Of a stretch of 64,000 nucleotides of DNA, positions 1 to 64,000 are shown one piece after another. This DNA comes from Utricularia gibba. Lineage: Eukaryota; Streptophyta; Magnoliopsida; Lamiales; Lentibulariaceae. The stretch is taken from assembly GCA_002189035.1 (NCBI GenBank), contig NEEC01000020.1, positions 868,001-932,000 of the forward strand, in the 5' to 3' direction. The notes beneath the pieces were generated by a model that was given only the letters and a program-made list of their open reading frames with translations, did no database searches and was not told where the DNA came from. How positions within the stretch are numbered: the stretch's first letter is position 1; each line of letters starts with the position of its first letter. The translations under genes were made by a program, and so were the position numbers.

Positions 1-559
1 TGGCATGAGAAGAAATCACATGTTGTGATTGATTATGAGCCATGTTCCTGACCAGCAAATGCTCCAATAAACTCTCCAAAGGTGCTAATCTGGTGCAAAT
101 ACTTGTGCAGCAAGAGTGGATGTGGGAAATAGATCAAATAATAAATTAAAAAATTGGTTTGGAAAATATTTTAGGAAGCTTCAACTCTTTATCATGCCAA
201 AGTTGCACTCGATGTTAATGAAAGAGCAAATGTGACAAGTTCAAAGTAATTTGGTAGCTTGGAATAAATTGATTAAGCAAACTAGAGTAGCAGATTAAAC
301 ATCCATAATGGAATAAATTGGTTAACTTTATTTTTTGATTAAACATCAATAATCTTTTTAAATTTTAATTCTAGTTATATGTTATGTGTCAATTTTGTTT
401 GAGTTTTAAGATTTTATATTGATTTTTACGTTTTGTTAATGTTTAGGTTGGAAAAAAAAGAAAACTCTTCACTTTTTTTTTTAAACAAAAAAGAAGTGAA
501 GATGAGATTGAAGAAGTTTTTATTATAAAATTATTTCTAATCATACTTCAATTGCAATA

Positions 560-1460
560 GAAAATCAAGGTAGGATAATAAAGTCGTTTTCAACAATGTT
601 GATTTAATGGTTTTCTTTGACTAGAGTATTTAAAAAATAAATAATAGGCATGTTTATTGGTTTCCTTGCTTCTTATTCAACAAGAGTGCACAAAAAGAGG
701 ACGAACTCATGTTTTCACTATATGTATTTTCTTCAATTGGAAAAACATGAGTAATAATAGGAATTATTCTTTTTTGACTCATATAGATTCTGATTCATCA
801 TCTTAGTACAATAAGATTGTAGATGATTGCCATGTTTTATTGAAACAATCTAGACACGGATTATATTATCAAAGTGCGCAATAAACAAGAAACTAAAGAC
901 AATCGTTTATGTTTACAAGTTTCAGTGTCAGCAATTAGCTAGCTTGCATTTTAAGGATGTGACTTTCGTGATCATAATATTGAAAATGGAGATAATTTTA
1001 TTGATTTGATTGAACTTCTAGTAAGCTTCAATCCTGATATTGAAAATGTTGTGTTAGAGAAAACTTTACATAATATTAAATCCATATCACCTAACACTCA
1101 AAATCAAATTTTGGGTCTTTATGCAAGTACTATTTGAAAGAACATTTTTGAGAAGATTGAAGATTGAAAGTTTTCTATTAAAGCATCTTTAGTGATTTTC
1201 GAAAATGATGACATGGTTTCCTTTATTAAGTTTTCATGAGGAAATGGAATTTACTAAAAGTGATTTCCAAAATATAGAATTTACTCAAATTAATCATTTC
1301 CGTAAAAATAAAAGTGATTTCCGGAAAGCCATGTCAGCATTTCTGGAAATCACTAAAGATGCTTTTATTGTGTATGAAATTTGTAATATTTCTAAACAAG
1401 AACAAATAACATTGATAAACAAATTTTTTGATCACCCTCAACATTTAAAAAAACTGGCAT
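560..1460 (+). pseudogene. Degenerate DUF4371 / TTF-zinc-finger (hAT-related) transposase fragment
   Basis: Translating the plus strand in shifting frames gives the DUF4371 pattern in order. A tryptophan-lysine-asparagine stretch lies near 735. A region resembling 'HVVRYLAFQGCAFRG' lies near 900-975. Then come a DNFIDLIELL-like block near 990-1020 and a KFSI...CNISKQEQITL block (1168-1180 continuing at 1368). This order matches DUF4371 proteins of the TTF-type zinc finger/hAT-like group. Several stops and frame changes are present, and a MITE splits the gene at 1181-1364. No terminal repeats of a parent element were found. Family assignment is from recognised sequence pattern only, so I hold it moderately. 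The plus-strand reading frame at 1205-1591 mostly reads through the MITE and is not a separate gene. Confidence 0.55.
1181..1364. mobile_element. Tourist-like (PIF/Harbinger) MITE, 184 bp, TTA target duplication
   Basis: The two ends are inverted repeats of about 36 bp with four mismatches by eye. Both start AAGCATCTTTAGTGATTT and run to GACATGG. The trinucleotide TTA flanks both sides (1178-1180 and 1365-1367), as expected of PIF/Harbinger-type elements. The element sits inside the DUF4371 relic. Removing it with one TTA rejoins the coding pattern with the length usual for the family. It has no coding capacity. A related copy is at 46152-46448. Confidence 0.8.
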
Positions 1461-2310
1461 GTTATTCTTATAGAACTCTTGTTGGAAATGAAATATTGAT
1501 ATGTACATCGTATTGGCGCAGCATGATTTCAAACACCATGATGTTATCGTATGCTACATATTTATCCACAAAACCCAAATTCCATCAGTAACCTTATACG
1601 AAAAAATAAATGTAGCATATTTATCATTTTTAGGAAGGTTTAGGAAATTTTGTAGCGACTCTCCACACATGATCAGGATAACAAAAGCAGTTGTATTTGG
1701 GGAGAGTTTGCGGCATTCTGGTTCTGAAATTCAAGTTCTAATGTTAGTGAAAACTAGACGCAGAATGTTCTGTTAAAACATGTACAAAACATTGTTTTCG
1801 TGTCTTGTTAGAGATTGGATGAATAGGAAGTGGGTAAAAATTATTTGTATCATTTATCTATGACTTTAAAAACTGTTCTTTTATAGATGAAATTACAACA
1901 GCCAGATTCACATTTCTCACGCTTCTAACACTTGTCGAACTTTAGTATCATAAAATAACAAAGACTATGTCTTGTCTTACGCCAATGCTACGCATGATTA
2001 TGCTGCTTGTGTTGTCTGCATGCAGACACTTCCTCCCTCTCTTCATTTTGAGCTAAACCCTAAATGTTGTATGCCGCCACATATGTAATGTGTTAGCCAT
2101 TTTGGACCAAATTCATATTTGAAGTGTCGGGAGTTCGTTCTGTTCATCAGTTCTCATCGTTGAAGTTCTATCACTTCCATCATCATTTCATCTTTTTCTT
2201 TGGAAAGTAATGAATGGTGAGCCTGAGTCTGTTTAAGAGAAACACACAGTAATAACAATTTGACATTTCTCACAATACAGTAGTGAGAAGTTAACCAGAT
2301 TTCTAATACA
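1461..2310. other. Intergenic, no gene recognised
   Basis: Short open frames occur (for example plus strand 1501-1776), but none shows a recognisable domain or codon pattern. The stretch ends at the target-site duplication of the MULE. Confidence 0.5.
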
Positions 2311-2319
2311 CTCCGGCTG
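2311..2319. repeat. Left 9-bp target-site duplication of the MULE
   Basis: CTCCGGCTG matches the right copy CTCCGACTG in 8 of 9 positions. The single difference is a G/A transition. Confidence 0.7.
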
Positions 2320-2784
2320 GGAGTTTTTACCAAATCCACCAACTGTAAAAAAACCTACTTCCAAAATCACCTACTATGTGCATCTCAACTTTAATGTGTG
2401 TCAAAGCCACCCATACTACAGATTTTCTTTTTCATTTTTGAATTTCTTTTTGACAACATATTTTAATACTATTATATTTTTTACAAAAAAATAAAAATAT
2501 ATTATATTCGTTTTGCAAATATTGTAACAAATATTATTAAAATATCTTTTTTAGAATTCAAAAATTATATTAAATAAAAAAATCAAATTAAATTTTTGAA
2601 AATGTATATTTTATTTAATTATTATATATTCAAAAATATATACAATTAAACAATGGAAAAATAAATAATTTAAACAAAATGAAAAATCAAATTATATTAT
2701 ATATTCTTTTATAAATAATAAATCAAATTAAAAATCATAAATATCGTTTCATTTAACTTTTTCATGTTAATATTTTTTATTTAG

Positions 2785-3560
2785 GTTGATCACTATAATT
2801 CATTAATTATAGTTATCAGAAATAAAAAAATATAAAGAAAACAACAATTACATATTTATGTCGATCACTACAATTTATTAATTACAGTTATTAGAAATGA
2901 AACTAATATAAAGAAAATAATAATTACATATTTCTTCCAATCACCACAATTCATCAATTACAGTTATCAGAAATAAAATTAATATAAACAAAATAATAAT
3001 TGTCTATTTCTAACGATCATTGTAATCATCAATTATAGTTACCACAAATAAAAGTAATATAAGAAAAACCATAATCGTTTATTTATGTCAATCACTATAA
3101 TTCATCAATTACAGTGATTAGAAAACATGGTGATAATAGTCTATTAAGCAAAAGTGTTCCGAACAAGCATAAAAGAGAAAATAAGAATTACTCGAGCAAT
3201 AGTTTGTATCTTTAAATTTTACGATCACCGTAATTAGCGATTACAGTTACCAGAATTGAAAGTAATATAAGGAAATGATAACCTGTTTCTACGGATCAAC
3301 GTAATCATCAGTTACTAGAGAAAATAATTATAATACTTTATTAAGCAAAACGATGATTACCTATTTCTGCGGATCATCGTAATCATCAATTACAATTCTC
3401 AGAGAATATGCTTATAGTATTCTACCAAGCAAAATGATGATTATCTATTTCTGCCGATCACCGTAATCATCAGTTACAGTTACTAGATAACAATAAAGCA
3501 AAAGTGCTCCTAATATGCATAATGAAATAGAAAATGAGAATTACTCTACTAATGCTTTGT
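2785..3560. repeat. Left subterminal palindromic array of the MULE, about 78-bp period
   Basis: About nine imperfect units, mostly spaced 77-79 bp, each centre on a palindrome of the form AATCACTGTAATT / AATTACAGTGATT, for example near 2800, 2877, 2953, 3108, 3388 and 3467. Between cores runs AT-rich sequence such as AGAAATAAAATTAATATAAA. A larger duplication of about 320 bp is overlaid. The stretch near 3165-3220 is repeated near 3490-3560 and includes the last codons of the minus-strand FCP1-like gene. The array is the inverted counterpart of the right array at 9895-10455. Confidence 0.8.
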
Positions 3561-4620
3561 AATACTCCCAATCTAGATGGTCTTCATTCATTGGGGCTTG
3601 ACCAATACGAAAATCACGCACAAAGGATGACACATCAAATGCATCTATAAGTACTTCAAGAAAAGTCTTCATCTCAGCCCCTTTCATAAAAGATGAATCT
3701 TTTTTATCATCCGTGTGCTTGTAAGAGTATGGAAATGTGGCATTGTCAATCTATTTGAGAATCAGTAGACTATAATTTAAACTAAAAAAATAAAATTTAA
3801 CTTATGAAATTTTTAACTAAAATTATTACCGGATTTGTTATAGACTTGTATGATGAATCATCTACCAACAAGGTGTTATCATGTGTATACCGGCCATGAA
3901 AAGCATCATACTCCTATATTTTTCGCAACTCTTTCAGCAAAACCATACTTGCTGGCTTCTTGAGGACTCGAAGGTTTGTGGTGGCGCATTTCGTTCCATC
4001 TCATATGAATGCCAAATTTGACATCTTCTCGCCAAACATCCAATTAATGACTTGGTTTAGTTGTGCACTGTTACAAAAAGAATAACATGTAAAACATATA
4101 TATAAAAAAGATAATATAATATTTTGTATGTTACCCTCCACGTGACGACCATAGTGCAACATCAAAATGTTGCATACACCATTCCATAAACTCCCTAGCA
4201 TTTGGTCTTAGAAACACTTAAAATATAACATATGCAATAAAGTCAAGTTAATAAATTAGCAACTAACTATATGTTGCAAATGTGTGAAATACTAAATAAA
4301 TACTATACCTGCTCGCCCATAAATCCACTTATGTGGACGCCCTTTGATGGTTGATGATGAATGAAAAATAATATCATCAAAAATGCCATTGACGTCAAAT
4401 ACTACTAATTTCTGAACCGTTGGAATATGACAACTTGATTCACAGAAAGAAGGCCATTTGGATTGATATCACTTTAGTTGTTGCTTCAATGCCTCATTTT
4501 CAGATGCCAAATCATTTGTTTCATTGTCAACCGCCACATCTTCGTGTAAATTATCAACATCATTTCCACTTTGATCATCCACATTATCATCCTTCTTTGT
4601 AATCCTTTTTTTCCCACACC
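3541..4620 (-). pseudogene. FCP1/NIF-type (HAD) phosphatase-like gene carried in the MULE, broken
   Basis: Minus-strand exons translate to the FCP1/NLI-interacting-factor pattern. First comes an acidic linker (about 4480-4620), then KLVVFDVNGIFDD (about 4330-4400, the DxN/D nucleophile motif), then EFMEWCMQHFDVALWSS (about 4133-4203). YTHDNTLLVDDSSYK follows (about 3855-3910, the conserved VDD(S/T) motif), then a last exon ending at stop 3541-3543. FCP1-type enzymes dephosphorylate phosphoserine or threonine, classically on the RNA polymerase II tail. Two codons where the family usually has Trp (before DGTKC and before EYDAF) read TGA and TAG. The gene is therefore probably dead unless these are splice artefacts. 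It lies immediately downstream of the transposon-protein-like segment on the same strand. Whether both were one gene is not clear. Confidence 0.65.
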
Positions 4621-4892
4621 AAAACTTGGCTGTGCCTCAGATTCTAAAGATGGGAAGTACGATTGTAGTCAATGATCTAGTTTGTCCTTTAAAAAAAGCA
4701 ATGAATTCATCAACGACATCCCTTAGTAACATTTCAACACCTAAAAGTAAGCATAAGTAAATTAGACCAATAAAATCAAAACAATTCTTAAAAAAGAACA
4801 TAGTATAAAAAATTATTTAACGCATAAAATACATTGTGGTTTTCTAATAAGATGAGAATTTGGAAGTGTGCGTTGGAAATCATTTGGTAAAT

Positions 4893-5333
4893 TTATACAA
4901 AACTTGTCCACCAACTATCATAGCCACTTCGTAGACCTTTCACTAATTTAATTGTAGACATACCCTTTATCACATAATTTGATGAATCCTTTATTTTACT
5001 ACACATGATCACAACAAAGAAAATAGGAAATTTTAGAGGAATGCTTTCCTCACAAGCAATGTAAACCCATGCCAATATATATGCCACTCACTTAGGAGTC
5101 AAATGTGAAAATGGAATTTGAAGGCATGTCAAAACTTGCAACATAAATAGTACCATTGGCACACGCAAGCCACATCTAAGGTGCTCAGTGGTGATAGCAA
5201 AACTCCTAGGACTAACACGTTTTGGATTATCACCAACGATCTCTTCATCCTCTTCCTTATCCCACAATTGATATTCAGCAGGAATATTGAATCGAAGCCT
5301 CAACTTTTCTGATGTGTTCATCTCTGCATAAAG
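4893..5333 (-). pseudogene. Plant transposon protein-like segment (Transposase_28-like), broken
   Basis: After an AG acceptor at 5334-5335, an ATG at 5331 starts a frame of 81 codons. It has an acidic stretch (DKEEDEEIVGD) followed by GLRVPMVLFMLQVLTCLQIP and FSHLTPK. An in-frame TGA (5085-5087 region) precedes continuing similarity (VAYILAWVYIACEES, then KLVKGLRSGYDSWWTSF). The order of a Gly-Leu-Arg-(Leu/Val)-Pro motif, 'L(T/S)P' and a later 'GL..G...W...FF' resembles the plant Transposase_28 'putative gypsy-type transposon' family. This is pattern recognition and unproven. Further stops follow. It probably forms the 5' part of the minus-strand transcription unit of the MULE. Confidence 0.4.
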
Positions 5334-5429
5334 AACAATGAAAATGGATACTTTCAAATCCATAAACTGTGATGAAAGCATTTCAGTGACTAAAATTTCA
5401 TAATAAAATAAATTTCGTATAATTTCATA

Positions 5430-6230
5430 GCCACACACCGTAATGAAAGCATTACAGTGACTAAAATTTCATAGCCACACACCGCAATGAAGGCATTACA
5501 ACGACTAAAATTTTACAATAAAATAAACTTCACATAGTTTTATAGTCACACATCACAATGAAAGAGATACAGTGACTAAAATGTCATAATAAAATCAACT
5601 ACACATAATTTCATGACAACACACCACAATAAAAGAGATATAGTGAATAAAATATCACAATAAAATAAATTTCTCATAATTTCATAGCCACACACCGCAA
5701 TGATTGCATTACAGTGACTAAAATTTCACAATAAAATAAATTTCGCATACTTTCAAAGCCACACACCACAATGAACATATTATAGTGATGAAAAATACAA
5801 AACAAAAAAACATCTGCATAAAGCCACGCACTGCAGTGAACGAATTACGATGACTATAAATCCAAAATATAATAAACATATGCATACTTTCAGAGCCACG
5901 CACCGCAATTATCGCACAATATGGTGACGATAGTAAAATAACGTTTCATATACTTAGAGATCTTTGCACATTACAGTGACCGTAATTTCAAAATGAAAAA
6001 GAGTGGGGATACTTTCAGAGCAATGCATTGTAACAAACGCATTATGGTGACTATAATTTCAAAAAAAAAGCCATCCATCCTTTTTAAAATCACTCACAAC
6101 ATTGATCAATATAATGACGAAAATTTTCAGATAAAACAAATCTTGTATGCTTTCAGATCCTTGTGAAATAGAGAACACAATACTATGACCATTAAGATAT
6201 AAAAAACATAAACAAAAATTACACATAAAC
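5430..6230. repeat. Internal palindromic array, about 71-bp period, in the intron of the minus-strand MULE gene
   Basis: About eleven units carry a core like CACACCGTAATG-AAAG-CATTACAGTG, near 5434, 5477, 5549, 5622, 5692, 5762, 5826, 5899, 5965, 6025 and 6090. The arms CACCGTAATG and CATTACAGTG are near-perfect inverted repeats. Between cores is ACTAAAATTTCATAATAAAATAAAT-like sequence, in pieces. The array fills the proposed intron between a donor at 6235 and an acceptor at 5334 on the minus strand. Confidence 0.75.
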
Positions 6231-6235
6231 CATAC

Positions 6236-6320
6236 CTGTTCTGTGTGAAAAAACCTTTGAAATGTGAAGATTGATACGGTGGTTGAAGAAGGAAGAGAAG
6301 AATGGTGTAAATAAATTTTT
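6236..6320 (-). other. Probable 5' non-coding exon of the divergent minus-strand MULE gene
   Basis: On the minus strand CACAGAACAG is followed by GTATGG, a good donor at 6235. The nearest acceptor is TATGCAG just before 5333, two bases upstream of the first ATG of the next exon. A pyrimidine-rich leader-like stretch lies upstream. The exon's 5' limit is not determined. Confidence 0.35.
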
Positions 6321-6489
6321 GAAGTAATTAATTTGTTTTTTAAAACCCAATTTAATAAATTCAGGAAAATTGTCAGTCTATTTTATCGGGAACCGAATGA
6401 TACTTTTTCAGTCAAAGATACTATAGCACGTGATAAGTGAAAGGTGTGCGAAGTAAAATTTGACGCGATTCTTCTAAAAATAGCAGATT

Positions 6490-6565
6490 TACGGATGGTC
6501 ACCGTATTACGGTGACCATACTTGAGGTTTAGGGTAAACCTCGTTTACCCTAAACCCTAAATCCT
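6490..6565. promoter_or_regulatory. Two adjacent perfect palindromes with telo-box between the divergent MULE genes
   Basis: At 6497-6517 the arms GGTCACCGTA and TACGGTGACC flank a single T. At 6526-6556 the arms GGTTTAGGGTAAAC and GTTTACCCTAAACC flank CTC. The second continues into ACCCTAAACCCTAAATCC, a plant telo-box type sequence. Both lie in the gap between the minus-strand leader exon and the transposase, so a shared control region is likely. The first palindrome is the strongest version of the motif repeated in the three arrays. Confidence 0.6.
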
Positions 6566-7129
6566 ACAAATCCATATGATTAATGTTTTGAAGATGGGAT
6601 TAAAAAATATGATCATATATTGAACATAGTTATGAATTACATATGATTTGCAACTTATTACAATTTTTTTTACATACATGAATAAGATTCAAAAAAATGT
6701 GAAATAAATGTGTATGTAGTGTTTTAGATGTAATAATGAGAATGTATTTCATTGTGAAAAATTCTTTGATTTCGATTTTTTTTACTCGAAAAATAGGAAA
6801 AATATACATATATACTTAATCACACGTTTTCAGGTTGTTAAACATAGTAAATCTTAATTAATTTGAGTAATTTTGATTATATTTTTGGATGCTCATTGGT
6901 TTCTCCATTGCGGTGTGCCGCCTATATTCCATTATTAGCAGACAACACAGACAGCTACATGTTCCAAGATCAATAAAGTCTACTGATTTGTGTTTCAATG
7001 TTTTGGACTCACATGCCTCAATCACATGACCGAATTGTTCAAATTTAAAGGCTTTTGAAAACCATTCTTTCATCCTTCTCCAAAACCTCATCTTCTTGCA
7101 ACCTCATTCTTACATATCTCTCTATTTGG

Positions 7130-9864
7130 ATGGCTTTCAGATCTTTCTCATGCAAGGTCTTCTTTGGAGATCAAATCTATAATTACGGGAATTACGTAAG
7201 TTATAGTGTGGCACCAATCCAATTTTTTCAGTCAGATGCCGATATTTCATTAGAAGAATTAAAAGCAAGGTTATATGAGATTGTTCAATTGTCTTCTTCA
7301 AGGTTCAATCTTAGATTATCAGCCCAATTTTTTGATGTTGTGACTAGAGAAACGATGTATTTGAATTTAGAGATACAGAATAACCTGGATTATCTTCATG
7401 TACCTAACCATGTTATTGCTCCGGTGGATTTATTTGTGGAATACGACCCATTTTTTTCAAAAGAACCTCACTCACAAATTAGAGACAACGGTAATGACTA
7501 TTTCTTTCTTGTAAATTTCGAAATTATATATGTTTTTTTTAATTTTATGTTATTCTATTTTCCTATAGATGAATATATGGATTATGATTTCGGTCCAGTC
7601 CAAAATATTGATGGCGATTCATTTATGTAATTCACTAATGAAAATGAGGTTCCCGATATTGATCATACTCCTCAAAACTCAAAAGGCGAAGAGAATGTGC
7701 TTGAAGGAAACGCAAGTTGTGATTCGGAATGGTTTCCTAACTTAGGTTTACATGATATAGAGGAAGAATCGAGTAATCATGGAGTATACACACATCAATA
7801 TGAATCGAGATTCAAGGAAGGTGATCTATTTGAAGATAAAGAAGATTTTCGAAGACAAGTTAGAGAATTTTCCATTGAAATTGGAAAGGAGTTCACTGTT
7901 GGTGACACTGAGCTTAGAGTCTTGGAGATGTATTGCAAATAACGTGACATTCAAAATTGTCACTGAAGGATTCGCGCAGTTCATTATAAACAATTGGGAA
8001 AATGGAAGATCTCAAAGCTTATTGAGCCTCACACATGCAAGCGGCAGGGGGCGGGATTCTTTTATCACAGAAACATCAATCATGATTATATCTCTGAGAT
8101 TGCCAAGCCATATATTGAAGTAGACATTGGGACCAAAGTGTCAACTATTATTGCAGCTGTGTTGGATAGAACTAGTTATGAAGTACCGTACAAACGTGCA
8201 TGGTATGGAATGCGAAAGGCATTTGAGAAGGTGTATGACACATGGGAGGAATCAATAAAGAAACTTCCAGCTTTCTTAAATGAAGTTGCCTTACAAAATC
8301 TAGGCACCGTAATCCAATGGAGGAATAAGGAAGATGGAGTCACATTGCACTATTACTTCTGGGCGTTTGGACCATGTATACATGCCTACCAGCACACCCG
8401 TCCGGTTATTTCAGTCGATGCAATGCACTTGTATATGACATATAGGCACAAAATGCTCATTGCGATGACCGCTCTCAATGTGGAAAGATTTTGCCGCTTG
8501 CCTTTGCCATAGTAGATGAAGAAACTAATGCTTCTTGGCTATGGTTTCTAGAGCTAGTGGGAACTTACATTGCTTTGGGAAAACCCACGTGCTTGATTTC
8601 TGATAGATGTGACTCTATTCGAAAGGCAGCAATCAGAGTTACAGCATTCAGTGAAGAATTTGGAGGATGTCATCGCTATTGCTTTCGAATTTTCGAACAA
8701 ATTTCTTTGACAGATTTAAATGTGAGCCGGTTCGAACGTTATTCCTTAAAGCATCATTCACCGGGTACGTGGAGAAATTCTATGATTATGTGGAAGAGCT
8801 TAGAATGATAAATATCGTGGCTTGGAACTACTTAATAAATGTTCCTCCCGAGGCTTGGACAATATCTCAAGATGGTGGTCGAAGATATGGAACAATGACT
8901 ACCAATCAAATTGAAGAAATGAACGGTGTTTTGAAAGGAGCACGACATCTCCCACTTATGGCATTGGCTCAGGTATGATTAATTTGTGTTGTGTTTTAAA
9001 TTTAACGAAAATTTTGTAATAACATGTAGGTTATATTTGCTCGATGCAAAAAGTATATTTCAGAAGGTTTGGAGTTGGGACTAGAGGCACAAAGGAAGAA
9101 TCAAGTCCTTTCAATACAAGCGCAACGATTGTTTGATCATTGGGACAAGTTTCATCCTTATTCAAGAGTGGAGATTTATGATCGCTACGAAATGATAGTT
9201 CATGTAATCACCCGAAGGAAAGCAAATGGGAAAGATAACGTTTGTGTGGTGTGCATCAAGGAGAGCAAATGCACGTGCTGGTAAAATTATGGAATACCAT
9301 GCTCACATGCACAACAAGTTAGACTATAATTTAATAATGTTCATTTATTCAATATGAAAGACATGTTTATTTCAGGCATGCAAGAGACTTGAAGTTGATT
9401 CAAGACAATATGTGGATCCCATACACTTACAACAACATTCGTTGAAAGCATACTAGGTCCAATTCCATCCACTTCGAACAGAGAGACATTGGCAAGCAAC
9501 AATGTCTCTCATTCATGATCCTACACGTAAAAAGGTGATTAGACATGGTCGTACACGTAGTTCACGATATAGGATGAATATGGATAGGGGAAGGAGCACA
9601 GGAAGGAGAAGTGGACATAGTGGAAGACCAAGAGTTTCACAAGATACAGCTTCACCTGCACATAGTCCACCTCAGAGCCATCGAGTATCTATTGATGTAC
9701 CATATCACCGTGATTTCGAAGGTGTTTCTCAACAACCACGATCATCTCTTCAAGAACGACCTCAGGGTATGAACACTAGTATTGATCTTCCTTGCTCGTC
9801 TACTCAACAGCCTAGGAAGCAGAAGTCACTTATGCGTAAATTTTTTGAGTCGTTTATGAAATAA
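7130..9864 (+). pseudogene. mudrA-like: MuDR/FAR1-type MULE transposase, broken
   Basis: The transposase cuts and inserts the MULE. A plausible start is the ATG at 7130. The N-terminal part has the MULE pattern SLEELKARLYEIVQL, then an intron near 7492-7568. Next are the acidic segment, the DBD_Tnp_Mut-like block (FKEGDLFEDKEDFRRQVREF, 7815-7875) and the EPHTCKRQGAG zinc-binding block (about 8027). The MULE catalytic domain follows with VISVDAMHLYMTYRHKMLIA (8409-8470), LAFAIVDEETNASWLWFLEL (8494-8553) and the CHRYCFR region. An intron lies near 8975-9030. A SWIM zinc finger (CTCW...YGIPCSHA, 9271-9310) and a basic Ser/Arg/Gly-rich tail (9502-9864) end the gene. In-frame stops occur at about 7628, 7940, 7967 and 9282, with frameshifts near 8485 and 8680. 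It is very likely inactive. Confidence 0.85.
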
Positions 9865-9894
9865 GGATAAATATTATCAATATGTAAAATATTA

Positions 9895-10455
9895 TTTGTC
9901 TGGTAACTGTAATTGATGAATTACAGTGATCGGCATAATTATGCAATTATCGTTTTCTTTATATTACTTTTGTTCTTGGTAACTATAATTGATGATTATA
10001 AGGATTGGAAAAAATAAACAATTTTCGTTTTGGTTACATTCATTTCTGGTAACTGTAATTGATGATTATAGGGATTGAAAAAATAAACAATTTTCGTTTT
10101 GCTTATATTACTTTCATTTCTGATAACTGTAATTGATGATTACAGGGATTGAAAAAAATAAACAATTTTCGTTTTGTTTATATTACTTTTATTTCTAGTA
10201 ACTGTAATTGATGAATTACAGTGATTGCCAGAAATAAGTAATTGTCATTTTCTTTATATTACTTTCATTTTGGGTAACTGTAATTAATGATTATAGAGAT
10301 TGAAAAAAATAAACAATTTTCGTTTTGCTTTTATTACTTTTATTTATGGTAACTGTAATTCATGATTACAGTGATTGTAAAAAATAGAGAATTATCGTAT
10401 TACTTATATTACTTTCATTTCTGGTAATTGTAATTGATGAATTGTAGTGATTGGT
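9895..10455. repeat. Right subterminal palindromic array of the MULE, about 72-76-bp period
   Basis: Eight units each contain a core like ACTGTAATTGATGAATTACAG with some loss of symmetry, near 9905, 9982, 10050, 10125, 10200, 10275, 10350 and 10425. They are separated by sequence like GAAAAAATAAACAATTTTCG and TTATATTACTTTCATTTCTG. The array begins 30 bp after the transposase stop. Reverse-complemented, it matches the left array at 2785-3560, so the two arrays extend the terminal inverted repeats inward. Confidence 0.8.
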
Positions 10456-11174
10456 CAACATAAATTAACATATGTAAAATTGAAATACAATTAGCATATA
10501 GTAAAACATGAATTCTATTATTGTATTATAAAAAAAATCGACACATTATAAATATATATGTATTATAATGATTCATATAAAATATATCTTTGTATTTGTT
10601 CAAAAAAATCGAATATCTTATGGAATATTATAAATATAAATATTATATTTTGTTATTATTTTAAAATTATTGTACATTTTTAGTAACTTTAATAAATTAT
10701 TACGATGCTTGAAAATCTTGAACACTGTAATTTATATTGTAGTCATCAATTTCAATATAAATTATTATATATAAAATTTGTTTTCATTAATCGAAATATA
10801 ATTATAATATATAGGAAAACATGATTTATATTATTATATGTTCAAAAATAATGATACATATAATATATATGTATTATATTTATAATTTAAAAAAAACGTA
10901 AATATCTTGATGAATATTAGAAATATAAATATGTGTATTTTTTATTTTAAAATTATACAATTATAATTATGAGTAATTTTTTAAAAATATTTTATTAATT
11001 AATTAGTTTGAATGACATAAACAGTGTTTTAAAAAAAATTTGACATATTTATAACAGAAATTATATTATTTAAATGTATATATTTATTATATTTAAATGT
11101 ATACAATATCTAAAAATAAAAATAATTCAAAAAAGAAAAGAAAAAATTAGGATGAATGGTTTTATACAAATAAT
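10456..11174. other. AT-rich right end of the MULE
   Basis: The stretch is very AT-rich with no coding pattern. It lies between the right palindromic array and the terminal inverted repeat that ends at 11234. Confidence 0.6.
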
Positions 11175-11234
11175 ACACACAATGGATGATTTTGGAATTC
11201 ATTTTTTTGCAGTGGTTGGTTTTGAAAATCACCC

Positions 11235-11243
11235 CTCCGACTG
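11235..11243. repeat. Right 9-bp target-site duplication of the MULE
   Basis: CTCCGACTG directly follows the right terminal inverted repeat. See the left copy at 2311-2319. Confidence 0.7.
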
Positions 11244-11437
11244 GCCGGTTGGCCGGTTTACAGAAACTGGCAGTTCAGCAACAGCACTTTAACACATATG
11301 TTCACATTTCACAGCAACCAACATACAGGTACGTCGCTTGATTTGGAGCAGCTGCAAATTAAGATCTCACCAGGCAACAAGGGTGATGCTTGCTGCTTTG
11401 CTCCTCCTTTTGCCCCATCTGATTCCCCGCCTCATCA

Positions 11438-13599
11438 TCACCGATGGTGGCGAGAGTTCTTCCTCACAGGTTTTGTGGCTTCTGTTTTCAAGCCTGGCTG
11501 CCGGACTTTCACCCCTCGTATCATCTGCACAAAGATTACAATGATCCAATATCCCTCTTGATGCAACACAGGAAAAAGAACTAACATATTTGCCACATTT
11601 AGTGTCTGAGTAGATCACTATGAAATCCCCTTCCTGCAGTCCATTCATCCTCACAAAATCTCCTGTATATGTATGATAAACATGGAGTTCATCCAACCAA
11701 GATATGTAACAAGAAACACGATGAATTTGTGTGCATACCCGTGTTCTCTAGTAGGTACATTCTACTCTTGTTGTTCGGCCAAAACCTGGAATCCAACAAT
11801 CGATATTCAGCTTCAAATGTACTTGTTTGATTCAATTTTTCCGACTCTACCTTTTTATTCCATGTAAAACTCAAGCCAGAACTAAAAAGTGTACTTGGGT
11901 ATCAAAACAAGTACCGGTAACGCATTTTCCATACACGAGAGGTTCCAATATCTTCCATTGCAATGGAGATTCCGTCTCTGGATTCCAGCTCGGGAAGATG
12001 GCTTTCAGCTTCCCTCTAGCACCACATTTTCAATTTGATCAACCCAGATCGTCTGTGTAATTGCAGCACAACAACATAGAAGAAAGTCAAGCAAGTAAGT
12101 ACCTTCGGCAGCACAATCCTCCCCAGATTACCCACATCACTTTGCTTCAACACCTTCTGCAGCAAAAACTTCAAATTCTTCTCCGTTTTCCATCCCTAAA
12201 ACCAAGCCCAGCGACATGCTTAGCCAATGCGCTAACTTCTCAAACGAAAAACGCAAATTCATGTAAGCATTAGAGTAACAAAGCACCAAACCTGCGGGAA
12301 TGGGCGCTCGCCGTAGGGCTGATCACCGCCGTGATCACCTGCGAACATCGGATCCAACGAAGGGCAGCCTATCGCAGCCCCCGGATCAGAACAGTTTCCA
12401 GTAGACCAGTGAGCCCAGTTGACCGACTGATCACCAAGTTCATCATCACCGTGCAATAGAGATGGATCATTCAATTGGATAGGGTTGTGGCTGGAGCCTT
12501 CGGTGCAACGGTGATTATGCGAATGCACCTTCCTTTGTCTTGCCATTCTTTTCTTCCGAGCCTCCTTCGTTGCCGAGGACCCTAATCTCGCCAATCCCTC
12601 AGCATTTGCACCATGGATCACTTGATGAAAAGGATGATTACCGTACAACAAACCTTGTTGATTGCTGATGAAGCTGGAATTCTCCTGGAAAATGCCAAAT
12701 TGAGGCGGCATCTGCCACACTGATGGGGAATAATCAGTCACTTGTTGATAATTCTCATACGGGTCGCCGTTAAATCCGGGTGTGATCAACGGCAGCGGTG
12801 GCGGCGCCGGGTGTATCGGCGTGATGTAGGGATTAGGATTGGGATCGGGATAAGGAGAATCTGGGTTTTGAAAAAAGTTGAGATCTTGGGACGCTTCGCC
12901 CCGTTTCTTGTGAAGCTGGTGCTGCTCAACCCAATCGAGGATGAGTTTAAGAAGCTGTTTTTTACCTTCTTTGTCGCTTCCCAGACGCCTGGAAGCGGAC
13001 TCGATAGTGGATCTTTTGAGTTTGATGCTTCTCATGTCCTCCGCCGAAATGCAATCCTTGTTCTGTTTCAGCCAGTTCAAGAAAATCGCCGCGAGCTCGG
13101 AGTTGCCGTCAAGGAAACTCAGACCCTCGTTCCCTTCATCGTATGGTGCGACCCTGGTTTCAGGTTGGTGTTCCCCAATCAACTCCTGAATGCTCTCATT
13201 CTGGAAAACAGAAGAGGGATCCCACATTTCATCGCAATCCATATACCCGAGATTCTGCGGCGGCGGCGGCGCGCTGTGTATAGCTGTGGTCTGCCCCGAA
13301 ATCTCTTCCGGGTCGGACTTCAACAAAACCCACGAGGCGGCAGAGGAGGAGGAAGAAGAAGAAGTGGTAACCGCCGCTTTGCCCGGCCCCGGCGCCGGCG
13401 AGGAGGATGAGGATGAGGATGAGGAAGACACATAGGGAAACTCCGGTAGAGGTGGGAACCCGGCGTCGTAGAAAAAGGAAGCGTCATCCACCCCAAGCAG
13501 ACCGTCATCTCCCCCGCCCCACAAACCGTCCACGTGATCCCCGACCAACGCGCCACCATCCCCCGCCCCCCGGACACGCACCGATTCCCCCAGTGTCAC
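11438..13599 (-). CDS. ABI3: ABI3/VP1-type B3-domain transcription factor
   Basis: This family works in the nucleus in abscisic acid signalling, seed maturation and dormancy. Its B3 domain binds RY (CATGCA) elements and its B1 domain contacts bZIP partners. Six exons fit in phase: 13599-12292, 12195-12103, 12015-11915, 11785-11739, 11662-11586 and 11524-11438. They give about 570 residues. Visible parts are an acidic N-terminus with FPPLPEFP and Ser runs, B1 (about 162-235, [18 protein letters not shown]), B2 (about 344-358, [14 protein letters not shown]) and B3 (about 437-545, [52 protein letters not shown]). The exon pattern, with a long first exon and the B3 spread over short exons, is typical. 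The protein is shorter than Arabidopsis ABI3 or maize VP1, with only about 28 residues encoded after exon 5. The start ATG is the first in frame. The MULE begins 195 bp beyond the stop. Confidence 0.93.
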
Positions 13600-14030
13600 T
13601 CATAATGATACCCGAAATGGGCCTCTTCCAGGCACACACACACACACAACAAGGAACAGAAAGCGACGGAGACACGATATCCAATTCAGCGAAGGTACGG
13701 AGAATTCTAGAAGCAACGGGCCCGCCCCGACGTCGGGAGACCGGAGGTTCTAGTTTTTCCACAGATAAGATGAAGCGGTTTTTTTTTTTTTTTTCTTTTC
13801 TTTTTTTGGTTATTTTAAAAAATAATAATAATTAAAGAAGGCATTCATCCGCGTCGTCAACCACCGCACAAGCGTTGCGACGGGAGTGGCGCGTCGCAGC
13901 GGTGCGTCAGCCCCTTCCTTCTTTTTATTTTGCTTCGAGAAATGTGTACCTTGTGGGAGGTACCACTTCAATGCCAACGGTACGCTACTCCCCCCTTGTC
14001 CTTATCTTATCTCCCTTTTTTTTATAAATA
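13600..14030 (-). promoter_or_regulatory. 5' leader and proximal promoter region of the ABI3-like gene
   Basis: The sequence is distinctly richer in G+C than the flanking DNA, with a short CA microsatellite (13631-13648) and a T/C-rich run (13777-13806). It lies directly upstream of the ABI3 start. No transcription start or TATA box could be fixed. Short open frames here are chance frames. Confidence 0.4.
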
Positions 14031-16657
14031 TTTTTATTATTTGGATTTTAATATAAAATCAATACTAAATATTAATAATTATCATATATATGTATATGAT
14101 TGATATGTAGTATGTAATATTACTTTTTCATATCCTATAAAATGAGATCACGTTATTTTCTTGGGTTTGGATTCAATCACTGAAAACCATGTATAGGATA
14201 AAATTTTTGGTAATTTCGAAAATGTAAAAAAATAAAGTAATATGTTTAAATATCAAATCTCATAACATTAGTAGATTTAAAAATTCAAAACAATCTCAAA
14301 TTTGGATCGAAATGTTTGGGCCGTGATTTTGAAACATGATGTTACCTTCCAAATAAAAAAATGTTTGATAAGTTGATCCTCAATAAATGAATATTCTTAT
14401 AACTCAATATATAAAAATGATGGTACACATAAGAAAAAAGGTAAAAGAACCACATAATATACCATAAGCAAAGATTGAGAAATATAAAATTTTACAATAA
14501 TTAAAAACATGAGCATTAATCTCAGAATATATTACAATTAAATTTATTCATAAATAATGATGAGATTCTTCTTATATAAATAAAGAAATGAATCTATTCA
14601 AAGAAAATTACTATTAGTAAATTAAGAAGTCATGATCCAAATTTATTTTTTAATAGGTTGAATTCAATATCATATGTTTTTATTTATTAAGTTGATTCAT
14701 CCATAATCTCTTCAAAAGATTTTGATTCTTTCGTATTTTTAATCTACTAATTAACCCAATTGAAATTATACAATGATTAGTGACATTCTTTTCTTTATAT
14801 TAATTATCTTTATCTTTGTCATCCATCATCTTATCAAAACACGTGTTAAATAATGATAAATCTTCTGAATTTTTTTATATTGATTTAATCCTTTGGACAT
14901 TTTCAAGATCATGCATATCTCGCATCCGAGGGTTTAGAATAAGAACACAGTTTTAATGCACAACGCATGAAATATTCCCATTAAAATTTTTGAAAAAATA
15001 TTTTTTGTAACTTTGTTTGTGCCTCCAAATATATATGTATTAATCAAGTGAATTTTTTTTGTTTTTCATAATATTTTAAATACATTTAATAAATACAATA
15101 TTATTCTAAACATCTGTTTTTAAAATTTATGTCCTAAAAGTATTAACAATTTAGGGTTTAAAATTGGACTAAAATACAGTGGGTAGAAAAGTAAAACATC
15201 CGCCGGTGCAGTCACAATCATATCGGAATCCATGGTTCGAATCCGTGGCCGTGTCCGACTCCAGAAAAAGCGGACGGACACGCCACGCGGCAGAGTACAG
15301 GAAGGTCAGAAAATGGAAAAATTATTTGCCAGATCTGAGAAAGGGATAATTGAAACGTGGGAACTGGGAACAGCAAGCAGAAATAAAGTAGTTCTTTATC
15401 TTTATTTATTTATTTCTTTACGTGACGTCACCTTGTCTTCTTCCTTCCCGCATACTCTGACTCGGTAGGTACCTCTTGAGGAGCCTGAAACGACGCCGTG
15501 GCAGTGGTAGGGTTACACCAGGAAATTTGGCGTCAGCTACTGTGTTTTTTGTATCGTTTTTTTTAAAAATACCCACTTTCAAAACACTGCGTGAAAAAAA
15601 TACTCATCGGATGTGAAAAAAAAAAGACTTGATGTGTGAGAGATAAATGGACAGTGATTATTTTTTTAAAACACCCGTTTTTTGTACCCTAAAAAAGCGG
15701 AGCCCGTGATAAATCATGGGGCTGACATTAATTGGTAAATATGTAACATCAACATGGATGAATTACGAAATTAAACATACTATTTTTGATGTATGAGAAA
15801 AATAATCATCATATATGTAAAAAAAATAGTTTTAATACGTGAAAGAGAAAGTTAGAATAGTTACTTTTAAAAAATTATCACATCAACATGGCACATTCAT
15901 AGATTTATTTATGACTTTAAAGTTTAAAATTACGTCTCTCTGATATTATATGATTTATAAAACCCTAAATTACACCATGGTTTTGAGAACTCCTTTTTCA
16001 TATTAGTGTCTACGTTAAACATATATTTATAAACCTCATTACCAAATCATATAAGGTATGTTTAACTAAATACAATGATGCAAATATATAACTATTTAAA
16101 CTATCATATGAAATGCCTTTTATTTTATTTTTAATTAGTATTAAATATATATTTTATGATTTCGAAAAGCAATTTCTAGGGCCCATTAGGGTTGAAGGAA
16201 GAAAAAACGGGTATTATGGGCTATATTCATGAAACATGGACCTGGGGCCCAATAATGTAGCTCATTGGGCCTATAGGAATTAACGTGTTGTGATCTGTCC
16301 AGGTCAATCTTAATTGGCTGCGTTCATTGGATGTTCCCATAATGCATATGATTAAAAGAATATTACAACTAACAAACTGAATCACCAAATAAGAAGATTC
16401 CAAAATTGAAGAGTGATATTGAGGAGGAATTGAATGTAAGGATCTCAACATATAAAGTGCCATATGCATGAGAGCAAGCATATCAATGTCGTTTTCGATT
16501 TTTCGGATATTAGATGGTTTGTATATGAATATACATGCTTAAATCCGAGGAACATTCTGGATATTGCATTGGATGCTGAAAAACAATTGTTTTGGATGTG
16601 TATACATATATCTAATGGTATGAAACCAAAAGTTATACTGTACTTGATTAATTCATG
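14031..16657. other. AT-rich intergenic DNA, no gene recognised
   Basis: Mostly AT-rich sequence. A GC-richer island at 15190-15520 contains one short open frame (15232-15468) without recognisable domains. Nothing else is supported. Confidence 0.5.
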
Positions 16658-16660
16658 TAG

Positions 16661-16860
16661 CCCGTGTTTGATAGCTATACCGGTATAGATTATTCCAATA
16701 TAAATTTATTCTGATTGAAGTTATAAAAATAAGAAAAGGTGTTGATGGGGACAATTTTATACTTTATAGAAAGTAAAAAAGTATTTCAGGAAAATTTACT
16801 CTTTATTATTATCCCGTATATTGGGATATACCATGTTATTCTTATTACCAAACACGTCCG
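16661..16860. mobile_element. Small MITE with CGTGTTTG-type terminal repeats
   Basis: The left end CCCGTGTTTGATAGCT and the reverse complement of the right end CGGACGTGTTTGGTAAT match except for a two-base length difference. TAG flanks both sides (16658-16660 and 16861-16863), a possible 3-bp duplication. There is no coding capacity. Confidence 0.5.
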
Positions 16861-16863
16861 TAG

Positions 16864-17473
16864 TGTAAATATTAGGTGCACATGATCAAATAAAGTTTCT
16901 AACAAGCATGTCACTGTTTCATTTGTATCCGTGGCACCTTGATATTAGGTGTACATCAACATGTTGTGGCAAGGAGATGCCATTCGTCTATGTTGCCTTA
17001 GTATGAATGGGTGTTACAAAGTCTTCATATATGTCAATGATTGAGAATTATTGGCTGTGTTAGGTATTTTGAGTGTCACCACACAACCAAATGAGGAAAA
17101 ATCTAAAATGTTAAATAAATAATATCTTTTAATGACAAAACAATTTTTATTTTATTATAAATTAATTTGAGAAAAAATATAACATGTATATGTGTAGAAT
17201 TTAATCATATGTGGAATTTAAGGATTGCTATAGTATTATTTATATTACGTATATTTGAAGTAAATTTCAAATGTTTAAATACATTTGATTTAACGTTAAA
17301 TTTATAACTAACATTTTGTTAAAATCTAAATTTTTCCATCAAACAAAAATAAATTATCATTATTATAATTAATTTAATAATATTAAAAATAAAAATTTTA
17401 ATACAAGAATGTCAAGTAATTTTTTCAAAGGCTGAAAAAGCTGATTAAAGCAATCTTTCAGATGTACAATTTT
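16864..17473. other. Intergenic between two MITEs, no gene seen
   Basis: AT-rich sequence with no recognisable open frame or RNA. Confidence 0.45.
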
Positions 17474-17707
17474 AAGGCCATGTTTGATTGATCAGTTTGG
17501 ATAAATTTAAATAAGTATAAAGTATATTTTATGTGTTTTGGTACAAAGGTTTATTAAATCCATGAAAAAAAATAAAAGCATGAGATTTTTTTTTTACGTA
17601 ATGTAAAAAATAAATCATAAGGGGAATATGGATAAAAGCATTTTATTTCAACTAAACTCATACATAATCCTTAATAAACTAAGCCTCTTCAATCCAAACA
17701 TACCCTC
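17474..17707. mobile_element. Small MITE with ATGTTTG(G)ATTGA-type terminal repeats
   Basis: The left end AAGGCCATGTTTGATTGA and the reverse complement of the right end GAGGGTATGTTTGGATTGA align over about 18 bp. No clear target duplication was found, so the limits and superfamily are uncertain. Confidence 0.45.
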
Positions 17708-17880
17708 AAAGAAATAATAATAAAAATCATCTCATGTAATATACAAAAGAAATATTCAAATACCTAACCAGAGCATGGTGCATTGCACTGCTGAAGAGCA
17801 TATTACACACTTCCTGTTGCATCTCAGCAGCACTTTCCACTTGAATAGTTACAGCAGCTAAATCCATCAAGTTTTGAATG

Positions 17881-20800
17881 CTAACAAGCAAAAGCATACC
17901 TGTTGCTAATCCCACCAGCCAATTCAACAGCGATCTCCTGCATGAGAGCCTCTACCAGACTCCCTGCAATCTCCTTCTTCACATCGTTGATCTCCATTTT
18001 CAACTGATCCATCCACCAGGATCCCACAACTTCATCCTTCACCGCCATCTCCATCCCTGCACCACCATCGTCGTCGTCATCATTTTCACCATCACCTGAA
18101 ACCCATCGAGCTTCACTGGAGAACCATGAGCTGATAAGGGCAAGAACGTTGTCCCCTAGGGGAGATTTTGCACTTGCAACTTTGTCTCCGATGTAGCTGA
18201 ACTGGGTTCTGGTTATTTGCATCAATGCTGCATTTACGGAATCATACACGAGCTTCCGAGTTGATCGGTTTTGCCTTCTGTTGGCCTCATATGGCATCTC
18301 CTTGTCATTTAGATGGACATATTTTTCCCCAAGTGATGGATCCAAAGGACTCTCCGATGAATGCCAACTTTCAATGCCGTAGGTAGGGAGTGCTACATCC
18401 TGCAGACCAGAAACGGATAACAATGTTTTGGCTAACATCATCCAGTCCGGTCCGATGTTGCTGTCTTGAGTTGAGATGTGGTGCGTTGCGGGGTGAGATG
18501 TTGCAGTGTCTGCATACATATCATCTGACGATATGGTGCGAGGAACGGTTCCGATTGCCGGTGATTTTCCAATTAAGTTAGGTTCACATGAACTTGGAAA
18601 CAGCCTAGCACCTGAATACAAAATAGCTGGAATGTCATGGCAAGATTGAAGATGTCAAGCAAATGCCAACAGAGAGCTGTATACAAAGTGACAGAACTTG
18701 TACCCCGTTGATTTGGCTTTAAATACTGTGGACGAGCTCTAGCCATACATTCATCTACAAACTGTGGATCCCATACTGGACCTGGCTGTTTCTGGTTGTC
18801 AGCACGGCCTCCATACTGCAGAAGTTGATGAAAACGTTAACTAAAGGTGATGGATTCTCAGTATGAGCAAAATATCCCATGCATGCCTATCAATCCTAAC
18901 TTTCACAAATACTGCATTGTTAATTTGAAGCAATGGGATTAGATATCCGCATCATAACAGCAACCAAGTTGTATGAAAGAATATTGTGATTTTACCATGG
19001 GAGGTAGCATAGCCAAGTTGCCAATTCGGGCAGGGAATAGTTGGTTTGATGACCTCTGCACAGCTTTGTTGAGTGGCTTGGAAGAGGGTGCTAAGGTTTT
19101 GTTGCCAAGGTCATTGGAAAAAGAGAGATTATCATATTTGATGAAGGCTTTCTCCAAACCAGATGCTCTGCTTCCGGAAGAAAATAAACGAGACAGCATC
19201 CCCTTGAATGACACTTTTCCAGTTCTTGTTTTACCTTCTTCCATGCCTAAATCCACTCTGGTATGGAACTCAGCGGAAGAGACAGGAAGGGGTTTTGACC
19301 TGATGAGGTTTCTGGAAGATGGATCTGAATGCCCCTCCATTTTTATTTGATGAAATAAACGAGGCTTTGAATGCTTCACTTCTGGACAAGTACCTTTTTC
19401 ATCATCCAGATTAGGAGCAGGTGACCTTCTTGCTTCAGAAACAGCAAGCATTTCACCTAATGACTTGGAACTTCTCCGGCTAAGCATCCGTTCATTGTGT
19501 GTTCCATCATATGTCAAAGTAGCCCATCTTTCAGAGAGGCGTTTTTTGGCTTCTTGGCAAACTGAATAATCTGGAGAATAAGATATCTGACTATACGAGG
19601 GAGAAGAGAAAGGACTACCAATTCTATTAGCATAATCCCAAGAGTGCCTAGGCAATGGAGACATATTGTCTGAATATCTGGTATGAACATCAGGAAAGAA
19701 TGAAGTATCATCACCCCTGTATTCACCGCAAGGGCCAGATGGAGTCAGTTTTTCCTCTCTGCACAGATGGCCAAGGTGAGGAACCATATTCTCCCTGGCT
19801 GCTTTTGCATCTTCCCTTGGTTCATGATTTTGTGCACTCTCCATGTTCTCAAAGAACATTTTCTCAAACAACTGCCTAGTTTGCTGCAATTGTGGAGAAC
19901 TGTGGAGCTTATCACCACTGGGTTTCACAGGCCCTGGTTTCAGAACCACTATTCGGGTTGGCGGGGCTGCATTTGCACAATGCTCCAAGCATGTAGAACA
20001 CGAACTTGGTTCTGGATGGATTATCTCTGAACATTTTTGACCAAAAACGGCACCCTTTTTCATATGAGCTCCATCCTTACCTATAGCGACAGGATGATTA
20101 TGGTTAGACAGAGCTGTTGCGGGTAAGAGGACTGTGATTCTCCTGTTATCAGGAGGAGGAACAGAATGCAGGCCATCAAGGTTCTCTGAGGCCAATGAAG
20201 TCCGTTCCTGGAGACACTTGAGAAACAAATCTTTGTTGGAAGTCAAGACTTCCAGTGCATCTTGAAACTGCCTAGAATGTCTGTTTCCATCTGTACACAA
20301 ATGCTTTGCTTCAGAGAATTTCTGCCGAACAAGAGCCATCCTTGGATCCTCTTCACGACCCCTCCTACATGGTGAGCTCCAGGACTGTCTCCCTGTTTCA
20401 TAAACATCCTTCAATACCTGCTGATCAGCTCGATTCACAAGTCCGTTCTGGGAACAACTTTGATGAGTTCTAGAACTGATTCCTTGCCCAGATGAATCTG
20501 GCTCCACTCTAGGAATGGCATCAAGTCCCATCAACTTGGCCACCAAGTTCGGTTGGCCGCTTCCAGTGTTAATTTCCTTTGACATCTCTTCTGCAATGAG
20601 TAACTTTATGGGCAGTTCACTTGATCTAGGTGCATGTGCACAAATGCTATTCAACTCAGACGCAACCTGAAAGCATCCCAGAAGCAAGAAAAATGATCAA
20701 AATCAAGTCAGCACACAACGAATGCTTAATAACGTGTTTTGGGGGCATGTTGAATACCTTTTTCTGTTCCAATGAACACATTCTTGAAGCATCTGAAACA

Positions 20801-20973
20801 TTTCCTGAAAATCAAAGTTCTGCTGCCCATAAGCAGCTAAGTTTAAGGTCTCAATTTCGATGACATGGAGCACGTATAAGCCCATAACTTCAACATAAAG
20901 TGAAAAGGGAGGAGAAGGAACCGTTTGTTAGGTTTCTCAGAGAACAGCCAGTATGCATATCCAAGAGGTCCAT
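17881..20973 (-). CDS. TRM (TON1-recruiting motif)/LONGIFOLIA-related protein with DUF4378
   Basis: TRM proteins recruit TON1 and phosphatase 2A to cortical microtubules and affect division plane and cell shape. Five exons fit in phase: 20973-20922, 20804-20758, 20666-18996, 18815-18704 and 18611-17881, about 870 residues. Visible features are SELPIKLLIAEEMSKE, then the VARLMGL-type motif NLVAKLMGLDAIPR (from about residue 73), FQDALEVLTSNKDLFLKCLQ (DUF3741-like), and a basic Ser-rich middle. The C-terminal DUF4378-like region has RKLVYDSVNAAL and EINDVKKEIAGSLVEALMQE. The C-terminus reads to a TAG just after a possible GTATGC donor, so one more exon cannot be excluded. The two short 5' exons are supported by phase only, and their donor at 20921 (GTTCC) is weak. 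Confidence 0.8.
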
Positions 20974-21470
20974 GAATTTCTCTCCGTTGCTTTCTCCGCC
21001 TGTTACATAATCCCTCGGCTTTGATAATCGGCAAACCCACTACAGAACAAAAAGCAGATAAAAAACCCAGCTTTACGCTAGCAGAAAGATAGATAGATAC
21101 CCAGAACAAAGGGGAAAAAGAGAAAAGCACTTGCAATCGTGAAAAAGAAAACTGCAACAACAATATGGAAGCATAATACAAAAAAGAAAAGTTGTTTGAA
21201 GGAATCACACCGGAACAAACCTTCTGAATCCTTGGCCCTCTTCAAGCAACAAAAAACACAGGAGCAAGTGAAGAATCAATCCCAGAGCTCGAAAAGAGTG
21301 AATGCAGCAACATTCCCGTCACCAACGCAGCAGGAAAAACTAAATAGACGACTTATTGCCCAGGAAGCAGAAAGCTGTGTGCTTTCTTTCTTTCGCCTTT
21401 TCTCTTCCACCCATGAACTAACTCCCAGATATCTTCTTTTTTACCGGTATGTTACATGATAATCAATTCA
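20974..21470 (-). promoter_or_regulatory. 5' leader/promoter region of the TRM-family gene
   Basis: The region is purine- and pyrimidine-skewed and lies directly upstream of the proposed start, with intron-like features possible. Open frames on both strands here have no recognisable domain. Confidence 0.35.
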
Positions 21471-22984
21471 TACCGTTAACAAACCACCAAAGAAACCAGC
21501 TTCACGAAAAACGAATCATACCCAAATTGTTGCAATAAATGGTGATCCCATTTCCCATCTCATCCCAGTACATGTGAATTGTGAAGGAAGCCTCTGTAGC
21601 TTCTATCATCAATCAATCACGTGATGTGCGAAATCTAGGGTCCACAATGGGACCCTGACTCGAGACGCCCCCATCTCCAGTCCCCACGAAACCCACAAAA
21701 AAAAAGATGCCTTTAGGGCGACAGGAGTGAGGGGTCAGAGAGTCTACCCGCAATGAAGAGTGAAGGGAGACATCTGAACATCACTAGTTAATGCATTCCA
21801 GCCACAGTAATTGTGATCCAATTGCACTTCAATTTCAAGTATGCGACTGCAGCTGCAAGATATCCAACAGGGTGCAAGTCAAACAGAAAAATTCTTACAT
21901 ATGTTTTGATTTCCGAGGAGGAGGAGAAAAGATGACATTTTTACTAGATAAGGATGTCCACATGTCTGCAACCCAGTGGGCTAAACTTTTCTCCAAGAGA
22001 TAGCTCTGATCTAGCGTGCGTCCGAGTGTCCGTGAGCACTGCTCCACATGCATACGGCACCCAATATCTGAACTCCTGACCCCGTGGGACACTACATGTA
22101 CGAAACAGATACAGATACACAGTATATGGTGCGAGGATGGGCTTTAACGTCGAGGTGGGTTCACTGGTCGGTCATGTGTTGGTAACACAGAAGCCGAATG
22201 CTAACATCCAATGTAGCACTGGAGTGTTACCTTGGGAAGAGAGAAAAGAAAAGGGCAAGAATAATGCTACCTTCATGAAGTTAAAAGTCGGGAGCTTTGG
22301 AGGTAAAGAATTAGAACAAACTTCTACTCTGATCGCAAGTTCACGCAGTCAGGTGTAGCAATGGCCAGCGTAGTTCTAGTTCAGCAACCAGGTTGTAACT
22401 GGTTTTTTGTGTTGTTGACTCGTGAAAGGAATGTAAGTAACCAAATCACCCACACATGAAAGGATTCTCCTCATAGGTAACACATTGCTGCATTGGCATA
22501 AAAACTCCCTATTGCTCTCTTATCTCGTCCTGAACATCCGGCCGGTGATAGCTACAATTCCCCTGAATGGCATGGCATCCCTTGGTGCCGCTCTGTTATT
22601 ATCTGAGGTACGTATTGTTGCTGAGGATTGAAAGGTTCTGATCGCAAGCACTTATAACAATGTCGGCTGAACTTGAAAGAGTCAACAGCGTTGCCCCAGT
22701 GCCAAAGTTAACAGCCTTTCTCATTAGGTTGAGTGACAGGGGAAAATTCATTAGGTACACCAACTTCTCAAGCATTATCATTAATTGCTCCTCTAAGAAA
22801 CAGGTATCAAATCATCTTGATTGGCTCGAAAATGATTGGCTCATAGTACATATAAGATGCAACCAGATAAACGTAATCTTCAATATAAGAGATTATTGGA
22901 TTATTTTAATAATTAATTATTGATAGAATAAATATAATTTAATAATTATTTGCTTTTGGATGATCAAAACCAACTTCCTAATCT
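21471..22984. other. Intergenic, no gene recognised
   Basis: Several short open frames of up to 87 codons were inspected and none shows a known domain. Confidence 0.45.
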
Positions 22985-23120
22985 TACATAAGACTGGGGA
23001 TATGGTTAAATCTCATCATTTCCTACTTTTGAGAATTCAATTGCATTCTATATGATTGTTCCTATTTTATAAAAAGGTGTTTCTTCTTTTATAATAAATC
23101 ATTTGAACCTTGGGAATTGC
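22985..23120 (-). repeat. Dispersed repeat copy (LTR-like), matches 45640-45780
   Basis: The reverse complement contains GATTTATTATAAAAGAAG and then TTTTATAAAATAGGAACAATC, in pieces, and ends near CTTATGTAAGATTAGG. The same order is seen on the plus strand at 45640-45780. A TATAAAA in this context suggests LTR origin. That is inference. Confidence 0.45.
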
Positions 23121-23371
23121 TAATTAACCAAATGATCAAAAGTATATCAGATTATCAAACTTGTGATTTCTCGATTATGTGTGTTCTTGTTCTTTTTCAA
23201 CCAACATGGGGATGAATCATGGATTTCCTCCTTAGAGAGTAAAATGAAACATGCATGAAGTTGATAGAAGTAGTTTCACCCAACTGCTTACAAAACCAGG
23301 TGCAAATGGTAGGCAATTAGAACTTTGAAGAAAAAAAATCATGTGAACATGAAAACAAGTGTGTACCTTTA

Positions 23372-23622
23372 GGCTTTGTTTGGTTGATGTGTTTTAGGTA
23401 TTAGTGGGTTTAAATTATTTGGGTTTAGCTAAACCCAAATATGTGGGTATAAAAATACCCATACCCTTCTTTGGGTATACATATACCCATATTTGAAGGT
23501 ATTACATGGATATAATGATTATTATACTCATATATAAGGTATAATTATACCTACATACCGAACAACACAATTTTATTAAACCTACCATAAACCAACCTTA
23601 TACCATCATATCAAACAAGGCC
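23372..23622. mobile_element. Tourist-like MITE, 251 bp, TTA target duplication
   Basis: The left end GGCTTTGTTTGGTTGATG and the reverse complement of the right end GGCCTTGTTTGATATGATG are near-identical. TTA occurs on both sides (23369-23371 and 23623-23625). The interior has many GGGTATA/TATACCC palindromic steps and no coding capacity. Confidence 0.75.
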
Positions 23623-23689
23623 TTAGTTGCTTTCTCGATACTGACTACCAGAAGCTGCTTCCTTTAATAAGAAGAAACTCTCAAACACA

Positions 23690-23815
23690 TGTAATTGTTA
23701 TATGAGTGATAGTAGTATAACTGTTGTATTTGGTCTTTATAAATAGACCTCAAAACGTTATATGTACATAAGAATTTTTCTCTATTTTTTCTGTTATGAT
23801 ATCAGAGTAGAGCGA
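23690..23815 (+). mobile_element. Short solo or truncated copia LTR with adjacent primer-binding site
   Basis: A TG-start segment contains a promoter-like TATAAATAGACC (about 23745). It ends ...TCTGTTA at 23796 and is followed at once by TGATATCAGAG, one base from the initiator-Met-tRNA primer-binding site TGGTATCAGAG. This is the layout of an LTR followed by internal DNA. A second LTR or coding region was not seen downstream, so it is a relic. The left limit is uncertain. Confidence 0.5.
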
Positions 23816-24342
23816 AGGTGAGCTTAACGATGCTTGTGGTATTATTATCGAATGAAAGGCTCATGAATGGAAGATGTGTATATAAGCCGACCTGCTCTCC
23901 CTCGATCTATGTAAATCGGTCCCTATGAATTCCCGTCAAATGTATACGTAGCAAGCATGTTTATTTTTACCCATCTATAGTTCATGTACTAAACATGAGT
24001 TGAGAGTTAAACCCACCTTAAATCCCATGAAAACCCCCCAAGCAAACATGTCCCCTTATTTTTGCTTAAGTGTACTGTTTTCGCAGATTCCGGATATTAC
24101 AGCCTTTTCAACAATTTTGATTCCAGGCCCAAATGGCTCCGCCCATACATCTGGCCCCATTAAGCTTATAAAACACTTATTTAATGCTTTTACATAATAC
24201 TATTTCTAAAAAAAAATAACAAACAACCTCTGCGGAGTAGCCATCAAGATTCCTACACTTGCTCTCTGCAACTGCATTTGCAGAGTGAACCAATTCAAAA
24301 CCATGCAGCCAAATGGGGAGGAGCTTCCGGGCTCCCACAGGT
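23816..24342. other. Intergenic and 3' flank of the Aux/IAA gene
   Basis: No recognisable gene. The frame at 24000-24197 has no domain. The part nearest 24342 is the probable 3' untranslated region of the Aux/IAA gene. Confidence 0.4.
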
Positions 24343-25655
24343 TCAGGTCGACTGGTCGACGGACATCGGAGCTGAGAAGAACAAGTAGGTGCGTGAGCGA
24401 TCAAGGACATGATAAACTACTACTCTGTTGCGCTGCTAAGGATGCTTTTGGAGGAATTGCTTACCTACTCCATTGGCATCTGCTCTTTTCATGATACGGA
24501 GTCGCCGAACGGCGTTGAGAAACATGCTGCACATTTGCAGAGCATATGACATCAGTTGCTACTAAGGGAAGCCGCAGAATCAGTAATGAGATGAAAGACT
24601 TACTCCCATGGAACATCTCCAACTAGCATCCAGTCTCCATCTTTGTCTTTGTAGGTTAGAACGTGCTCAGATGTGCCATCGGAAAATCGCGGAGGCCGTC
24701 TTGTAAGAACAGCTTGCACTTCATTTGGTGCTAAGGATTGAAATCACATAATAATGAGCACTTGTCTCAACTCCTCTAGGAAAGAAAACAAAGGAAATGT
24801 TGTCGAACCTGGTGAGTGATGGAGGGGGAACATTTCATCGAGTGACTGAGCTAAAGTATCATAGGAGGTGTGAGCGTTTAAATCCACTTTTCTTCCGATG
24901 GGGATTCCATCCATGGTCACCTTCACGAAAGAAGATGTTTTGAGATGCCCATTTTCATTGGAATCCGCATTAGCTTCAGGACAGCGATTGATCTTAGCCC
25001 CAGCTTCAGGGTTGCTTAGGAAGTCTCTAGTAGAAGATGGCTTAAAATGGTTAGCCGAGCTGTTCAGTCTGCAGGTTCTGATCGGAGGCCATCCAACCAC
25101 CTGCCTGCTTCCAAGAGTAAAATAACACAGAGCTCAATCTCAAAATCATCTCCTCTCATTGCTAACACTAGGGAGATTCAAGCAACAGCCATGGAAGAAG
25201 GGCACTAGAATCCGAGGATCACTATCCCAAATAAGCAACAGAAGAGGACTTCGTACAGGGAACAGTCCGAACATGTAAACAAGGGATAAAAGATTTAAAA
25301 CACACAAAAAACGCATAAGCGCGATTGATTACCGGCCGGGAGGCGAAGAGGGGGGCTCAGCACTCCTTTTCGTGCCGGTTTTCGTGACAGAAGAAGACGA
25401 GGATGAAGAAGAAACTTCAGAATCAAAATCCTTGGTCCTCAGTTTCGCCACATACTGTTCCCAAGAAACAATCCGTTCAGGGGCGGCGACCTTCGCCTCC
25501 ACGCAAGAACCGAGGCTAAGCCCAAGCTCCAACTCCAACCCAGGGTCATCAGCATAAACACAAGACTCCTGAGACCGAATCAACATTTCACAACCTCGCT
25601 TAATCACCGACGACCCAGATGAAATCATCCGGCCAGCCGCGTTATTCCGCATCAA
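24343..25655 (-). CDS. Aux/IAA auxin-response repressor (IAA18/26/28-like group)
   Basis: Aux/IAA proteins bind auxin response factors, recruit TOPLESS, and are degraded through TIR1/AFB when auxin is present. Five exons fit in phase: 25655-25333, 25104-24809, 24730-24604, 24526-24465 and 24371-24343, 278 residues. Visible features are the EAR-type repression motif LELELGLSL (40-48), the degron core [10 protein letters not shown] (108-117) and domain [20 protein letters not shown] (about 167-183). Domain IV carries the acidic OPCA loop [14 protein letters not shown] and the basic RRLRIMKR. The last exon is very short, ending [10 protein letters not shown] Ser run lies between domains I and II. 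The GWPPIR core has Ile where many members have Val. Subgroup placement rests on the domain III wording and is tentative. Confidence 0.92.
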
Positions 25656-28600
25656 GACTGGAATATGAGGGTGGCGGAAGCGAAACCCAGAAGCAGCAAT
25701 GAAAAGGGAAGGGCAGGAATCCTGAACCCGTATTTCTCCTTCTTTTCTAGTGGAGCGGGAAGAAAAGTAGCAAGGAGACTGCAGTGGGGTTGGGGGGCAT
25801 CCTTGTCGGGTTTGTGCCCGTAGACAGATCCATCTAAACTGGGTCCCACATGCCCCTCATCTCATCTCTTTCACTTGCATTTGGTTGCTTCTGCCCCCTC
25901 AATTAATAATTCAACCTAATTTATAAATCTCTACCATTTTCATTAAACTTAATTTATTTTATTATAAATTAAATTAATGAATGATATATGTATCATTACA
26001 TAATGATAAACATTACCGTCGATGTAAATAGTTTAATCTCTTAATTTTTAAAATTATTTTATAGATCCATCTAACTTATTTTTTTGTAAATATTTTGTTC
26101 TTATATCTATGAAATTATATATTTAATTTCTCATATTATCAAAATTAACCGATTTTAATTCTAACATTGTTATAATAGTCATCGTTGTAAATAATATTCA
26201 TAATTTCCATTTCCTAGCTGCTAATAATATTATCCTCGTCAAAATCAAAAAATCACGAGACATGAAGCAATATAATCCTAAAAAGACATTTCGATTCATA
26301 GAATTTCATATGCAAATACGAAAAATTTTAACATAAAATTTTGTTAGGTATAAAACCAGAGTTGATTCACGATATTCTAAACCAATTTATTTTTTAAAAA
26401 AATTGAAAATTATTTGTATCTTTATTACATGGTTTTGATAACTTAATGCATTTTTTTTACAATTTTGAAAATTGAAAATTAAAATTTTTGTACTAATCAA
26501 AACTTGAGATACATTTTTTGTAATTTTCTCAATAATAATAATAATAATAGAAAAGAGTTGAAAAAAGTGTGATTGTATGCGGACTTTGGTGTGAATGACA
26601 AGCCGACAGCGCGTGGGTCCCCCTGCTCCAAGGAAGATTCCTAGATGTGCATCACGTTCCCACCGATTTTGAAAATATTACTCATAATAAAATAATAATG
26701 ATGATGATGAGGATGTAATAACGAGGGGGGCGGGTGTCGTTACAAAAGCAAACAGACGCCATCTGGCGCCGTGGAGAAATGGTCGTACCCGTACCAAAGC
26801 TGTCACACGCTCCACTAATATATCTTTATTAATAATATTAAAATAGGATTTTCGGGTAATAAATAGGGAAAGAAGGACCACGGACAATGTGAGGTAATAA
26901 AATATCGCTGCAATGGTCTCTTCCTGGACCACCCACGTTAAACCCCAACGGAAAAATATTGGCCACTTTTTTTTTTTTTTCTAGGGAAGTTTTGACAGAT
27001 TATATATTTAAATTATTAGAGAAATACAATTGTGTGATTAAAGTTGAAATTGTGTTTGGTATGTATGTTTTGAAATTATTTATTGAAAATGATATATTTT
27101 TATTATATATGTATTTGCAATAGATTGATTGTAATTTGTAAATGTACAAAATTATCAAAAAATAAATAAATAAATGTCTTCATAGAAAATTAATTATTTG
27201 AATTTTCTTAAAAAATGATTCGAAGAAAACCAATAATCATAAGAAAAAATGGGTTTTAAAATAATATAAAAATAACTTTAAATCAAAATTCCATCTTACT
27301 AAAACTTACCCTTATCTGTACATATTAAAGATTGACTCGCTTGCTCAAGTGCAAGAGGTTTTATTATAAAGTAATATTATTTGTAATCATTAGAGTATAG
27401 TTTCTTATTTTGTGAAATTATATAATTAACTTCATCATCAAAATCATTTTAACTCCTATAATGACTCATGTTTTTACTATATTCGATCCTAATCTTTTAG
27501 AACTCACACTATTGTAGACAAATTAGTCCAAATATATCTTGACAATAATGTTCGATTGAATCCTTCTACTTATTAATTTTAGGTCAATCTTGAATTTTTT
27601 TATATTACCTTAGAGTTTTTGGTACTCAAAAGTATGATGAATAAGAAAATATTGTAAAAAACAAAATTAAACTTCAAATTAAATATTGGAAACATAGTAT
27701 AATAGTCATATGCATAAGGATTTATGTGAACTATAGTGCTCATGCTCACATGCTCAATTTTAATATAGAAAATTAATGAAAAATGAAAAGAAATAAAACC
27801 AAAAGATGTTGCTAGACGGACCCAAAGATTTTAGAACTGAACAACTTGATGCTTAGGTACTTTGGGGAGATCTAATTAGTTTTTTAATAGATTTATATTA
27901 TGTATTTTATCTAAATCTTTTAAAATAAAATTCAAATCATTTATTTTATCCAAAATTCTCTTAATTGAGTCTTTATCTGCATAACTCTTTTATCTCCACC
28001 AAGATCATCTCTATTTTTATTTAATTTAGATCGAAATATTTATCATGGAAAAATAATTTACTTCAAAAATATCAACTTAATACAAATAATATAAAATATT
28101 TTAAAACATAGGAAAAAAATTAAACAAAAATAGATCAAAAAATGATGTAAAAAATTATTACAAACCACAAATATAATTGACATAAAATCAATTATCATAG
28201 ATAAAAAAGATAAATGAAAACATTGTTTAATTAAAACAATTCGCATGAGAGAAATTTTACAAACATAATTGGAAGAGTTAAGCAAATATTTTACAAATTA
28301 CATACTTATTGAAATAACATGTTTATTAAATATACATCATTTTTAACACATGTATGTTTCAAACAAAATTACCAAATATGACTTAATACCAATCATGATT
28401 CTGCTTGCTATATTAGAAAATCAGTGGCTTATATGAAGTGTCTGAAATAAGCAAGTGTTTATTTAATTTCAAGAATTTTATATATTCGAAAATAAATACC
28501 CTTTAAAGGGGTTTAATTTTTTGTAGACATACCTTTTTTCATACCAAAATTCACATTTTCTGAAAGTTGGGCAAAAAGTGGATAAAAGGAAAAGAAGAGT

Positions 28601-29800
28601 AATAAATGAATTGAGTGGAAGTCTAGTCATGTATTTAAGATGCATAGGTTGTCCAAAAAAGTTTGGTATTATTTTTAAATTATTAGAGTATAAAATATTT
28701 GCCTTTTGATTATTTTGTATTGATTGACAATTGGAATCATTGACTCGTGACATCAAATTCATTATTGATGTGGTCGAGAACGGGAGTTAATTCAATTATT
28801 GATTCTCTATAATATATACAATAATTTTCTTTCAAAAATTATTTGTAAAATACTTGTACTTTAAGTTTAGTATTATTTTATTGATTACAGTAATAATAAA
28901 CATATTAATATTTTTTATTAATTAAAATTAATAATTTAAAATATTGGTAACAAATGAATTGACGTTTTAAACAAATAAAAAAATGAAGATTTTTTTAAAG
29001 GGCATAAATCGAAATTCACATTTCACTTTTTAAATTTTGAAAACCTATAATGCGTTAGATAAAAATTTGTAGTAGTACTCTTGTTTAAAAATTTAATACA
29101 ATTGAATATATTTAAATTTAAATAAATTTATAATTTTTTGATGGAAAAATTTATTTCTACAAATAATCAAATTTATAGTGATTTTTTGTTTCTAGTATTT
29201 GGGTTCTTGCAGAAAGGAAAGAACATAATGTTATAGATCAAAAAATTGGAAAATAAAAAATACTGTTTAAATGAGAAATAATTTCCACCATGAATTTGCT
29301 AAATTATAAAATGACGTTTGAATGGAATTTTCTAGACCCTAGGGGTTTGATAGAGAAGAATGTATTGATTTTATTTGGATATAAAATATATCATATTTAT
29401 TTTATAGCCATTATTTATTTAAATCCTACTTTGGTACAAATCTATGATTTCTCAGGCTGACGGGTTTTACTCAAACCCATTATATTGATAGATTTTTTAG
29501 TATCTAAGCTTTAAATAATTGATTTGGATCTTATAAACCTTTTTTATTTATAATATTATTTAATATTATTCTTCTCTTAATAAAATCTCAAACCATTATC
29601 TCAATAGCCTATTTTGTACTGACATCTCGGTGATAATACACATTTTTCCTGAAATTCATAATGCAAAATAGTTATATTTTATTATGGTTTAGGTTAGATA
29701 AATGCGGTTTTTCATACTTTAGTGTTGTTTATGTTAATCCTATGTGATTATGTTGAAAAGTGAACTAAATCTTTGATTTAGTCCACAACTCTTATTACTA
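25656..29800. other. Long AT-rich intergenic stretch, no gene recognised
   Basis: The DNA is very AT-rich with homopolymer and short tandem runs (for example ATA repeats near 26530 and ATG repeats near 26697-26715). Minus-strand frames at 26678-26932, 28058-28285 and 28478-28762 show no domain. The first 150 bp are the likely Aux/IAA leader and promoter. Confidence 0.5.
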
Positions 29801-29809
29801 ATGTTTCAG

Positions 29810-31070
29810 TAAGTTCAACAGGGAGATGAGCCGAAAATCAGACTTGCAAACATGTAAAACAAGCAAAAAAGGGGCGCAAAATCCGGAGAAGGACAAAGAG
29901 CACTGTTCTGCTGCCACCGCAGTCTGCAAGTTTAGGCCGGGAACAGTACTGGCGGACAGCAACAGTGCAATGGAGTGAAGGAAAGGGGAAATTTATTTTC
30001 GAAAAAAGGAAAGAGCACGAAGTGAAGCGACCGGGGGGGACGCAAGGGGTCTTCTTCCCCAACGCGAAAAACCAACCAGAAGGGGGAAGAAACGCCTTCA
30101 TCACCTAGAAAAGCACCGGAGCCCAGTTCAGCGCTACTGTTCCGGGCTGTGAACAGTAGCTAACGGGCGGAAGAACAATCTTTATTTACTTTCTAGTTTT
30201 CTGAACATTTCGACTTTATGCATTTTACTTGTTTACAATGTTTCTACCATTTTGGCCAACTTATATGAATGAAATCGTGTTTTATTTCCAAAGCATGAGT
30301 GGCTAGAGTCTTAGGAATGCCTTAAGGAGAAGTGGGTGGTATGTGCTTAGGTTGATGATGAAATTTAGTTGTCTTCCTTAACTTTTGTTTTTAACAAACC
30401 ATGGGTAGACCTAAGGAGGGGAGTAAGTAGTTTCACAACTTAGATGGTTGATTTAGAGGTAGACCAACAAATCAAGATAGGATCAGTCGGTGTTAGTCCA
30501 AGGTAGAACCAATAGAACCGGGTAGACCTAGTTCTATATGCCTTGCATGCGGGTAGATCTAATTGCAATGTTGGTTATGATATTGGGGACTAGCCTAAGC
30601 CAAAAATATGATGAATGACCTGGGTAGACTTAGGTTATTTGAAGTTGTGAGTGTAGTAAGATAATAAATTAAGTTAGGAAGCTTAACATAACACCACCCG
30701 CAGATCCTTAAGACGTCATCGTGTTAGTCTGAGTCAAACCAGTACTTGTTACCTTAGCGTAGAAACCTCATACTGCTTACCCACCTTATTTACTGAGCTT
30801 GTTTACCACTATTAGTTCGAGCTTAGACTAAGACCTACTGTTATCCGAAATCTTGCACCTACTAAAATACTTAGCAAGCACAAGCTCTTCGTGATTGACC
30901 CCTGACATCCACTATACAAGTTTTCAAATTTGTATTTTGTGTAGATTAGGGATTATAAATTTATTTGATACGGATTTTCTATTTTTATTGCAACGATATT
31001 AGGAAAATTTCCGTTTATCACTCGGGTTCGTGTATGTGAAGTTTTTGAATTTTTTAATGCATTCAATAAA
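29810..31070. mobile_element. Probable non-coding relic of a Ty3/gypsy (Athila/Tat-like) retrotransposon
   Basis: A G+C-richer island (29830-30180) with repeated AACAGTA/AACAGTG words is followed by CATGAGTGGCTAGAGTCTTAGG and then repeated 'GGTAGACCTA' words. It ends with TTGACCCCTGACATCC-ACTATACAAG-like sequence. This order resembles the non-coding 3' part of Athila/Tat elements. No coding domain or LTR pair was found in the window, so the call is tentative. Confidence 0.35.
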
Positions 31071-33569
31071 AGGAAACCTTGAATTCATCTTTTTATGTTG
31101 TTTTGATTAGTTTTTTTGAATTATGTGAATTATATTCTGAAAAAATATTAAATTTCTTACCTATATCTTTTGCGGATAACATTATGGATGATAATATTAA
31201 AAAAGAAGCTATGGTTTTTATTGTTGTTAGAATCGTTGCATTGAATTTGCTATTTATGAAGTATGTTGTTGAATAATATTAAAAAAAATAGATAGAGATA
31301 ATTTATATAGAAGACTTAGGAATGGAAAAGTATTTTAGTATTTATTAAAGATACTAAAATAGAATATATTCCAGTATTTGAGTATTTGAGTATTTTGGTA
31401 CATTGAAATAGAATTTAAGATATTAAATTTATTTGAGTTTAAACAAAAAAATCTAGAATAATCATTTTTTTACATAAAATTGACATTAGGTAAAGTAATG
31501 AGAGGTTATGATTTTAAATCTATGTGCGATTAAAAAAACTTTCGTAATCTCGAATTCATTTAAACATATGAATTAAGTAAACATCTGAGTTAATTGTTTG
31601 CAGTGTCTATAGTGGCAATCGTGTGTGTTCCCACGTCAATCATCAACAGGGGCACTACGTGACATCTCTAAAACTTATGGGTTTGCCATATTTTCATTAA
31701 CCGTTGGTGGCATATCCAGACCACATTCTTCTTTTTCCTCGCGTTTAAAGGACGAAGGATCTTAATCAGATGAAAAAATGGAAAATTCCAAGGAAAAATT
31801 CATCAGATGTCTGGTTGTAAAATCAGAGATCTTGTGATAATATCTCATATTGATTATCGATATGAGAATAAATATACTTACATTGAGAGATAATTCTGTT
31901 TTCTATGAGACATCTTTCTTAAAAAAATTGTAAAATCGTGAGAATTAGATACTCAAAATCGATCATATTATACAAAAAGAAGGTGGATCATGACATGGGT
32001 CATTGCTGCATCTGACAGATCTCTTTCATTGGGCATCTTTCTTTCATCTTTGGTTTAATGAATACCGTGTTTGGGATTTACTAGGCATTCATTTCTATGG
32101 ATCTATTCTAATGATCGATTACAAGCTGTGTCGTTGTGCTTCTAGCAAGCACTAGTGCTCTGTTCACAATTCGAGCACTCATAATGCATCGTCTGGGTAC
32201 TCATCTCTTGGTCACCATTTGAGTATTTGCCCTAAGTCATACACCTATAGGCATTCGAGTCTTTAGTGGTTAATAAATGAAAATTTTGTATCATTACAAA
32301 ATCATGAAATTTTTTTAAGTTATATTCTATTCTAAATATAAATCAAAACAAGATGCATAGTAATTTTTCAGTTGAACTCAAAGAATTAGTGTTTGTGATG
32401 TGATAATTTGATGTATTTCTGAATGTCAAAATTGATAATAATTCTTAATTAAAATCAATAGCAAAAACACAAAATTAAAAGTAAAATGAAGCAATTCTGA
32501 ATTTTAAATTCATCAAATGTAAACTATGGATATCTAAGGTAATCTAAACCTATCAAATCAATTTTTATAATATTTTTAAAGTTTTCTATACCTCATTGTA
32601 CTTAAGTTAATTGTTTTGTAAGATAAAAAAGATTTGCTCTACTTGATCCTATTAGTTTCTATTCAATAAAATCTATCAATGTATTCACATTTTAATGTTT
32701 TGATCAATCTATAAGTTGAGTTTTTTAAATTGTGTATTTTTTTCCCTATTAAATCTATAATAGAATATTGAGAAAAATTCAAATAACACTTTCAAATTTT
32801 GAACCTATACTAAACTAACCCACAACCCCTCTTATCTTTAAGATATCATATTAAAATCTAGTCATTTATATAAAAATAAGATAAGATAATTTCATAGAAA
32901 ACAGAAATAAGTTCCTAGTAATAGTTAAGAAAGCAAAACGCATAAAAAATAATAAAATACTAAAACCCTTCAAATGAAAATAAGTTAAATTCAACCTTCT
33001 CAATAATATTTACATATTGAATTTACCAGGCAATAGTTATCTGGATCTTTGCCTTGTTGAAGTTTCTTGTTGTTCTTTCATCTTTTTATTCATCTCTTCT
33101 TATTTTCTAATATTTGGTATATGTTATGTATATCCCTCTTTCTTGTAAATCATTTTTTTTTGCTTATAAAATATTCTTGATGGGTATGTAAAAATATCTC
33201 CTCACTTTTCTTCTTTTTCTTTTCCCATTACCATGGCATACCTTATCCCTCCTCCCTCTTTTCATCTTTTTATGGTATTGTGAATTTAAGATCTTCTTTT
33301 CATTTATTTTGGTTGTTACCGTTTCATACTGAGATTACTTTGCTTGGACTTGTCCACTCATTTTACCCATTGTACCCTTGCATTGTGTTGTAGGCAATCA
33401 ATTTTAAATGTAGAAATTGATTTGATAAGTTAAAAATACTAAGAAAATATATCTTATCAAATTATACTACAAAAGAATTCACAAAGAATTATATAAAATT
33501 TTATTATCACTCATACATGCTTTTTTTTTTCAAATTCATAAAGAAATATAAAATTCATAGAGATAAAAA
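31071..33569. other. Intergenic, no gene recognised
   Basis: AT-rich. A short plus frame at 31079-31276 has no recognisable domain. Confidence 0.45.
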
Positions 33570-33965
33570 ACAAATACTAATCTGCATAAGATGATGATGA
33601 ATAACTTATTGAGTTATGCTGCAAGATTAATATTTCAATACCAAAATCAGATATGTTGGGGTTCATAATAAACGAGATATTTATTGAATCACTAACATTA
33701 ATATAATTTATAGTGGAGGAATTGGTGTTATAGAACTTGACATATAATTGAACATTATCGTAATCCACTTTGATTCTTATCTCACTTTAAATAGTCTCCA
33801 ATAACATATTCCAGAAAATATTTCGTTTCACTGTCAAAATTTTCATCGGTTTCGAAGCATACACATGGTGAACTGATGAATCATCCAATATTGGCCCTAT
33901 AACATAGAATTTCATTGTAGTTTTGGCCATTGGTTCGAGCATCCGATAACTGAATGAGAAGTTTG
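33570..33965 (-). pseudogene. Possible N-terminal fragment of a second MULE transposase
   Basis: Two minus-strand frames join across one stop. They read MAKTTMKFYVIGPILDDSS..., then ILTVKRNIFWNMLLETI, then a segment with VDYDNVQLYVKFYNTN and SDSINISFIMN. The succession of a hydrophobic start, a 'KRNISW..LL..I' step, a Leu/Val-Lys strand and a final acidic '(D)(D)xDxxFxM'-like strand resembles the N-terminal PB1-like domain of MuDR-type transposases. No catalytic or SWIM domain follows in the window. Confidence 0.3.
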
Positions 33966-35100
33966 AATTGGAGATGGAGAAAACAAGAAAAATGAAAGAA
34001 GAGGAATCACAATAGCATTGATAGGAATATCGGAGGAGGTGGGGAGGGGGGAGATAAGATAGTAAGAAATAAATTTGAAATCTTAAAACCACTAAAGAGA
34101 AAGACAAAAAGAAGGAATTGATATATGAGAAGGGATATACAGCTATATTCAATTTTAATAAAGGTTTCGTTGATAAAATAATTTTATAATTCAATTCATT
34201 ACTATTCATCTTCACTACATTGAAAAGATTCTATTGCAACACTAGTACACCTACGGAACACATGTATTTTATTAACATTTATATTAACTTAGACATTTTA
34301 TTAATACATATTTTTTAAAAATGTATTTTGGTAACCAAGCTCAAATTGTAAAACATCTTCCTATGCAAAATCATGTGGAATTCATCTATTATGCATATTT
34401 AACATAAATTTAGGATGATTAGTTAAAGCATATGTGCCAAATTTGTTTACAAAATATTCAAAGTGTCATAGTTTTTATTGCGATTGCAAAGTGTTACAAA
34501 CAATATGATTAGAAACATGGAATTTACAAGATGTTCTGAACATAGTGTGATTGTAGGGTATTTGATTTCTTAATCAAATGTGATTTGAGGTGTTACATTT
34601 CTTCATTGAGAATGATACTTTGTTTTTTATTTTATTGCTTTTGGATTGCATGATATGATACTATAAGGTACAGTCCAAAGTATGCTTTTGTTAGACATAG
34701 ATAATTGTGATCTTAGTATTGGTGGAAAAGATCTTGGTGAAAAAATTGTGGTAGTGAAATGAATAAAATAAATTAGATACATAGATTTTTTAAGAATTAA
34801 TTTTGTCAAATGTAAAAATAATTTGAAATGATTATATCAATTGTTTTAAACAATAAAATTATGTAAATAATAGATTATAGATACCAAATTATCAGGAATC
34901 AATTCTGACAATTTGTTGAACAGTGGAAATGAATTTGACCACTTTTTTTCAAATAGTAAAAATTAATTATGTGAAAAGTTTAAAATATTGGAGATAAAAA
35001 TAATTTTTGAGGAGTATTTTTGGGATCTCAAACTATCTAAACTTTGGATACAAATGAAAATTGTCCAATATAAAACTTTTGTGCATTGAAAAAAAAAAAA
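33966..35100. other. Intergenic, no gene recognised
   Basis: AT-rich with short frames only. It ends in a 16-base A run just before the transcribed region of the SUVR-type gene. Confidence 0.45.
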
Positions 35101-35109
35101 AAAAACTTT

Positions 35110-35327
35110 AAACTGCAAGAGGCGCTGGTACCGAAGCGTCAGTCACAGCCCTGGTTCAGGGATTCCGATTCGGGTTGCTGGATGAAATCATAGTTGCGGA
35201 ACCCGACCACAAGATTGTGGAAGAGTAACCCTGATGTCTTCCTCATCGATTCGGTTGTTTACCGGCGTTCCAAGGGAACTCATTCCCAACCATGGCTGCT
35301 GAAACGTGCTAAATCATTTCGTTCAAG
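35110..35327 (+). other. Probable 5' untranslated exon of the SUVR-type gene
   Basis: A GC-richer stretch ends TTCAAG|GTATTC at 35327/35328. A good acceptor (ATTTCAG at 35601-35607) lies 31 bp before the ATG at 35639. A leader intron of about 280 bp is inferred. The frame at 35194-35433 shows no domain and crosses the proposed donor. Confidence 0.45.
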
Positions 35328-35638
35328 GTATTCTTTTGCCGGACAGCCCCTTTCGTTACACCTCTCGATAGTGCTGGTGGGAGTGTCTTCAGATTTTTTT
35401 CTCGGATTTTCTCAAGGTGCGGTGTTCTTCTGAGGCATGAGTTTTTTGTTATTATGTATCACTGCTATTGCTTCTCGGTTTCGCACCTTTCTACTGTGCA
35501 TGCCTATTTCAGTGATTTTCACCTATTTTGTTGTCCATTCTGGAAGTGTTTAATAACGGTACTCTATCTGTGTTTCTTTCTGCTTGATGAAACAATGTAA
35601 ATTTCAGGAAGACAGAATCTATAACGAAGTTCGCTCAA

Positions 35639-38600
35639 ATGGCGAGCAAGGAATCAAAAGCGAGGGTTGCGAAAGCCTTCCGTGCGATGAAGGAACTTGG
35701 AATATCACAAGATAAGGTGAAGCCTGTACTGAAGAGTTTGCTCAAGGTGTTTGAGAAAAACTGGGAGCTCATTGAAGAAGAAAATTATAGAGCTCTTGCT
35801 GACGCTATATTTGAGAGAGAAGAGTCAGAAGTAAGTCTTTCAGGCTGGCAAGTTATCTGCTAGATTTCTACTCTTCTATTTCTGGTTGCTTATTTTCTTT
35901 ACTGAACGCTTTTATTCTTTTATGTAATATTAAGTTCTGTTAAAGAATGTGAAGCTTTGTTAAATCAACAGAGATGTGGAGTCACATAGTGAACGTTGAT
36001 GGACGTGATCTTCTCCGAAACTCTATTTGGAAATCATCATGCTACTTATGCCTATAGTTTTACATATTGGGTTCCTCTCTTATAATGTAGTATGCTTTTA
36101 TTAAAAATTTGTAATTTTGACAGGCAGTCAAGCAGTCAAAGAAGTTCATGAATACACAAGTGGGTGATGATAAATTTCAAATGTACTGTTTGTATGTAGC
36201 TCAACAATTCGAGTGCAGGCTTTCACTAACAATGCTTTCTTGTTTTTTTCAAAATCCTGGGTTATTGCTTGTTCATGATAGGCAGAAGATCATTTGGTCT
36301 CAGAGAGTTTCTTGGATCAAGAGCTTGAACGACCATTAAAAAGGTTGCGTCGTATGAGTCAGGATGGTCCAGCTTCATCTTCTAGAATATCTAGTGTGCC
36401 ACAAACTTCGCTTCTCACGCCCAAAGAAGAGAAAGATGAGCTGCCTGAACCGGCATTGCTGTCACCATCTCAGAATGTTATGCCATCACAGATAAATGGG
36501 GTAAACTGCAAAACGAAGTTGGCTGATACTATACAGCAATATAGAGGGAAGGGGAAGCAAGCCGGTTCAACCAAAGCCTTGGCTCTGTTGGAGAATCGTG
36601 ATGCTGGCCAACCTAATGGAATAATTAGAGGTCAACAAGATTCTCCATCTAGGATAGAATCTGGGTCATCCTCTCATTCACTGGGGAAAGGCCAAAGAGG
36701 GAATGAATATGGCCCACGTCCAGTAGAATCAATGGAGACGAGGTCAGGCCATGAAAATTCATCTCTCGCTTTAAAATTTAAAGAACCCAAGATTGAACCC
36801 ATCACCAGTGTGCCAGCTAACAAAAAGAGCACCCAGGTGGTTTTGATGAAGCCAAAAGAGGAGCCAGTATTTGATGACTTGGTTGGCGTTTCCACCACCC
36901 ATCCAAGTAAGATTTCTCATCTCTCTCTTCATTGAAATTGGTTTTTTTTTTTTTTCCATGTATGTCATCTTATATCCATAACATTGAACTATATGCCTCT
37001 GTGCTCATCATTTCATTGTTTCTTCGACATGCAATCACATATTTCACTGGATATATTTTCTGGCATTTTTTTTCTTGCTGTGTAGGCTTTTGTTGATGGA
37101 AAGAACCATAGTTTCACTTAGCACTTTTACCGAATCATTTTGTTTAATGATATACTTTATGCTACAGCTTTTGTCTTAACTGTAGTTAATATCTTCAGAC
37201 ATATCAAATGAAGGGGATTCTTCACGGGTAAACAAAAGTTGTATGGAAAGTTATATCCAGGAACCCCTGGAATCATTGCCTGCAAATCGAAAAGAAGTGC
37301 ATACATGCACTGCATCGCAATATGAACCAAAAGATGGCAGCGAGATGTTTTTGAGCTCTTCTGGGTATTCTACTAGCCTAGAAGTTGCTTCCTCACCCTC
37401 GGGAGAGGTCAAGATGCTTATAAGTTTGAACCTGGATTCTGAAAGAAACACTTTCCGCATGCCTAAACTAGAAGCTGTTTTAAATGCGGTTCAGGATATG
37501 TATCTCCAGTCAAACATAACCGGCATTTCAGTCAGCAAAATTTTGAGTAAAATATGCGAAAACTTCCTAGAGTTAGGAACTCATTTTGCTAGTGGTTCAA
37601 CAGAGCCTTCGGATTTGGTGCTCACCAATGAGATGCTGAATACAACTTCTGAAAAAGGTGTTCAAGTGTCTACAGGTTTAAATTTTAGTGATATGAATAG
37701 GTCGGTAGTTTCCTTGTGTAAACCTGATGATAAGGCACCACAGCAGGCATGTGAAAGCTTGACTAATGTATCGGAACCCATTATAACTTCTGAGATGGTG
37801 ACTCCAGCGTCTACTGGTTTAAGCTGTAATGATTTGAATAGGTCATCAGGCTCTCGATGTGTAGCTGAAGCTGGGTACCATATCAGCCATGTGAATGTTT
37901 GACTGATGTATCAAAGTTTAATTCAACTTCTGAAGCAGATGTGCAAGTGCCTACTTGTTTAGGTTTGAATCCGGTAAATGGATCAGTAGATCCTCTACGT
38001 GAAGCTGAGGTACCACAACAGTCATGCAATGACCTAGCTGCTCTAACAGAGCCCACAAAAACATCTGAAGCAGATGCACAAGTGTCTACTGATTTAGATT
38101 TAAATCCCTTGAAAGGTTCAGTAGTTTCTCCAGGTGAAGCTGAAGTTGAGATATCATATAAGCCTAGTGAATGTCTGACTGATGTAACAGAACCCAGCAA
38201 CATGGACATTGATGATGCGCTGTCTAAAGATAGAAAATGCCAAAAGTGGAATGCTGAAGTGTTTAATGGTGAGACCTTTGAAGCTGTTAATAGGACTCAA
38301 GTGACTTCTGAACGGATTCTAGCATGGAATGGTGCCATTGATAATGCTTGTGACACGCACACTGATGATGTGTCTGTAGAAGATGGAAAAGATCATAGGA
38401 GTGGTGCTGAAGTGATGAGCGTTCTGACAGTGGAAGTTGTTCAGAAGCCCCAAATGACTTCTGAAATTATTCTTGCATTGGATGGCGCCCTTGATATCGC
38501 CAAGGGAAAGGAAAAAAGTGTGATCACCGTGGTGAATGACGTAAATGATGAATTGCCACCAGCCTTCTGTTACATAACACAAAATGCTGCATTCCAAAAC

Positions 38601-39903
38601 GCGCATGTTGATTTCTCGCTCTCTCATATCAGGGAGAACAGTTGTTGTGCCTCTTGTTCAGGAGACTGTCTGTCATTACCCTCTCCTTGTGCATGTGCTC
38701 GTAGAAGTGGAGGTAAGTATCCTTACACAAATGATGGCCTTCTTAAGGATGAACTTCTAAGGGAGTCAGTCTCCATGGATTGGGATCCGAAAAAGCATTG
38801 CAAGTTTTTCTGCAAGAAATGCCCAGTTGAAAGATCAAAATATGACGATAACATCGACCCTTGCAAGGGCCATTTATTGAGGAAGATCATAAAAGAATGT
38901 TCGCTGAGATGCGGTTGTGGTAATCATTGTGGCAACCGAATAGTTCAGAGAGGAGTTACTCGTAATTTACAGGTACTTTTTTGTGGCTTCAAGATTTCAG
39001 TATTGGGCTAACGCAGCACTTAAATTTTGTGATTGTACTCATTGTAGTTAAAAAAAAATATCCTTCACAACTTTTTGTTAGGTATTCATGACTTCGGAGG
39101 GCAAGGGTTGGGGTCTTCGTGCTTTGGAAGACCTTCCAAAAGGTGCATTTGTGTGTGAATACGTTGGAGAAATCCTGACAATCACAGAGCTTCTTCAGCG
39201 TGCCCTATGTCATCAGAATGGAAAGAAACTTTGGTACCCCATGTTTCTTGATGCTGCTTGGGGTCCTGATAGAGTTCTCAAGGATAGGGAAACTCTTTCC
39301 CTTGATGCTACATATTATGGAAATATTTCCAGGTTTATAAATCACAGGTAGATGTTACTTAGAATATTATTTTTGCTTCTGTGTTACTGTTGATTTATGA
39401 AGTTACAACCTTTCGATGTTCTGCATCAACTCCTAGATGTTATGACGCGAACTTGGTTGCGATACCAGTTGAAGTGGAGTCTCCTGATCACCACTACTAT
39501 CATGTATGTAATCTACTCATTGCTTGAATTTCTGGAACTCAAATTCATCCAAAGAGTTGAAACTGAACCTTCTGGAACCAGCTCGCGTTCTTCACTACAA
39601 GAAAAGTGAATGCCATGGAAGAACTCACTCGGGTAACACCCATTTCTCTCATATCATTCAATCTACTTCGTTCGTGTAAGATTCCATTACTTGCAGGACT
39701 ATGGCATTGATTTTGATGACTACGATCACACTTTTAAGACATTTGAGTGCCGATGTGGGAGCAAGTTCTGCCGAAACATAAAACGCGCCAGTAAGTGAAA
39801 TCACAGCAAGTCCCATATCTGCAGCGCCTATCACGTTTACATCCCACCTAGTGATTCTGAGCTGCAAGTTTTTGTTTCAGGATCAAGATGTGCCAGGAGA
39901 TGA
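35639..39903 (+). CDS. SUVR-type SET-domain histone methyltransferase with WIYLD domain; frameshift near 37875
   Basis: SUVR proteins are plant nuclear SET-domain proteins related to Su(var)3-9 and acting in heterochromatin or transposon silencing. Exons in phase: 35639-35830, 36124-36159, 36282-36906, 37199-38972, 39082-39347, 39437-39503, 39582-39632, 39697-39790, 39881-39903. Visible in order: the WIYLD domain (residues 1-64, ARVAKAFRAMKELGISQDK), a basic PLKRLRR patch, and acidic Ser-rich linkers. Four diverged repeats of about 42 residues follow (37640-38200), then Cys-rich pre-SET (CCASCSGDC, CGCGNHCGNR) and SET (GWGLRALEDLPKGAFVCEY, NISRFINHRCYDANL, EELTRDYGIDF). The post-SET CRCGSKFCRNIKR ends the domains. 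The long fourth exon needs one extra base near 37872-37876 to keep frame. The length, about 1040 residues if in frame, exceeds Arabidopsis SUVR1/2. Confidence 0.88.
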
Positions 39904-40673
39904 CTATTTGAAAACCTCAGGGCCACTTACCCTCCACCCCTTATGTGCATTTTGCAAGTAAATGAATGTCTCCCTACTAGTATTTCTCAAGGAATCATCT
40001 TTTGTAACCGATTTTGCAGACAGTGGAGACATTGGAAACAGTAAATTTGGCCGGTTTTGCAACAAAAACCGTAACGTGTAATTATCTCCTTAAGCATTTG
40101 GTTTTGATCATGAGCTTCTAACTCGATAGTTGCCGCGGTTAGTTTTTTTTTAGTATGTACAAGAGTTGCCCAAGTAAAATCTCAGGTGGGTTAGGTATGG
40201 GGGCTTTGAGAGTGCCATAGCAGAGAAATGAGTTTTTTTTTTTTTTTTCATACAGATGGATTCAATTTCACTAAAAACTTCTTAGTAAGTGGTTTGCAAC
40301 GCAACCATGAAATGAGGCAATTACCATGATCTGGTAGATACAAGAAACCTTTAGGATTGAAATTTAGTTCGTTTGCATTGTGAAGTTTCCATAGCAGACC
40401 AGAAATAAGAATGTCAAGTAGAGAAGAGCAACCCCTCGAAACACATTTTCCTCCAAGTTGGATGAGCATCTTAGAGATGAAGCAAGAGGCTGTGGGACTG
40501 AGCTGTCACATGTTTTCCTTTGAAACCACTGTTGCAACAAGAACAAGCAAACTGTCACCCTTCTCACCAAATCTATCTTCTTTTGCAATCAAACTCTCCA
40601 CACCATAAAACTGACCCCTCAGCTATTGACATCTTGAAACTCTCATCACCTCCAACTGGTTCTCTTTTCAACT
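39904..40673 (+). promoter_or_regulatory. SUVR 3' flank and CESA4 promoter/leader
   Basis: Only 770 bp separate the SUVR stop from the CESA4 start, so this stretch must hold the terminator region of the first and the promoter of the second. ACCAAAT at 40566-40572 fits the secondary-wall MYB element consensus ACC(A/T)A(A/C)(T/C), known from regulators of secondary-wall CESA genes. A 7-mer can occur by chance. A T run lies at 40233-40248. Confidence 0.4.
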
Positions 40674-43600
40674 ATGGCAGGGCCCTTCACTGGCGCTAAC
40701 CATGCTCAAGGTTCCCATGGTGATCAAGAGGTACGTTTCCCATTGTTCTTTCTGGTTTCCCGTGCCTTCTGTGTGGTTTCTAGTATAAAACATGTCAAAG
40801 TTAATTAGAGATAATGCTTTTGAATCCATCATTCTGTGGTTAGCAACCTCGGCCACCTTCTCCGGTGAAGATATGCCGGATTTGTGGAGATCAAATTGGG
40901 GTGACTGAGAATGGGGAGGTGTTCATAGCTTGCCATGTTTGCGGCTTCCCAGTTTGCAGGCCCTGCTATGACTATGAGAAGAGTGACGGCGACCACCGAT
41001 GTCCTCAGTGCAAAACTCACTATAAACCAAACCAAGGTAACAAACTTGCTCTTTGTGTTTTTAGTTCTGCAGCTTATTGATCTCGACTCACCGCTTTGTA
41101 TGAGATGCTCTAAAGGTTCAAATGAGTATAAAGATAACAGCGAAGATGATATTGATAATAAGAATCATCATCAGCAGCAGGAGCATACGGTAAAAAATTT
41201 TATGCTTTACTTAACAGATTGCTTAAAGGGAGGGTTGAACATGTCTGAAAGTTTCATGCTTACAGGAAAATGGGAAGCTCAATGGATTCCCTCTCCCTTC
41301 TGCTGCCGGAATTCGTAATTAGTCTCTTGTTAAATGCGTTCTCGAAACTTTTACCTTGCATTGAAAATGCTTGATTCATTTTTCATGTTGACAGATACCG
41401 GTAAGCAGTTTGACAGTAAAAAAGAAAATTACAGCAATGAGGGATGGAAGGAAAGGATGGATAAGTGGAAGAATAGGCAAGAAAAGAGAGGACTTGATGT
41501 TAAAGCTGGTGAAAATGGTCATGATAAAGAAGAGGAAGATGACTATCTGTATGATTTCCTTCCCACTTTCAAATAACCGGGGATCAAAAGCAGATTGGCT
41601 GAATGTATGAAAATGTTGATGTTTATGCAGCATAGCTGAGGGACGCCAGCCGCTTTGGCGAAAAGTTCCCATCCCTTCTCGACTGATCAATCCATACAGG
41701 ATAGTGATCGTCATTCGTTTGATCATTCTATGCTTCTTCTTCCATTTCAGAATAGTGACCCCCGCACATGATGCTTTTGCCCTGTGGCTTACATCTGTGA
41801 TTTGTGAGATATGGTTTGGTTTATCATGGATACTTGATCAGTTTCCCAAGTGGTTCCCCATTAATCGAGAAACTTATCTCGATCGTCTCTCATTGAGGTT
41901 TGAACGTGAGGGTGAACCTAACCATCTGGCTCCATGTGATGTCTTCGTGAGTACAGTAGACCCTCTTAAGGAACCTCCCATTATAACAGCAAACACAGTG
42001 CTTTCGATCCTTTCAGTCGACTATCCGGTGGAGAAAGTATCCTGCTATGTCTCAGATGATGGTGCTTCCATGCTTCTCTTTGAAGCATTGTCTGAAACAG
42101 CTGAGTTTGCAAGGAGGTGGGTGCCTTTCTGCAAGAAACACAATGTCGAGCCTAGAGCTCCTGAGTTCTACTTCTCTGAGAAAATTGATTACTTGAAAGA
42201 CAAAGTTCAGCCAACTTTTGTAAAGGATCGCAGAGCCATGAAGGTAGAATGATATTCATCGTAATCTTAGCACATTTTGACATTTGATGGAGCATGAACT
42301 ATCTTATTTCAGAGGGAATACGAAGAATTCAAAGTGAGAATCAATGCTTTGGTCGCAAAAGCTCAGAAAAAACCTGAAGAAGGATGGATGATGCAAGATG
42401 GAACTCCCTGGCCGGGAAACATCACTCGTGATCACCCCGGCATGATTCAGGTGAACTGATCAACCACTTACATGTTTCAAACGCTAGGCTCATGTACTCT
42501 ATTGCAGGTGTATCTGGGAAGCGAAGGTGCGCTGGATATTGAAGGGAACGAGCTACCAAAGCTCGTATACGTTTCGCGCGAGAAACGTCCCGGCTACGAT
42601 CACCATAAGAAAGCCGGTGCCATGAATGCATTGGTAGGAAGTTCAAGGGATTTGATGTTGCTTGCTTTTTGCATGGAGCTCCAAATATGCTGACCAAATA
42701 CCTGATAAACAGGTCCGGGTTTCTGGTGTCCTTACGAATTCTCCCTTCTTGTTGAATCTGGATTGCGATCATTATCTCAATAACAGTAAGGCTGTGAGGG
42801 AAGCAATGTGCTTTTTAATGGATCCTCAGTTTGGGAAGAAGCTCTGCTATGTGCAGTTTCCACAGAGATTCGATGGTATAGATCGACATGACCGCTATGC
42901 AAATCGAAACATCGTCTTCTTTGATGTAAGTGTGCTGAATACCATTCACATGATCCTTTCTTCAAGCTCCTGGAATGAATCTGTACATCTACTTAACAGA
43001 TAAACATGAAAGGCTTAGATGGGATTCAAGGGCCGGTGTATGTTGGCACTGGATGTGTTTTCAATAGGCAGGCGTTGTATGGGTACGATCCACCGGATTC
43101 CAAGAAGCGACCGAAAATGACTTGCGACTGCTGGCCAAGCTGGTGCTGCTGCTGCTGCTTCGGTGGATCCAGGAAATCAAAGGGCAAGAAGAAGGGAGTC
43201 AAGTCTCTGATCAACCTTTCAGGAGCCTTTACCAAGAGGAAGAAGATGATGGGCAAGCAGTATGGTCGGAAAACATCCAGTACAGCGTTCGATCTGGAGG
43301 AGATCGAAGAAGGGTTGGAAGGATACGGTGACCTTGAAAAATCATCACTCATGCCACAGAAAGATTTCGAAAAACGGTTTGGAATGTCACCGGTTTTCAT
43401 TGCTTCAACCCTCATGGAAGATGGCGGCCTTGCAGAGGCATCCAACACAACTTCTCTGATCAAGGAAGCCATCCATGTAATAAGCTGTGGGTACGAGGAA
43501 AAAACAGAATGGGGCAAGGAGGTTAGTATCTCTTCTCTGGTGTTCATCTCCTACGATGAATCCCAAAAACCCTTTCTGTTTTCCACAGATTGGTTGGATT

Positions 43601-44588
43601 TACGGATCTGTTACAGAAGACATATTGACGGGGTTCAAGATGCATTGTCGAGGTTGGAAATCAGTGTACTGTTCACCAAAGCGACCGGCTTTCAAAGGTT
43701 CAGCTCCGATCAATCTGTCTGACAGGCTGCACCAAGTCCTCAGATGGGCTCTCGGCTCAGTTGAGATCTTCCTCAGCCACCATTGTCCTCTCTGGTACGC
43801 TTATGGAGGAAAGCTGAAATGGCTTGAAAGATTAGCTTATGTCAACACCATCGTCTACCCCTTCACTTCCATAGCACTTTTAGCCTACTGCACACTCCCA
43901 GCCATCTGCCTCCTCACCGGAAAATTCATCGTCCCGACGGTAAGTCCAACCCCCACTCATCTCCTTATCAGAAATGCCTCTGATACCAATCTATGTTCCC
44001 ATGCAGCTAAACAACCTCGCAAGCGTATGGTTCATCGCCCTTTTCCTCTCCATCATAGCAACCGGCATCCTTGAGCTAAGATGGAGCGGCGTAAGCATGG
44101 AGGACTGGTGGAGAAACGAGCAGTTTTGGGTGATCGGCGGCGTCTCAGCACATCTCTTCGCCGTCTTCCAAGGACTCCTCAAGGTTCTCGGCGGCGTGGA
44201 CACAAATTTCACAGTGACAGCAAAAGCAGCTGAGGACACAGAGTTCGGGGAGCTCTACATGTTCAAATGGACGACACTCCTCATCCCTCCAACAACTCTC
44301 ATCATCTTCAACATGGTGGGTGTGGTTGCAGGCGTGTCGGACGCGATCAACAACGGGTACGGGTCATGGGGGCCGCTCTTCGGGAAGCTCTTCTTTGCTT
44401 TCTGGGTGATCGTCCATCTCTACCCCTTTCTCAAGGGGCTGATGGGAAGGCAGAACAGGACGCCCACCATTGTTGTGCTCTGGTCTGTGCTGCTGGCTTC
44501 CATATTTTCCCTTCTTTGGGTCAGAATCGACCCGTTTCTCCCAAAACAAACCGGCCCGATTCTTAAGCAATGTGGGGTAGAGTGTTGA
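40674..44588 (+). CDS. CESA4: Cellulose synthase catalytic subunit, secondary-wall CESA4 (IRX5) type
   Basis: CESA4 is one of three non-redundant plasma-membrane subunits that make cellulose from UDP-glucose in secondary walls. Twelve exons fit in phase: 40674-40730, 40844-41036, 41116-41189, 41266-41314, 41395-41548, 41631-42243, 42313-42450, 42508-42633, 42713-42925, 43000-43521, 43589-43939, 44007-44588. They give 1023 residues. Visible: a RING-like zinc finger with eight Cys (30-75), [17 protein letters not shown], and two N-terminal membrane helices (about 198-250). [10 protein letters not shown] (first Asp about 285), DCDHY (about 485-489), TED (about 722-724) and QVLRW (about 762-766) are all intact. 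Six C-terminal membrane segments follow, ending KQCGVEC. The class-specific region ([20 protein letters not shown]) and the N-terminus agree with the CESA4 clade over CESA7 or CESA8. Confidence 0.95.
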
Positions 44589-45639
44589 GGGCACATATGG
44601 AATTATGTTCATATATCAATCATGATTTTTTTTTTTTTTTTTGCTTTTATCTATGGTATGGTGTGCCTGAGGATATTTAGATTCTAGATACAGATGGTTA
44701 AATCTTAAATGTGTTCATGTAAGAATAATGCATAACATAGCTACATATCTTAAATTCAAAACAAATTCATAACATAACATAGCTAAGTTAAAACCTAGAG
44801 CTTGATCTGTAATTTGAAAATGTGTTTTAGATTATATAGAATAAAATCAGTTTTGAGATTAATAAAATCAATTTGGAAATTATAAAACTATTTTGTAAAA
44901 TAATTTAAAATTATATTATAAAATTTAATAAAATAATATATATTGTAATTTTTAATATATTCAATTATTATATAATTTAATATTATGATATAAATATACT
45001 TTTAAATTAAGTAAAAAGTTAATATTATAAATTTTCTAATTAATTTCTTATTTAATTACAAATTTTTGAAATTAATCACAAAATTTGAATTTCTGATTTA
45101 AATATAAAATAGTTAAAAATTAAAATTTTCAAAAATTAAGTAGAATCATTTCAGAAAATTATATATACTAAAGTCCCTAATCTTATTGGAGATGGTGGGT
45201 AAATTGAGATTTAATATTAAAGTCAAAGAACGATCAACACTGGCTCAATAAATACAAAATGTAAAAATACCAAATTAAAAATAATTTTTTAAAATAAAAA
45301 TAGGCATACATTCATGCAAGGGATTTGGAAATAAGTGTATGCAAGGTGTAGAATTCTGGCAAAATGTTGAATCCCCATATCACATCCTGTTATTTAAAGC
45401 ATTTTTTTTATCTTTTATATATGAAAAAGAAGCGGAGAAATTCTTGACAAGAAGGATTACACAAAGATCTTGAACGCAACTCTCCATTCCTTCGTGGTTC
45501 ATCCACAAGGTGATTCAGAAAATGTATCAGATGTTTGTTGACTAAAAAATGAATAAGAACACACAAAATCATGAAACTACGATTTCGGTAATTCGATGTC
45601 CTAAAATTATTTAGAACCATTTAATTGATTAGTTACCTT
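44589..45639. other. Intergenic, no gene recognised
   Basis: The first part is the 3' flank of CESA4 with a T run (44626-44642). The rest is AT-rich with no gene. Confidence 0.5.
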
Positions 45640-45780
45640 CAAAATTCAAGTGATTTATTATGAAAGTAGAGATCATTTTTTATAGAATAGGAACAATCGG
45701 TTAAGACGCAATCAATTTCACAAAATTAGGAGATCTAGTCAATTCCATCATTTCCTAAACGTACATAAGACTAAGAGCTA
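45640..45780 (+). repeat. Dispersed repeat copy (LTR-like), matches 22985-23120
   Basis: It contains AGTGATTTATTATGAAAG, TTTTTTATAGAATAGGAACA and later CATCATTTCC and TACATAAGACTAAG in the same order as the inverted copy near 23.0 kb. A separate hairpin, AATCCAAGACT/AGTCTTGGATT, follows at 45789-45816. Confidence 0.45.
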
Positions 45781-46151
45781 GTTGCAACAATCCAAGACTA
45801 AGCCAAGTCTTGGATTGATTTCCTCTTCCAATAATTCTAATATTATAATTAAATTATTACAACAATGTTAACGTATCAGCATTGAGTAAGAGTGGGCAGT
45901 TGGATGAGCCGCCACATTTAGTCCAACCAACATGGTTGTTGAATGTTGAATCTGAGGGCCATGCTGGTCACTGAGACCAGGCTGGCTGGCTGGCATCAGG
46001 GTACGTCAGCATTTAAGATTGAGGGTAATAATTTGTGTCGTCTGCTTTGAAACTGTTACATTGGGTCCAAAAGTGGAACAAGGCTGCTAATCAAGGACTG
46101 ATGGGAGTTGCATATTCTGTTTAATTTTGATTCATGGAATGGAGCTTATTA

Positions 46152-46448
46152 GAGTATCTCCAACTGTTTCCACGGAATTCTACATGGTACTTCCATTTTG
46201 TTTATTAGATTTTTGGAAATCATTGTATGTGTATAGTTTTATTTCCGAATTTCCATTGAATGGAATTTTCATTTTCATTATGGAAATCCATTAAAATGGA
46301 CACAAAAAAGATAACATCTTGGATTTCTGAAAATGATTTGTGTTACGGAAATGGTTATAGCTAAAATGAAAATTTAGTAACTAAATTTCTGGAAATATAA
46401 TAAAAGTGACATGGCACTCCAGATTTTCGGAAACTATTGGAATTGCTC
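46152..46448. mobile_element. Tourist-like (PIF/Harbinger) MITE, 297 bp, TTA target duplication
   Basis: The left end GAGTATCTCCAACTGTTTCC and the reverse complement of the right end GAGCAATTCCAATAGTTTCC are inverted repeats. TTA flanks both ends (46149-46151 and 46449-46451). GAGCATCTCCAA-like ends are typical of plant Tourist elements. Its right terminal region also resembles the MITE at 1181-1364. The short plus frame at 46406-46603 has no domain. Confidence 0.75.
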
Positions 46449-46451
46449 TTA

Positions 46452-47171
46452 TTGAGGTTATGAAATTTGCATTTGGGGTACCATTGGTTGTTTTGCTCCT
46501 ATTGTCTGTAGCGCCTGCACTGCGAGGGTTGGGTGTTTTTCGGGGGTCCCCGAAGGCAACAAGTGCTTCTCCTTTCGTATTGACTTGCATTTATATTGAC
46601 TAACATGTGGATATGGATGATTTTGAAAAGTATCCATGGTTAAAAAATTGTGCAAGAAAATTATTTATAATATATGCAATTTTTTATTTTAGTGTGTGAC
46701 AGAGAAATTAAAAATAAATATTTTAATAAACTAGTATATCAAAGGATTCTGTTATGAGATTATTGAATCTAATTTTTAATATTATAAAAGATTACATTAA
46801 ATTAATTATTTATGATATATAATTTATTTTATATTTAATTATTTTATTTTTACATTTCAATATAGAATTATTTGTTTTAATATCATATTTGATCCAATTA
46901 AAACTTGTGTTTTTTTGTGATTATAGTTAATATTTGAATCATAAATTGATTTAATTTTTTATTAATTAAGTTCATGTTAAAATTAAAGATTCGATGTATT
47001 AGATAATCACATATTAAATCTAAGTATCAGCTGTGCCACAGATTTGACGAAAATGATGAGCTGAGGTGATGTTTGGCTGCATTGCTTCTGAACCGTCTGA
47101 AACTAAGGGTCTGTAATGGTGATGATGTTCAGAACACAACCTTGGAGAAGTAATAACCATACTTCTCTTTA
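46452..47171. other. Intergenic and 3' flank of the alcohol oxidase gene
   Basis: AT-rich with no gene seen. The last roughly 100 bp are the likely 3' untranslated region of the minus-strand gene that stops at 47172. Confidence 0.45.
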
Positions 47172-49545
47172 TTACATTTGGGAGCTGTTTTCCTTGAGGC
47201 TTTCAGCAATTCTTCCCGATACACAGAGAGCAGTTGCTAGGATAGTGACCATGGGATTAACACCCACAGCACTAGGGAGAAGGCTTCCATCGCAAACGAA
47301 CAAATTCTCAGCTTCCCAGCTCTCCCCACGTTCATCTACTGCCCCTTCTTCTTCATTCTGCCCCATTCTGCAGCTTCCCATCTGATGAGCTGAGCCGAAA
47401 ATGTTCCAATACTTTGATTTTGCCTTCGGTCCTCCTGCAGGCGCTACACTGTCCAAAAACTCTTCCAGCTCTTCCTGTTCAGTTCCTTCGCACTTGATGC
47501 TTTGTCCATCGCTTCTGAATGTACCAACTTCGGTGGCTCCTGCAGCAATAAGCATCCGCAATGCTTGTCTGATCCCAGCCTTGAGCTTCTCTCTGTCGAC
47601 TTCGCTCACCCCATATTTTATTTGCTTCTCCTTCAGCACCTCCCCTGATCCTTCATCTCTGGCTAGCGCAAACAACACAGCTGTTCTTGAGTACTTTCTG
47701 ATGTGATCATCAAACTTGCTTCTTGATTCCCAGGGGAACATCGCAGCGAATGAAGCTGGCCCAAAGGATGGAGCCTCGATTATCGCTATGGTTTTCTTTG
47801 CTTCTGCAGACTTTACCTTGTGCACGGAGGTTATGATTCCTCCCTGGAAACTTTTCCCTTCGAGCCCTGATATTGATTCCGGGAAGTATCCCCACACAAA
47901 CAAAACTGGATGGAGATGAAGGTTCCTTCCTATGTTCTTGTTCTTCAGACCACTGGATATCATCAATGGTGGAGTGGAAAGAGATCCACTGGCAGATATC
48001 GCAACTCTGGATTCGATCACCAGTTTCTTCCCAATGTTGATGTTTTCAGCACTTGCCACAACTCCTGTGCATTTTCTTCTCCTACTCCGGCCATCACTCT
48101 CCAGAATGAACCTTTCTGCCCTGCAGCCTGTGATAATCACTGCTCCGTGGTTCACAGCATCGACTAGAAAAGTGGAATCTGTTCCCTTCTTGTCACCCCA
48201 CCTGCAACCGTAACCACAAGAACCACAGAAATGATCTGATGAAGAGTTCCTGGGCACGGTCTCCACTTCTAAGCCGAGTTTCTCACACCCCTTCCTGAGT
48301 ACTCGGTTCTGAAATCCTTCTTCATCACATTTGTCTGTAACACCTATTCGCTCGCAAACAGCATCCATCGCAGATTGGTATTCTTGGGAGTTGTATAGAG
48401 AAATCCTTTGTTCTCTGGACCATTCATGGAGGACATGATCAGGAGTTCTTATGCAAGCAGACCAGTTCACAGCGGAACCTCCACCAAGTGTTGATCCTGC
48501 AAAGATCATCATCTCACCATCTACAGTGGATAAAAGTCCCCCAGATTCGTATAGTTCGCGCAATGAAGGTCCTTCCAGCCCCGAATAATCCTCTGCAACG
48601 AAGTAGTTGCCTTTCTCAAGAACAACAACTTTGTAGCCTGCTTTTGCGAGCACTGCTGCAGCAACACCACCCCCACAACCAGATCCCACTATTACTACAT
48701 CGCATTTGACCTTGTAGGAATTTTCATATGAATCTTCTGTCACAGGTAAGCCTTTCTGAATCAAAGATTGTTTCAAAGATGACTCGTTACTATAGATGAG
48801 CTCTATTATTCCCTTCTCAAGTGGTCTTTCTTTCCCATTACTGTGCAGCCTTTTGACCTCTTCTACGTGGTAACCAACAGCTTCCCAAGATGGGTTCCTC
48901 GAATTCTCATCAATCTGGGTAACAAAACAAGTGTTATTGAGCGCAAGTGGGGTGTGGTTTTAGTTTCATAGATGAGTAAGAAAGAAACTGAGCGGCTACC
49001 CACCCTGGAAAAGAAGGAGTAAATGACCATGATCTTCAGAGCCAAAAAAGTAACTCTTAAAGGCAGAAAAGTTGCTTCCTTGCTCCATTTCTGAAGAATG
49101 GATTCCCTCTTTGTCAATGACAGATCTGAGAATTTATGCACAAACGGCCATTCCCCATCTAAACAGTCAAACCCACAGAGCAAAAGTGTTCCAAAAGTGC
49201 CTGAGAGGAGCCACAAAACTAACTTCACAACAAGAACGACTTCCGGTTTCCCCCTCTCAGCCAGCATCTCCGCCACCTGCAACACAAACTTCCCACTCCA
49301 GAAAGAAGAAATGGGAAGAAAAAAAAAATCGAGAACAAACAAACCTCTTGAGGGAAGACGGAAGCATTAGAAAGATTTGGATTGTGTTCATCATCAGAAA
49401 GAGGAGGAATTAGAGTTTCACAAATAGCAGCCAGGGCCTGGATCTGATTTGAAGAGAAGCCATGGTTGATAATGCTGCTGCCACGACTCTGCAACAAAGA
49501 ATGAGGCTGTGGTCGCCCTTCTTCTTTTTCCACACCCATACTCAT
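47172..49545 (-). CDS. FAO: Long-chain-alcohol oxidase (FAO), GMC oxidoreductase
   Basis: FAO enzymes are membrane-bound flavoproteins that oxidise long-chain fatty alcohols to aldehydes with release of hydrogen peroxide. Three exons fit in phase: 49545-49345, 49276-49004 and 48914-47172, 738 residues, the usual length. Visible: an N-terminal block ([19 protein letters not shown]), two hydrophobic segments (about 78-101, [20 protein letters not shown], and about 141-157), the FAD Rossmann motif [20 protein letters not shown] (about 232-251), GGGSAVNW, and the GMC C-terminal [10 protein letters not shown] and [13 protein letters not shown]. The ATG at 49545 is the first in frame after non-ATG codons. 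No disruption is seen. The exact paralogue (FAO1, 3, 4A or 4B) is not resolved. Confidence 0.93.
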
Positions 49546-51056
49546 ATCTCTCCCTTGTTCAACTGCAGGCAAAACCAGAGCAGGAGACTCTCACCCTTCC
49601 TTGACTTTCCTCCCTTTTCCGTGAAGAAAATTGCATCCCAAGTCCAACTGATTCCTCTGAAGTAACTCCATTGGAAAACGGGAAGTGATGCCATCTTTTC
49701 TCTCACCCCTACGCCTATGAAAACGAAAAGACATATTTTATTATTTCTTAGGTTTATAGTAATAATATGAAATAATTCAATTAATTGATTTCAATAAAAC
49801 CATATTTCTAATCATTTTCTTAAAATGAATGCCCGAATTTTGGAATTCACATAAAACAAATTTAAAATACGAAATTTTATAAAATTTTGATGAAATTTAA
49901 AATATCCGCCAAAATCTCACATACAATGTGTGAATCAAGTTTATATCAGTATGTAAGCTTACTCTTATGTATGTATAAATCCCAAGTATTTAATTTTTTA
50001 CACAAATTTTGAATATGTTACTTTAAAGTAATGCTACTCAATAATCATTATACATTATAAATTATGAATTAATATTATAGAATCAAATGCATTATTAAAA
50101 TTATTTTATTTCTCATGATAATTAATATTTTTCTTGTATACAATCTTATCTTCTACAATTCACACTCTTATAAAAAAAATAGGTTAAATATGTCTTGATA
50201 ACATTATTTGATTGAGTTTTTCTCCTTAGCTAATTGAAAAGATTCTTGGATTTTCTCACATACTTTTAGAATTTAATGATACTAAAAAATATGTTGACAA
50301 AAAAAATATGTAAAAATGAAAGCAAACAAAATCTTCATATCGTAAGGTTCTTTCAAGGTTTGGTATTCATATCATTTTATAGAGAAAATATTTTTGTGAT
50401 TTTTTTTATGTATCGATCTTCTATTTAAATATTTTAACATTTATTTAAACCTCTAATCTAGAATCAAATCTTCATCTTTGGACTTCTCTTAAATTCAAAT
50501 TTGATCTCCAACAAATCTGCCTACTTAAACCATGATTTCACTTCAATTTGGATTAAAATAATCATTACAAGTTACAAAACATATTTTTTCAAAAAGATAA
50601 AATGATTATAAAATATGTAAAAATCATTTAAAAATGTAATAAAAACTAAATATACGGAAACAAAACTCCGAACCAACCACTCTTCTTTAAGTCACTCCCC
50701 CTTGAGATCGACCCACCAAAATCCAAATTCGTCTTTGAGATCCACAAAAAAGAAAGTGTTTTTTTTTTTCTCTTTTGCATTTTGCGAAACGGACGGGGCA
50801 ACACATTGACCACAATTTGACTTGGAGAATAAAATTTTGGTTTCAAATGGACGTTTTTAAAGGATAAGTGTGGATTTTCTTATTTTACAATAAAGTTAAT
50901 ATTTATTTCTGATTAATTTTGGATGTCATCCATCCTTTTTTTTGGTAAGAAAATTACAAACTACTCTCTAATTATTTATGTCCATTTGTTCACAGTCTCT
51001 ACTCCTACACCCGGTGGGTTTGTATATTTTATTATATTTATTTTAGAACATGTAAG

Positions 51057-51095
<39 letters not shown>

Positions 51096-53529
51096 AATAG
51101 TAGAATTTGTGTCGCATATTTGGGTTTGTAGTTATAATGCAATGATTCTCCTATTTTACATAAATTTACGTATTCAATGCATGAATTCACTGATACACAT
51201 AATGATTCATGTATAAGTATCCAATAAATTTTTATTAAAAAGATTTTTTTAAAAAAATATAAATATTATTATTCAATAAACTCATTCAATTCTATAATTA
51301 TAATTTTATTTCATTTCACTAGTGATTGTATGAATTACCTTTTTTAATTAAGATTAAAATTATGTTATTCGCTAATTTAATTTTGATATTTCCTATATTA
51401 GATTTCTTTTTTAAACACTGATTAATATATTAATTTAATATTTTTTTATTAATAATGATATTTAAAAGTTCATATATCAAGTTAATTTATTTGTTATTAT
51501 ATAATTTTATTTTAAACTTTACGTATTTTTAATAAATAATTTATATTTTAAATGTAGATTCATCTGAGTTTCATGAATCTCCATATTACTATCCGTGTTC
51601 CTCCAAATCCGTGAATCATAGGCTTGTAGCTATGAATCATAAAAAGTTTTTAATAAAATAATTTTAAAAAAATTCAATATTTAATATAAAAATAAAAAAG
51701 TCAAAATCCATACATAACCCAATGTACGTGCAGGCATTCGGAGATATTTATGCAAATGGCTATGAATGAGTTGTCATTTATATTTTTTATTCTTGAAATA
51801 GTAAGCTAGTGGTTCTATAGAATAGAACTATTTTTAATTTTCCAAAACAAAAAAAAATCATTCATATACCATTTACTAATTTTTATTTTTAATTCTCAGT
51901 TAACAAAATTCCTGTCAATAATGCTTTTCCTTTTCTTTTCTATTTTAATTTATTTCTCCAAATTATTTTTCTATTTTTTTGCTTCTATCAGGTAGTTAAA
52001 ATATAATTACATTTATAGGAAGATATTCTAAAACAAGCTTTGTAGAGACATATGGCAAGCTTAGAAGATATTGAAAGTTTAAATAATAAATTTATGTTAT
52101 TAAATGATGTATTTTTTTTGTTAGATATACATTTTTTTATTTGATTAAAACTATTTTGATCATTTACATTTAAGTTTCTAATTGACTGAATTCTATTTTT
52201 TTTCCAGGATAAAAATCAAAATAGATAATCTTTGGACACATGCATGCCTGATAAGGCCCCCCTATAGTAAATGTGACTCATGAGATCTAATAGGCCCTAC
52301 ATGATAAGATCTCATTGATGGTATATGGTAAGACTTAATGAGTGGATAATTTAGAAATCTATCTATTTCAACTCATGCCATATACAAATCTACCCATCAT
52401 TTTTCTATCATATTTATAATATATATTTTAGTGTTGTTGATAAAATGCCATTTTTAGAACTTTTGGTTGATAAATACCACATTTCACTTTTTAGATTTTT
52501 ACTAATTCCAATGCATCAAAATTGGAAAAGAAAAAGTTTTATGAATAAAAAATGGTTTTTGTTAAAAATACCAAAAAATTGATATCATGAATAAAGATTT
52601 GTATATTAAACTTCTACCTTCTTCAATATGACAAATCTTCATATAAAATTTGTATTTTATCATAGTAAAAATTTAATAAAAATTTTCACAACTTCCATGC
52701 ACCTTTTATCATTTTATTGTAAATATTATAATTTATTTGTAATTGTAAAGTATTTTTACATCAGAATAAACTATTCTAATCAAAATTTAAGTAAAAAATA
52801 CTTATATTTAAAAAATGGTTTTAAAATAATTAATTCATTAAATTATTCTCCAATTATGTGAATGACATTTCCAATTATATTTAAATTATTATTTTTAATT
52901 GTATAATGATAAAAATAAATGAACAATCAAATAAAAATTAAAATATAGCAATTTTACATCTCCTGAAACAAAATTTAAAATAAAAATACTTTTCACATCA
53001 TTTTTACAATTATATATACATATTTTAATAAAATCTTGTTAAATTAAAAATATTATTTTATAAATAAAAGTGAAATATATAAACCAAAATTTTTAAAATG
53101 CTCTTTTATAAACTGAATTAAAATATACGTTATGAATATGATTTAGGGTTTAGGGTTGAAAATACGAGTGTTAATTAAAAATTAAAAATTAGATTAAATA
53201 TTGAAAATAAAATAGTGAGATAGAAATATAATGAAGAATAAATAAATATGATAAATGTGAGATGAAAGAGGAGAGAGGGTAGGTAGGTTTATAGGTAAAA
53301 TGGAGAACTTGGTAGATGTGTAAATAACCCTAATTACCCTTGCCACATGACTCTCAAAGCTGACAGATGCCCGTGAATCGCAAAGCAGCGGCCTTCCAAC
53401 ATAACGAGAAGGCCTTTAGGGGCAGCACAACGTGCAGGTGGGCAGTTGAGCGATCCAATCATCATGAAATAAAGATTTTACTTAGTGTGTTCTTCTAGTA
53501 ATGATTACATACTAAGATTGTAGAAAAAC
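49546..53529. other. AT-rich intergenic stretch, no gene recognised
   Basis: The first 150 bp are the probable FAO leader and promoter. The rest is very AT-rich. Frames at 50646-50846 and 52628-52861 have no domain. Confidence 0.5.
51061..51091. repeat. (TA)n microsatellite, 31 bp
   Basis: An uninterrupted alternating TA run. Confidence 0.95.
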
Positions 53530-53536
53530 GGACACT

Positions 53537-53645
53537 TTTGAAAAGTAATCATCTTGACATTCTCTATCACATACTAAGATCAAAATTTTATATATAGAGT
53601 GGTTGTTTTTCACACACATTAATAATAGGATGATTACTTTTCAAA
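53537..53645. repeat. 17-bp perfect inverted repeat with 75-bp spacer
   Basis: TTTGAAAAGTAATCATC (53537-53553) and GATGATTACTTTTCAAA (53629-53645) are exact reverse complements. A direct repeat ACATACTAAGAT occurs near 53507 and 53571. It may be a tiny MITE or the edge of the flanking retrotransposon. No target duplication was found. Confidence 0.6.
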
Positions 53646-54043
53646 TTTAGCCATAGAAAAATTGTAGTAGCAAAATAAGAGAAAAACTAACAACAAAGTA
53701 GAGCACATCGACCCCAAATTGATGTCCTTGAGAAAAATATAGCTGCTAGCATTCTTGTAATCTAAATCACTACAAAACAAGCATCTACAAGAAAGGATTT
53801 GCAGAAAACTGGATGTGTAAACTTGAAGGCTTATTGTTTTTGAACTAATTACATTCATATTTATATAGGAAAATTGTAACCGTTAACTTTATAGAAGAAG
53901 CCGTTGTCTTGTCTCCATATCCTTAACTTCAGTGGATATGGGCTTCTCTCAATGGGCCGAGATTGTCTATCCATCATCTTGATACTCTGCACTTGACTGG
54001 AGCCCAAACAATCAAGCTCAGTGTTATGGTCAGAAATCAATAA

Positions 54044-54746
54044 TGTTAAGGAAAGCTGATTTCCGAGTTATAGGGCCGAATCGATGGGGTCCAAGTTATT
54101 ATGCTTGGGTATTATGGGTTGTAATATTGATGGAAAAGATTAATGAGACACAGAGTTTTACATGGAAACCATCGAGTGACAGAAAAACCATGGAACTGAT
54201 GGAGCTCGCCGGAAAATGAAATCCACTAACGAAAGATAAGGGAAGAACACAAGTAGAATATTGAGAGATCAACCCCCTCTTTTTCTAACTTCATGATATT
54301 TATAGGGAGAGCTGATCTGACTGAATTCTACGTGGGTTGGCTACTTTCTGCACCAGGTGATTGTACCTATGATTCTAGTGACAGATAACCACCGAATGCT
54401 CTTTCATTCCTGCGGTTCGACTGCTTTCAGACTATCAATACAGCCGCCGCTGGCCGACTCTGATAGTTATCAGTCTGTCGGCTTGCAGCAGACTGTCAGG
54501 ATAGATCAAAGATCTTTTTCAACTGATTTTGTCCAAGAGAGAAGCCGATTTTTAACCCCTGATTTATCGATTCATAGTGACGTCTTCCTTTTGCTTCCAC
54601 GTGGCCTATGCTGATTTAGAGTCCTATCACTCGGGTTCTTGAACGAGAGCGTCGTCTTCCCCTCTTTGTTCACATTCTTACTATGAATCTCTCCGGTTTC
54701 TAGATCTTGAGTCAATTAGTGTTTCATGGAAACCTTAATTGGATCA
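54044..54746 (-). mobile_element. Probable 3' LTR of the outer copia element
   Basis: On the minus strand it starts TGATCCAATTAAGG, directly after a polypurine-type stretch (AAGGAGGAATTTTAGAAG). It has a promoter-like TATAAATATCATG (about 54290) and could end ...CTTTCCTTAACA at 54044, giving TG...CA ends. The other LTR lies beyond the window, so the ends cannot be checked by pairing. A second TATA-like motif at about 53862 allows a longer LTR. Confidence 0.45.
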
Positions 54747-54780
54747 TAATCTTCTAAAATTCCTCCTTGATGATCCAATT
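54737..54780. repeat. 11-bp inverted repeat around the outer element's polypurine tract
   Basis: AATTGGATCAT (54737-54747) and ATGATCCAATT (54770-54780) are exact reverse complements separated by 22 bp that include the polypurine-type stretch. Confidence 0.7.
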
Positions 54781-57700
54781 GAGTGTTTTCTTCGATTTCC
54801 AAAGAATTCCTCCTCAACCCTAACATCTCTCGTACCTTGCAGAAATTGACTAAGAAGAGACATTTTGTTAAAATATCCATTGCTTGCTTCTATGCTAGTA
54901 TGCACTCTAACTAAATTGATGACTCTTTCACGTACTCTCGAAGGACATGATATTTTACCTTTATATGGTTAGTGTACCCCAATGATCTTGAGGATTATTA
55001 GCTTGTCGATATTGATGCATAGATCTTCAAAAATTTTGATTAACCATTGTGCGTAATTTGCAATAGCAGCACCAACCATGTACTCAACTTCAGTCAAAGA
55101 CTAGGCGATGGAGTTTTGCTTTTTGTTGTTCCAGGTGAAGGTTGCTGATCCTAAATGAAATAGGTACCTAGTAGTCGAACTACAAAGTTGGAATCCATGA
55201 AGCCTTGTAGAGAAGGGTTAGTTCATGTTTTAAAGTATAATCTGAGTGTAGAGGTTAAGGTACTTGATAATTTTTTTTTGCAACCTCCATGTGTATATGA
55301 TATGGTTTATGCATGAATCCAAAGAAATAAGATACTGCAAATGTGATGTCAGGTCGAGTGGCAGTTAGATATAGCAGTGCACCAATGAGTCGTTGATACT
55401 CCTATGGGTTAGGATATTCATTCTCTGCAATTTTATGTTTCTATTTGATCTTTGAAGGGAATTGAACCGAGCCTTCTTTTGCTCCTTGAAGACCATATTT
55501 AATAAGTAGGTCTTTGATATATATTTTTTGATTTACAATGATGTAATCATTGCCTTGCAGGATCTCCATACTGAGAAAATATCTAGTTAGACCAAGATCC
55601 ACAAGTTCGAAGCAGGATTTCAGTAAGGTCTTTTGTGCTTCAATGACGTTAGGATTATTGTCTGTTATCATAATGTTATCAATGTGTAGAGAGATAATAA
55701 CCTTGCCTACTGTTGAGTCGAGTACATACAATGTAGTGTCGTTTTTGCTCCTGGTATAGTTGAGTTGGATAAAATAGAAATCAATAGTCGAATACCATTC
55801 ATTGGGCACTTGTTTCAATCCATAAAGTGCCTTTTTTTAATTTAAGAAATTTTTTATTCCCATCTTTGATTTCATAACCGAGAGGAGGATGGATATATAT
55901 CTCCTCGGATAATTCACCATTGAGAAACACATATTTGATATCCAAGTGATGAAGTTTCCAATTATAGCAAGTGAACAAGGCTATGATCAATTTGATGGTG
56001 TCAAACCGAGCCACAGGGGAAAAAGTCTCACAATAATCTATCCCTGCCTGTTGAAGATATCATTTGGCTACAATGTGGTACTTGAATCTATTGTGAATAC
56101 CATTTGCATTTAACTTTTCCTTGTATATCCATTTCAGATTTAGAACTTTGGCTACTTCAGGTTTGTCTACCACCTCCATACATTATGAGCATGAATAGAG
56201 TTGAGTTACTCTTCCATCGATTTCTTCCATTTAGGTAATTTCATGATATCAATAGCACGTTGTCCTTCAAGCATTAGATGAGTACAACTAATGATATCAT
56301 TGATAGATCGATATTTCTAGATTAGGGGTATATTAGAGTCACTGAGGTAATCCTAATTATCACTTAGACCGTTGCTTTGAAAGTGATGGATATGACTATC
56401 ATCAGATTCATAGTCATGAGGAGTAGCTTGCATATATTCTTTTGTCACTACTGAGAGTAGTCTAGGCACAAACCCAATGAGAGGTATGCCTCTTGTATTT
56501 ACAATAGTATTAGAACTGGATTTGGCTTCTGAGTTTGAGATATCTATAGGTTCTCAGCTACTTCTTGGTTCATACACTGAAGTTGATGTGTGGTCGTTTG
56601 CTAAGTCCTCATGAGCTTCATGCATGCGGAGAGGAGATCCTAGTATGTCTAGGGTTCTTAAGGTGCTTACTAGTAGGAAGTTATGAGGAGTCTTTTCTGA
56701 TACAACTGTGTTTTCTATAGGATTTGTGCTAAGAAGCGGCGGAGCATCCAAATGTTCAGATGTATCCCATTCTGCACAAAGTCTTCTTGATTTATCAGTG
56801 GTATTTGCTGGCTCCACCATTCTAGATTGGTTTTGTATAGTGTATAGTTACGGGTATACCCAACATGAGTAGCTGTGACATTATCATTAGTACATATAGC
56901 TGTGGAATGTGAAGATGAGTTTGACGAGCTCACAATATTCTGAGAAATCTTACTATAGGTTTCTTGCTTGGAGAACATATTGAAGACGTTTATGATTGGA
57001 GCGATTGACTGAGACTAAGAGGTCAGATCTTTCCAATCAAAACTTTTACCTTCATCTACGACAATGTCTCTACTGATTTCCATCTTGTTTGGGGTAAAAT
57101 TTAAGACTCGATATGCTTTTCTTGTGTCAGAGTAGCCCAAAAATATTCCTACATCTGATTTTTTGTCTAGCTTGATATGAAGTTCTTTAGGCTTGAGTAT
57201 ATGATAGATAGATACGAAAATTCTGAAGTGCTCCAAATCAGGTTTTTTGTTGAGCTTGAGTTCACAAGGTGATTTCCCTACTGTTGTGCCTTTAGATGGT
57301 AAACAATTGAGAATATATACTTCAGTGTTGACTGCTTCACCCTAAAACATAAGAAGCAGATTCTTCTCATATAAGAGACATTGTGTCATATTCATGATAC
57401 TACGGTTTTTCCTCTCAAAGGTACCATTCTATTGCAGGGTATACGGAGCAGTGAGTTGGTGAATGATTCCATGGGTTTCACAAAGATTTTTTAGAACTAT
57501 AGATGAGTATTCACCTCCATTGTCAGATCTCGAGGTGAGTATTTTCCTACTACTCATGAGCTTCTGCCATAACCTTAAATATTGCAAAGTAGTGTAGAAC
57601 CTCTTATTTTCATTTGAGTAGATATATCCATGTATATTTGGAAAACTCATCAATGAATAAGACATAGTATCTATTTCCCCCGTTTGATGCTACATTCATT

Positions 57701-57943
57701 GGTCCATATACATCTGTGACTACTAGATTTATTTTGTGAGTATTAGATGAGCCATTTCGCGGGAAAGGTTTTCTAACCTGCTTGCATTGAAGGCATATAT
57801 TACATAACTTATCATGATAGGTAAGGTGAGATATATCTTCGGCTAGGTCTCAGTCCTTTAAGGTGTTTATAGAGCCATAGTGGTGATGTCTGAGTCTTCT
57901 GTGCCACAGGTCAGATTTTAGGGTAGCCATCATACAAATAGAG
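54747..57943 (-). pseudogene. Outer Ty1/copia element: integrase, reverse transcriptase and RNase H part of the polyprotein, broken
   Basis: Read from right to left on the minus strand it has LWHRRLRH (pre-integrase), the integrase core with SRSDNGGEYSS (57480-57540), and the integrase C-terminal FLGYSDTRKAYRV (57015-57236). A variable linker follows, then reverse transcriptase FSPVARFDTIKLIIAL and IKYVFLNGELSEEIYIHPP (55799-56050). The next part has HIDN where YVDD is expected (about 55675-55690), and RLIGALLYLTATRPDITF (about 55330-55400). An RNase H-like end reaches about 54830. Many stops and frame changes interrupt it. It is inactive. Confidence 0.8.
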
Positions 57944-57948
57944 GATTG
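57944..57948. repeat. Left target-site duplication (GATTG) of the inner copia element
   Basis: GATTG directly precedes the left LTR and is identical to 62864-62868. Confidence 0.8.
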
Positions 57949-58134
57949 TAAACAAAATAGAGAATGTACGAAACAAAACAGCGTTCTTCTGTAACAAACT
58001 CAAACAAAATAGAAAATCACAACCAGTATTTAAAGCAACAAATTAAAGCAATCGGGTCTCATAGTCGGGTCATTTTGAAACGGGTCCTTCTTCTCCATCC
58101 AGTCCACGTAACCCAATAGCAGCTGTTCTCTTCA
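57949..58134 (-). repeat. 3' LTR of the inner copia element
   Basis: 186 bp, same length as the 5' LTR at 62678-62863, with about 14 mismatches by eye. Confidence 0.9.
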
Positions 58135-58534
58135 CCCCCTCCTCAAGCGAGTGTGAGAGAGACCGCAGCCCGAGCTTGCCAACTATGGTGATGAAGGGTA
58201 AGGAGTCTAACGCTTTGGTGAAAATATCAGCCAGTTGCTGTTTAGTGGGAGTATAGATCGGAAGGAGAAAACCGAGCTTGTACTGATCCCGAACAACATG
58301 GCAGTCTATTTCGATGTGTTTGGTCCTCTCGTGGAAAACCGGATTGGCCGTGATATGTATCGCAGACTGGTTGTCGCACTGCAGGGGAATAGGAGTAGAA
58401 AATGATTCACGTAAGTCCCGTAAGAGATATGAGACCCAGAGAAGCTCCATAGTAGTCACGACCATACTTCTATACTCAAGTTCGGCGGACGAGCGAGAAG
58501 CCAGGCTCTGCTTCTTAGTTTTCCAGGAAATCAA
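58070..58534 (-). pseudogene. Inner copia element: RNase H domain
   Basis: The frame begins with KKQSLASRSSAELEYRSM, the copia RNase H signature, and continues with LQCDNQSAIHITANPVFHER and the conserved HIEIDCHVVRD and LADIFTKAL. The frame differs from that of gag, so a shift lies between it and the reverse transcriptase. The last codons run into the 3' LTR. Confidence 0.85.
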
Positions 58535-58744
58535 GCAATTACCATAGAAGATGCAAAAACCAGTTACTGACCTTCGAGTGGTAGTGCAAGCCCCTCAATC
58601 AGCATCACAGTACGCCTCAAGAGAAGGCTTGGCTACATAGGGATAAAACAGCCCGAGTGACCTAGTATGGGAAAGATAGCTCAAGAGATGTTTCACTGCA
58701 ATCCAATGCTCCAAACCTAGGCAGTGCACAAATTAGGACAGCTG

Positions 58745-59480
58745 CTAGACGACAAAGGTGATATCAGGGCGAGCAAAATTCAGATAGAGCAATCTGCCCA
58801 CAATAGCACGATACTCATCAATATTGATGGCATCACCGAGTCCCTGATCAGAAAACTTGAAACTACGCGGCATAGGAGTGACCATAGAGGAGGATAGCAT
58901 GGAGGCCAGAGGCTGCAAGAAAATCAGAGATGTAGCGTCACTGAGACAAGAACATACCATCAGAAGCCCTTGTCAATTCAATCCCTAAAAAGAATTGGGC
59001 AACACCAAGATCTTTAATAGTGAATCTGTGATGCAAAGCTGCCTTTAATTGCGTAATATCATCCAACGAAGACCCAGCGAGCAGAATATCGTCCACATAA
59101 ACAAGGATCACCATAATAGAAGTCAAGTGACGGCGCACAAAGAAGCACGCATCAGAAGGACACTGAACGAAGTTTAAACCCAACAGAAATTTACTGATCT
59201 CAAGATTCCACTGGCGTGATGCCTGTTTGAAACCGTATAAAGATTTTTGAAGGAGGCAAACTTCTCCTTGCTTACAGGCATAGTCGTTCGGGGGATCCAT
59301 GTAAATTTCTTCATCAAGAAAACCATGAAGAAAGACGTTTTTAATGTCCACCTGATGAAGGCACCAAGAGTGCTTGATAGACAATGCGAATAGTAAGCGA
59401 ATGGAAGTGGCCTTCGTGACAAGAGTGAAACCCTTTGGCTACCATACGTGCCTTAAATTGTTCTAGCCGTCCATCAGGAA
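58745..59480 (-). pseudogene. Inner copia element: reverse transcriptase domain (RVT_2)
   Basis: The frame at 58938-59384 shows VDIKNVFLHGFLDEEIYMD, QKSLYGFKQASRQW and the intact catalytic VYVDDILLAG, then GVAQFFLGIELTR. A frame shift near 58950 moves the rest (IVGRLLYLNFARPDITFVV) to another frame (58745-58960). The catalytic motif is intact but the polyprotein is not. Confidence 0.85.
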
Positions 59481-60004
59481 GTCACTTGATTTTATATACC
59501 CATTTGCAACCGATGGCACGTTTCCCAGTAGGTAAGGGGACAATCTTCCAGGTCCCATTACGCTCAAGAGCCTAGACTTGTTGAGACATTGCAGTGCACC
59601 AATGCAGATGTTGGGATGCCTCTCGGCAAGTTTGAGGTTCTGCTAGCAAGGATGGATCACCCAGATCGAGAATGTCCACGTGGTAGGCATGAAAGTCATG
59701 CAGCCACGTAGGTGGGAGCCGGGCCCGCTGACTCCAACGGAGAACAGGGGAATCCGAATCTGGCAACTCAGCAGTTGCATCAATGATGGCTGCCGGAAGT
59801 TCGGCTATGATAGGACGCTCTAGAGAACCAGACCTTGTATGCATAGGAATTGAGGACAACTCGGTTTAAGACATATCACCATCGGAAAGGATGGGCACAG
59901 GGGGCTCATAAGGGAAGGAAGAGTCCCCTGTTGGTGCCTCATCGTCAGCAGGAAAAACTAACGGCAGGAGAACATCCAAAGAGTCCGCTGTAGATGTGTT
60001 CCCC
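59481..60004 (-). pseudogene. Inner copia element: linker between integrase and reverse transcriptase
   Basis: A low-complexity Pro/Ser/acidic linker, partly in the frame 59572-59859 (PVLRWSQRARLPPTWLHDF, the usual 'RRSSR..KPP.WL.D(F/Y)' step before the reverse transcriptase). At least one stop and one frame change are present. Confidence 0.7.
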
Positions 60005-61241
60005 TTAAAAGGAAAAAACACCCTCATAAAACTTCACGTCTCTAGAGACAAAGGCCTCACCAACCTCCAAATCATAGAGTTTAAATCCCTTGTGGTCCAT
60101 GGGATACCCAAGAAAAACACATTTGCGGGCATGGCGTGCAAGTTTATCTTCTTGAGCGCCCAAATTTGCTGCAAAGGCTAAACACTTGAATATTCGCATA
60201 TGATCCAGCTCGGGTGCTTTCATCATTAATGTCTCGAATGGGCTCTTCCAGTCTAGGACAGAGGAGGGTAGGCAGTTGATGATGTAAGTGGCCATAAGAA
60301 GGCTTCACCCCAAAAGGTTCTCGGCATATTGGAATGGGCTTCCAATAAGTGTCAATGCTTTCTTTCAACCCTAGCATTTTGTTGTGGCCGCTGGGTGCAA
60401 GAGTATTGGTGCTGAATACCCCTGCCATGACACAGTTTTTGTAAGGCTATGCTCATAAATTCCCCCCTTTATTAGTGCGGATGTATTTAGTAGTAAAACC
60501 GAAGTGGTTCTCGATGTAGACAAGGAAGGCCATTAAATGGTTATCCACACCAAGTTTATCGTTGAGTAAGAAAGTCTAGGTTGCCCTAGTATGGTCATCA
60601 ACGATAGTCAGAAAATATTTCATCCCATTATAAGTTTCTTGTCGATAAGGTCCCCATAAATCACAATGGAGGAGATAGAAGGCATGTGGTGCTCTAGTGC
60701 GGCTTAACGGAAAAGGGAGCGGCTGAAATCTGGAAAATTCGCATATATCACAAGGAATTCCAGACAAACCACACTTGATAGGCATGTACTTAGACTTAGA
60801 ATCAGAGATGTGTCCTAGGTGACAATGCCAAAGTAACGCCGGATCGTCCTTATGCAAGAAATCAGCAAAAAAACATAATGATGGCAGCAACACATTCACC
60901 AAGTTCCGACGCACCGTTTCTGACTTCTGATCCACTCCAGTGAAGGCTGTGAGCACACTTGGTTGGAAGGATCTCTTATCAACCACATATAAGCCATCAC
61001 GTACCCTTCCAACACCAAGAAGTCTACTTGTAACTTGGTCCTGCAGTAAGCGACAATGGCTGGAGAAAATAATTTTGATCCCTATGTCATCAGCAAGCTT
61101 CTTGACTGACAAGAGGTTGCATTTAAAACCAGGAACGCATAATGTATTCAAGAGTCGGATATGGCCTGAAAGCAAGATTGTTCCCACGTGATTAACAGGA
61201 ATAGACTGGCCATTAGGAAGAATAACACGCAAGCTGGCCAC
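60005..61241 (-). pseudogene. Inner copia element: protease end, pre-integrase and integrase
   Basis: The frame 60576-61241 shows the end of the protease (LCVPGFKCNLLSVKKLADD), pre-integrase LLWHCHLGHISDSK, the zinc-binding CDICEFSR and integrase LHCDLWGPY...IVDDHTRAT. The integrase C-terminal part (MRIFKCLAFAANLGAQEDK, CVFLGYPMDHKGFKLYDL) is in another frame at 60005-60295. A frame shift lies near 60300-60570. Confidence 0.85.
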
Positions 61242-62621
61242 CTATTGAAGATTATCAAACAAGTTTTTCGAACAACAAATATGTGTGATTGCACCTGAAT
61301 CAATTATCCATTCCCAAGTGTTGCAAATAAAATGCTCATTAGTATTATTAGTCATCTCTGATGCCATCTCTAACATACCTGAGAACTCCATCTGAGAGAA
61401 ATTGGCTGATTGTGAGGGAGCAGATGTCGGCGATGGGTTAGCAGTCATCAGCTTAGTTAATTCTCGATGAATAACCTGTAGAGGATCAACACAGGTAGAG
61501 ACATAGTGAGAGTGGGGAAGTTGTTCGTCCATGAGAGTCTCAACGCAATGGACAACAGGCTTATAAACAGAGTAGGGGATCAGTGGTCTAGGCTGCACTT
61601 GCATTTGTGGATACTGAGTCCAAGACGACTGCTATTGCCCAAAAACGGATTGCTGAGATTTTCCATCCTGTTTAGTGTTCCTACCATGCTTCTTCCTCCA
61701 CCAGGGAGGAGGCTCTGTAATAGTGAAGCAGTTCTCAAGCACATGACCTTGCTTATTGCAGATATGGCAAAACCTATTGTCTCTACGCTGTCCTCGTCCA
61801 GGATGTGTTCCAAGGGCATGATCACATGCAGACTTGACCATCATCGCCGAATCTGTGTGTATGTTTATCACATCAGGTGTTGTTCTACCCATATGTTGCT
61901 CAACATTCAAAAGGACAGCATAGGCTCTAGACACAGTCATGGATTCATCCAGTGCAAGAATCTGAGTACGAACCGCATCAAATTTCGGATGCAGCCCAAG
62001 AAGAAATTGCATCAGTTTAGTTGAGCCAAAAAATTTCTCTGCATGTACTAGTGTGCAGCATATATCGCACTTCACTTTTGGAAATAGAGCATCCAATTCT
62101 TTCCAGAGAGTATTCAACTTTGTGTAGTAGTGCGCTATGCTCATATCACCCTGCTTCAGATTCTACAGATTGGACTGAACCTGATACAGTATGTTGCTGT
62201 TAATCTGTCCATAATGCAACTCAAGAGTTTTCCACAGATCATGTGAACTGGTGCATCCGGTAAAACTACTAATGAGATCCTTCGAAATGGAATTCAATAG
62301 CCAGGACGTCAACATGTAGTCATTCCGAAGCCACAGACTGTAAGACGGATCCGTCACCGGTGGCTTCGGTATCTCACCGAAGATGATACCGAGCTTATTT
62401 TTCGCACCCAAAGCCAATCGCTCTCCGCGGTGCCAATCGAAATAGTTCTTCGTATTAAGGAGTTCACTAACCAGAGAAACATTCGGGTGATCAGATCCGT
62501 TGAGATGCAAAGGATCTGCGCGATTAACATCTCCGTCAGGAAAGGCACTTAACGTCGGTAAGAGACCTATGTGCATTTGCTCCTCGGTCATGCGAGCGGG
62601 TACTCCGCCAGAAATGGACAT
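61242..62621 (-). pseudogene. Inner copia element: gag with CCHC zinc knuckle and start of protease
   Basis: The ATG at 62621 starts one long frame holding NYFDWHRGERLALGAKNKLG and HDLWKTLELHYGQ (RE1-type gag), LLGLHPKFDAVRTQIL, the zinc knuckle CHICNKQGHVLENC (about 61730-61770) and the protease-type active site WIIDSGAITHICC (about 61265-61305). All three breaks (62163-62165, 61632-61634, 61242-61244) are in-frame TAG codons with no frame change. The rest of gag is well kept. Confidence 0.88.
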
Positions 62622-62677
62622 CGCGAGATCAAGAACTCCGTTAATCGGAACGTGATTCCTCCACGCTCAACGCACCA

Positions 62678-62863
62678 TAAACAAAATAGAGAATGTACGA
62701 AACAAAATAGCGTTCGTCTGTAAAAAACTCAAACAAAAAAGAAAATCACAACCAGTATTTAAAACAACAAATTAAAGCGATCGGGTCTCATAGTCGGGTC
62801 ATTTTAAGGCATGTCCTTCTTCTCCATCCAGTTCACGTAACCCAGTAGTAGCTGTTCTCTTCA
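62678..62863 (-). repeat. 5' LTR of the inner copia element
   Basis: 186 bp. The LTR ends at 62678 immediately before the primer-binding site, and the gag ATG follows about 57 bp later at 62621. Confidence 0.9.
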
Positions 62864-62868
62864 GATTG
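62864..62868. repeat. Right target-site duplication (GATTG) of the inner copia element
   Basis: Identical to 57944-57948. Confidence 0.8.
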
Positions 62869-64000
62869 TTCGGTTTGTGGTGACATGAAGAGGGGAAATA
62901 CTCGATCCACCATGGGAGATATCAATATGATGTTACCATATTCATCTTGAATTGTACATTAATAGTTTGCTAGATGTATGTTGAAATGTTTCTCAACGAG
63001 TTGTCCTGAATGTGAGGCATTAGGAACATAGTATACTTCAGTGAGTTTCAGAAGCTTATGTGTCGTCTCTATGCAGGCATACCCTTGACCTTTGACATGT
63101 ATGTTTTTATCGTCTGCTACTTGAATGTATTTATTCTGCAGGGGTGAGAAGCTAGAAAAGAGAGCATGGTGATGACTACACCGATTGTCTACCAACTAGA
63201 CGCTCTGTTTTCGTAGATCGGTGAATGAGTTGAGCAAGGTACTTTTGCACACAAAGTAGAGTTCAATAACATTTTTATTAAAAGCATCAGACAGAGTTAC
63301 ATCTTTCACTTTTCCAGTGAGCTTTTTGACATTTTTTGCAGATTTTCCTCCTAGAAGATGATACTTCTTCAATGGGCAGACTTTCTCCAAGTGTCTAGAC
63401 AATTTGTAGTAGGCACAGATAGATTCCAGGTGCCGTCAACAAGTAGAATGTAACTTGTTCTTTTGCTTGCAGAAAGGACACTGGGAGTTAGTCCTGTCTG
63501 AGTTGATTGGGATGAGCATAGCTTGTGCCAGATCTATTGATTGGCTCTTGAGCTTTGAATGCAAACTCAAAAGTATTTTGTTGCTCATAATTATGCTATC
63601 TCATTTCAATGCCTTTGAGACCCTCTATGACTTGCTTAGGTGTCATGATGTGGATGCTTCTATCGAAGATAGAGGCATTGATAGTCGACGCATATTAAGC
63701 CGAGACAGTGATGATGATCTTCATTTGGATTTGGTTGTCATCAACCACTTCACCAAGTTGTTTGAGACTGTTGACCACTTTGGTGATCGGCAAAGCTGAG
63801 ATGCTTTGCTGAGGTAACATCTTAATGTTTTCAAACACTTGCCATTTCAACGTCGTTTCCAAAACCATGGTTTGTTGATTTTTTCCATAGACTTCTGCTA
63901 ACACGTTCCATCCTAAGGTGACGAGCAATTGTTGATTAAGTCGTAGGCATCGTCCACGGTAGCTTGGTTTAGCAGAGATTGTGCTTTGTTGACTTTGTTT
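62869..64000 (-). pseudogene. Outer Ty1/copia element: gag and protease part, broken and cut by the window edge
   Basis: Minus-strand frames read in order from the right edge: a gag-like segment (TTLKWQVFENIKMLP with VVNSLKQLGEVVDDN, 63695-63928), a stretch with a partial zinc-knuckle-like CPLKKYH, and a protease-like segment (VDNRCSHHHALFSSF, then IQVADDKNIHVKGQGYA, 62959-63195). The reading pattern continues on the far side of the inner element at 57943, so both parts are one old element. The 5' LTR lies beyond 64000. Confidence 0.75.

Follow-up and report, generated by a model that had tools for sequence, protein, structure and literature searches.

An FCP1/NIF-like accessory gene with 24-bp dyad arrays recurs in MULE, PIF/Harbinger and hAT transposons of Utricularia gibba

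To our knowledge, anti-silencing by transposon proteins is known from experiments in few cases (VANC and Spm TnpA), each of which is tied to its own superfamily. Several described systems resemble the MULE that we analyze here in one respect or another. In MuDR, where mudrA and mudrB are convergent, two genes likewise lie between long TIRs with a 9-bp target duplication (TSD); our element differs in that its genes are divergent and its second gene encodes a NIF domain. MULEs of the MUDR and MUDRAVI2 groups (PMC6446971) share an antisense second gene, a SWIM-type transposase and a 9-bp TSD with our element, but their second gene encodes a plant mobile domain (PMD), for which Pfam gave no match in our element. 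Ulp1 transposons, comprising the KIU/Kaonashi MULEs as well as grapevine MULEs and CACTAs (PMC2528002, PMC13317346), have kept a host-derived enzymatic domain as an accessory gene in more than one superfamily, namely MULE and CACTA (PMC2528002); that domain is a Ulp1 protease rather than FCP1/NIF, and no shared target array is known to us from these reports. The closest likeness is to the VANDAL/VANC system of Arabidopsis (PMC5735166, PMC10398659), in which MULEs carry an accessory gene together with a short tandem motif outside the coding sequence. This motif occurs, among other places, in introns of the accessory genes and upstream of the transposase gene (as in VANDAL21; PMC5735166), and its arrays differ between related families. 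However, VANC contains DUF1985 and DUF287 instead of NIF, it has been described in MULEs only, a short direct motif (YAGTATTAY) takes the place of the 24-bp dyad, and VANC activity was experimentally shown, whereas the role that we propose comes from sequence. Each of the following is known singly: a second gene antisense to the transposase (PMC6446971), an anti-silencing gene whose targets are tandem repeats (VANC), and one accessory domain occurring in both MULE and CACTA (PMC2528002). Our search of the open-licence literature turned up no plant transposon described with an FCP1/NIF gene, and no account of an FCP1/NIF-like gene with a common dyad array across MULE, PIF/Harbinger and hAT elements.

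The window that we analyzed is a stretch of 64,000 nucleotides from U. gibba, in which positions 2311-11243 are a decayed MULE, target duplications included, with two divergent genes and imperfect TIRs of ~130 bp (Table 1). An initial annotation had taken the TIRs and a pair of 9-mers matching at 8 of 9 positions to mark both ends of the element. Indeed, the TIR pair reached a local alignment score of 59, compared with a maximum of 30 in 500 shuffles of the two ends, and a TSD match of 8/9 is expected by chance at ~1e-4 per pair. Together with a PF10551 domain, the TIRs and a 9-bp TSD (8-11 bp expected) identify the element as a MULE. It contains three tandem arrays (2778-3487, 5372-6070 and 9899-10453), the outer two of which are mutually inverted, with up to 84% identity over 208 nt, while the middle one sits within the 5' intron of the minus-strand accessory gene, in agreement with the intron-borne repeats annotated earlier.

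Table 1. Features of the MULE in the window, with positions counted from the first nucleotide of the window.
Feature	Positions	Strand	Remarks
Left TSD, CTCCGGCTG	2311-2319		Pairs with right TSD, 8/9
Left TIR, imperfect, ~130 bp	2320-2450	+	Shuffle-tested alignment; boundary common to other copies
Left subterminal array, ~75-bp units	2778-3124		Degenerate dyad copies at 2942-2965 and 3093-3116
Left subterminal array, second part, 75-84-bp units	3211-3487
Accessory gene, last exon (E), FCP1/NIF-like	3541-3750	-	With stop codon
Accessory gene, exon D, FCP1/NIF-like	3830-4067	-	DGTKC ... NTLLVDDSSYKS
Accessory gene, exon C, FCP1/NIF-like	4135-4216	-	REFMEWCMQHFDVALWSS
Accessory gene, exon B, linker and NIF start	4309-4740	-	KLVVFDVNG: retains the nucleophile Asp, has Asn for the second Asp
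Accessory gene, first coding exon (A), Transposase_28-like	4833-5321	-	One-base frame break near 4895
Accessory-gene 5' intron array, 71-bp units	5372-6070		Best dyad copies at 5436-5459 (CACCGTAATGAAAGCATTACAGTG) and 5693-5716
Palindrome GGATGGTCACCGTATTACGGTGACCATAC between divergent genes	6493-6521		Half-site similar to dyad, spacing closer
MULE transposase gene, broken	7130-9864	+	MULE domain ~8484-8645; SWIM-like CxC..CSH motif near 9270-9320 by eye
Right subterminal array, 75-bp units	9899-10453		Inverted relative to left array; dyad sites at 9905-9928 and 10200-10223
Right TIR	11101-11234	-	TIR alignment; present at 13 genomic places
Right TSD, CTCCGACTG	11235-11243		Pairs with left TSD, 8/9

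The layout proposed in that annotation, a transposase on one strand and a divergent unit with transposon-protein-like and phosphatase-like parts on the other, was borne out by Pfam. The plus-strand gene matches PF10551 (MULE; E=4e-7, 30.8 bits against a cut-off of 27.6) and is no longer intact, with a stop codon in frame at 7629 and a reading frame that changes several times. The minus-strand accessory gene (exons 5321-3541), for which we predicted an intron-exon model from splice-site sequences and the frame kept in other copies, contains five internal stops in addition to its frame break; read through these, it encodes a Transposase_28-like N-terminus (PF04195, E=4.7e-6), followed by an acidic linker and then by an FCP1/NIF-like domain that is complete (PF03031, E=1.5e-9), with both matches above the curated cut-offs. 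Pfam returned NIF and Transposase_28 alone for this gene, with no PMD, DUF1985 or DUF287. As both genes are pseudogenes in the window copy, its earlier description as a near-complete MULE is valid for its structure, not for its coding capacity. The NIF domain is shared with plant FCP1-like host proteins and with UBLCP1/SCP phosphatases, and the best solved relative by sequence is UBLCP1 (3shq, E=0.003); the accessory protein differs from these in its additional Transposase_28-like N-terminus and in the replacement of the second catalytic Asp (DxNG). The catalytic DxDx(T/V) of FCP1/SCP-type phosphatases is absent, with DVNG found instead in the window family and in the two elements outside it that we describe below (L069 and L070). 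Given this substitution, the accessory protein is probably a pseudophosphatase. Its N-terminal domain showed no known DNA-binding signature, and an AlphaFold model of that domain, built from five sequences, was discarded (pLDDT 35).

Genome searches covered 100 Mb of the host assembly, and three queries (right TIR, transposase and minus-strand gene) converged on the same loci. Thirteen loci, the window included, have the same minus-strand gene in the same architecture, which supports the MULE subfamily with an FCP1/NIF-like second gene envisaged at the outset, and the right TIR recurs at 13 places, with TIRs and 9-bp TSDs paired wherever ends could be read. The copies are colinear, mostly 84-94% identical, and bear both genes and the arrays (as joined stretches). 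Readable 9-bp duplications occur in seven copies (7-9/9), matching at 9/9 at C451 (CCTGTCTGG) and C2 (GTATTCGAG), at 8/9 in four copies (the window, C409, C414 and C244) and at 7/9 in one. The accessory gene was co-transposed with this MULE family. The element does not fit the Pack-MULE class, in which the transposase is lost and captured fragments are not conserved from copy to copy, as transposase and accessory gene occur together in most copies. Within the family, changes in the accessory gene are even over codon positions (210:225:233; pN/pS 0.84), giving no signal of purifying selection, and the one-base frame break is common to all copies spanning that place. No recent selection is therefore visible in the window family, where the gene may have been dead or supplied in trans.

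A protein search of the genome yielded 211 exon matches, most of them 35-50% identical, and 136 exon-D matches. Outside the window MULE family there are ~126 further accessory-gene loci. We scored the proximity of transposases to these loci against top-150 lists of domain matches, within 6 kb. The DDE_Tnp_4 domain of PIF/Harbinger lies near at least 36 of the 126 loci (random mean 3.9, maximum 11). In 35 of the 36 listed pairs, transposase and accessory gene share a strand and the transposase lies upstream, mostly 1.4-3.9 kb away. Among the matches listed, a hAT dimer domain lies near at least 24 loci (random mean 3.6, maximum 11). The association with MULE outside the window family is weak (11 loci among the matches listed; random 3.4, maximum 12), and 56 of the 126 loci have no transposase nearby among the matches listed. 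As a control for transposon clustering within 8 kb, PIF was found near hAT in only 10 of 147 cases, and the corresponding figure for MULE near PIF was 8 of 150. Two loci illustrate the arrangement. At L069, the accessory gene is flanked by a Myb/SANT ORF (PF12776, E=1e-12) and a PIF/Harbinger DDE transposase (E=2e-9), which is the gene content of PIF/Harbinger (DDE_Tnp_4 transposase and Myb/SANT ORF1); within the sequence stretch examined there, no PIF TIR with a 3-bp TSD was convincing. At L070, TIRs TAGAGGTGGGCA/TAGAGCTGGGCA (11/12) and an 8-bp TSD (ATTGAATC/ATCGAATC, 7/8) enclose the accessory gene (NIF, E=1.1e-11, with a query of L070 pieces and exon C borrowed from L069), an array and a hAT transposase (PF05699, E=4e-20). 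A genome search for CACTA (PF02992) gave no match and is uninformative, its control search being equally silent. The accessory gene is thus not a MULE speciality, since members of the same clade, with dyad repeats, occur in PIF/Harbinger and hAT elements.

Repeat and palindrome scans showed that the arrays contain a dyad, with the consensus CACCGYAA-N8-TTRCGGTG and the same 24-bp geometry at the MULE intron array (CACCGTAATGAAAGCATTACAGTG), at L069 (CAGGCACCGCAAATATGCTCTTGTGGTGCCTG) and at L070 (CCAGGCACCGCAATGGCATGTTTGCGGTGCCTGG, repeated). Using the pattern derived from sites at these three loci, we found 10 sites with at most 3 mismatches in the window, all within the element, against 0.24 expected, and 58 sites with at most 1 mismatch in the 100 Mb, against 3 for a reversed control pattern. 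The dyads co-occur with the gene: of the 50 sites listed, 33 have an accessory gene within 6 kb (random 1.5, maximum 7), and with those from the window and from L070 omitted, 25 of 42 still adjoin one. Sites beside the gene occur in all three superfamilies, on its 5' side, within the intron, in the MULE family, and on its 3' side, 0.3-1.3 kb away, in the hAT and almost all PIF cases. Variation in the half-sites falls mainly at CpG, which becomes TG or CA (C4 to T, G5 to A), the pattern that methylated and silenced copies should show.

In a tree, all sampled transposon accessory genes split from two host genes with a support of 100 (the outgroup sequences being short), and PIF-a, PIF-b, hAT-a and the window MULE genes each form a separate group. 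The L070 hAT gene, which is of the convergent type, joins the PIF-b genes (support 92) apart from hAT-a, which fits a transfer between superfamilies. C451:4969, labelled hAT by proximity, also falls with the PIF-b genes, and some proximity labels are incidental. As the window MULE family gave no selection signal, we turned to the PIF and hAT groups to test for selection. With pN/pS values of 0.20 within hAT-a and 0.40 within PIF-a (~0.3-0.6 between groups, where pS is near saturation), both the hAT and the PIF lineages show purifying selection on the accessory gene.

How the same gene came to lie in unrelated transposons can be explained in more than one way. MULE, hAT and PIF elements could each have transduplicated a host FCP1-like gene as a passenger, in Pack-MULE style; FCP1-like host genes with NIF domains are present in the genome, and PMC2528002 documents capture by several superfamilies well. 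We nevertheless rejected this reading, to which we give very little credence, because the gene clade and the dyad arrays cross superfamilies: the sampled transposon copies group in a single clade that excludes the two host genes and have the same unusual N-terminal domain, and separate captures would not have carried the same repeats along. Purifying selection on the transposon genes also argues against passengers. It is similarly improbable that accessory gene and array are a mobile unit of their own that inserts in or next to other DNA transposons. While the gene's presence in three superfamilies and the many loci without a listed transposase are compatible with such a unit, the fixed order, strand and distance relative to PIF speak against it, as does the layout, which recurs among the MULE copies, and no terminal structure or TSD of its own was seen at the edges of the MULE gene.

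Other readings concern the dyads themselves. They could be binding sites of the transposases, with the accessory protein acting elsewhere (in the transposition complex, in the cell cycle or as a polymerase CTD decoy), given that two arrays are subterminal and inverted like the subterminal repeats of CACTA, and that the NIF domain was retained. We consider this unlikely, as MULE, hAT and PIF elements have the dyad in common although their transposases are unrelated, and as the sites adjoin the accessory gene rather than the element ends. Alternatively, the dyads might function at the RNA level, as hairpins giving rise to siRNAs from promoter or intron, instead of as protein sites; this would suit the near-perfect 10-12-bp arms in hAT arrays and the position of the dyads within an intron and on the 3' side of the gene. 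Hairpin function needs complementarity alone, however, so that the conservation of arm sequence, along with the 24-bp geometry, between superfamilies speaks against this possibility, and we regard it as hardly probable. The reading that we favor, with moderate confidence, is that of a transposon-specialized accessory gene with its own dyad arrays and a VANC-like role, forming a module that switched superfamily more than once. The conserved dyad fits binding by a dimer, and the dyads are placed where VANC motifs lie in VANDAL21; we therefore propose that the accessory protein may bind the dyads and, by analogy with VANC, counter silencing or set expression. Under this model, the protein would bind as a dimer in the non-coding parts of its own element (introns, subterminal regions and promoter), and its pseudophosphatase domain (DxNG) might recruit, block or decoy transcription or silencing factors there, so that the element stays expressed, which is the effect of VANC proteins on VANDAL MULEs. 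The module of gene and arrays would have moved between transposon superfamilies more than once. More tentatively, the FCP1-like pseudophosphatase gene and the array that it would bind could be a regulatory cassette exchanged among unrelated cut-and-paste superfamilies, placing these under common anti-silencing or expression control with mutual activation across superfamilies.

If this is true, anti-silencing systems would be portable modules under selection, and such modules could be tested, with an obvious candidate binding site at hand, in three independent settings (MULE, hAT and PIF/Harbinger). The many FCP1-like genes of this genome would then be transposon genes, not host phosphatases.

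Exact or near-exact sites of the 24-bp dyad, CACCGYAA-N8-TTRCGGTG, which forms arrays beside the accessory gene (FCP1/NIF-like), were also found, some of them in tandem, at C1:5419495-5419810, C3:5031020-5031099 and C451:5844787 (contigs of the host genome), with no accessory gene within 6 kb among the matches listed. These sites are possibly deletion derivatives or accessory-gene loci missing from that list. In the window, an open frame on the minus strand (11370-11747) lies immediately right of the MULE element, and its match to a B3 DNA-binding domain is weak and under the cut-off (E=0.005).

Highly alike stretches at C48:25,557-33,455 and C451:3,818,979-3,828,559 apparently hold one element copy on both contigs, probably an assembly piece that is present twice. 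The family copy on C2 is divided by approximately 12 kb of other DNA containing a match to a PIF-type transposase at C2:2097618.

Copies of the MULE family interrupted by other DNA
Copy	Coordinates	Genomic stretches
MULE family copy	C3:5,053,273-5,063,934	L014, L030, L041
MULE family copy	C244:1,112,856-1,122,129	L019, L031, L055
MULE family copy with perfect 9-bp duplication	C2:2,081,374-2,104,891	L044, L061, L020

In the C3 and C244 copies alike, the accessory gene's first coding exon is interrupted by a nested insertion of approximately 1.15 kb, the two insertions being 92% identical and differing in position by at most about 10 bp. Because their flanking repeats are not the same, the data suggest two independent events.
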